Positions 1-35,968 of a DNA stretch of 35,968 nt are shown in pieces. The notes beneath the pieces are model-generated. The model saw only the letters and a program-made list of their open reading frames with translations. It did not search any database and had not been told where the DNA came from. A program made the translations under genes and the position numbers. Source of the stretch: a bacterium (GTDB taxonomy: Bacteria > UBA10199 > JAIBAG01). Position 1 is the stretch's first letter, and each line of letters opens with the position of its first letter. The stretch lies in contig JAIBAG010000023.1 in NCBI GenBank assembly GCA_019695305.1, positions 1 through 35,968 on the forward strand, given 5' to 3'.

Positions 1-396
1 ACGTTGACTAGGTAGTAAATGGTGTAATTGATTTTCAAAGACGTATTGATAAACTGTTTCGTGACTAACGCTTAAACCTGGGTGATCCTTGCTGATCCGA
101 CCTGCTATAAGCTGTGGCGACCAGCCTAGACGCAGTTTTTCATCAATCCAAGACATAAGATCTTCATGACCCCATATCTTAGGTTTTCGTCCTGCTTTTC
201 TTCTTCTGTGTTGTGAATGGAAATCGCTATGGCAGGGGGAGTAATTAAACTTACCGTAACGCCTAAACTCCCGGCTGATAGTACTATGGGAGAATCCCAA
301 CTTTTTAGCTATTTCTCTTATTGTTTTTCCCTTGGCCCTTAATATTGCCAGCTTTTCTCGGTCAGCCAGGCGCAACCTTTTAAAACTTTTGGCCAT
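1..396 (-). CDS. IS30-family transposase, N-terminal part
   Basis: Reading leftward from ATG at 394-396 gives an open frame of 132 codons with no stop before the window edge. It begins MAKSFKRLRLADREK and contains a helix-turn-helix of the IS30 type around residues 25-45 (REIAKKLGFSHSTISREF). A basic stretch and the segment WSPQLIAGRI follow, then SVSHETVYQYV, which is characteristic of IS30 transposases just before the DDE catalytic domain. The catalytic domain itself lies outside the window, so whether the gene is intact cannot be judged. An ATG at 401-403 is in another frame and stops after seven codons, so 396 is the better start. Confidence 0.8.
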   Translation of the reverse strand, partial: MAKSFKRLRLADREKLAILRAKGKTIREIAKKLGFSHSTISREFRRYGKFNYSPCHSDFHSQHRRRKAGRKPKIWGHEDLMSWIDEKLRLGWSPQLIAGRISKDHPGLSVSHETVYQYVFENQLHHLLPSQR

Positions 397-444
397 CAGC
401 CATTTTCTTCATTTCCTACCAAGTGGTGCAATCATTTCTTGAAC
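1..444 (-). mobile_element. IS30-family insertion sequence, 5' part (cut by window edge)
   Basis: The transposase gene starts inside this segment and runs off the left edge. Its terminal inverted repeat lies at 422-444. Read outward-in on the minus strand it is GTTCAAG, eight variable bases, then GCACCACT. The same arrangement in the opposite sense occurs at 35847-35869, next to the 3' end of another IS30-type transposase gene, so both ends of one IS type are seen. The outer edge at 444 is only about 23 bases from the stop codon of the next gene. The flanking target duplication cannot be checked because the far end is outside the window. Confidence 0.75.
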
Positions 445-467
445 TAGGCCATAAAAAATTTAATGAG

Positions 468-755
468 TTATTTTTTAATTACCTTTTCCACCACAATCCC
501 ACCAAAGCGGTGTTCTTGTGCTGCAAATTGATCGTTTTTGATATAACACAGGCTTGATTCGTATCTTTCCTTTGAATCCAAATAAAATCCCTCACATCCT
601 GTTCCCATCATCCCATTATTTCTAAAACCCACAGGCCTGCCAGCATTATCCGTTAATAGCACCATACATTCTTTGCACAATTTTTGAGGATAACGTGCAT
701 CTCCATCTATTTGCTTGTGGCAATACGAACAGGGTTGTGTTGTTTGTTGATTCAT
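468..755 (-). CDS. Small Cys-rich protein, probable zinc ribbon
   Basis: This 95-residue protein has no signal peptide. Two CxxC pairs near the N-terminus (CSYC at about 9-12 and CKEC at about 27-30) look like a zinc ribbon, and two more Cys follow (MGTGCEGF and SSLCYI). Such a pair of CxxC motifs usually holds one structural zinc ion. I do not recognise the family. It starts six bases after the stop of the beta-helix gene and is probably cotranscribed with it, although no good ribosome-binding site is visible. Its stop lies about 23 bases from the end of the IS30 element, which could have removed a former downstream gene. Confidence 0.6.
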   Translation of the reverse strand: MNQQTTQPCSYCHKQIDGDARYPQKLCKECMVLLTDNAGRPVGFRNNGMMGTGCEGFYLDSKERYESSLCYIKNDQFAAQEHRFGGIVVEKVIKK

Positions 756-760
756 TTACT

Positions 761-2203
761 TTAATATTCTAAAGCTCCAATATCGGTAACGGGTTGAGCT
801 CCAACAGAATAGCGGGGTTTAAAATCGAAATCTTCAGAAACAAAGAATTGTCCCCCGGCACCAATTAAGGGCGAATTCGACATTAAATGCAAATCGTCCG
901 GAAAATTCACAAACTGTGGGTCTAAGCTATAATTAATCAATTTATTATAAGCACCAGCATAATCATCCCAAACATTGCCATAACTGTTGTTAAACCCCAC
1001 CTCGGAAGGAATAAAAGAAGAGGAAACGGCAATACCAACACTATTTTTCACAGTAATATTATTGTATATGCCAATACCATTATAAAAACTATTTACAGCA
1101 ATACCTTCAAAACCACTATTAACAACAGTGTTATAAGCAATATTTCCCATGACATTGCCATTAAAATCAATACCCAAGTTGCTTGAGTTTTTTACAATAT
1201 TGTTAATAACGCTAACATTTCCTCCTCCAACATGAATACCACTTCCACTTAAAGTAGATTCTATCAAATTTTTCTCTACACTAACAAATGTGCTAAGATG
1301 ATTATCATCTTCCAATGTGATAGAAGATCCGCCAGCACCACCATTTGCTTCAAAATAATTTCCTTTAATTAAAACATTGGATTGAGGTGACGGTTGGTCG
1401 GATCCGTTGATGAAAACTCTCACGCCCGTACCTAAATTTTCTAAAAAAGTATTCCGTTCAATTTGGACATCCTGAAATATGGCTCTATTGGTTGAAGTAA
1501 TAGCAATGTTAAGGCCATCAAATATATTGTTTAAAAACTGGCAATCTTCAACAGCAAGCCTTTCTGTATGTAGAGAATCTAAAAAACCAACGCCAACACC
1601 AATTAAATTTCCAGAAAAAATTGATTTTTTGATAGAAATCTCAAGCTCTGAATCTAAAAAATTGGCCGATGTTTCAATTCCAATATTACCATTATTTCTA
1701 AATTCGCTTTTTTCCACCGAAACAAAATATTTGCCCGACATATCATTATTAATAATTAAAGCCGTACCTCTGTTATTTTTAAATAGAGAATCATATACTT
1801 TTAAAAACCCTGGCATTTTCATATCAACGCCTACTTTGGAATTTATAATGTTAAGTCCATAAATAGTTATTGGCCGTGTAAGTAAATTGGGTCTTATTTC
1901 AAAAAGAGCCGAATTGAGCCTAGCTCCAGAAAGAGTCACACGATGTGGATTTATCGCTAGAATGGAAATAGAGTATTGAATAGTAATTGAGTTGGAGATG
2001 GGATATAATCCGTCTTGCATTAGAATACTATCACCATTCTTTGCCAGCAAAACAGCTGTCGGCAAATCAACGGCCTGCCTTGGGCTTAAGCCATTACCTC
2101 CTGGTACTATTACGCTAGCCACATAGTAATTAGTGGCCATAGCCGGAATTGAAACAAGAAGTGTAAAAACAATAAAGAAAGCTTTAGCACAAAATAATCT
2201 CAT
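761..2203 (-). CDS. Secreted right-handed parallel beta-helix protein
   Basis: The product has about 480 residues with an N-terminal signal peptide (MRLFCAKAFFIVFTLLVSIP, cleavage after AMA). After it come the features of a right-handed beta-helix: an opening YYVASVIVPGGNG with SPRQAVDLPTAV, many Asn-rich rungs such as SEFRNNGN, NTFLENLGTG and GNYFEANGG, and the C-terminal DIGALEY common in pectate-lyase-like repeat proteins of surface or periplasm. Such folds bind or cleave polysaccharides, but no catalytic residues can be assigned. The frame is open upstream to 2251, but ATG 2203 is chosen because GGAGG sits four bases before it and the signal peptide starts there. The zinc-ribbon gene follows at a spacing of six bases. 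Confidence 0.75.
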   Translation of the reverse strand: MRLFCAKAFFIVFTLLVSIPAMATNYYVASVIVPGGNGLSPRQAVDLPTAVLLAKNGDSILMQDGLYPISNSITIQYSISILAINPHRVTLSGARLNSALFEIRPNLLTRPITIYGLNIINSKVGVDMKMPGFLKVYDSLFKNNRGTALIINNDMSGKYFVSVEKSEFRNNGNIGIETSANFLDSELEISIKKSIFSGNLIGVGVGFLDSLHTERLAVEDCQFLNNIFDGLNIAITSTNRAIFQDVQIERNTFLENLGTGVRVFINGSDQPSPQSNVLIKGNYFEANGGAGGSSITLEDDNHLSTFVSVEKNLIESTLSGSGIHVGGGNVSVINNIVKNSSNLGIDFNGNVMGNIAYNTVVNSGFEGIAVNSFYNGIGIYNNITVKNSVGIAVSSSFIPSEVGFNNSYGNVWDDYAGAYNKLINYSLDPQFVNFPDDLHLMSNSPLIGAGGQFFVSEDFDFKPRYSVGAQPVTDIGALEY

Positions 2204-2462
2204 AAAACCTCCGTGAGAATGGGCAATACAATTAAAATATGACCATATCAATTTATCTTATCGCAACTATTCACTTGGTGTTGCGTAAAACTATTATCAA
2301 AAACTTACAAATTAGTAACAGCTTGTAATCAATTTTTTACTTAGGAGGCTGGGGGGGTGGATTCTAAGCCTATTGCACCAGGGCAAGGTTGGAGTTGAAG
2401 ACCTGCATGGGGGTTTTGTATCCGTGCTACTTTTCTGAATTTTCAATTTTAAGTTTAGAAAT
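2204..2462. other. Intergenic region upstream of the beta-helix gene
   Basis: No gene is seen here apart from an IS30-like relic at 2370-2426. On the minus strand TGCGATAA at 2258-2265 resembles the sigma-28-like -10 boxes found elsewhere in this window. The matching -35 is poor: GCAACACC at the 11-base spacing, or CAACACCA at 10. A weak promoter for the beta-helix gene is possible. A G-run occurs at 2350-2360. Confidence 0.35.
2370..2426 (-). pseudogene. Relic of an IS30-type transposase C-terminus
   Basis: Eighteen codons on the minus strand read HGYKTPMQVFNSNLALVQ followed by TAG. This resembles the end of IS30-family transposases, where a G-(Y/F)-K-T-P-x-x-V-F motif precedes a short tail. 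A stop codon lies directly upstream in the same frame, so only the tail is left. It differs from the tail of the transposase at the right edge of the window, so it would come from another IS. The match is short and could be accidental. Confidence 0.4.
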
Positions 2463-2494
2463 AAAAGCCCCCTGTTTTAAAACAGGGGGCTTTT
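2463..2494 (-). terminator. Rho-independent terminator of the lipoprotein A gene
   Basis: This is a perfect 32-base palindrome with the arm AAAAGCCCCCTGTTTT. It lies 17 bases after the stop of the lipoprotein gene on the minus strand. The T-run is the end of the stem itself, and the structure can work in both directions. Confidence 0.85.
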
Positions 2495-2510
2495 AAGTAA
2501 ACTGCTTTTT

Positions 2511-3944
2511 TTACAGACGACGAGTAATGGTTACAGCACCATAATTTCTTACGGCCGTACTTTCGGTACCGTCACTGATGAAATAAACATCATCGATGGA
2601 TTCATCAACATCAATACCGTCTAAGGCCATATTGTATAATGTCCCGGTAAAAGTTGTGTTATCGGGATAGGCACTGGTATAGGTGAGATCAAAACGGCTA
2701 TCGTCCGTATCGTTGGCAGTAATAGCCGAAGAGCTTAAACCATCATCCGAAAAATTGGACCCATTCAACCATCCAAAATCGGTATTGAAATTAATCAGGA
2801 TAGGATCCCCTTCCTGATTGCTACCATCAGCCTCACGCACCACCGTAAGCCAGCTGTTTGTTACATACTGGTCGGCATCGTCACACACATGATCTTCAGG
2901 TACTTCATCACCTTCGGCATTGGTACAGGTATAGGAATAAACCTCGTAACCGAAAATGGATCCCGGATGACCGGCAAAAGCATACATTACATTTTGCACA
3001 AGCGGTGTGTAAAAAAACGGAACATCCGATTCGTTGGAAGGAACGTAATCATCATCACCTTGGTTATAATAGGTAAGAAGACGGTTCGTATCCACAAACA
3101 AAGTCAGTTTGGTGGTTTCGTCGGCAGCCAAGGTAATGGAGTTAATAGGATATTCAACGGTCATGGTATCACCATCGGTATCGCTATTGGCACCTAAGTC
3201 AACTTCAATAGTTTCGGCTTCCTGATCTTCAAAGTCTTCGTTGGCAGTGCCATCCACGCGTGTACAATAGGTATGTTCACCCGGGGTATTGGATAAGTTG
3301 AGGTTGCTGTTACCATCATCAATATCGGCTTGAGATGTAAAAGTACCTGTTACACAGCCCTTAATTTCGGCCGTACGTAAAAAGGTTAATTTTACTTCCG
3401 AATAGGTACCCGTTGGGATATCCAACACGGCAACTTTTCCTACGCCACTGCTGGTTTGCCCGGCATCTTCATCAACCGGACATTTTCCATTTTCAAGAGG
3501 ACCAACAGGGTTATTATCAGAATCAAAACCGCAGTCGCAGCTTTCGCCCTGGGCCAAATCGTATAAATCACCGTTGTTATCTATACAATCATAGACTGTG
3601 AACAGATTATCCAAATCAACGTGGCTTCCGTTAATATGAATTTCCTGTCCATCATCATCTTGAAAAATCACACGTTCCTGATTGCCTTCATCCACAAGTG
3701 CAATCTCGGTTACAAACAGGCTAAAAGTATCAGGCCTGCCCGAAACAAAACTTGTGTTTCTAAAGTAATCGGCAAGGTTATCTACATCAATGGCACGCGA
3801 AATAGCAGCATCTACCGACGATGTTGCTGTTTGCGGAACCGAAAATTTAAGTTGAACTGTTCCGGTAGATGTTGAACTTGAACCGCCGCATGCCGACATA
3901 GCAGCTAGGAGCGACATAGAATAGAATAAATGACGATAATTCAT
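2511..3944 (-). CDS. Cys-rich lipoprotein A, paralogue of 7867-9363
   Basis: The product has 477 residues with a lipoprotein signal: MNYRHLFYSMSLL, then a lipobox ending in Cys19 (MSACGG), followed by a Ser/Thr linker. The mature part is very acidic. Blocks shared with the second copy include DLADYFRNTSF, DCIDNNGDLYDLA, SCDCGFD, NTPGEHTYC, GHPGSIFGYE and SIDDVYFISDG. Several Cys are conserved between the copies and could form disulphides. The block IYVTNLTLVD-to-VDLDNLF with a later GTY segment recalls DUF4382-type beta-sandwich lipoproteins, but the likeness is weak. ATG 3944 is chosen because GAGGAGG lies six bases upstream; the frame extends to 3968. The gene is monocistronic: it has its own sigma-54-type promoter, a leader of about 124 nt with a 5' hairpin, and a terminator. 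Confidence 0.85.
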   Translation of the reverse strand: MNYRHLFYSMSLLAAMSACGGSSSTSTGTVQLKFSVPQTATSSVDAAISRAIDVDNLADYFRNTSFVSGRPDTFSLFVTEIALVDEGNQERVIFQDDDGQEIHINGSHVDLDNLFTVYDCIDNNGDLYDLAQGESCDCGFDSDNNPVGPLENGKCPVDEDAGQTSSGVGKVAVLDIPTGTYSEVKLTFLRTAEIKGCVTGTFTSQADIDDGNSNLNLSNTPGEHTYCTRVDGTANEDFEDQEAETIEVDLGANSDTDGDTMTVEYPINSITLAADETTKLTLFVDTNRLLTYYNQGDDDYVPSNESDVPFFYTPLVQNVMYAFAGHPGSIFGYEVYSYTCTNAEGDEVPEDHVCDDADQYVTNSWLTVVREADGSNQEGDPILINFNTDFGWLNGSNFSDDGLSSSAITANDTDDSRFDLTYTSAYPDNTTFTGTLYNMALDGIDVDESIDDVYFISDGTESTAVRNYGAVTITRRL

Positions 3945-4021
3945 GGGTACCCTCCTCGGGTGAAGCAAACAGTAAGTCAGAAAAAACCTCCAACAAACCG
4001 TGCGTGCTTTGTTAATATTCA

Positions 4022-4062
4022 GGACTCACGCTTTCCCATTGCCCATGAATTAGTCGTGATCC
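4022..4062 (-). promoter_or_regulatory. Conserved 5'-leader hairpin of lipoprotein A mRNA
   Basis: On the minus strand GGATCACG pairs with CGTGAGTCC (eight pairs, one bulged G). This encloses a loop almost identical to that of the lipoprotein B leader, whose core is ATTCATGGGCAATGGGAAAG. The stems of the two leaders differ in sequence but keep pairing. The hairpin begins about six bases after the transcription start predicted from the sigma-54 elements. I do not recognise it as a known riboswitch. The two AUGGG motifs in the loop would also suit a CsrA-type binding protein. Confidence 0.55.
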
Positions 4063-4078
4063 AATCGGAGGTTAGTTA

Positions 4079-4094
4079 AGCAAGTTTAATGCCA
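4079..4094 (-). promoter_or_regulatory. Sigma-54 promoter of lipoprotein A
   Basis: The minus strand reads TGGCATTAAACTTGCT. GG (-24) and GC (-12) are 12 bases apart and both boxes match the RpoN consensus (TGGCAY, five bases, TTGCW). The predicted start is near 4068. Lipoprotein B has the same arrangement. Confidence 0.7.
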
Positions 4095-4177
4095 AAAAAT
4101 GGGTAATAAAATAGCTATATATTTTAAACAGTTAAATGATTGGATAGATTTTTAGATATGAAATATATACGTATTTT

Positions 4178-4203
4178 TTGACAAAAATAGACATTTGCGT
4201 CAA
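4178..4203. promoter_or_regulatory. Possible enhancer site upstream of lipoprotein A
   Basis: TTGAC and GTCAA form an inverted pair separated by 16 bases, 84 bases upstream of the -24 end of the sigma-54 promoter. ACGTATTTTTTGAC at 4169-4182 also occurs, reverse-complemented and one A shorter, at 9615-9628 upstream of lipoprotein B. It may bind the activator that sigma-54 needs. Confidence 0.35.
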
Positions 4204-4225
4204 TTTTTATACATATTTAAACACC

Positions 4226-4807
4226 CTAAAGCGTGGCCTCATTTAAACGTGCCGTTAATCGGCCATAGAGCCCCTTGTAGCCTTCCTCACTAAAAATTCG
4301 GCTGAATTGTGATCTGAAATTTCGGCTCAACAAAGCACCGTCCACATCCAGATCAACAATTTTATAACCTTTTAGACCCTTTACTAAAATGAATGTCATG
4401 TTTAAGGCTTTTCCCTTTTCCAATATGGATCTTACCACAACTTTTTCGCCAGAGCTTTCCATTTTGACAGAGTCCACAATACAATTTTTAAAATATTGAT
4501 TCCAATTCGATCCTTGTTGAGAAATTTTTTTCTTAAGCAGCAAATCAAAAAGATTATAAAACTCTTTTTTCTGACGAGCTGTCAGCTCATCTTTAAAATC
4601 AACGGCCGCTCTATCCAACATAAGCTGGGTATCGTAATAAGTACCCATAAATTTTTCGGAATCGGGCGCTGAAAGCTGAGAAATATTTTTAATTTCGTTT
4701 AAAAAATTATTAATAAACATTTTTCCGTCCAACACCTCCTCGCCGGCATGCACCAGCGAGGAAGTGAGAACCAATAACAATAAAAATAGGAGCTTTAGAG
4801 TTTTCAT
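4226..4807 (-). CDS. MlaC/Ttg2D-family periplasmic lipid-binding protein
   Basis: The product has 193 residues with a signal peptide (MKTLKLLFLLLLVLTSSLVHA). The mature sequence follows the MlaC family: an early helical part with FMGTYYDTQLMLDR, then the strand region YKIVDLDVDGALLSRNFRSQF near the C-terminus, which is the most typical segment. MlaC carries phospholipid between outer-membrane MlaA and the inner-membrane MlaFEDB transporter. No other mla genes are in the window, so the partners are elsewhere or the protein serves another carrier role. Three ATG codons stand in a row; the third (4807) is taken because GAGGG lies six bases before it. The gene follows the upstream lipoprotein gene by 11 bases, so the two form an operon. 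Confidence 0.75.
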   Translation of the reverse strand: MKTLKLLFLLLLVLTSSLVHAGEEVLDGKMFINNFLNEIKNISQLSAPDSEKFMGTYYDTQLMLDRAAVDFKDELTARQKKEFYNLFDLLLKKKISQQGSNWNQYFKNCIVDSVKMESSGEKVVVRSILEKGKALNMTFILVKGLKGYKIVDLDVDGALLSRNFRSQFSRIFSEEGYKGLYGRLTARLNEATL

Positions 4808-4818
4808 CATCATCCCTC

Positions 4819-6057
4819 TTATTGAATATCTACAATCCCGGTTAACAAAGTTTTAAAATACGATTCAACCGGCTTTACAACATCACCCTCAAGCACAAAG
4901 GGATAACCGCTAGCGATATCCATGTTTTTGGCGTTAGGAGGTGTATCAAACAGGGCTTTTAAGTTAACCGTAAAATCGCCTGCGTGAGGGAATTGACTAA
5001 AAGATACCATCTCTCCATTCATAGAAAGAATGGCTTCGTCAACTGTAACAAGAACATCATTTAATTTACTCTCCGATAAAGAAGGGTAAAAATCGGTGTG
5101 ATCCGTTTTAATTTTACTTAAGGCTTGCTTCGCATTGTTTAAAGCAAATGTAAAACGTGCTCTTTGATTGGTAAACAAGGCCCCATCAATGAGTGTTAAA
5201 AAAGAAACATTATCGCTCGCATTAACACCGCTCACTTTTACTACTCCATTAAGCTCGGTTACTAAAGCCTTCAAATTTATTTTACCGTCTTTTAATAGAA
5301 CGCTCTTTAACTGCACCCCGTAATCGTAGGCTTTAAACATATCAATACCGGCCACAATTGCCTGTGTGGCAGAAAGCATGGCATAAGCATCGCCTTGTTT
5401 GGCATGCAAATCTTCACTGGTGTTAAATAACTCTTTGGGAATTGCAAAATTCAGATTTGCATCGGTAATGGCAATATTGAAATTATCCTCCACATCAATA
5501 AAATAGGGCTGAAAGGATTTTAGCAAATCCTGCACTTGAGCTACCGACATATTTTTATCGATAAGAGGTTTAAGAATGCTGGCCAGCAAACCATTGGCAT
5601 CGCCTGCATGCTGGGTTATGTTATTTGCAAACGGCAAGTTAAAATCGGAGTAGTTAAATGTATAGGCACTATTATTATTTTTAAGCGCCTTGTAACTATT
5701 AATAACACCGTTAGGGCCCAAAATATCGTTTTCAACCGATACAGGAGCCTGATTAAATGCCGTTAAAATATCGGCGGCCTGTTGTTGTTCAACAGAACGC
5801 ATCAACTTCACTAGTCCACAACCAAAAGCCAAATTGACATCGGCCGGTTCTAAAACCAAAGTATCGCAATATTGGCTTTGTGCCGAAACCAGATCGTGAA
5901 CTTTTAAATCGTCATAAGCCTGGGCCAAAGCAATTTCGGCTCTACTTTGAAACGTAGGATCCCAATATACAGGCTCTTTTGGAGAACTACTCCCCCCTGA
6001 CGAACAGGCCAGGGTACATAAAAAAACTAAACTAAAAACATAATTAAAAAATCTCAT
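4819..6057 (-). CDS. Lipoprotein with possible TPR-like N-terminal region
   Basis: The product has 412 residues with a lipoprotein signal (MRFFNYVFSLVFLCTLAC, lipobox LAC followed by SSGGSSS). The start of the mature part resembles a tetratricopeptide pair: AEIALAQAYDDLKVHDLVSA, then a Cys-containing segment and LEPADVNLAFGCGLVKL. The rest is mixed helix and strand of no recognised family. The frame opens upstream at a TTG (6072), but ATG 6057 has AGGA at a good distance and begins the signal peptide. It is the first gene of an operon with the MlaC-like gene and is probably attached to a membrane and linked in function to lipid or envelope traffic. A sigma-28-like promoter lies at 6104-6130. 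Confidence 0.75.
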   Translation of the reverse strand: MRFFNYVFSLVFLCTLACSSGGSSSPKEPVYWDPTFQSRAEIALAQAYDDLKVHDLVSAQSQYCDTLVLEPADVNLAFGCGLVKLMRSVEQQQAADILTAFNQAPVSVENDILGPNGVINSYKALKNNNSAYTFNYSDFNLPFANNITQHAGDANGLLASILKPLIDKNMSVAQVQDLLKSFQPYFIDVEDNFNIAITDANLNFAIPKELFNTSEDLHAKQGDAYAMLSATQAIVAGIDMFKAYDYGVQLKSVLLKDGKINLKALVTELNGVVKVSGVNASDNVSFLTLIDGALFTNQRARFTFALNNAKQALSKIKTDHTDFYPSLSESKLNDVLVTVDEAILSMNGEMVSFSQFPHAGDFTVNLKALFDTPPNAKNMDIASGYPFVLEGDVVKPVESYFKTLLTGIVDIQ

Positions 6058-6103
6058 AAAGTTTCCTTTCAAATTGTTAGTCTCTCCCTGTGCCTTGTTT
6101 AAA

Positions 6104-6130
6104 TTATCGCAGGTTCTGTGTTGAAAGTTG
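6104..6130 (-). promoter_or_regulatory. Sigma-28-like promoter of the lipoprotein/mlaC operon
   Basis: The minus strand reads CAACTTTC, 11 bases, then TGCGATAA. The -10 box resembles the FliA/WhiG box GCCGATAA and the 11-base gap is that of sigma-28 promoters; the -35 box differs from the usual TAAAGTTT. The same layout occurs upstream of the genes at 6242, 7230 and 33067. Confidence 0.45.
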
Positions 6131-6181
6131 TTTAAAAACAGCCAATCAGCAAAAGAATCGTATTCTTCTGGAATACAAAAT

Positions 6182-6217
6182 AAAAAAGCCCCTCAGATTT
6201 TAACGAGAGGCTTTTTC
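6182..6217 (-). terminator. Rho-independent terminator
   Basis: AAAAAGCC with CTC pairs with GAG and AGGCTTTTT around an A/T-rich loop. It lies about 25 bases downstream of the minus-strand gene that ends at 6242. Confidence 0.75.
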
Positions 6218-6241
6218 ATAAAAAGGTTTAATCAAAAATAC

Positions 6242-6958
6242 TTATCTCACAATGATAACATCACGCAAATCGGAATCCTGATTACCCGATTCATCATCGC
6301 CCTCTCCTCCATGAGGTTCGTAAAGACCGGTTGAATTTGCTTTTTTGGGATCTTTATTTTTACTCTTATCAGGATTTTTATCGGCTTCCGCTTTTAAGAA
6401 AGCCTGAATACTCGCTTGGTCATGCATGCCTTGCTTGATTAAAGCTATAGCAATTCGAATAAGCTGGTCAACAGACCCGCTTTTACCATTAGCACTCCAG
6501 AACAGTATGTTTGCCACTGACCCTTCCCAATTTTCCGATGAGGTATTTACAGATCTCAAATTTCTTTCGACAGGCATACCATACGATGTATGCCCTTTAA
6601 TTGAGAGATTAACTATACTCCCATTAGATGTTATAGTGAGCTTACTTCCATTATCACCCATAATTTCAGCACTGAAATTTCCGTTTTCATCTATCTGATA
6701 GTAAGTCGAGCCCTCAGCACTGGTATTATTTTCTGAGTGATGCTCTTTCCACCACAACCAATCTTCAAACGAAACATCCACATCAGGATTCTCGTCCATA
6801 AACTCTTCGTACTCGAGTTGATCGGGGCTTTTTTCGGCCACAATCGTTTGATTGACAGCTTGTATTGTTTTTTGCACAGGGGCAACTTTTGCCATGGCTT
6901 CTGTTTGCAACAGTACCACCGACATTACTCCCCAAAATATATATGTTAGTTTTCTCAT
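6242..6958 (-). CDS. Secreted protein of unknown function
   Basis: The product has 238 residues with a signal peptide (MRKLTYIFWGVMSVVLLQTE, cleavage after AMA). The mature protein starts with an acidic helical part (SPDQLEYEEFMDENPDVD and FEDWLWWKEHH), then a small beta-rich part with YYQIDENGNFSAEIMGDNG, and ends in a charged tail rich in Lys, Asp and Gly. I do not recognise a family. The gene is monocistronic with its own terminator at 6182-6217. Its promoter (7015-7041) and early leader resemble those of the next gene downstream. ATG 6958 is preceded by AAGGAGAACAAG, a strong ribosome-binding site. Confidence 0.75.
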   Translation of the reverse strand: MRKLTYIFWGVMSVVLLQTEAMAKVAPVQKTIQAVNQTIVAEKSPDQLEYEEFMDENPDVDVSFEDWLWWKEHHSENNTSAEGSTYYQIDENGNFSAEIMGDNGSKLTITSNGSIVNLSIKGHTSYGMPVERNLRSVNTSSENWEGSVANILFWSANGKSGSVDQLIRIAIALIKQGMHDQASIQAFLKAEADKNPDKSKNKDPKKANSTGLYEPHGGEGDDESGNQDSDLRDVIIVR

Positions 6959-7014
6959 CTTGTTCTCCTTTGTTTAGGTTTAAATTATCAACCTTTCCCT
7001 GTGCCTTGTAAAAA

Positions 7015-7041
7015 TTATCGAGGATCCAGAAATGAAAGTTG
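7015..7041 (-). promoter_or_regulatory. Sigma-28-like promoter of the gene at 6242-6958
   Basis: The minus strand reads CAACTTTC, 11 bases, then CTCGATAA, the same layout as 6104-6130. The two also share CTGTTTTTAAA just upstream and, just downstream, ACAAGGCACAGGGARAG. These similar flanks suggest a duplicated promoter region or a common control element. Confidence 0.45.
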
Positions 7042-7155
7042 TTTAAAAACAGTAAACGCCAAAAAGATGCGTATTCTTCAGGAATACAGAGGGAAATTCG
7101 ATGTAACGTGCTAACAACTTGGTAGCAGTTTCTTAAAAATCCAACAATTTTCACG

Positions 7156-7182
7156 TCACTTTTAATTCTTATTAGTCGATAA
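7156..7182 (+). promoter_or_regulatory. Sigma-28-like promoter of the gene at 7230
   Basis: TCACTTTT, 11 bases, then GTCGATAA, 47 bases upstream of the start codon. It is the plus-strand member of the promoter set seen at 6104, 7015 and 32991. Confidence 0.4.
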
Positions 7183-7229
7183 CTATTTTAATTGGGATTT
7201 ACTGTTACGAAAAAAAAACGAGGATAAAA

Positions 7230-7805
7230 ATGAAAATCAATTACTTATTAAAAAATATTGCCTTTACGTTGTTGCTAGCCATACCCGTAACTGGGCATGC
7301 AAAACTAATTTTGGCTTCCAAAGCTCCCATCTATAATCCCGGGGTATGGGTTTCAACTCCCGAAATATACAAACAAAAAATTTCCGAAGCTTTTTGTCAG
7401 CCTTTTAAGGTTTGCTCCAACGTAGAAGTAGACGAGAACTCTGAAATCAAATACAGCTTTGATAGCTGCGTAGAAGATGCCATGGGGCGTATTTCGTTAC
7501 CTGCTTCCGTAGCTACAAAAATAGTGGGCTCGGCTTATAGCGTGAGCGTTCGCTTATCCTCTTGTTTGTCTTTTATAGACGAATACCAAAACTCTGGCAT
7601 GAGTCTCCCGGCTGTTCACGCTAATAGCGCAACGCCCACCGAAGATTTATGCACCGATAGAGCAGAAGCCTTATCCGACCCCAATTATTGTGATACCTAC
7701 GAACAAAACATCACTCTTTTTGGTTTGTGGTATTCTTATAACGAATTACAAAGAGGCACTGATTTTTGCGGCATAGATTTTACGGTACCCAATTCTTGTA
7801 ATTAA
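7230..7805 (+). CDS. Secreted Cys-containing protein of unknown function
   Basis: The product has 191 residues with a signal peptide (MKINYLLKNIAFTLLLAIPV, cleavage after GHA). The mature part holds nine Cys, for example EAFCQPFKVCSNV, SFDSCVEDAMG, LSSCLSF, EDLCTD, PNYCDTY, TDFCGID and PNSCN at the very end, so a disulphide-bonded exported protein is likely. No family is recognised. The start is supported by GAGGA five bases upstream. It is convergent with lipoprotein B and shares a two-way terminator with it. Divergent sigma-28-like promoters separate it from the gene at 6242, so the two could be controlled together. Confidence 0.75.
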   Translation: MKINYLLKNIAFTLLLAIPVTGHAKLILASKAPIYNPGVWVSTPEIYKQKISEAFCQPFKVCSNVEVDENSEIKYSFDSCVEDAMGRISLPASVATKIVGSAYSVSVRLSSCLSFIDEYQNSGMSLPAVHANSATPTEDLCTDRAEALSDPNYCDTYEQNITLFGLWYSYNELQRGTDFCGIDFTVPNSCN

Positions 7806-7811
7806 AAAAAC

Positions 7812-7846
7812 AAAAGCCCCTTGGTTTATTACCAAGGGGCTTTTTT
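7812..7846. terminator. Bidirectional rho-independent terminator
   Basis: AAAAGCCCCTTGG and CCAAGGGGCTTTT form a 13-bp stem with a seven-base loop. It lies between the convergent genes 7230-7805 and 7867-9363 and has A- and T-runs on both sides. Confidence 0.9.
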
Positions 7847-7866
7847 ATTTTACAAAATATTACTTC

Positions 7867-9363
7867 TTACAAACGACGGGTCACACTCACAACACCGTAG
7901 TTTTTAGTAGCATTGCTATCGGTGCCATCGCTGATAAAATATACATCATCAATCGATTCTCCAACATCTACGCCATCCAAGGCCATATTATACAAGGTAC
8001 CCGTAAAAGCCGAATCATCGGGATAATTACTGCTAAAGCCAATATCAAAGTTAGCAGCATTATCGGCGTTGGCTGTAAATACCGAACTATCCAAACCTTC
8101 TGACGAATTATTAGAACCATTCAGCCAACCTAAATCGGTATTAAAATTCACCATTAAAGGTTCACCTTCAGGATCGAGGCCATTAGGAGCACGCACAATG
8201 GTCATCCAGCTGTTGGTCACACGTTTTTGACCACTGGCACAGATATGATCTTCGGGGATATCCTCTTCATTTACATCCAAACAGGTTACCGAATACATTT
8301 CGTAACCAAAAATGGAACCTGGGTGCCCTACAAAGGCATACATCAGGTTTTGAGTAAGAGGTGTGTAAAAGTACGATACATCATCTGCATTATCGGTAGG
8401 TGTGTAACCATCATCACCCTTGTTATAAAAAGTGATAAAACGGTTGGTATCAATAAACAACGTGAGCTTGGCTTGTTCATCCGGAGAAATGGTGAGAGGT
8501 TCTGGCATGGAAAATTCCATGGAAATGCTTGTTGATTCGGTATCATCGCTACCGCTAGCCAAATCTAAATCCATTTCTTCGGCGTCTTGGTCTTCGAAAT
8601 CGGCATTATCACCACCGCCAGAGGCATTCACACGGGCAAAATCGGCACGGGTACAATAGGTATGCTCACCCGGGGTGTTGGATAAATCCAAATCAAAATC
8701 ACCGGTAGCAATATCGGCTCCCGACGTATAATTGCCGGTTACACAACCTGTTACTTTAGCCGTGCGTAAAATGGTCATTCTAAACGAGGTATAAGTACCA
8801 GTAGCCACATTCACGGTAGCAACCTTACCCACACTGTGGTTAGGTTCGCCATCATCTTCCAAATCGCCGGGGCAAACGGTATGGCCATGGCCATCGTCAA
8901 CGCCACCCAAGGGATTGTTGTCGGCATCAAAACCACAATCACAGCTCTCTCCTTCGGCTAAATCGTACAAGTCGCCATTGTTATCAATACAATCGTAATC
9001 GGTAAAAAGATTGTCCAAATCAACACGGCTACCTTCAATACTTACCTCAGCGCCTTCATCGTTTTCGTAAACCGTACGTGTGATGTTATTCTCATCATCC
9101 ACTAAAGTGAGATTGGTCACATATATTTTTAAAGATTCGGGTTTACCAGAGGCAAAGCTTGTGTTCCGAAAATAATCGGCCAAATTATCGGTATCAATCG
9201 AACGCGTGATAGAACTAACAATTTGTGAAGATGTTGTTTCGGGAGCCGCAACTTTTAATTGCAAGCTACCTTCGGTTGAACTGCTACTTGAAGAACTGGA
9301 TCCGCCACAGGCCGATAAGAGAGCCAGTAGCGAAAATGAACATAATAAATGACGATAATTCAT
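7867..9363 (-). CDS. Cys-rich lipoprotein B, paralogue of 2511-3944
   Basis: The product has 498 residues with the same signal as copy A (MNYRHLLCSFSLLALLSACG, lipidated Cys19), followed by a run of Ser. It keeps the blocks DLADYFRNTSF, DCIDNNGDLYDLA, SCDCGFD, NTPGEHTYC, GHPGSIFGYE and SIDDVYFISDG. It differs from A by a His-containing insert (DDGHGHTVCPG) and a longer acidic linker. The shared Cys suggest a disulphide-bonded, surface-attached or periplasmic domain. The acidic runs might bind calcium, but no defined EF-hand is seen. ATG 9363 has GGAGG seven bases upstream. The promoter, hairpin leader and upstream palindrome mirror those of copy A, so the whole transcription unit has been duplicated, with four other genes in between. 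Confidence 0.85.
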   Translation of the reverse strand: MNYRHLLCSFSLLALLSACGGSSSSSSSSTEGSLQLKVAAPETTSSQIVSSITRSIDTDNLADYFRNTSFASGKPESLKIYVTNLTLVDDENNITRTVYENDEGAEVSIEGSRVDLDNLFTDYDCIDNNGDLYDLAEGESCDCGFDADNNPLGGVDDGHGHTVCPGDLEDDGEPNHSVGKVATVNVATGTYTSFRMTILRTAKVTGCVTGNYTSGADIATGDFDLDLSNTPGEHTYCTRADFARVNASGGGDNADFEDQDAEEMDLDLASGSDDTESTSISMEFSMPEPLTISPDEQAKLTLFIDTNRFITFYNKGDDGYTPTDNADDVSYFYTPLTQNLMYAFVGHPGSIFGYEMYSVTCLDVNEEDIPEDHICASGQKRVTNSWMTIVRAPNGLDPEGEPLMVNFNTDLGWLNGSNNSSEGLDSSVFTANADNAANFDIGFSSNYPDDSAFTGTLYNMALDGVDVGESIDDVYFISDGTDSNATKNYGVVSVTRRL

Positions 9364-9450
9364 GGGGGAACCTCCAAAGATTCAGTATTCATCGAATAGA
9401 CTATCAGAACTCAAAATGAGTGCTGATAAACCAAACGATATAAAATTTTA

Positions 9451-9489
9451 GGTCCACGCTTTCCCATTGCCCATGAATTATCGCGAACC
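9451..9489 (-). promoter_or_regulatory. Conserved 5'-leader hairpin of lipoprotein B mRNA
   Basis: On the minus strand GGTTCGCG pairs with CGTGGACC (eight pairs, two of them G-U), enclosing the loop core ATTCATGGGCAATGGGAAAG that is also in the copy A leader. The stem bases differ from A but pairing is kept, which argues for selection on RNA structure. The hairpin begins about five bases after the predicted sigma-54 start site. About 90 nt of less conserved leader separate it from the start codon. Confidence 0.55.
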
Positions 9490-9504
9490 AACGAGAGGGT
9501 ACGG

Positions 9505-9520
9505 AGCAATTAGAGTGCCA
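9505..9520 (-). promoter_or_regulatory. Sigma-54 promoter of lipoprotein B
   Basis: The minus strand reads TGGCACTCTAATTGCT, a full match to the RpoN consensus (TGGCAC, five bases, TTGCT), with GG and GC 12 bases apart. The predicted start is near 9494. Confidence 0.75.
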
Positions 9521-9751
9521 AAATTGACATTTAAAAAATCATGATGTTTTTTAGGTATTTAAAAAATAACTGAATATATTTTCATAAAATATATATGTAT
9601 ATTAGTTGACGATCGTCAAAAATACGTGTGCTTTTGATACAAAACCGCACAGGGAATTGAATTCTACTCTTTACTGAAGTGATCTTAATCGCTCAATAAA
9701 TTGGATAATTGTTATGCAAAAATAAAAACTCAGATGAGTTTTTATAAACCC
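9521..9751. other. AT-rich intergenic region with a palindrome at 9606-9619
   Basis: No gene is seen between lipoprotein B and hpnH. The perfect palindrome TTGACGATCGTCAA at 9606-9619 lies 86 bases upstream of the sigma-54 promoter, against 84 bases for the TTGAC/GTCAA pair of copy A. It is followed by AAATACGTG, which is shared with copy A in reverse orientation. A sigma-54 activator site is the likeliest reading. Confidence 0.4.
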
Positions 9752-10756
9752 CTACACATTATATTCACGGATGGTTTGAATGAATTTAGGAATGCTAGAA
9801 AAGGAATCGGCAACAGCGCTAGGTTCATACCCACAGCTTACCATGCAATTGGCACATTTTTCGTGCTTGCCGGTGCCGTAGTTGTCCCATTCGGTAAGTT
9901 CCATCAGTTCCTTGAAAGAATCAACATAACCTTCGTTGAGCAAATAGCAGGGTTTTTGCCAGCCAAAAATATTACGGGTAGGATTACCCCATGGCGTGCA
10001 TTTGTAATCAACATCCCCTACTAAAAATTTAAGATAAAAAGGTGACTGGTTAAAAATCCATTTAGACGACGGATCTTTAAAAGCTTCTTTAAAAAATTCT
10101 TTGGCTTTTTCACGCTTTAAAAAATGCTCCTGATCGGGCGCTTTTTCGTATGCATAACCCGGAGAAATTACCATGCCTTCCACACCTAAACTCATGGCAT
10201 AATCAAAAAATTCACGGGTACGTTTAATATCGGCGCCTTCAAAAATAGTAGTGTTGGTGGTCACACGGAATCCAGCAGCCAGCGCCACTTTAATACCTTC
10301 TACGGCTTGTTCAAATACACCGTCTCGGCACACAGCATGATCGTGCTCTTCTTTTAAACCATCCATATGCACGCTAAACGTGAGATATTTAGACGGTTTG
10401 AAGAGATGAAGTTTACGTTTTAAAAGAATCGCGTTAGTGCAGAGATAAATATAACGTTTCTGCTTTACCAAACCTTCTACGATCTGCTGAATTTCGGGGT
10501 GAATGAGCGGCTCACCACCAGGGATGGATACCATGGGCGCACCACATTCTTCGGCAGCCTGTAAACATTGTTCGGCTGTTAAATATTTTTTAAGGGTTTC
10601 TTCAGGAAATTGAATTTTGCCGCAACCTTTACATTCAAGATTACAACGAAAAAGAGGTTCTAGCATAAGCACCAAGGGGTAGCGTTTAACACCCTTAATC
10701 TTCTGCGTCATGATATAGCTAAAAACCCGTAAGCCTTGTGATAATGGAACCGCCAT
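9752..10756 (-). CDS. hpnH: HpnH, radical SAM adenosylhopane synthase
   Basis: HpnH joins the 5'-deoxyadenosyl radical from S-adenosylmethionine to diploptene to give adenosylhopane, the first step in side-chain extension of hopanoids. The 334-residue protein is typical throughout: MAVPLSQGLRVFSY start, LEPLFRCNLECKGCGK with the CxxxCxxC iron-sulphur ligands Cys38, Cys42 and Cys45, the SIPGGEPLIHPEI motif, and a C-terminal Cys cluster (CANCMVSCGYEPSA). ATG 10756 fits the family N-terminus. No SD sequence is seen close to it, and a TTG at 10768 in the same frame is an alternative. No other hopanoid gene (shc, hpnG) is in the window, so this gene stands alone. It is divergent from the MNIO cassette. 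Confidence 0.93.
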   Translation of the reverse strand: MAVPLSQGLRVFSYIMTQKIKGVKRYPLVLMLEPLFRCNLECKGCGKIQFPEETLKKYLTAEQCLQAAEECGAPMVSIPGGEPLIHPEIQQIVEGLVKQKRYIYLCTNAILLKRKLHLFKPSKYLTFSVHMDGLKEEHDHAVCRDGVFEQAVEGIKVALAAGFRVTTNTTIFEGADIKRTREFFDYAMSLGVEGMVISPGYAYEKAPDQEHFLKREKAKEFFKEAFKDPSSKWIFNQSPFYLKFLVGDVDYKCTPWGNPTRNIFGWQKPCYLLNEGYVDSFKELMELTEWDNYGTGKHEKCANCMVSCGYEPSAVADSFSSIPKFIQTIREYNV

Positions 10757-10861
10757 AGAGGGCTTCAATTAGAGCATTATCCTTAAAATAACAACCCTTT
10801 TTTAGGATGACAGCCGTTTGTATTTATGCAACAGTCAGCATCATTTTTTTAAGGAGAACTT

Positions 10862-11095
10862 ATGAAAGCAACCAAACTCACATTAACCGGTTTAACTTTA
10901 GCCTCTTTACTGGGAGCCTCTGTAGCAGGGCATGCAGCCAGCGTGCACGTTGTAGCACAGTCGGTAACAGCTAACGACCCCGCCCCTACCACCACGGCGC
11001 CCACCACCGACACCGAAAAAAAGGAAGATGAGAAAAAAGACGATCACAAAGAAGGCAAAAAAGAAGGCGCCTGTGGCCAAGGTAGCTGCGGCTAA
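10862..11095 (+). CDS. HvfA-like precursor peptide of an MNIO cassette
   Basis: The product has 77 residues: a signal peptide (MKATKLTLTGLTLASLLGAS, cleavage after GHA), a Pro/Thr segment, a Lys/Glu/Asp-rich linker, and the end KEGACGQGSCG. The C-terminal EGxCG-type motif, here twice, is the hallmark of HvfA-type precursors, whose Cys are converted by MNIO enzymes to oxazolone/thioamide or related copper-binding groups. Known HvfA peptides often have more repeats, so this is a short version. AAGGAG lies six bases before the ATG. Its stop codon overlaps the start of the MNIO gene by one base (TAATG), so the two are translationally coupled. A simple low-complexity exported protein is the alternative, but the neighbours speak for a precursor. 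Confidence 0.8.
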   Translation: MKATKLTLTGLTLASLLGASVAGHAASVHVVAQSVTANDPAPTTTAPTTDTEKKEDEKKDDHKEGKKEGACGQGSCG

Positions 11096-11880
11096 TGATT
11101 GGTTTAGGTTTACGCACTTCCTTTATTGAAGAATTAGAAAAAACCCGCCCCCCAGGCCTCAATTTTTTGGAAATTGCTCCCGAAAATTACATAGGCCGGG
11201 GCGGATGGGTTTTTGAAGCCTTTCAAAAGCTGTCTACTCACTATCCTATTTTTGCTCACGGCTTATCGCTGTCTATTGGCAGCCTCGATCCACTCAACAT
11301 TTCTTATCTTAAAAAATTAAAAGAATTTTTAGATACTTTTCGCATTACGTATTTTTCCGACCATTTGTGTTTTCAATCGTTTGGAGGGCATTATTTTAAT
11401 GAACTTTTGCCCCTTCCTTTTACACAAGAAGCCATCAAGCACGTTGTGCCCCGCATTAAACAGGTACAAGATATTTTAGAACGACGCATAGCACTAGAAA
11501 ACATTACCTATTATTTTACTCCACAAAAACCAGAAATGACGGAGGCAGAGTTTATTACCGAAGTTATACGGCAATCGGGATGTGAGCTTTTGCTTGATAT
11601 TAATAATGTGTATGTCAACGCGCACAACCACAACACCCCCGACACTGAAGACTTAAAAAATTTAATGAACTTGCCCATTGCTTCGGTTCATATAGCTGGG
11701 CATGTTACTGCCGAAAACGGAATACTCATTGATAATCATGGCGCCACTGTAAAACAAGACGTGTGGCGCTTGTATCAAATTTTTAAGAAAGAAAAACCCC
11801 ATATACCTGTGGTTTTAGAGAGGGATAATAATATCCCAAGTTTAGATTATATTTTAGAAGAAATAGCGCTCGCGTCATGA
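11095..11880 (+). CDS. MNIO (DUF692) peptide-modifying iron oxygenase, HvfB/BufB-like
   Basis: MNIO enzymes are TIM barrels with two or three iron atoms that oxidise Cys residues of precursor peptides (MbnB in methanobactin, BufB/HvfB in copper-linked peptides). The 261-residue protein has the expected ligands in order: His55 (FAHGLSL), Asp89-His90 (FSDHLCF), Glu135 (ALENITYY), Asp168 with Asn170 and His177 (LLLDINNVYVNAHNH), His199 (ASVHIAGH), Asp213 and His215 (IDNHGATV), and Glu242 (LERDNN). The opening GLGLRTSFIEEL and EIAPENYIGRGG are also typical. It is coupled to the precursor gene upstream and overlaps the DUF2063 partner downstream by four bases (ATGA). The three genes read as one operon. 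Confidence 0.92.
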   Translation: MIGLGLRTSFIEELEKTRPPGLNFLEIAPENYIGRGGWVFEAFQKLSTHYPIFAHGLSLSIGSLDPLNISYLKKLKEFLDTFRITYFSDHLCFQSFGGHYFNELLPLPFTQEAIKHVVPRIKQVQDILERRIALENITYYFTPQKPEMTEAEFITEVIRQSGCELLLDINNVYVNAHNHNTPDTEDLKNLMNLPIASVHIAGHVTAENGILIDNHGATVKQDVWRLYQIFKKEKPHIPVVLERDNNIPSLDYILEEIALAS

Positions 11881-12635
11881 CATTAAAAGAAACCCAACAA
11901 TTTTTTGATGCCTGGCTTAAAAATCCGGCAGCCGAAATAAAAGATTTAAATCTTAGCTCAGCACTGCAAGAGTATTTACTCAGCATATCTTCTGCACAAC
12001 TTGAAATTTATCAAAAATTATATTTAGAAAATATTGAAGGTATTCTTAAAACCGCTTTCCCCCAAGTTCACAAGTTTTTATCCAACGAGAAGTGGGATGA
12101 AATTATATTGAGTTTTTTAAAACATAAAAATCCAAGCCTTCACTACCGAGACATCCCCCTGTTTTTTGCCGAGGTTGTTTACAAACACATTGACGACAAT
12201 CCCTTTTTAAAAGAATTGGTACGCTACGAGTGCAACAGATTTTACCTACCCTTTTTTGAAAACACCCCTCTTCCTCCCATGGTGAGTAACCTTGAGGCAG
12301 AACTGGCTAACTTGATCCCTGTTTTAAACCCAGATTTTATTGTGGATACCTATCACTTTAATTTTGATCATTTAAACCATCCAGCACCTCTGCCCCAAGC
12401 TCAAATACTGGCACTGGTACGCCATCCTCATACCTATAACATTGAAAAACTCGTTTTAACCGAGCCCGAAAATGATCTTTTAACTCTTATTCAAAATAAC
12501 CCTGGCCACTCGTTGGAAGGATTGGGGCATTTATGGGAGGAAAAATTTTCCTTGGCCCCAAATCCGGAGGAAATTTTCTTAAAAAGCCTTAAAAATCTGC
12601 TTTCTTCAAGCCTGGTGATGGGCTTTAAAGCCTAA
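11877..12635 (+). CDS. DUF2063 partner protein, HvfC/BufC-like
   Basis: The product has 252 residues and starts MTLKETQQFFDAWLK, matching the DUF2063 (putative DNA-binding) family that nearly always follows an MNIO gene. The family signature is visible: YQKLYLENIEGILKTAFPQV, then DIPLFFAEV, a helical N-terminal domain, and a C-terminal domain ending in a winged-helix-like part (LTLIQNNPGHSLEGLGHLW). In known pairs the partner presents the precursor to the MNIO enzyme; despite the family name, DNA binding is unproven. The start overlaps the MNIO stop by four bases. The usual DoxX-like membrane protein (HvfD) does not follow; instead there is a small Cys-rich frame. Confidence 0.85.
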   Translation: MTLKETQQFFDAWLKNPAAEIKDLNLSSALQEYLLSISSAQLEIYQKLYLENIEGILKTAFPQVHKFLSNEKWDEIILSFLKHKNPSLHYRDIPLFFAEVVYKHIDDNPFLKELVRYECNRFYLPFFENTPLPPMVSNLEAELANLIPVLNPDFIVDTYHFNFDHLNHPAPLPQAQILALVRHPHTYNIEKLVLTEPENDLLTLIQNNPGHSLEGLGHLWEEKFSLAPNPEEIFLKSLKNLLSSSLVMGFKA

Positions 12636-12666
12636 AGAAAAACTGTGCTCGTCCGTAGTAAGATGC

Positions 12667-12942
12667 ATGGTTACCCTGGCAAAACTTGGTATGTTGGTAG
12701 GAATGGTAGCGGAACTATTTGCCGCTCCGTCAGGCTCATTGCAATACTATGCCTATACAGCCAAAACGCATTGTGTGAACAATAAAATACTGGCTGTTTG
12801 CGTAAATAAACAATGCACCGAGGCTCCGTGCATGGACAATTTTGTATGTGGGAGTAATCCCGATCACACAACATCAAGCTGTGTTAATCCCGATGAAGAA
12901 TCAAAAATGGGTATAGTCGACTCGATGATCTCCCTCCGTTAA
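12667..12942 (+). CDS. Possible small secreted Cys-rich protein
   Basis: A 91-residue open frame starts 31 bases after the DUF2063 gene and ends overlapping the convergent VWA gene by four bases. It has a hydrophobic N-terminal segment (LAKLGMLVGMVAELFAAPSG), followed by six Cys in about 40 residues (THCVNN, LAVCVN, KQCTEAPCMD, FVCGS, SSCVNP). That pattern suits a disulphide-bonded or metal-binding exported peptide. No convincing ribosome-binding site is seen before the ATG, and a minus-strand frame overlaps it. It could be a second substrate of the MNIO cassette, an unrelated small protein, or no gene at all. Confidence 0.45.
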   Translation: MVTLAKLGMLVGMVAELFAAPSGSLQYYAYTAKTHCVNNKILAVCVNKQCTEAPCMDNFVCGSNPDHTTSSCVNPDEESKMGIVDSMISLR

Positions 12943-14384
12943 TTAGAGGGAGGCGTTACCCTCATTAACTCCAAGGTATAACCAAAAGTACTATCAATTG
13001 AATAATCCGAAAAAATAGACAAATAATAGGTTCCATCTTCGGGGATATTAATGGGATCTGTTTTTTTGCCTTGATCGGCCAAAATAAAGACGTGAAATAA
13101 CTTTTGTTTATAACCGTCCATAATATCCATATTCAGTGACGGTGAATTTTGAGCGTTGGGAATATAACCCACCGCAATAATATCTCCCTTTTTAGCTTCA
13201 AACTTGAATGTATCGTTTTTATCAGCGGGAGTTAAAAAGTTAACCGGATAACGCTGGTAGGTAATAGGCAACGCCTTTTCCATGCTATCTCCAGCATCGG
13301 TTTCGCCACCTAAATCGCCACGCGACAACACGCTAATTTTAAAAGTAACATGGTCTTTATTCATGGCATCGTAGGTAGAACCTAATAACACATAAAAACG
13401 TCCATCACTCCCGGCCGATGCCGTTACTGTTTTGGTAGCATTGGGAGCACCAATAAGCTCCTCCGATTTTAAACGGTTGCGACTACCATCGTGCAATTGA
13501 ATGCCTGCGTATGGCGACTGATTTTCGGTGGCCTTATTGTTGGCATCAATATCCACACCTTTTTCTAAAGTAGATACCGACGCCGTTAATTCCTGGCCGG
13601 CTTTTAAATCAACATAAAAATAATCGAAGAAATTTACTTTTTGATGGTGGTTAAGTTTATATTCTTTGCCTAATTCCACGGGAACTGCGGTTTCGTAAGA
13701 ATCGCCGCCCTTAATTTCGTTACCATAAGTTGTTTTGGCTTTATCAATAACTAATGACGCCTGCGTGGCATTTTTTAAGGCCGTAGTTAAGCCCGCCGAA
13801 CCTTTAGCATCAAAATATTGTCCTCCACCAGCATTTGCAATTTCGCTTAATTGCTTACGCGTTACATCATCAACATTAAAACCAATCACATTCACCACAA
13901 CCTTGAAACCATCGGCAATCATCTTTTTTACAGTAGCCACCGGATCACCACCGCAGGTTTCTTCGCCATCGGAAAGGAGGATGATTACTTTATCGGCTTC
14001 GCGCGTGGTATTAAAATCGGCTTTAGATTGTTCTAGCGAATAAGCAATGGGGGTATAGCCTTTGGGAGTTAAGGTTTTAAGCTTTGTTTCAAAAACCGTT
14101 TTATCAACAGCGGCAAACGGGATCATGAGTTCGGTATCTTTGCAACTTTCTGCCTTGTTGGCTTGTTCAATGCGATGAGAATACACACGCAATGCCACCT
14201 GGGTATCTCCTGTAATAGAGGGAAGCTGAGCTAAAAGCTGTTCGCGGGCAATATCAATTTGAGGTTTGCCATCGGTAAGTTGCCGCATCGAACCCGATAC
14301 ATCGAGAATAAATTCGATATCGGTTTTGGCAAAAACGTTGTTGGAAATTAATAAAACAAAAAATGAAATCAGAATTCTTTTCAT
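12939..14384 (-). CDS. Exported VWA-domain protein
   Basis: The product has 481 residues: a signal peptide (MKRILISFFVLLISNNVFA), then a von Willebrand factor A domain. Its metal-ion site is complete: D28-x-S30-x-S32 in FILDVSGSM, the Thr in PKGYTPIAYSL, and the Asp in IILLSDGEETCGGDP. Such domains bind protein ligands through a divalent metal. The second half repeats beta-rich segments (for example YKLNHHQKVNFFDYFYVDL and DGTYYLSIFSD) that resemble PPC-like pre-peptidase domains. It is probably periplasmic or surface-exposed. ATG 14384 has GGGGAG at a good distance; the frame opens upstream at 14399. It follows dapL by 21 bases on the same strand and may be cotranscribed, but no functional link is evident. 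Confidence 0.82.
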   Translation of the reverse strand: MKRILISFFVLLISNNVFAKTDIEFILDVSGSMRQLTDGKPQIDIAREQLLAQLPSITGDTQVALRVYSHRIEQANKAESCKDTELMIPFAAVDKTVFETKLKTLTPKGYTPIAYSLEQSKADFNTTREADKVIILLSDGEETCGGDPVATVKKMIADGFKVVVNVIGFNVDDVTRKQLSEIANAGGGQYFDAKGSAGLTTALKNATQASLVIDKAKTTYGNEIKGGDSYETAVPVELGKEYKLNHHQKVNFFDYFYVDLKAGQELTASVSTLEKGVDIDANNKATENQSPYAGIQLHDGSRNRLKSEELIGAPNATKTVTASAGSDGRFYVLLGSTYDAMNKDHVTFKISVLSRGDLGGETDAGDSMEKALPITYQRYPVNFLTPADKNDTFKFEAKKGDIIAVGYIPNAQNSPSLNMDIMDGYKQKLFHVFILADQGKKTDPINIPEDGTYYLSIFSDYSIDSTFGYTLELMRVTPPSN

Positions 14385-14405
14385 AAACTCTCCCCTCATA
14401 AAAAA

Positions 14406-15641
14406 TTAAATTTTTAACTGCTTTGCAATTCTCTCCACAGCCTCTAAAACATTTTCTCTTAAACCAAAGGCGCTCAAACGAAAATAACCTTCTCCGCTAG
14501 GCCCAAAACCACTCCCGGGCGTTCCCACCACGTGGCATTCGCTTAACAATTTATCAAAAAAGTCCCACGATTTAAGACCCCCCGGGGTTTTTAACCAAAT
14601 GTAGGGCGCGTTTTCTCCACCATATACTTCAATTCCCAGTTTAGAGAGTCCGTCACGGATAATTTTTGCGTTTTCCATGTAATAACGAATCACCTCTTGA
14701 ATTTCTTTTTTACCTTCCGCGCTAAAACAAGCGGCCGCTGCTTTTTGTACAGGATAACTCACACCATTAAACTTTGTGGTATGGCGACGGCTCCACAGCG
14801 GATTAACAGCTACTTTTTCGCCGTTAGGCCCTTCGCCCATCAGTTTTTCGGGCACCACAGTATAAGCACAGCGCGTGCCGGTAAAACCCGCCGTTTTGGA
14901 AAAACTGCGAAATTCAATAGCCACTTCATCGGCACCATCAATTTCGTAAATAGAATGAGGAACCGATTTATCGGCAATAAAAGCTTCATAGGCTGCATCA
15001 AATAAAATAATGCATTTGTTGGCCTTGGCATAATCCACCCATTTTTTAAGCTCGGCCTTACTCATGGTGGCACCTGTTGGATTATTGGGCGAACACAAAT
15101 AAATAAGATCTACATGAGTTTTGGGCAGCTCGGGGGTAAAATTATTTTGAGCCGTTGTAGGCATATACACCATACCCGCATAACGGCCATTATCGTCTAT
15201 AGCACCACTACGTCCGGCCATAACATTGGTGTCTACATATACAGGATACACAGGATCGGTAATGGCAATAATGGATTTGGTAGAAAAAATTTCTTGGATA
15301 TTACCCGTATCACATTTGGAACCATCCGACACAAACACTTCGCTGGTTTTAAGCGATACACCACGGGGTTTAAAATCGTTATCGATAATGGCATTAATTA
15401 AAAAATCGTAGCCTTGTTCGGGGCCATAGCCTTTAAAGGTTTTTTGAGAGGCCATTTCATCTACACCCTCGTGAAAGGCTTTGGTGATAGAGGGTGCTAG
15501 GGGCAACACCACATCACCAATACCCAGGCGTATAATTTTGGCCAAAGTATTTTGTTCCGAAAATTTTTTAACACGGCGTCCAATTTCGGGAAAAAGATAA
15601 CCGGCTTTAAGCTTTAAATAATTGTCGTTAATCTGCGTCAT
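14406..15641 (-). CDS. dapL: LL-diaminopimelate aminotransferase
   Basis: DapL converts tetrahydrodipicolinate and glutamate directly to LL-diaminopimelate (EC 2.6.1.83), a short route to lysine and peptidoglycan found in plants, chlamydiae, spirochaetes and many deltaproteobacteria. The 411-residue length is normal. The PLP lysine is Lys249 in [13 protein letters not shown]. Also visible are Asn187 ([11 protein letters not shown]), Asp215 (LFDAAYEAF), the start [20 protein letters not shown], and [12 protein letters not shown] near residue 70. It is divergent from folK with about 60 bases between them. The ribosome-binding site is weak (ATAAGAAAACCC before the ATG). Confidence 0.95.
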
Positions 15642-15704
15642 AGTTGGGTTTTCTTATCCATATTTTATCTTGATGTCAACGATTGGGGTTGCTAGGAAAA
15701 ATAC

Positions 15705-16211
15705 ATGGAGCACACCGCCGCTATTGCGCTAGGATCAAACCAGGGAGACAGACTAAAACATCTTCACAATGCGCTTATAAAAATAAGCCATATCCCTCAA
15801 ACCTCTCTTGTTACGCAGTCTTCGCTCTACCAAACCGAACCCGTTACACGCGATGGAGTAGATAATACTCATATTCCTTCTTATTACAATGCCGCTATCC
15901 TCATTAAAACTGCTCTTAAACCCCAAGAATTACTGAGGGCACTGGAAATAATAGAACAAGACGCAGGCCGTACCACCAAGCATGATTGGAAACCCCGGCC
16001 ACTCGATTTGGATATTTTATTTTACGATGATATAACCTTGAACACGCCAAAGCTTACCCTGCCGCACCCACATTTGCACGAGCGTGCCTTTGTTTTAGTT
16101 CCTTTAGAAGAAATAGCCGCCAAGTGGATCCATCCTGTTACAAAAAAAACAGTTGCTCAAATGACTAAAACGGTGGAAGGAAGAGAAGGTTTACAAAGGT
16201 TGTCATGGTAA
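15705..16211 (+). CDS. folK: HPPK, 2-amino-4-hydroxy-6-hydroxymethyldihydropteridine kinase
   Basis: FolK transfers pyrophosphate from ATP to hydroxymethyl-dihydropterin in folate synthesis (EC 2.7.6.3). The 168-residue protein has the usual pieces: IALGSNQGDR at the start, SSLYQTEPV, the metal site RPLDLDILFYDD with two Asp, and LPHPHLHERAFVLVPL. AGGA lies seven bases before ATG 15705. Its end overlaps the next small gene by seven bases, and transaldolase follows, so three genes form an operon. Confidence 0.95.
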   Translation: MEHTAAIALGSNQGDRLKHLHNALIKISHIPQTSLVTQSSLYQTEPVTRDGVDNTHIPSYYNAAILIKTALKPQELLRALEIIEQDAGRTTKHDWKPRPLDLDILFYDDITLNTPKLTLPHPHLHERAFVLVPLEEIAAKWIHPVTKKTVAQMTKTVEGREGLQRLSW

Positions 16212-16435
16212 AATTTTTACTTTTTGTTTTAGCAATTTTAATTTTATCCCGCTGGGTGTTTAACCGATTTTTTTCTGTACTTATAGCGGGTCAAAACCCC
16301 CAAGTCCCCCGCCAGTCTGGGGAAAAACGGGAAGAAATTGTTCCATGCCCTGCTTGCGGGACTTATAATCCAAAAAGCATTGCTTTGGAAAAAAAAGGAA
16401 AATTTTACTGCAACAAAAACTGCATCAACAAATAG
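16205..16435 (+). CDS. PP0621-like small membrane protein with zinc motif
   Basis: The product has 76 residues: one N-terminal membrane helix ([16 protein letters not shown]), a short linker, and a C-terminal zinc-finger-like part with CPACGTYNP and later Cys residues (FYCNKNC). This arrangement matches the PP0621-type family of unknown function. It overlaps folK and precedes the transaldolase gene by ten bases. Its role is unknown. Confidence 0.75.
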
Positions 16436-16445
16436 AGAGGGAACT

Positions 16446-17090
16446 ATGAAAATTTTTATCGATTCGGCCGACATTAACGAAATCAAAGAAGCAAACGACA
16501 TGGGATTAATTGACGGGGTTACTACTAATCCGTCGCTTGTAGCTAAAACGGGACGCAAATTTGAGGATGTGTTTAATGATATTATTAAAGTGGTAGACGG
16601 ACCCATTTCTCTTGAAACAATTTCCACCAAAGTAGACGGCATTATGAAAGAAGCCGTGGATTTGGCCAAAATTCACAAAAATGTGGTGGTTAAAATCCCG
16701 CTTATTGAAGAAGGCTTAAAAGCCATTAAACGTTGTACCGAAATGGGAATTAAAACCAACTGCACTCTTTGTTTTTCGGCTAATCAGGCTCTTTTGGCGG
16801 CTAAAGCTGGCGCCACTTACATCAGTCCCTTTGTAGGACGTTTGGATGACATTGGCCAAACCGGTATGAATTTAATTAAAGAGATTAAAACTATTTATAC
16901 CAATTACGGTTTTAAAACCCAAATTTTAGTGGCCAGTATCCGTAACCCCATTCACTTTTTAGATTCGGCTTTAATTGGTGCCGATGTGGCCACCATTCCT
17001 TATAGCGTGATTAAGCAATTAGCCAAACACACACTCACCGATATTGGTTTAAAGAAATTTTTGGAAGATTGGGAAAAAGTGCCCAAGTGA
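16446..17090 (+). CDS. tal: Transaldolase, TalC-type small subunit family
   Basis: The product has 214 residues, the length of the compact MipB/TalC family. The Schiff-base lysine is Lys83 in VVVKIPL; the start [16 protein letters not shown] and [14 protein letters not shown] are classic. Within the family, transaldolases have Glu near residue 57 (here SLETIS) and Phe in SPFVGR, whereas fructose-6-phosphate aldolases have Gln and Tyr. Both positions here point to transaldolase (EC 2.2.1.2), which works in the pentose phosphate pathway. The frame is open upstream to 16338, but ATG 16446 is preceded by GAGGG and gives the family start. Confidence 0.92.
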
Positions 17091-17139
17091 CCCTGCAGGG
17101 TTGTCCTGAGGGAGCAGAACGCTTAAAAGGTTTATTCAA

Positions 17140-17724
17140 TTAATGGACGTCTTTTAAGGTGTTTAAAACCTGTTTGACCAATTCTTTAAAACTATCCACC
17201 ACACCTTCACCGCTGGTGGCTACCGTTTCAAAATCGGGCACATGAAAGATATTCACGGCTTTGCGCAATTCTTCAATGGGAGGAATGTTGGGTAAATCAC
17301 GCTTGTTATAATTAAGAACCATGGGAATTTCTTGAGGTTGGTATCCCATGTGTTGTAAATGCCCGCGTAATTCTTCTAAACAGGCTAAATTTTCTTGCAC
17401 TTTGTCAATTTGGCTATCGGCCACAAAAACAATACCATCTACTCCTTTTAACAGGAGCTTGCGACTGTCTTCATATAAAATTTGCCCGGGAACCGAATAA
17501 ATTTGAAAACGGGTTTTATAACCGGCAATTTCTCCCGAGGAGAGTGCTAAAAAATCAAAAAACAGGGTTTTTTCGGATTTTTCCAACTTTTTGGGCTTCC
17601 CTTTGCCTTTTCCTTCAAGCGCCGCCTGTAACTGATGGAGAGACGTGGTTTTACCCGTTTGCCCGGGGCCAAAATAAACAATTTTGAAGTTAATTTCTTT
17701 TTTGGACGAATCGATAACGGCCAT
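17140..17724 (-). CDS. mglA: MglA-family small GTPase
   Basis: MglA-type GTPases are bacterial Ras-like switches that set cell polarity and control gliding or type IV pili in myxobacteria and Bdellovibrio; related copies occur in many deltaproteobacteria. The protein has the P-loop GPGQTGKTTS, the segment FFDFLALSSGEIAGYKTRFQ, the SVPGQ stretch where Ras has DxxGQ, GVDGIVFVADSQ, and NKRDLP for guanine recognition. ATG 17724 (MAVIDSSKKEINFK) gives the family N-terminus; ATG 17736 and a TTG at 17763 are alternatives, and none has a good ribosome-binding site. It is the last gene of the lolA-yajQ-ybaB-recR-mglA run. No MglB partner is seen in the window. Confidence 0.88.
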   Translation of the reverse strand: MAVIDSSKKEINFKIVYFGPGQTGKTTSLHQLQAALEGKGKGKPKKLEKSEKTLFFDFLALSSGEIAGYKTRFQIYSVPGQILYEDSRKLLLKGVDGIVFVADSQIDKVQENLACLEELRGHLQHMGYQPQEIPMVLNYNKRDLPNIPPIEELRKAVNIFHVPDFETVATSGEGVVDSFKELVKQVLNTLKDVH

Positions 17725-17783
17725 AATGGACGACATGCTAGAGGGATAAGGAGGGGCTGTCAACTTTATTTATTAAGAATACT

Positions 17784-18374
17784 TTAACATTCTACCCGCG
17801 ACTCAAAAGCACGTGAAAGGGTCATTTGGTCGATATATTCAATATGCCCACCCACGGGGATACCGTTTGCAAGCCTGGTCATTTTAAGTCCCATAGGCTT
17901 GAGTAATTTGGAAATGTAGAGTGCTGTAGCATCGCCCGAAATATTGGGATTTGTAGCTAAAATAATTTCATGCACCTCTTGTTTTTGTAAGCGCGCCATC
18001 AGTTCTTGGATGCGAAGCTCATTGGGGCCAATACCATCAATAGGCGAAAGAGAACCATGGAGCACATGATACACCCCTTTAAAACTATGGGTGCGTTCCA
18101 CCGCCATCAAGTCGGATGAATCTTCCACTACACATAACAAATGATGATCACGCTTTTTATCGCGGCAAATGGGGCATAAAGGTTCATCGGTAAAATGAAA
18201 ACACTCTTCGCAAAAACGCACTTTAGCCGACACATCGGCAAGTGCTTGCGAAAGGCTTTGCGCATAATGGGACGGCTGACGCAAAATATGCAGCACCAAA
18301 CGCAAAGCCGTTTTGTGCCCAATACCGGGCAGCTTGGCTAATTCCTGCGTGAGACGTTCGATAGGTGTTAACAT
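17784..18374 (-). CDS. recR: Recombination mediator RecR
   Basis: RecR works with RecFO to load RecA at single-strand gaps. The 196-residue protein has the helix-hairpin-helix LAKLPGIGHKTALRL, a Cys4 zinc finger with Cys55, Cys58, Cys67 and Cys70 (FCEECFHF and LCPIC), and a TOPRIM domain (LLCVVEDSSDLMAVE, LHGSLSPIDGIGPNEL, and ATNPNISGDATALYI). It lies six bases after ybaB on the same strand, a conserved pairing across bacteria. Confidence 0.96.
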   Translation of the reverse strand: MLTPIERLTQELAKLPGIGHKTALRLVLHILRQPSHYAQSLSQALADVSAKVRFCEECFHFTDEPLCPICRDKKRDHHLLCVVEDSSDLMAVERTHSFKGVYHVLHGSLSPIDGIGPNELRIQELMARLQKQEVHEIILATNPNISGDATALYISKLLKPMGLKMTRLANGIPVGGHIEYIDQMTLSRAFESRVEC

Positions 18375-18380
18375 GAATTT

Positions 18381-18695
18381 TTAAAACATCCCCGGTATTT
18401 TGAGGCCACTAGCCCCCATCATCCCGGCCATACCATCTTGCTGGGCCTCGCCCACTTTTTTAAGAGCTTCGTTTACGGCGGCCACAATTAAATCTTGCAG
18501 CATATCAATATCGTCTTTACTCACCACTTCGGGGTCAAGTTTTACCGATAACAAATCGCCCTTGCCCGTTACACGGGCGGTAACCATACCCCCACCCGAA
18601 GACGCTTCAAATTCTTTAGAAGCCAGTTCATCTTGCTGCTTTTTTAATTTTTTTTGTAAATCTTGAGCCTGTTTTAAAATTTGATTCATGTTCAT
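18381..18695 (-). CDS. ybaB: YbaB/EbfC family nucleoid-associated protein
   Basis: The product is a 104-residue dimeric DNA-binding protein of the YbaB/EbfC family. It shows the N-terminal helix MNQILKQAQDLQKKLKKQQD, the strand region VTARVTGKGDLLSVKLDPEV, and a Gly/Met-rich tail (GMAGMMGASGLKIPGMF). It precedes recR directly. AGGAG six bases before the ATG supports 18695 as the start; a second Met is two residues in. Confidence 0.93.
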   Translation of the reverse strand: MNMNQILKQAQDLQKKLKKQQDELASKEFEASSGGGMVTARVTGKGDLLSVKLDPEVVSKDDIDMLQDLIVAAVNEALKKVGEAQQDGMAGMMGASGLKIPGMF

Positions 18696-18725
18696 AGTAA
18701 TCTCCTAACCCCGATAAACGGGATA

Positions 18726-18783
18726 AGTCTCTTATCTAAAAATATCCTGTGCATTCTGCACAAGATATTTTTCGTAAGAGACT
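18726..18783 (-). repeat. Long imperfect hairpin between yajQ and ybaB
   Basis: AGTCTCTTA pairs with TAAGAGACT, and further in AAAAATATC pairs with GATATTTTT and TGTGCA with TGCACA, around a three-base loop. It touches the yajQ stop codon. It has no T-run after the stem on the minus strand, so it is a poor classical terminator; a second small hairpin (CCCG/CGGG) follows before ybaB. It may be an RNA-processing or attenuating structure in the operon, or a small mobile repeat. Confidence 0.6.
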
Positions 18784-19273
18784 AATCTCTAAAGTTTCCA
18801 AACTGCAGCGGTATATCAAATTCCTTACCGCGTAAGAGTGCCATCACATCCTGTAAATCATCCCGTTTTTTACCCGTTACGCGCACTTTTTCGTCCTGAA
18901 TTTGCGCCTGCACTTTTAGCTTAGACTCCTTGATAATTTTGGTAATTTCCTTAGCCTTTTCGGTTTCAATACCCATAACAAGCGTAATTTCGCAACGCTT
19001 CATTTGCCCACCGGCATCGGTGATATCCCCTTTTTTAAGCGATTTGAGTGAAATGCCGCGCTTGTGCACCTTACTCTGAAGCATATCGTAAATAGCCCCC
19101 ATTTTGTAATCATCTTCGGCCAAATACTTGATGATCTTTTTGGTTTTATCAAACTCAATAGTGCTTTTGGAACCCTTAAAATCGTAACGTGCTAAAATTT
19201 CTTTCACGGTTTGATTAACGGCGTTATCAATTTCCTGCAAATTCACTTCCGAACTAATGTCAAAGCTAGGCAT
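18782..19273 (-). CDS. yajQ: YajQ-family nucleotide-binding protein
   Basis: YajQ proteins have two ferredoxin-like domains; some bind cyclic di-GMP and act on transcription factors. The 163-residue protein begins [19 protein letters not shown] and shows [24 protein letters not shown], and the end [14 protein letters not shown], all family-typical. ATG 19273 is taken as the start: it follows the lolA stop by one base and gives the normal N-terminus. A GTG at 19282 in frame is an alternative. It lies between lolA and ybaB in the same operon. Confidence 0.94.
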
Positions 19274-19274
19274 A

Positions 19275-19943
19275 TTACTCACCCTTTACTAATTTAGCTT
19301 TAAGATCAGCACTCAACTCAAAAACATCCGCCGGCACCACAGGGTTAAGCACAATACTGCTAAAACCATAATGCGTTCTATTTTGAGACTGATTAAAAAG
19401 CGTCATTTCTTCAATTCTATAATTACCGGCATTAAGCCCTAATACGATTTTTTCAACTTGGGCATCCTTTTTTTTGGGAATTAATTCTAAAAATAAAAGG
19501 CCGGCATTATCCATCATAGCATCGGCGGCTGATCCTTTTTGGATAAGAAAGTCATCGGTAAGCCGCGCCAAACCTTTTAAAAAGGTAAGTGCTTCGCTGG
19601 CCAAAATTTTGGATATTTTTTGATACTCAAAAACCTGATCTACCCCACTATCGTATACCCATAAAGTCTGCCCGTTAGAGAGGTAATGCCTGGCCCCATC
19701 ACCATGATAATCAATTTTAAGATGGGAGGGTTTTTTAACAAGAATACTGCCGGTTTTAGTGATGGTTTTGTCGATTAAGTCTACATGAGTTTTTTGGGTA
19801 AACTGCGCCTGCCAGGCATCGGTTTTATCGTACAAGGCCTGGAGTTTTTGAATGGTGGGGTTAAGCTCCCAAGCCAACCCCAAAGGGGGATTTACAAGAA
19901 ACATCAAAAGCAGGAAAGCCCCTACAAGAATACGTTTTGCCAT
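19275..19943 (-). CDS. lolA: Outer-membrane lipoprotein carrier LolA
   Basis: LolA carries lipoproteins across the periplasm from the LolCDE transporter to the outer membrane. The 222-residue protein has a signal peptide ([20 protein letters not shown]) and LolA features: [36 protein letters not shown], and [15 protein letters not shown]. In a window with several lipoproteins it is the most direct link to their sorting. It is the first gene of the run down to mglA, and a divergent DcrB-like gene starts about 105 bases away. Confidence 0.88.
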
Positions 19944-20048
19944 ACCCCCTCATAGCTCAAAAACCCCAAAAAAGACAAATATTAACGCTTTGCAGGTAGC
20001 TTATTTTTCTTTAAACTATATCTCTATCTTTATACATGAAAGGTTTTT

Positions 20049-20528
20049 ATGGCTACCATCTCAATGAGCGATTTTAACGTAGAATTACCCGAAAACTGGA
20101 AAGACCAAGGCATGATTACCCTTACCATGCCCTCTACCGATAAAAAGGTACGCCCCAACATTATTATCACCAAAGAACGTCTTCAAACGGTGGTGCCCTT
20201 AAACGAATATTTTGAAAAAATTAAACAATCGGTACAGGCCCGTGGCATTGAAAGCTTTCAAATTTTAAGCGAACAGGATGTAGGCCTTGATGGTGTACCA
20301 GCCAAAATGATGATTTGTACCTGGGATTTATCGGCCATGAAAAAAATGGTAGGCCCCAAATCCGGCAATATGGACCATATTCAAGACGGCCAAATGGTGC
20401 AACAAATTCAGGTGTCGTGCGTGCGCGAGGATGTAGCCATCAACTTAACCGCCAGCTTCCCGGCCGACCAATTTGATATTTACGCCCGACCCTTTCAACA
20501 GTTTATTGCAGGCTTCAAGTTTTCCTGA
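20049..20528 (+). CDS. DcrB/DUF1795-like protein
   Basis: The product has 159 residues and no signal peptide. It starts MATISMSDFNVELPENWKDQ and includes NIIITKERLQ, LDGVPAKMMICTWD and the C-terminal FQQFIAGFKF. These match the DcrB-like fold (DUF1795 family), in which a short N-terminal strand VELPxxW is typical. Cytoplasmic members are often found with type VI secretion genes, but none are near here. AAAGG lies five bases before the start. The KAS III-like gene follows 12 bases later, so both are probably transcribed together. Confidence 0.7.
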   Translation: MATISMSDFNVELPENWKDQGMITLTMPSTDKKVRPNIIITKERLQTVVPLNEYFEKIKQSVQARGIESFQILSEQDVGLDGVPAKMMICTWDLSAMKKMVGPKSGNMDHIQDGQMVQQIQVSCVREDVAINLTASFPADQFDIYARPFQQFIAGFKFS

Positions 20529-20540
20529 TAGGCAGGCTTC

Positions 20541-21536
20541 ATGCCTTTATACTCCCAAATTATCGCCACGGGTTCTGCCCTGCCATCCCGTGTTGTACCC
20601 AATAAAGAATTAGAACCTCTTTTAGAAACCACCGACGACTGGATTTTTAGTAAAATAGGCATCCGTGAACGCCGCTATGTGTCCCCCGGCGTGGGCACGT
20701 CCGATTTAGCCTTAGAAGCCTCACTTAACGCTCTTAAAAAAGCGGGAATCAACAAAAACAAAATAGACGGCATTATTTTAGCCACCTCTACTCCCGATTA
20801 CTGTGCTCCCGGCAGCGGCGTTTTACTCCAACAAAAATTAGGTCTTAAAAACATTCCGGCTTTTGATGTGCGCAACACCTCGCCCGGTTTTTTGTTTGCA
20901 CTCGATTTGGCCGATGGCTTGATCCGCAGCAAAAAATATAAATGCCTGCTTGTTGTGGCCAGTGAAGTACATTCTACCGCACTGGATATGACGCCCCGCG
21001 GGCGGCTGATGAGTGTTATTTTTGGCGATGGCGCTGGCGCGGTGATTATGACGCCCACCACCAAGAAAAAAGGTGTATTAGGGATGAAACTTTTCTCCGA
21101 TGGTTCTTTTTACGATAAACTCTGGTGCGAAGCTCCCGCCTCGCTGTATCAACCCAGAATTACACCTCAGATGATTACAGACGGCAAAGTCTATCCCACC
21201 ATGGATGGCAGGCTGGTGTTTGAAAATGCGGTCAAATGCATGAGTGAGGCTTCGGTGAGTATTTTAAAAAACTTAAAACTTAAAAAAGCAAAAATAGATT
21301 TTGTGTTACCCCACCAGGCCAATATCAATATCATCAACACCATTGGTCAAAAATTAAAAATTTCTCCGGAAAAAATTCTCACCAATATTCACAAATGCGG
21401 CAACACGAGCGCTGCTTCTATCCCTATCTTATTAGATGAGTTTGTAAGTAATGGCACCATTAAACGTGGGAATAAATTACTGGTGATGAGTTTTGGCTCA
21501 GGCTTTAGCTGGGGCGCTGGTGTTATTTCTTATTAG
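20541..21536 (+). CDS. KAS III (FabH)-like protein with Ser at the catalytic Cys position
   Basis: The product is a 331-residue thiolase-fold protein of the FabH type, matching over its length: IATGSALPSRVV, TTDDWIFSKIGIRERR, the His of LPHQANINII (His258) and the Asn of KCGNTSAASIP (Asn288). In FabH the nucleophilic Cys sits in a segment such as VAAACAGF; here the aligned segment is FDVRNTSPGF, putting Ser114 in that place. The codon reads TCG in the raw sequence. FabH-type condensation needs the Cys, but some relatives, such as DpsC, use Ser and accept acyl groups in another way. It may thus be an acyltransferase or a specialised condensing enzyme, not the main FabH. It overlaps the convergent Pro-rich gene by 14 bases. 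Confidence 0.85.
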   Translation: MPLYSQIIATGSALPSRVVPNKELEPLLETTDDWIFSKIGIRERRYVSPGVGTSDLALEASLNALKKAGINKNKIDGIILATSTPDYCAPGSGVLLQQKLGLKNIPAFDVRNTSPGFLFALDLADGLIRSKKYKCLLVVASEVHSTALDMTPRGRLMSVIFGDGAGAVIMTPTTKKKGVLGMKLFSDGSFYDKLWCEAPASLYQPRITPQMITDGKVYPTMDGRLVFENAVKCMSEASVSILKNLKLKKAKIDFVLPHQANINIINTIGQKLKISPEKILTNIHKCGNTSAASIPILLDEFVSNGTIKRGNKLLVMSFGSGFSWGAGVISY

Positions 21537-22518
21537 GACCACCCAACACATCGGCAATATTGGGCAAGTTAGTAGCAGGCTTGGGGGCGGCCGGACGCGG
21601 AGCTGTTTGTGGCGCAGGCCCTGCAGGGCGAGGCGGCGTTTGTGGACGCGGGCCTCCCAGCACATCGGCTATATTAGGTAAATTTTTAGGCGGCCCGGGG
21701 GGTGGTGCCGCCGGGCGTGGCGGAGGTACTGGCATGCCTCGCGGTGCTTGCGGACGCGGAGCAGCACCTGGGGGTGGCATAGGCGCACGTGGCCGGGCGC
21801 CTACAGGTTCACGCGCAGGACCCTGTGCTTGAGGGGATCCCATCGGGGCCCCTCGTTGCGGTATTCCCTGCGGCGGTCTGGCACCGGCCGGACGCAGCGG
21901 CCGTTTAAAACCACTGCGACTCATAGGCACTTTAGGATTATTGGCTTCTACCACATCAATCACACGACCCGTTTGGCGCTCCCATTTTTTAAGCGCTTTT
22001 TCGAGGAGCGGTTGATTCACCGACCACAACATTTCGTCGGTGCCTTCCATAAAGCTTTCGTTAAAAAGTGTGTAGCTAATACTGAATGTTTCAAAACCGG
22101 TTTCATCAGGCCCGCCCCATACAATAAAAGAACTGGGCTCTTTTATTTGCACGCGGCGCACCATATCGGGGTCGTGATGCGTGCGGATAAAACCCACGAG
22201 ATTGAGATTTAAACGTAAAGTCCAGAGAGGCTCTTTGAGATTTTTCATAATGAGCATGAGCTCATCTAAAAATGTTTGTTGTTCCAAATTTTCTTTTTTG
22301 ATGTGCTGGGTGGCGTTGTAGGTAATCACTTCCATGTTATCGGGCAGCACCAATCCAAAAAACGAGCGCAAAAAATTGAACACTTGCTCAAAAAACCACA
22401 CATTGGTTTCTTCGGGCGAAGCTTTAGAAAAATCGCGACCCGCGTTAAAACCCCAACTGCCCACCACATGCTTTTTGGCAGTAGCTTCTTTTAAATAGTC
22501 GTTTAAACCGGTTAACAT
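21523..22518 (-). CDS. Protein with Pro-rich C-terminus and a repeated LPNIADVLGGP motif
   Basis: The product has 331 residues and no signal peptide. The first 190 or so form a mixed alpha/beta domain of no recognised family (for example GSWGFNAGRDFSKASPEETN and SFIVWGGPDETGFETFSISY). From about residue 200 it becomes a low-complexity tail of Pro, Ala, Gly and Arg that is GC-rich in DNA. Two copies of NLPNIADVLGGP stand at about 279 and 317, the second at the very end. Such repeated short motifs on a flexible tail usually dock onto a partner protein. No good ribosome-binding site is visible. It converges with the KAS III-like gene. Confidence 0.7.
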   Translation of the reverse strand: MLTGLNDYLKEATAKKHVVGSWGFNAGRDFSKASPEETNVWFFEQVFNFLRSFFGLVLPDNMEVITYNATQHIKKENLEQQTFLDELMLIMKNLKEPLWTLRLNLNLVGFIRTHHDPDMVRRVQIKEPSSFIVWGGPDETGFETFSISYTLFNESFMEGTDEMLWSVNQPLLEKALKKWERQTGRVIDVVEANNPKVPMSRSGFKRPLRPAGARPPQGIPQRGAPMGSPQAQGPAREPVGARPRAPMPPPGAAPRPQAPRGMPVPPPRPAAPPPGPPKNLPNIADVLGGPRPQTPPRPAGPAPQTAPRPAAPKPATNLPNIADVLGGPNKK

Positions 22519-22582
22519 ACAGTTTGATTAGTATAGAGTAATAAGGAGGGAATTCCAGTTTAAAGATGCACTCATGATAAGC

Positions 22583-22624
22583 AAAAAAAATCCCCAAAAC
22601 CACTCATTGTGTTTGGGGATTTTT
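22583..22624 (-). terminator. Rho-independent terminator, probably of the ancestral tRNA-Lys gene
   Basis: AAAATCCCCAAAAC pairs with GTTTGGGGATTTT. On the minus strand it follows the 3' fragment of tRNA-Lys (22628-22671) directly, as expected if this was the tRNA terminator before the element integrated. Confidence 0.8.
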
Positions 22625-22627
22625 GTA

Positions 22628-22671
22628 TGGGTGATACAAGGATCGAACTTGTGACCCGCTGATTAAGAGTC
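22628..22671 (-). repeat. Left attachment site: 3' fragment of tRNA-Lys
   Basis: These 44 bases match 32794-32837, the 3' part of the intact tRNA-Lys(CTT), with two differences. Both changes lie in the T-arm and together turn one G-C pair into A-U, so both copies keep a paired stem. After 22671 the sequence no longer matches the tRNA. This is the duplication left by integration into a tRNA gene. The fully identical part around the anticodon (GACCCGCTGATTAAGAGTC) is the likely crossover region. Confidence 0.88.
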
Positions 22672-22786
22672 CTGTTTGGCAAACTAACCACAGCACAATG
22701 CAACACGTAACCATAAGATTTTAAAAAGGATTTTTTATTTTTAATTTTGTAGAAAGTTGTGAGTTTTTGTCTTTATTTGCAACTGA

Positions 22787-22804
22787 GTGTCCCACTAGTG
22801 TCCC
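22787..22804. repeat. Paired GTGTCCC repeat near the left end of the element
   Basis: GTGTCCC occurs twice with an 11-base period (22787 and 22798). The same pair occurs at 32711-32728 near the right end, and an inverted pair (GGGACA twice, also 11-base period) at 32615-32631. The positions next to both attachment sites suggest integrase arm-type or excisionase binding sites. Confidence 0.5.
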
Positions 22805-22813
22805 TGAAAATAC

Positions 22814-23680
22814 TTAAATAGTATAACCATGACTTTCGAAATATTTTTTTAAGCGATTATAGCGCTCAAGGAGCTTTTTATCCCCTTTAAAAGTTTCTAA
22901 ACTTGTTTTTACAAACTCTATTGCTTTTTGAATAGTTTCATCAAAAATTGCCGAAGGCATGGCAGACTTATCTAAATAATTTAATATAGTTTTACCATCC
23001 TCATCATTCGTAATTAACTTTAAAATTTCATTTAGGTTTAAACGTATTTGCTCTTTTTCTTTGGGTGATATTGGCAATAAAGGGAGCTCCTTGTTGTATG
23101 AATTTATATAGTCCATAAAATGTGAACCTAATACAATTCTAGGATAAACGGCTTCTATCGACTCAATGGAATATGCTCTTCCAGGCGCTTGTCCATAAAG
23201 GCCTCCTTCAAAATCACAACAAATGCCAATATCAACTCCCCCTCTTAAAGGTTTTTCGTTTGCCAGAGCGGTAAGAGCGAGAACTTGTAGTGCATCCAAC
23301 AAAACCAATACACTTCTCATAGGATGATAATTTTCATTTTCTTCTAAAGAAACCTTTAGACAAACAGCATCTCCTATAAATTCCTTTTTTAAAAATGGCT
23401 TATTGTGTCTATGCCACATTTTTACTTGTTCCTCAGACCAATTAGGGCGGATATATTTGCCATCTTGACCAACACCCATAAGTTGAGAAAGTAAAATATC
23501 AACTTGCTCTCTAAATTTGATAATATGCCCAAAGGTAGGTTTTGCTTTTTCTATAAATTCTTTTCTTTCCTCTACTGTGGTAGGAATGGATTTAATTTTT
23601 TCCAGCGCTTGGGATTGCCCTAGAAAATCAACCCAAGCTACAGCAAAATATGATATATTTGAACTTTCTATATTATCCAT
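22814..23680 (-). CDS. Divergent class III nucleotidyl-cyclase-like protein
   Basis: The product is a 288-residue soluble protein. Three segments fit the core of class III nucleotide cyclases: Asp18 in WVDFLG (first metal-binding Asp), FIGDAVCL with Asp104 (the GD beta-hairpin holding the second metal Asp), and RGGVDIGICCDFEGGLYGQA from residue 146, which corresponds to the R-x-G-(I/V)-x-x-G strand of the family. It then has AYSIES and EAVYPRIVLG, common in an uncharacterised cyclase-like group. Pycsar anti-phage systems use related cyclases with membrane or TIR effectors; no established effector is adjacent, so the link is only a possibility. It is the last gene of the element's leftward operon, 115 bases after the previous one. 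No ribosome-binding site is clear. Confidence 0.6.
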   Translation of the reverse strand: MDNIESSNISYFAVAWVDFLGQSQALEKIKSIPTTVEERKEFIEKAKPTFGHIIKFREQVDILLSQLMGVGQDGKYIRPNWSEEQVKMWHRHNKPFLKKEFIGDAVCLKVSLEENENYHPMRSVLVLLDALQVLALTALANEKPLRGGVDIGICCDFEGGLYGQAPGRAYSIESIEAVYPRIVLGSHFMDYINSYNKELPLLPISPKEKEQIRLNLNEILKLITNDEDGKTILNYLDKSAMPSAIFDETIQKAIEFVKTSLETFKGDKKLLERYNRLKKYFESHGYTI

Positions 23681-23795
23681 ATACTAAGTTTTAAAAATAA
23701 TGAATATTCCTAAATTTAAGTTGGAATTTATCCCAAAAAAAATCGCACAATAAAGAGGCTGCAATTTATCATTGCAATTTTGGATACATTTTAAA

Positions 23796-24398
23796 TTAAG
23801 GATATTGCCTGATAACTGTACCATCTTTTTTACGAAAAAATATTAAGCTAGATTCTGGGGTTGTTGATTTTGTTCCATCTTCAGCAATAAGGTTAATTAC
23901 TCCTATGCTTGTTAAAATTTTTCCAGTTTCATCTAGCAACTGTATACTCGGCTCATCGTTATCTATTAGGATTGATAATCTATCCATCCCGTTCGTATCA
24001 TACAATGATACTCCTTTAGGTTCTAAGTTAAGAAAGGGTCCCTCATATTCTTGTTTACCTTCTTTCCATTGATTTCCAATGTTCCTAAGTGAAAAAGACG
24101 AACCAGTAAGAGACATTAAACTCATTCCATTTTTATCGAAAAAGCCAAGCGAAGGTAGGCTAGGCATTGTTGCCACATCAGAAGAGTGCATACCCAAAAC
24201 TGCTCGTATAGAACCTTCATTATCCAACATATTTATTCTCTTAACATTCAAAACTTCTAAAGGCATATTCTTAATATAAATATCCCCGTTTAAAACTAAA
24301 AATATAAAAGCAAATGAAACAACAGTATTTATGATAAATATAGTGACAAGGGTAAGCTTAAGACTCGATTTAAGAAAATGGGACTTATTTTCACTCAT
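23796..24398 (-). CDS. Single-pass membrane protein with beta-repeat extracytoplasmic domain
   Basis: The product has about 200 residues. One membrane helix lies near the N-terminus (LTLVTIFIINTVVSFAFIFL); the rest is built from short repeated units of the type LxDxxGxxRAxLG and LGFFDKNGMSLMSL, where a strand pair meets at an Asn/Asp-Gly turn (also LYDTNGMDRLSILIDND and LLDETGKILTSIG). This kind of repeat occurs in uncharacterised secreted or anchored proteins. ATG 24398 follows the upstream stop by one base; an in-frame TTG at 24434 would overlap it. Function unknown; it is element cargo. Confidence 0.65.
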   Translation of the reverse strand: MSENKSHFLKSSLKLTLVTIFIINTVVSFAFIFLVLNGDIYIKNMPLEVLNVKRINMLDNEGSIRAVLGMHSSDVATMPSLPSLGFFDKNGMSLMSLTGSSFSLRNIGNQWKEGKQEYEGPFLNLEPKGVSLYDTNGMDRLSILIDNDEPSIQLLDETGKILTSIGVINLIAEDGTKSTTPESSLIFFRKKDGTVIRQYP

Positions 24399-24399
24399 A

Positions 24400-24876
24400 T
24401 TACTTTTTAACACCACAAGGGTATTTTTTTTCAACAGCCATAAACACTAATTGTCTACCCGTTTGACCTTCAGCTGCCCAAGTTTTGTCTGACAAATACA
24501 TATCTTTAACAGCAGAAACTATATCCTCATTTTGGACTCCAGCATTAGGTAAACACGTGCTTAAAAACATTCTAGGGATTACTTTACCTATCGCTATTAA
24601 TTCTGCATCAGTTTGTTTATTCATAGCCAGCAAAGTCCCAAATGTATCCTGATCTAGTCTAAAACCATCAACCACACCTTGAATATATGAATAGCATCTA
24701 TTTACAGCTACCATATCCTGAATCAATGAAAGAGAGTTTTCACTTGGATTCTTGGCATTTACTTTTTCCTCGAGCTTACATTGCTGATATAGTTCAGTTG
24801 CTGTTATCCCAAACACTGAAGAAGCTGGGGTTAAAAATATAAATAAAATGAAATATCTAAAATAACTTTTAATCAT
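24400..24876 (-). CDS. Rap1a/Tai-type immunity-like secreted protein
   Basis: The product has 158 residues with a signal peptide (MIKSYFRYFILFIFLTPASS). The mature part follows the Rap1a/Tai pattern: a first Cys (LYQQCKLEE), NRCYSYIQGVVDGF, then STCLPNAG, a helix ending in VKDMYL, and a final KKYPCG. Members of this family neutralise periplasmic amidase toxins delivered by type VI secretion, but many occur without a known toxin. No toxin gene is seen next to it, so it may protect the host or serve another periplasmic role. GGAGG lies about nine bases before the ATG. Confidence 0.65.
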   Translation of the reverse strand: MIKSYFRYFILFIFLTPASSVFGITATELYQQCKLEEKVNAKNPSENSLSLIQDMVAVNRCYSYIQGVVDGFRLDQDTFGTLLAMNKQTDAELIAIGKVIPRMFLSTCLPNAGVQNEDIVSAVKDMYLSDKTWAAEGQTGRQLVFMAVEKKYPCGVKK

Positions 24877-24904
24877 AAAGAACTTCCTCCGTTTTCCTTA
24901 AGTA

Positions 24905-25441
24905 TTATTTACCTCTTATTTGATTTAGAATGATTATTACTAGAAGAATTATAATTACAGTAGATTTGTCAAAATGTATCCCTGATACCCATGTGAATAA
25001 TAAAACTATAGCAATGGTAATTATAATACAGCTAATTAATATACCAATGCTTTTACCTATTTTATAAGTCCAATATTTGAATTGTGAATCTAAGTAAATG
25101 TAACCTTCTTGATAAACAAAATCTTTGATAATTGGGTTATCTTGAGCGGCTCTTTCCTTGGCTAATATTTTATCATTCCATTCCTCATGAATATCGTAAG
25201 TCATAAAAGCAGGAATCAGCATAGCCAATGGTGAAAAAAAGATTGGCTCAGGCTTTTTCCCCGATATTAATAATGCTATCGCTCCTCCTATTACATATAA
25301 AAATGATAGCAACAGTGGCAAGCACCCCCAACCTCCCATTTTTTTGACTTTAAATTTTTCAATATGAGTTCTATTTTTTTCAATAAGGCTTAATGCAATG
25401 ATACGTTTTTCCTTTTGAATTAATTTTTGTGAGGAATCCAT
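24905..25441 (-). CDS. Multi-pass membrane protein of unknown function
   Basis: The product has 178 residues with about four membrane segments: LPLLLSFLYVIGGAIALLIS, FFSPLAMLIPAFMTY, IGILISCIIITIAIVLLFTW and TVIIILLVIIILNQI. The loop between the second and third pairs is charged (DIHEEWNDKILAKERAAQDN). No family is recognised. It lies 15 bases after the lipoprotein gene and 28 before the Rap1a/Tai-like gene. Its position in an operon with a cyclase-like gene makes a membrane effector conceivable, but no nucleotide-binding domain is visible. Confidence 0.6.
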   Translation of the reverse strand: MDSSQKLIQKEKRIIALSLIEKNRTHIEKFKVKKMGGWGCLPLLLSFLYVIGGAIALLISGKKPEPIFFSPLAMLIPAFMTYDIHEEWNDKILAKERAAQDNPIIKDFVYQEGYIYLDSQFKYWTYKIGKSIGILISCIIITIAIVLLFTWVSGIHFDKSTVIIILLVIIILNQIRGK

Positions 25442-25456
25442 ATTGTATCATAACCT

Positions 25457-25936
25457 TTATCTATTCTTACACTCTCCTAAAAAAGTTTGAACACCACCAG
25501 TCCCCATAATTGAGTTGTGTTTAGTCCAGTAGGCAGTGCCATTCGCCCAAATCGTGAATAAATGGCCTCCGTTGTCCTGTGGTAAAAATAAACCAGCACC
25601 ACCGCCCTCTATATTTGGCTGAACCCCAACATTAAGTTTCAAAGAGTATATGGGCCCAACATCCCCACCAGATGAATAGCTAGACTTATCAGTAAATAGG
25701 TTATTAAACTCCCAGATAAGAGGTGTAGAATTATATGCTTTCTCCAAAATATAGTTATTAGAAAACTGTTTAGCTATAGCTGATTGCCCTTCTTGAAAAG
25801 TACAAGTTATGGAATGATCCAATAGAATTTTAGAATTTGTAAGTTTGATCTGTGATTCACATCCAAAGCTAAAAAGTGCTACTAAAAACAGAATGAAAAA
25901 TATTTTATGATTCATAACTTTTCTATTAAGCCTCAT
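25457..25936 (-). CDS. Lipoprotein of unknown function
   Basis: The product has 159 residues with a lipoprotein signal (KIFFILFLVALFSFGC, lipobox FGC). The mature part is beta-rich with Gly-rich loops (SSGGDVGPIYSL, NIEGGGAGLFLPQDNGGH) and two further Cys (SITCTF and GECKNR). No family is recognised. ATG 25936 overlaps the upstream stop by four bases (ATGA) with GGGAAG before it, so translation is coupled; an internal ATG at 25915 would also give a signal peptide. Confidence 0.65.
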   Translation of the reverse strand: MRLNRKVMNHKIFFILFLVALFSFGCESQIKLTNSKILLDHSITCTFQEGQSAIAKQFSNNYILEKAYNSTPLIWEFNNLFTDKSSYSSGGDVGPIYSLKLNVGVQPNIEGGGAGLFLPQDNGGHLFTIWANGTAYWTKHNSIMGTGGVQTFLGECKNR

Positions 25937-26391
25937 TTCTTCCCAGTTTCTTGAAAAATCACTTGTTTACCACTGATTGATTGTAAAAGTGATTGAAGGG
26001 TCATACTGTACTTCTTCTTACACTGTATTAGAAACGAAGCCGGTTTTTTATCTTTATCTATGTATTCAACACCATAGTTATCAATTTTCTTTTTGCTAAA
26101 AAGCATAAACAATGCAACGGGAGCAATAAGGATAGCTGTGGTAACACTTTCAGCAACACGTCTCCGTGCATACTCACCACCACTTAAGCCTGTAATATTT
26201 TTGCCGGGAATATTTTTATTTAGAGAAGCATTTGCAGCACTTTTATAAGTAACCACAAGATTGCCCGCTTGATTATCAATTGTACAAGGGCTAGTTTTCC
26301 CTTTAAAGTTGGTACATTGAGCTTGAATTCCAGCAAATACAGGGCTTGTAGTTAAACAAACACTTAATAAGCATAAAATTATTTTTTTCAT
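25933..26391 (-). CDS. Secreted or anchored protein of unknown function
   Basis: The product has 152 residues with a signal peptide (MKKIILCLLSVCLTTSPVFA) and a second hydrophobic stretch near the middle (VTTAILIAPVALFMLF) followed by KKK, so it may be anchored in the inner membrane. Three Cys remain in the mature part (QAQCTNF, TSPCTID, LIQCKKK). No family is recognised. It is the first gene of the element's leftward operon and is divergent from the XRE regulator, with an operator-like repeat between them. Confidence 0.65.
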   Translation of the reverse strand: MKKIILCLLSVCLTTSPVFAGIQAQCTNFKGKTSPCTIDNQAGNLVVTYKSAANASLNKNIPGKNITGLSGGEYARRRVAESVTTAILIAPVALFMLFSKKKIDNYGVEYIDKDKKPASFLIQCKKKYSMTLQSLLQSISGKQVIFQETGKK

Positions 26392-26421
26392 AAATCCATC
26401 TCTCTAAAATGAATGAAACCT

Positions 26422-26464
26422 ACTTATAGTGGGGTGTTTCTTATAACGACACCATCTTATAAGT
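26422..26464. promoter_or_regulatory. Operator-like inverted repeat between the cargo operon and the XRE gene
   Basis: ACTTATAGTGGGGTG (26422-26436) and CACCATCTTATAAGT (26450-26464) are inverted arms matching at 11 of 15 positions. A third related half-site, GTTGGTGTG, covers the XRE start codon. The repeat lies between divergent genes and so could control both. Confidence 0.5.
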
Positions 26465-26468
26465 TGGT

Positions 26469-26684
26469 GTGACTAAAACCAATCTCAAAAGGCAAGTAGC
26501 ACAGAATATAAAGAAAGCCAGAACAAAAAGAGGTTTAACTCAAGAAGCTGCCGCAGAACTTAGTGGTTTCCATTATAAGTATTATCAACGGATTGAATCG
26601 GGACTAGTGAATCTCACCTTGGATTCCTTGGGGAAGTTGGCGACCGCTTTTAAGGTTAAGGCTTCTAACTTTTTGGATAAATAG
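26469..26684 (+). CDS. XRE-family helix-turn-helix regulator
   Basis: This 71-residue protein consists of a single Cro/C1-type domain: LKRQVAQNIKKARTKRGLTQ, the recognition helix around SGFHYKYYQRIESG, and TLDSLGKLATAFKV. It starts at a GTG inside or next to the operator-like repeat, without a visible ribosome-binding site, so it may be read from a leaderless mRNA. It is the only plus-strand gene of the element. It is a good candidate for the repressor that controls itself and the divergent cargo operon. Confidence 0.8.
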   Translation: MTKTNLKRQVAQNIKKARTKRGLTQEAAAELSGFHYKYYQRIESGLVNLTLDSLGKLATAFKVKASNFLDK

Positions 26685-26688
26685 TTGT

Positions 26689-27006
26689 TTATTTTATTAC
26701 TTCTTTCAATTTCTCAAATTCTTTCATTAAACCCTTGGCCTCTTTCCTGAGGTGACAAGTCTCTCTACTGTAATGGCCATGCTTCCAATTGGCTTTTCTG
26801 CTATTATTAAGACCTAGCTCCGTTTTTGGTCCCGTGCTTTTCCCTCCATGCATTCGACAACGACCATTTTTCATAGCTGGCGCGAGACATGAACTCTTTT
26901 GTCGTGTTTTGGCACCACATCTAGGCGCATTATTAAAATCACCAGCCGGATTGCCATTTTTTAGCCAGCCTCGCCGCTTTGCATGGGGTTGATACTCACT
27001 TTTCAT
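26689..27006 (-). CDS. HGGXTG domain protein
   Basis: The product is a 105-residue basic protein with the signature RCGAKTRQKSSC, then PAMKNGRCRMHGGKSTGPKT. Cys and His residues form a small zinc-binding module ending in HGG-x-x-x-G. Such proteins are common in prophages and integrated elements, but their function is not known. ATG 27006 directly follows the stop of the upstream gene, with GGAGG before it, so the two are coupled. Confidence 0.8.
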   Translation of the reverse strand: MKSEYQPHAKRRGWLKNGNPAGDFNNAPRCGAKTRQKSSCLAPAMKNGRCRMHGGKSTGPKTELGLNNSRKANWKHGHYSRETCHLRKEAKGLMKEFEKLKEVIK

Positions 27007-27585
27007 TTATACCCTCCCCTTATCTTGCGCAATATTGCCGACAACAGCCTGTCCACCCTCATAAACATGCACGTGCTCTACTGTAACTTTTTGTTGAGAT
27101 TTGCCTCTTAACTTATTTAACGTTTCCATCTGTGTAGTAAATGTTCTTAGCAGCTTCGTGGCTCTATTCACATTTGCATCAACCATATCAGGATATTGTC
27201 CGTCTATAAGCGCTCTCTGAAAGAAGGTCATAGCTAAATTATGAGTACCTATCATTTGAGTGCACAAAAGCGTTTCCAACTCAGATTGGGGTTTTAAAGA
27301 ATGCAGAATAGCCAAGGCATTATTACTGTTCTGTTCGTGTTTACCTCTATCTGGGAAAGTCACCTTTACTTGATTTAAAAAGAGGGACATTAAACCCGCA
27401 TCTGTTGTACCCAAAGCTGCTGATATTTCTGCCACCACTTCAGGGGGAGGACTAATATCCAATCCGTCCGCAAGAGATATTTTGGGCGGAGCCTTTTCCT
27501 GCATCTTTTTATAAAATGCTTTCACTTTGGCCTCCTGAGTTTCATTCAATGGTTGTAAGGCTTGGTCTGAATCATTAGTTTTCAT
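27007..27585 (-). CDS. Conserved mobile-element protein of unknown function
   Basis: The product has 192 residues, is mainly helical, and has no signal peptide. The C-terminal stretch METLNKLRGKSQQKVTVEHV, followed by a conserved Gly-Gly turn (EGGQAVVGNI), resembles a tail I know from uncharacterised proteins of integrated elements. ATG 27585 has GGAGG eight bases upstream and overlaps the end of the TOPRIM/DUF3987 gene by 11 bases; an in-frame TTG at 27612 is less likely. It sits between the replication gene and the HGGXTG gene, a frequent order in such elements as far as I recall. Confidence 0.65.
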   Translation of the reverse strand: MKTNDSDQALQPLNETQEAKVKAFYKKMQEKAPPKISLADGLDISPPPEVVAEISAALGTTDAGLMSLFLNQVKVTFPDRGKHEQNSNNALAILHSLKPQSELETLLCTQMIGTHNLAMTFFQRALIDGQYPDMVDANVNRATKLLRTFTTQMETLNKLRGKSQQKVTVEHVHVYEGGQAVVGNIAQDKGRV

Positions 27586-29731
27586 GTATGCTACCTCCGT
27601 TTTCTGGGACAAAAGCCACAGAAGGTTTAATTTTGTAAATACTTGGGTTAACTTTGAATAAACGGCTTGGTCGATGGCTTACTAGGGGAGAGGGTAGTTT
27701 TTTGATATAGTTTCGCTCTTCTAATACATCAATAGCGCCCTCTAAATCTGCCGCTCTTTTAAAGTGATTCTTGTTTCCGTAATGGCAATCTCTAAAAGTA
27801 AATGACTCGGTTTGATTTTTCTCTAGCCATTTTAATATTTTCTTTGCCCCTTCAACAGAAGGGTCCGCACCCATAAGGTCAAAAACCTTTAAAGCGTGTA
27901 TAGATAAGCAATCAGCTATTTTTATTGCTGCATTTACGTCATCTTTTTGAATATAAACTTCCCACGGCTTAGCCTGCGCGTGCCTAGCTATATGAAGCAA
28001 TCCCGCTATTCTTATTACCGCTCCGGGAAGTTTTCCTGCCCAATCTTGTAATTGAGCAAATACTCCTTCCTCAGCTAATTCTTTCTCAACTTTTTGGGCA
28101 AATGAATTGAATAGCAAATAAGCTTCTTGTGTTAACCGAAGTGGATAAGCTTGCTTTTGACCATCTATGGATTGATTCCACGGTAAGTTTAATATTGAAG
28201 TTACTGTGGCATCGTAATTATTGCGTAGCTCCTCGGGCATCGCCAACATTTCCCTTTTTCTAAATCCCAAATTTGAAGCTGGCAACGCATACAAAAAACG
28301 GGCTAGCAATCCACGTCCACGAAAACCGGGTTTATCAGCTAACTTGCTTAACACTTCAGGTTGTGGAGCTATTCCTATGCTTAAACAGGGTTGCTCAAGC
28401 ATAATTGATGGCCTACCTTGTCGCGATACTCTAACAGGGCTTGCAGAATGTGACTGCAGATAAATATCTAGATTAGGAACACCGCCAGAATATCTACCTG
28501 CCATATTTTCAAATATTCCGCCTTCATCTGTAAAAATGCCCATGCGTTCATCATTCTCATACAAAAGAACAGTCAGTTTTTCTGCTGTTACATCTTGCGA
28601 CCATATTTGTGGACATTTTGGTATTAAAGGTAGCTTGGCTTCAAGCTCGGCAATTTCAGTCTTAAGTATATCTATATCCGCACTTTTTGACCGTGCCATC
28701 AACTTACGTTTATGGTTAATAACCTCAGTTAAGCTTTTATGCTCACTTTCTAAACGTTTAATCTCTGGTTCAAGAGTATTTCTCTTTTCTTTCTCCCATC
28801 GTCTTAAAGGAGGCAATACAGCTTTTAATATTGCTGTTTTTAAACTTGCAGGAGGCAAAGCCACGCATGTCCATATATTGACTGGCTCACGATAATCAGC
28901 CGTTACCTCAACAACAAATTTACCTGCGCAAATTGTTCCTAATACAGCCATGACCATCATTGCCGGTAATTCTATTGGTGTTTCCGTTGAGATGGCTAAA
29001 GCCTGAATAAAAAGCTCTATATCTTTTTGAAAAACATCATTTGGCCAAGATGGTAATGGAAAGCTATCTAAAGGAATTGGTAAAACCCAATCAGTTGGTA
29101 CCAATAAATCCCAGTCTTTTGGAAGCGGTGTACTATTATTCTGAACTAGCTCTATAAACTTCTGTTTTATAATCCCGCTATGCTCATCCGGTATGGGGCT
29201 TAGGCCATCCCACGATGGTATATGGGTTTGGAGCCAGTCAATAACATCGCCTCCTTCAGGAAGATTTGGAATTTTTAAAACTAAAATTTCAGGAGGAAAG
29301 GATAGCTTCTTTAAACATGTTGCAACCTCTTTAGCATAGGATGCCCCGGGGGTATCATTATCAGGTAATATAATCACCTTTTTAATACCGCTTAAAGGCT
29401 CCCAGTTGGCTTTAGAAGCTTGGTTTGATCCTCCGGGAGAGGTAAGGGCTGGCTGGTTTAAAGATTGAAGGGCTGAGGCACATTTTTCGCCCTCGACTAT
29501 AAAAGCTAGTTCTTTAGATTTACTAACCGTTTCTAAACCAAAGAGCGGGCGAGGCGTTTCAGCCCCACCCATCTCAAAGGTGTTCCCATTTTTTTTGAAG
29601 AAAGGGATGGTATCTTTACCGTTAGAGTCATCATATCGGGCAACTCCTCCCAACAAAGCACCGTTAAGGTCTTTATAATGCCAGAGATGAGTTAACCGTT
29701 TGTTCTTAAAGGTTGAGGGAACATTTATCAT
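27575..29731 (-). CDS. TOPRIM/DUF3987 primase-helicase-like protein
   Basis: The product has 718 residues and is the main replication protein of the element. The N-terminal TOPRIM domain is clear: IVEGEKCASAL at 78-88 and VIILPDNDTPGA around 119-130, with acidic metal ligands. The rest matches the DUF3987 helicase-like domain: TPIELPAMMVMAVLG, a degenerate P-loop position (ALPPASLKTAILK), a charged coiled coil (about 310-365), the segment IFTDEGGIFENMAGRYSG corresponding to Walker B, and FRGRGLLARFLYALP. The canonical G-x4-GK[ST] is lacking, which is also seen in some relatives. ATG 29731 has GGAGG at five bases and overlaps the CHC2 gene stop by four bases. Confidence 0.82.
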   Translation of the reverse strand: MINVPSTFKNKRLTHLWHYKDLNGALLGGVARYDDSNGKDTIPFFKKNGNTFEMGGAETPRPLFGLETVSKSKELAFIVEGEKCASALQSLNQPALTSPGGSNQASKANWEPLSGIKKVIILPDNDTPGASYAKEVATCLKKLSFPPEILVLKIPNLPEGGDVIDWLQTHIPSWDGLSPIPDEHSGIIKQKFIELVQNNSTPLPKDWDLLVPTDWVLPIPLDSFPLPSWPNDVFQKDIELFIQALAISTETPIELPAMMVMAVLGTICAGKFVVEVTADYREPVNIWTCVALPPASLKTAILKAVLPPLRRWEKEKRNTLEPEIKRLESEHKSLTEVINHKRKLMARSKSADIDILKTEIAELEAKLPLIPKCPQIWSQDVTAEKLTVLLYENDERMGIFTDEGGIFENMAGRYSGGVPNLDIYLQSHSASPVRVSRQGRPSIMLEQPCLSIGIAPQPEVLSKLADKPGFRGRGLLARFLYALPASNLGFRKREMLAMPEELRNNYDATVTSILNLPWNQSIDGQKQAYPLRLTQEAYLLFNSFAQKVEKELAEEGVFAQLQDWAGKLPGAVIRIAGLLHIARHAQAKPWEVYIQKDDVNAAIKIADCLSIHALKVFDLMGADPSVEGAKKILKWLEKNQTESFTFRDCHYGNKNHFKRAADLEGAIDVLEERNYIKKLPSPLVSHRPSRLFKVNPSIYKIKPSVAFVPENGGSIHEN

Positions 29732-30033
29732 TGTACCCTCCACTCTGTTGCCAGCTTTTGTACGGCATCGCTAAAATCAAGATTATATCGCTGCTTAACA
29801 AAAGCAATAATGTCTCTGCCTTTAGTTCCGCATGAGAAGCAATTGAATGCACCACTTTTTAGGTGGACATAAAAACTACCTTCTCTCTGGTCGCTGTGAA
29901 AAGGGCAAATACCGCCCAGAAACCATTGTATATTTTCGGAAGCAGGCATAATGCCCAACTCCGAATGATAAAAATCCATCGGTTCAATTTTTGTTTTTAC
30001 CTTAAATAAAAGTTTGGAAGTCGCACTATGCAT
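29728..30033 (-). CDS. Stand-alone CHC2 zinc-finger protein (primase DNA-binding part)
   Basis: The product has 101 residues and corresponds to the N-terminal zinc domain of DnaG-type primases. The ligands are Cys43 and His46 (ICPFHSDQREGSFYV) and Cys65 and Cys68 (FNCFSCGTKGRDII). Combined with the TOPRIM domain encoded by the next gene, this makes a split primase. The two genes overlap by four bases, as does the start of this gene with the one upstream. Confidence 0.88.
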   Translation of the reverse strand: MHSATSKLLFKVKTKIEPMDFYHSELGIMPASENIQWFLGGICPFHSDQREGSFYVHLKSGAFNCFSCGTKGRDIIAFVKQRYNLDFSDAVQKLATEWRVQ

Positions 30034-30376
30034 TGCAACCCCCTCTCGATTTTGCTACGGTTCTTGAAATACAAGCTAGATTCGGTTCTGACTGGACCTC
30101 GGAGGTAGTTGACGCTGCCTCCGGGGCCGCTAACATGCTCTTCACTCTCTCGCGTTCTTCATATGGCAGCCTATAATAGCCCGGGAGACATTGTTTGCCA
30201 TCACGGTCTTTCATGCTGAAGCGTTCGGTAATAATGCAAAAACCTTTACGTCTAAGCTGAAAGATAAGGTCAGGGCCATTAAGTTGGCCAGCGAGCTCTC
30301 GTAATCGCTTTGTGCTAACCGGTCCTTTGGTAAGTGTAATTAAGGCACGCTTTTGCCTTGGTGAAAGGGGTTTCAT
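30026..30376 (-). CDS. Phage-type helix-turn-helix protein
   Basis: The product has 116 residues. The N-terminal half looks like a winged helix (SPRQKRALITLTKGPVSTKR, then LRELAGQLNGPDLIFQLRRK, then YYRLPYEER), a type used by small regulators or replication accessory proteins of mobile elements. The C-terminal half is low-complexity. It overlaps its neighbours on both sides by a few bases, so it is a tightly coupled part of the replication operon. GGGGG precedes the ATG. Confidence 0.65.
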   Translation of the reverse strand: MKPLSPRQKRALITLTKGPVSTKRLRELAGQLNGPDLIFQLRRKGFCIITERFSMKDRDGKQCLPGYYRLPYEERERVKSMLAAPEAASTTSEVQSEPNLACISRTVAKSRGGCNA

Positions 30377-30591
30377 TGTTTACCCCCTTTCTTTTGGGCA
30401 TCTACCCAGTCAAAAAATTTGCCTTCGTCTATGAGAACTCGACGACCAACTTTAACTAGACAATAGTCAAAACCGTTCCTTTTTGCGTTAAAAACCAAAT
30501 GACGCATACCACCGACCGGGGGCCAAGGATGAAAATCAGCCCATTTTGTAATAGGAATGAGTTTGGTTTTTTCTTTTAATTCTGCTTCCAT
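30373..30591 (-). CDS. AlpA/excisionase-like small DNA-binding protein
   Basis: The product has 72 residues with the order seen in AlpA- or Xis-like proteins: a short N-terminus, WADFHPWPPVGGMRHLVFNA with the recognition part after it, then VKVGRRVLIDEGKFFDWVD, the wing-like segment in which such proteins place an Arg in front of LI. Its position near the integrase suits an excisionase or an activator of the operon. AAGGAG lies six bases before the ATG. Confidence 0.7.
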   Translation of the reverse strand: MEAELKEKTKLIPITKWADFHPWPPVGGMRHLVFNAKRNGFDYCLVKVGRRVLIDEGKFFDWVDAQKKGGKQ

Positions 30592-30688
30592 ACAATCTCC
30601 TTTTGCTATGAACCGAGCTGAATTGCTCGATAATGGGAGACTGTAAAATTTTCTCTGGCGATTGTCTGGGAAGGATAAGGCCCGGGCT

Positions 30689-31426
30689 TTATTTTTCCGG
30701 CTCTTCAGGTAAAATTTGAGGCTTCAAAACCGGTATAGATTGGATATATGAATTAGCCCTTTCATGGTGATATTTAGCTAACTTGGTCGCACTTTCCAAA
30801 TCCACATTTTTCCTTACTTGTTTTTCATCGATTAGGAGTTGACCAATTTCTTCAAAAGTTAATCCGCTGGATTTTTTATCCCAAATAAAAAGTTGTAAAT
30901 CAGTTTCATGTAACCTTTGAGGCCCCCATTCCATATCAGAATCTAATGAGCCAACGGCTAAATCGATGGCTTCACCAGCTAATAACAAAGCTATTTCCTT
31001 CGGTTGACTTACATCTAAAACCAAATGGAGGTATCTCCCATCTTCTAAAAACTCTGATTTTTTAGCAAATCTTATTGGGGGAGGGTAGCCACCTTCTAAT
31101 GTATCGATAACTTTCAATGAACTTTCCGCTATAGGAGACATTAATGTCTGATTCGGGGCTTTTATCCATCCAAGCTCTATGGAGTGAGAAATAGCATCAT
31201 TAAAATCCAATTTATAGTCATGCGGAACACTCAATCGGTAATATCGGGCGATTTCTAAGTATTTTACTGCTTGTTCTTGCCGCCCCTTTGTACCTTTTTT
31301 GTGCCTTAAAGCTTCTAGTTTATCAAAAGTTTTTTTATACCCTTCATTTCTTCTTATGCATTCCCAAATGAACTTTTTATAAGATAACAACCTTTGATTA
31401 CTTTCTTTTTTACTTTTAGAAGGCAT
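30689..31426 (-). CDS. Element protein with DUF6499-like N-terminus
   Basis: The product has 245 residues and no signal peptide. The N-terminal YKKFIWECIRRNEGYKKTFD resembles the W-E-x-x-R-R-N-x-x-Y motif of DUF6499-type regulators, and the C-terminal SGLTFEEIGQLLIDEKQV could be a helix-turn-helix. I place this as a likely DNA-binding protein of the element, with limited confidence. It starts two bases after the integrase stop codon, so the two are cotranscribed, and it may take part in controlling integration. Confidence 0.55.
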   Translation of the reverse strand: MPSKSKKESNQRLLSYKKFIWECIRRNEGYKKTFDKLEALRHKKGTKGRQEQAVKYLEIARYYRLSVPHDYKLDFNDAISHSIELGWIKAPNQTLMSPIAESSLKVIDTLEGGYPPPIRFAKKSEFLEDGRYLHLVLDVSQPKEIALLLAGEAIDLAVGSLDSDMEWGPQRLHETDLQLFIWDKKSSGLTFEEIGQLLIDEKQVRKNVDLESATKLAKYHHERANSYIQSIPVLKPQILPEEPEK

Positions 31427-31428
31427 AT

Positions 31429-32499
31429 TTATCCAAATATTTTCGCATTCATGTTAGCTACTACTTTAATCGTGTGGGCTTCCGACAAATGGCTGTAGCG
31501 TCGAACCATCTGGAGTGTTTTGTGACCTAATACTTCTGCAATTTCTGCAAGGGTGGCACCGTTCATGGCTAAATAAGAAGCAGTGGAATGGCGAAGGTCG
31601 TGGAAACGAAAATTTTCAATCTTTGCTTTTGCTAAAGCCGCTTCCCATGCTTTTTTAATTTCAACAGGCTTTTGTGGCTTTTGTCCCGATGGAAATACTA
31701 AGTCTGATTCTATATTTCTAACCTTAGAATGAGCTTTCATCAAGCCAAGTGCTAGTCCGGTTAATGGCAATACTCTGCGGTCACCATTTTTGGTATCATC
31801 GAGCACGATAACGCCACGATAAAAATCTACCTGTTTCCAGCGTAAAGATAGGATTTCCATTTTGCGGGCACCGGTCGATAGACACAGCACAACAATGTTA
31901 TAGAGATAGGGATTAGAACTTTCCTTACACGCAATTAGTAATCGCTCACGTTCGTCATCGGCTAGAAATCTGACTCTACCCCGCGGCTCTTTAGGCTTAC
32001 TTACCTTTCGTAAAGGGCTATCCTCAACCCATCCCCATTCTTTTACGGCGATAGTAAAAACATGGCTAAGTGCTGCCAGATAGCGATTTATGGTAGCTGG
32101 GGTTCTTAATTTGGTGGGATTTTTTTCATTTATAGGCTCGCTTGCCAGTTTGTCTCTGCAAGAAACGATTAAAGGAGTCGTAACATCAGAAAGTAAATAT
32201 GTACCAATTCGTTCTTTCCACCATAGCAGTTGTGTCTTTTGATTTCTGAGGCTGCGAGGTTTTTTAGGAAGCTCATCGCGAATATAACGGTCAATCATTT
32301 CGCTTAACGTATGCCGTTTTGCCTCTGAAGTTTTGAAGTGCCTTCCTTCGCGAATTGCGCTTTCTGTTTGCTGCACCCATTTACGCGCATCGGTTAACCG
32401 TTCAAAGGTTGCAGATTGAATTGGATAGCCTCGTAATCTAATTTTTACACGGAAACTCTTTTTGCCATCTGAAGTGATACGATTTTCGATAGTTGCCAT
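31429..32499 (-). CDS. int: Tyrosine recombinase (phage-type integrase)
   Basis: The product is a 356-residue integrase with all catalytic residues visible: Arg212 (STGARKMEILSLRW), Lys237 (DDTKNGDRR), His300 and Arg303 (FRFHDLRHSTASYL), His326 (VLGHKTLQM) and the nucleophile Tyr335 (VRRYSHLSE). The N-terminus has an arm-binding-like domain (KSFRVKIRLRGYPIQSATFE), then a SAM-like core-binding domain (TLSEMIDRYIRDELPKK, TPATINRYLAALSHVF). Its gene stands about 295 bases from the tRNA-Lys 3' end, the expected place for an integrase that targets that tRNA. No ribosome-binding site is obvious. Confidence 0.95.
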   Translation of the reverse strand: MATIENRITSDGKKSFRVKIRLRGYPIQSATFERLTDARKWVQQTESAIREGRHFKTSEAKRHTLSEMIDRYIRDELPKKPRSLRNQKTQLLWWKERIGTYLLSDVTTPLIVSCRDKLASEPINEKNPTKLRTPATINRYLAALSHVFTIAVKEWGWVEDSPLRKVSKPKEPRGRVRFLADDERERLLIACKESSNPYLYNIVVLCLSTGARKMEILSLRWKQVDFYRGVIVLDDTKNGDRRVLPLTGLALGLMKAHSKVRNIESDLVFPSGQKPQKPVEIKKAWEAALAKAKIENFRFHDLRHSTASYLAMNGATLAEIAEVLGHKTLQMVRRYSHLSEAHTIKVVANMNAKIFG

Positions 32500-32749
32500 T
32501 ATTTAAATCACATACAAAAAATAGCGATAAATAGCAACAGATGATAATAAATCAGAATAATAATAATAAATTATGCAATAAATACAATAACTTGATTGCA
32601 TGTGTATTTAATATGGGACATTTCTGGGACAGTTAAGAATATTTTACGTCTAAAATTTTGGGTATTAAACAAAAGTGATTTTGTGATTTATTGTATTTTG
32701 TTGTTAGATAGTGTCCCACACGTGTCCCAAAGCAAGATTTTTGACAATA
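32500..32749. other. Integrase upstream region with paired GTGTCCC repeats
   Basis: No gene is seen. An AT-rich stretch lies at 32510-32610. The inverted pair GGGACA/GGGACA (32615-32631, 11-base period) and the direct pair GTGTCCC/GTGTCCC (32711-32728, 11-base period) repeat the pattern at the other end of the element (22787-22804). These are probable protein-binding sites for integration and excision, and the integrase promoter should lie here too. Confidence 0.5.
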
Positions 32750-32780
32750 AAAAAGGGCCAGAGATTTCTCTCTAGCCCTT
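32750..32780 (-). terminator. Rho-independent terminator of tRNA-Lys
   Basis: On the minus strand AAGGGC with AGAGA pairs with TCTCT and GCCCTT, followed by a T-rich run. It stands 14 bases after the tRNA 3' end and was brought in by the element. Confidence 0.75.
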
Positions 32781-32793
32781 GATGGTATTAGTG

Positions 32794-32866
<73 letters not shown>

Positions 32867-32990
32867 TCTTAAACTTCCAAGGCGAAACGGTTTATATTAA
32901 TAAAAAACAAATAACAAGGAGTTTTGGAAGATTCATAAGTATTTGAAATAACTATCATAAATAAGCTACCCCTCACCGCCTTTTTTCACA

Positions 32991-33017
32991 CAACTTTTTA
33001 TCTCTCTGTGCCGATAA
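32991..33017 (+). promoter_or_regulatory. Sigma-28-like promoter of the 690-residue protein gene
   Basis: CAACTTTT, 11 bases, then GCCGATAA, an exact match to the sigma-28 (FliA) -10 box, 49 bases upstream of the ATG. It shares its layout with the promoters at 6104, 7015 and 7156. Confidence 0.5.
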
Positions 33018-33066
33018 TTACGGTGGGCATTTTTATTAACATCATTTTTAAAAAAAGAGAGTTTTT

Positions 33067-35139
33067 ATGGGCAACGCTTCACTCGATTTAACAGCACTCG
33101 ATCCTGTTTTATTTCCTCCCGAATCGGATAATACCGAAACGGATGTTATAGACTTGGGTGACGAATCACTTGATTTATCGGAACCGCTTCCGCAATCGCA
33201 CGAAGATACTTATGTATTGGTGGAAGAGAATCAATGCCTAGATACTTCTGAAGAACTTGTAGAAGAAACACCGCCACAAGCTCAAGTGATGGAAGCCGAT
33301 GCAACGGGCATGGGCGTAGCTCTCTTAGCCGGTAAAGCCATGGAAGCCGTGGGCGATTACTGGATGGGCGAAGGTTTTGCGGGTGGGTTTTCTACCACTA
33401 CCCTTATGGAATCGAGCGGGGCTTCTACCAGCGGGTTTAGACTTTTTCCTCAAATTTTTAGAGCCTTGGTTACTGGCATGGGAGAAACAGCTCTTTTACC
33501 TGAGATTGCCGCCGGCGCCACTATTGCTTATGGAGCAGCCAGCGGAGGACCCGCAGCACTGTTTTATGCACCTTCTAAACCCAACTGGTCTCGGATGGAA
33601 GCCGAAGGCAAAATCATGGGCGATTTAAATGCTGTTGGCATTAACAGCTACCAATTTCGTTCCCAATTTATTGGCTTTCAAACACAAGACGGCACCACTC
33701 TTACCGAAGACCATTTTCAAAATCTCATCACTATTGTCACCAACGTGAGTACGGTTTACGAACAAGATGGCATAGAATTAGCCTATACGGCCTTTAATAA
33801 ACAGCTAGGTAACTGCAAGCGCACTCAAACACCTGATGAAGTGTGGGCTACAGCGTGGCTTTGGATAGAAACGTTACATCCGCAATTTAAAAGCCTCACC
33901 ACAAAAGAAGGCGTATCCATAGGCGATGAAATAGTAAAACAATACACGTTACCGGGCGATACCCGCGTGCCAGGCATGGCATCTCAATCCCCCGAACCGG
34001 ATGAAGCTGAACTCACGCGCTTTTTACGCGAAGGCTATATGCTGCCTCCCGAATTTCGCGATGATACAAGCATTGCCGCCTTGTTAAACGATTTAAAATT
34101 TCAAGGCGAATTGGCTCGCCTGTTACTTCAAAAACAACAGCTAGAAAGTTTAGGCTATGATGAAACCTTCACCGGCAACATTACCCGCCAGATTGATACG
34201 TTAATCCAATCGCGCATTAGCGCTATGCCGGTGGCCGGACCGGTTAACGGAGGTAACGCAGGCTCTGTTGCAGGCGTAACAGGCAGTACACAGGTGGATG
34301 ACGATTGGAATACATTTAGAACAGCTCTTCTTAAAATGGATGAAGCGTTTCGGGAAGCCCGTCGGCTTGGTAGAAGTTACGCCAATATTGATGAGCCTTT
34401 AAGAGTAGTGAAAGACTATTTGGCAAAAACGGGCATAAGAGATCAAGTAATAGCACTGGTAGGAAATAGCCCGAACAACCCCACCTGGGAAAGCGCGGTA
34501 TTTACATACCTCACTATCCCTCAAAAAGTAGCCTATCTTATATTAAAAGTGGAATATGAAGGGAGAACAAGCGGCATAGATTACAAACAAATTTTTGATT
34601 ATCTGCCCAAAACCATTCCTAACTACCCCGGCACCCCCTTACCTCTTGACTCTATCAGGGATCAAGCCCAGCAAATTGTGCAAGGGCAAAGAGCATTAAC
34701 CGATCCTGCTGCTCTTTGTTCCGAAGCCAATGAGCTTTTACAAAAAGTAGGAAAAGGAACTCCCCTCGATCAAAAAGCAACCCTGTTACGATTGGAACAA
34801 ATCAGAGATCAACTCAAAGCTCATCTGGATGCCACAGTTTATGCCGGTGAAGAATGGATAAGAAGTTCAAGAGGCCCTGATGGTAGCACTTTCCAGCTTA
34901 TGTCAAGTGGCAGAGTGGTAGATTCAGTTCACAACATAATTGAAGCCTTAGCCAATGCCAAACGGTGGACCCCGGACTTAATGACCCGTTTTAGTAATCT
35001 GGATACTCCTCAAAAAATATCGTTTATCCTTGAATTGGACCAACTATCGCGCGGTAATAATAAACGTTATGCCCAGGCCTACACCTGGAAAATAGAAGTT
35101 TTGGGTTACTTGGCGCGTGATCCTTTGTCTCCAGAATAA
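33067..35139 (+). CDS. Large protein of unknown function (690 residues)
   Basis: No family is recognised. There is no classical signal peptide. The first 80 residues are acidic and probably unfolded; then come Gly/Ala-rich, weakly hydrophobic segments (MGVALLAGKAMEAVGDYW, EIAAGATIAYGAASGGPAAL), and from about 190 a mainly helical body (QFRSQFIGFQTQDGTTLTED, then ELARLLLQKQQLESLGYDE) with a Gly/Val linker near 400. Size, layout and lack of a signal would suit an exported effector or a structural protein, but that is conjecture. AGAGAG lies six bases before the ATG. It has its own promoter and terminator, so it is a single-gene unit beside the tRNA-Lys gene. Confidence 0.7.
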   Translation: MGNASLDLTALDPVLFPPESDNTETDVIDLGDESLDLSEPLPQSHEDTYVLVEENQCLDTSEELVEETPPQAQVMEADATGMGVALLAGKAMEAVGDYWMGEGFAGGFSTTTLMESSGASTSGFRLFPQIFRALVTGMGETALLPEIAAGATIAYGAASGGPAALFYAPSKPNWSRMEAEGKIMGDLNAVGINSYQFRSQFIGFQTQDGTTLTEDHFQNLITIVTNVSTVYEQDGIELAYTAFNKQLGNCKRTQTPDEVWATAWLWIETLHPQFKSLTTKEGVSIGDEIVKQYTLPGDTRVPGMASQSPEPDEAELTRFLREGYMLPPEFRDDTSIAALLNDLKFQGELARLLLQKQQLESLGYDETFTGNITRQIDTLIQSRISAMPVAGPVNGGNAGSVAGVTGSTQVDDDWNTFRTALLKMDEAFREARRLGRSYANIDEPLRVVKDYLAKTGIRDQVIALVGNSPNNPTWESAVFTYLTIPQKVAYLILKVEYEGRTSGIDYKQIFDYLPKTIPNYPGTPLPLDSIRDQAQQIVQGQRALTDPAALCSEANELLQKVGKGTPLDQKATLLRLEQIRDQLKAHLDATVYAGEEWIRSSRGPDGSTFQLMSSGRVVDSVHNIIEALANAKRWTPDLMTRFSNLDTPQKISFILELDQLSRGNNKRYAQAYTWKIEVLGYLARDPLSPE

Positions 35140-35146
35140 TTGAAAA

Positions 35147-35184
35147 TAAAAACCCCCGAAAGAAAAAATCTTCCGGGGGTTTTA
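35147..35184. terminator. Bidirectional rho-independent terminator
   Basis: AAAAACCCCCGAAAG pairs with CTTCCGGGGGTTTT (one mismatch) between the convergent genes ending at 35139 and 35197, with A- and T-rich flanks on both sides. Confidence 0.88.
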
Positions 35185-35196
35185 TTAGTTTTTTTG

Positions 35197-35550
35197 TTAT
35201 TCCACTACAACGCCGGTAATGGTGGTCACATTTTCTGGCGGAGTAACATACATTTTTTTAACCCAATGTGTGGGTTTATCGGCCAATACGGTGCGTACCA
35301 CGACACCTTTTTTGTTAGTCACGTCTGTGGTGGCAATTTTGCCTTCACACAACGCTAGTAAGGTTTTGGCTCTTTCGGCTTCGGATGTATTGTTATCTAC
35401 AGTCGCCGTTACAGGGCCATAATTGATTGTGGTAGTAGCACGAGACGGCATACTACGACGCGAATCATGAAAAGGAAAGCTCGTGTCATAATGCGGTACC
35501 GAAACATCTAACTTACATTCCCCACCAATTTGTAATTGTACACCACCCAT
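35197..35550 (-). CDS. Small protein of unknown function under a sigma-54-type promoter
   Basis: The product has 117 residues, no signal peptide, and is beta-rich: MGGVQLQIGGECKLDVSVPH, TTTINYGPVTATVDN, then a helix (SEAERAKTLLALCEG) and strands to the end (ITGVVVE). No family is recognised. AAGGAG six bases before the ATG makes the start sure. Upstream lie a leader of about 190 bases with possible structure and a sigma-54-type promoter at 35751-35766; the IS30 element begins 81 bases beyond that. Confidence 0.7.
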   Translation of the reverse strand: MGGVQLQIGGECKLDVSVPHYDTSFPFHDSRRSMPSRATTTINYGPVTATVDNNTSEAERAKTLLALCEGKIATTDVTNKKGVVVRTVLADKPTHWVKKMYVTPPENVTTITGVVVE

Positions 35551-35740
35551 AATATTCTCCTTTTACCCGCATAGTGCAGGTGAAGCCGTTTTTTTGTCTG
35601 CCCAGCAAACAAATTGCGGCCCGATGAGCTAACCCGTAGAGGCAAACTCATAATGTTAGTACGCTCACCACCCTTTATGTTTTTTGGTAAAAAAGCCTGA
35701 CAATAGATAATACGTCTGCCCAGCTACAAAATACCCAGAC
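35551..35740 (-). promoter_or_regulatory. Structured leader with a repeated GCTGGGCAGAC motif
   Basis: On the minus strand the predicted mRNA begins GTCTGGG and pairs GTCTG (35740-35736) with CAGAC (35718-35714), again a hairpin at the very 5' end. GCTGGGCAGAC occurs in this hairpin (35714-35724) and a second time at 35596-35606, near the ribosome-binding site. The 5' GTCTG could pair with either copy, which would allow two exclusive folds. Between them TGAG and CTAAC find partners GTTAG and CTCA. No known riboswitch is recognised. Confidence 0.35.
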
Positions 35741-35750
35741 CTCTTAAGAA

Positions 35751-35766
35751 TGCAAAGCTGGTGCCG
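35751..35766 (-). promoter_or_regulatory. Sigma-54 promoter of the gene at 35197-35550
   Basis: The minus strand reads CGGCACCAGCTTTGCA. GG and GC are 12 bases apart, and all but the first base fit the RpoN consensus. The predicted start is at 35740. The end of the IS30 element at 35847 lies where an enhancer site would be expected. Confidence 0.5.
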
Positions 35767-35846
35767 TGACAGGAAAAGAAAATAAGATAAGTTATTTCAA
35801 TTAATTACTTAAAATGAAGCAGACGTTAAAGAATAAAAAAAGGTAC

Positions 35847-35968
35847 GTTCAAGGTGGAAGTGCACCACTACGTAATTTTTTGAGTATTTCCGCAGGAGTA
35901 TAAAAGTCTAAACATTTTCTCGGTCTATGGTTGAGACGATGTTCGACGAGAAGAATATCCTTTTCTGT
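35847..35968 (-). mobile_element. IS30-family insertion sequence, 3' part (cut by window edge)
   Basis: The inverted repeat at 35847-35869 (GTTCAAG, eight bases, GCACCACT) is the partner of the repeat at 422-444. It marks the outer edge of the element at 35847. The transposase stop codon lies inside the repeat. The rest is outside the window. Confidence 0.75.
35849..35968 (-). CDS. IS30-family transposase, C-terminal part
   Basis: The last 39 codons read from the window edge to TGA at 35849-35851. They contain VEHRLNHRPRKCLDFYTPAE, the typical IS30 tail (RLN-x-RPRK-x-L-x-(F/Y)-x-TP), followed by EILKKLRSGALPP. It has the same orientation as the transposase at the left edge, with matching terminal repeats, so both are probably copies of one IS. 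They do not overlap in sequence, so identity cannot be tested here. Confidence 0.8.
   Translation of the reverse strand, partial: TEKDILLVEHRLNHRPRKCLDFYTPAEILKKLRSGALPP

Follow-up and report, generated by a model that had tools for sequence, protein, structure and literature searches.

A three-gene cassette in the genome of a bacterium is described here as a small member of the captophorin-type copper-protection family. This family is large and lately described. The cassette lies at 10862-12635 (+) of the window, by which we mean the whole stretch of DNA analysed (35,968 nt), and comprises a precursor gene, an MNIO gene and a gene for a DUF2063 partner, with all frames intact and all genes overlapping. 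An earlier note had read the locus as such an overlapping trio with a two-Cys precursor; its coordinates proved exact, and the two protein families were confirmed by Pfam domains PF05114 and PF09836.

The precursor gene and its two-cysteine core

We, first, consider the precursor. Its gene (10862-11095, +) is an ORF whose 77-aa product has Cys71 and Cys76 as its sole cysteines, and a Shine-Dalgarno-like AAGGAG (10851-10856, +), read directly, ends 5 nt ahead of the ATG. Judged by eye from sequence features, without a signal-peptide program, the N-terminus is a predicted Sec signal peptide, MKATKLTLTGLTLASLLGASVAGHA (10862-10936, +), with cleavage expected before ASVH and without a lipobox. The protein ends in KEGACGQGSCG, and the core EGACG-QGSCG (11063-11092, +) holds both modifiable cysteines in a type of tail shared with the precursors of the eight nearest relatives. 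No Pfam or NCBIfam family matched the precursor at cut-off and no homologous close precursor was found elsewhere in the order. Homology of its leader to the leaders of the relatives (...SVGYRVAQA) was rejected, since the HMM score of -1.2 bits was equalled by 895 of 1000 shuffles.

The CGxGxCG motif of the tail is not a chance occurrence. Among the 334 open frames of the window it is present in the precursor only, and when the precursor was shuffled 200,000 times, the motif was recreated 4 times. Used at the DNA level, as CGxGxCG followed by a stop, it failed as a finder, being no rarer than the control (1 versus 1 in the source genome), so that the motif is meaningful only by its position upstream of an MNIO gene.

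The stop of the precursor gene and the start of the MNIO gene share TAATG, while the MNIO stop and the partner start share ATGA, and these overlaps make translational coupling of the trio likely. Scans for sigma-70-type promoters and terminators around the cassette gave no more sites than shuffled sequences, and zero on the plus strand. The RNA family scan matched nothing but a tRNA, and the genes next to the cassette do not include a copper regulator. A 91-aa ORF with 6 Cys (12667-12942, +), without family match, starts 31 nt past the PME1 stop. It may encode a further secreted protein rich in Cys, or be spurious; neither a family match nor an EGxCG motif marks it as a second precursor.

The MNIO enzyme, its PME1 partner and their placement

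The second gene (11095-11880, +), which overlaps the precursor stop, encodes a 261-aa HvfB/BufB-like MNIO, a putative peptide-modifying enzyme. Its PF05114 domain scores 309.8 bits (cut-off 25, E = 1.8e-92), and its structure model, with a pLDDT of 93.6, has 3bww as the best PDB match (E = 2.4e-21, TM 0.82), followed by TglH and MbnB. The residues H55, H90, E135, D168, N171, H199, D213, H215, E242 and D244 are intact and 35 of 37 near-invariant columns are kept; the protein is, then, a member of the MNIO (DUF692) superfamily with its iron ligands in place, as the earlier note had stated of all metal ligands. By motif, N171, D213 and H215 are taken to match HvfB N175, D242 and H244, essential residues whose mutation abolishes activity (PMC13419390), and D244 is taken to match FonB D249, the proposed catalytic base (PMC13097082). 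FonB positions were mapped through the motifs GLGLR-R and ERD-F, common to 3bww and the EGKCG loci; mapped in this way, the FonB R15, R16 and F250 sites are R7, T8 and N245 in the window enzyme, which lacks the Arg-Arg plus Phe signature of Lys-Cys enzymes.

The partner gene (11877-12635, +) overlaps the MNIO stop and encodes 252 aa with a DUF2063 and an RRE-type C-terminal domain (PF09836, 38.7 bits versus a cut-off of 27.2). In Foldseek, its model (pLDDT 89) matched the TglHI partner chain 8hi7_A (3.7e-6) and NGO1945 (3dee, 1.3e-5), the PME1 prototype, with no further significant match; a profile of the relatives of the partner matched 3dee at 2.5e-24. On these fold and profile matches, the old Pfam label of DUF2063 as 'DNA-binding' is misleading for this protein. 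In NCBIfam, HvfB ranks top for the MNIO with 303.8 bits, under the equivalog cut-off of 360, BufB scores 286 versus a cut-off of 310, and HvfC ranks top for the partner with 75 versus an equivalog cut-off of 142. With scores below these cut-offs, the two proteins are divergent family members.

In a tree of 38 MNIO sequences, the window enzyme falls within a 21-member superclade (support 99/96) that contains the EGKCG/oxazolin-type enzymes, 3bww, eight same-phylum relatives and the Labilithrix enzymes. It is separate from the Buf2-type clade, in which the second MNIO of the source genome is found. Its branch is long (2.11), and the tree does not resolve its exact sister. Considering sequence, structure models and phylogeny together, the cassette is best classed as an MNIO-PME1 captophorin system of the EGKCG/oxazolin side: PME1 is adjacent and a Cys-containing Sec precursor (by eye) lies directly upstream, and the clade placement agrees with that side, though HvfB, the best hit, stays below equivalog level. 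The repeated EGKCG of Buf_EGKCG and HvfA precursors is replaced by an imperfect EGACG plus QGSCG, in which Cys is never preceded by Lys. Nor does the cassette belong with DUF2282 (Buf1) or Buf2 systems, as the precursor has no Pfam match and 2 Cys, and the MNIO lies outside both clades. It is a small, unusually compact but otherwise ordinary member of the captophorin class.

Among the known systems, the fon cluster (fontiphorin, FonABC; Fontimonas thermophila) is similarly made of precursor, MNIO and PME1 only, with an EGxCG core. FonA, however, has 7 EGKCG-type sites where the window precursor has 2, with Ala or Ser before Cys, and FonB has R16 and F250 where the window enzyme has Thr and Asn. 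With hvfABC (oxazolin, Haemophilus influenzae) and the HvfB-like 3bww, the window cassette shares gene order, PME1, MNIO clade and fold, but hvfABC yields six modified Cys (PMC13419390) and, according to the earlier note, has an HvfD/DoxX neighbour, lacking here. The Buf2 bufferins also combine a Sec precursor, an MNIO and a PME1, but their precursor is of CKG type with 6 Cys, and their MNIOs form a clade of their own. Methanobactin MbnBC and TglHI have folds in common with the window proteins, but their MNIOs are only about 20% identical, their precursors are signal-less (PMC12452194), and their clades and products are others. A further MNIO cassette of the source genome belongs to the Buf2 type (G000:C6; L096 5086-6948; L022), with an 87-aa 6-Cys CKG precursor, an MNIO and its own PME1 and no adjacent DoxX; the genome has, therefore, two different MNIO systems.

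Related loci and genomic neighbourhood

In a same-phylum sample, an MNIO was found in 19 of 46 genomes. The MNIOs of the eight nearest relatives (L079-L086) are 44-47% identical to that of the window, and in 8/8 a Cys-containing precursor with a signal peptide lies directly upstream; relatives with an MNIO locus devoid of precursor, the case that the earlier note had named as speaking against it, were not seen among them. The order precursor-MNIO-PME1, or a PME1 fusion, and a C-terminal two-Cys tail are likewise found in all eight, PME1 being assumed from close relatives in L079 and L083, where it was absent from the output of the fixed ORF filter. These precursors contain 2-12 Cys, most having 4-10 more than that of the window, in repeats, and their tails are GCGAGACG, SCGTGSCG, KCGAGSCG, SCGAGSCG, SCGQGNCG and ACGEKSCS; the window precursor has such a tail and no repeats. 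The precursors of L079, L081 and L083 have long KKCSGDKK repeats with Ser after Cys, unlike the CG tail.

Two other natural two-Cys precursors were found at MNIO loci. In L084 the precursor, a longer protein, likewise contains just two (SCGQGNCG); in L103, from a wider survey, it has exactly two core Cys (EASCGEGSCGAK) following a lipobox Cys. The description of the window peptide as a very small version of the family is, then, fair, two Cys being the low end of the 2-12 range, but it is not unique, and precursors with 1-18 Cys have been reported (PMC12452194).

In L084, MNIO and PME1 form one 559-aa protein (PF05114, PF09836 and PF22106), a naturally occurring parallel to the HvfBC fusion, which had been engineered to raise activity (PMC13419390). 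Single-chain MNIO-PME1 fusions (PF05114 and PF09836) were observed in 3 genomes (L084 5239-6918; L144 673-2274, -; L129 697-3222), one of these loci having a two-Cys precursor; in the wider survey, many more open frames with an MNIO are about 550 aa long and may likewise be fusions. An ECF sigma gene lies near or after PME1 in L081-L083, with an RskA-type anti-sigma gene after PME1 in L082 and L083; the published description has sigma/NrsF genes at Buf1 clusters, but no RskA genes at EGxCG clusters (PMC12452194).

The lack of a DoxX gene, which the earlier note had singled out, is correct for the contig, which the window covers in full, the two DoxX genes of the source genome being on other contigs. 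It is not a special trait. No DoxX was seen in the eight nearest relatives where flanks were present (three contigs are short), so that its absence is normal for the lineage, and the fonABC cluster likewise consists of precursor, MNIO and PME1 only (PMC13097082). DoxX is optional across the family (PMC13097082, PMC12452194), EGKCG clusters holding the core genes in 'various combinations' (PMC12452194), and it adjoins the Buf2-type cassettes L092 and L093.

Outside the cassette, the divergent neighbour at 9752-10768 (-) is indeed hpnH (adenosyl-hopene transferase; TIGR03470, 528.7 bits). A functional link between the two was rejected because this neighbourhood is not conserved, L081-L083 having a purF-like gene (by eye) upstream instead. 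An MlaC-like protein (PF05494) is encoded at 4226-4813 (-), about 6 kb from hpnH. Two similar proteins of 485 and 498 aa, at 2511-3968 (-) and 7867-9363 (-), start with MNYRHL and have a lipobox followed by a Ser-rich stretch; the one at 2511-3968 has no Pfam match. The region 27007-32866 resembles an integrated mobile element, with a DUF3987 protein (27575-29743) and a tyrosine integrase (31429-32499) adjacent to a tRNA (32794-32866).

Proposed product, alternatives and the specificity site

By analogy with characterised systems, we favour, with a probability of about 0.78, a minimal MNIO-PME1 captophorin RiPP cassette of the EGKCG/oxazolin side, in which Cys71 and Cys76 would most likely become 5-thiooxazoles in an exported peptide binding Cu(I) or a comparable soft metal. 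In broader terms, the product of the cassette is very probably a small metal-binding peptide that is exported, with its two Cys turned into sulfur-containing rings. The exported, oxazolin-like peptide with at most two modified Cys that the earlier note had proposed is well supported. Gene content, overlaps, fold and residue conservation, placement and tail motif were observed here; the modification, its chemistry, the timing of export and the copper function are carried over from characterised relatives. Points against this reading are the NCBIfam scores below equivalog level, the long MNIO branch, Thr and Asn at the Lys-Cys specificity sites, a leader without homology to those of the relatives and the lack of an adjacent copper regulator.

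In the proposed pathway, the precursor would be synthesised in the cytoplasm and held by PME1 through its RRE-type domain; PME1 would also support the MNIO in its active, mixed-valent iron state. The signal peptide may form part of the recognition element (PMC12452194). Oxidation of both core cysteines by the MNIO would remove 4 H per Cys, giving an expected shift of -8 Da in total and an absorbance near 305 nm. The modified peptide would then exit by Sec and bind its metal outside the cytoplasm, in the periplasm, probably at a ratio of one ion to each two-ring core. In EGKCG repeats, FonBC turns every Cys into a 5-thiooxazole, a loss of 4 H; it modifies a two-repeat peptide twice and a one-repeat peptide not at all, tolerates Ala before Cys (EAACGEGACG) and requires Gly or Ala after it (PMC13097082). 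The window core fits these rules, Gln at position 1 and Ser at position 3 of its second unit lying outside the tested FonBC range. It belongs to a natural precursor with exactly two modifiable Cys, close to the synthetic minimal FonBC substrate, which would allow the stoichiometry of modification and copper binding to be measured free of the heterogeneity that multi-repeat peptides are reported to show.

The alternative to which we give most weight, although we consider it rather unlikely, is a metal-binding modified peptide whose physiological metal or role is something other than copper protection (a different metal, gold, redox stress or signalling). The frequent lipoproteins on the Myxococcota side, the ECF sigma and RskA-type anti-sigma genes of several same-phylum relatives and the roles beyond copper already proposed (PMC12452194) are consistent with it, but in the characterised members Cu is bound and excess copper elicits a response (PMC13097082, PMC12452194), and two thiol-bearing heterocycles are suited to Cu(I). 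The long MNIO branch, a precursor that is short next to relatives with 6-12 Cys, and a Buf2-type cassette that could cover the function would agree with a decaying locus, in which a once longer precursor has shed its repeats and the drifting enzyme pair gives little or no product. We regard this as improbable, given three intact frames with tight overlaps, 35/37 near-invariant columns, confident models of both proteins, and two-Cys precursors that occur independently in L084 and L103 beside intact enzymes.

Slightly less probable still is that the MNIO installs another Cys modification, such as an oxazolone-thioamide, its substrate-gating residues differing from those of Lys-Cys enzymes. MbnB and TglH treat Cys differently, the R16/F250 equivalents are Thr and Asn, and no enzyme of the Asn/Gln/His type is among the characterised MNIOs of PMC13097082, PMC12452194 and PMC13419390. 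Against this, R16 and F250 are described as governing selectivity, not chemistry, FonB F250D, F250A and R16A still forming 5-thiooxazole (PMC13097082), and the window enzyme groups with 5-thiooxazole formers, not with MbnB or TglH. 5-Thiooxazole is present in every MNIO-PME1 product characterised, and these products generally bind Cu (PMC13097082), as the favoured reading supposes for the window peptide.

The wider survey was centred on two Myxococcota/Bdellovibrionota-labelled loci, with a match in 151 of 284 and 123 of 195 genomes. The precursors upstream of the MNIO are very often lipoproteins with xSCGxGSCG-like tails, several of the automatic picks being uncertain (extended starts, ungapped ORF calls). 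Where the FonB F250 site is Phe, the last CG-type motif is preceded by Lys or Arg (5/5 loci), and where it is Asn, Gln or His, by another residue (39/39 loci); as the sequences are related, these counts are an association and not a test. The association agrees with the contact of this site with the residue before Cys, proposed from a model and mutants of FonB (PMC13097082). The described states of the site are Phe (Lys-Cys), Asp (Cys-Lys) and unconserved (DUF2282) (PMC13097082); an Asn/Gln/His state was not found described in the main texts of the MNIO papers cited here.

By its sequence, the window cassette is in a branch with xCGxGxCG-ended precursors, from its own phylum and the Myxococcota/Bdellovibrionota side, in which Ser, Ala or Gly replaces Lys before Cys. 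More tentatively, and at somewhat less than even odds, this branch may represent a distinct captophorin substrate class across these lineages, with a C-terminal xCGxGxCG (Ser, Ala, Gly or Thr before Cys), often on lipoproteins, and MNIOs that have Asn, Gln or His where others have the Phe gate. The window peptide would then be its irreducible form, a pair of heterocycles being the least that still allows both synthesis and the chelation of one Cu(I). The association of Phe versus Asn/Gln/His with the residue before Cys gives a directly testable specificity rule for a family that numbers tens of thousands of members.
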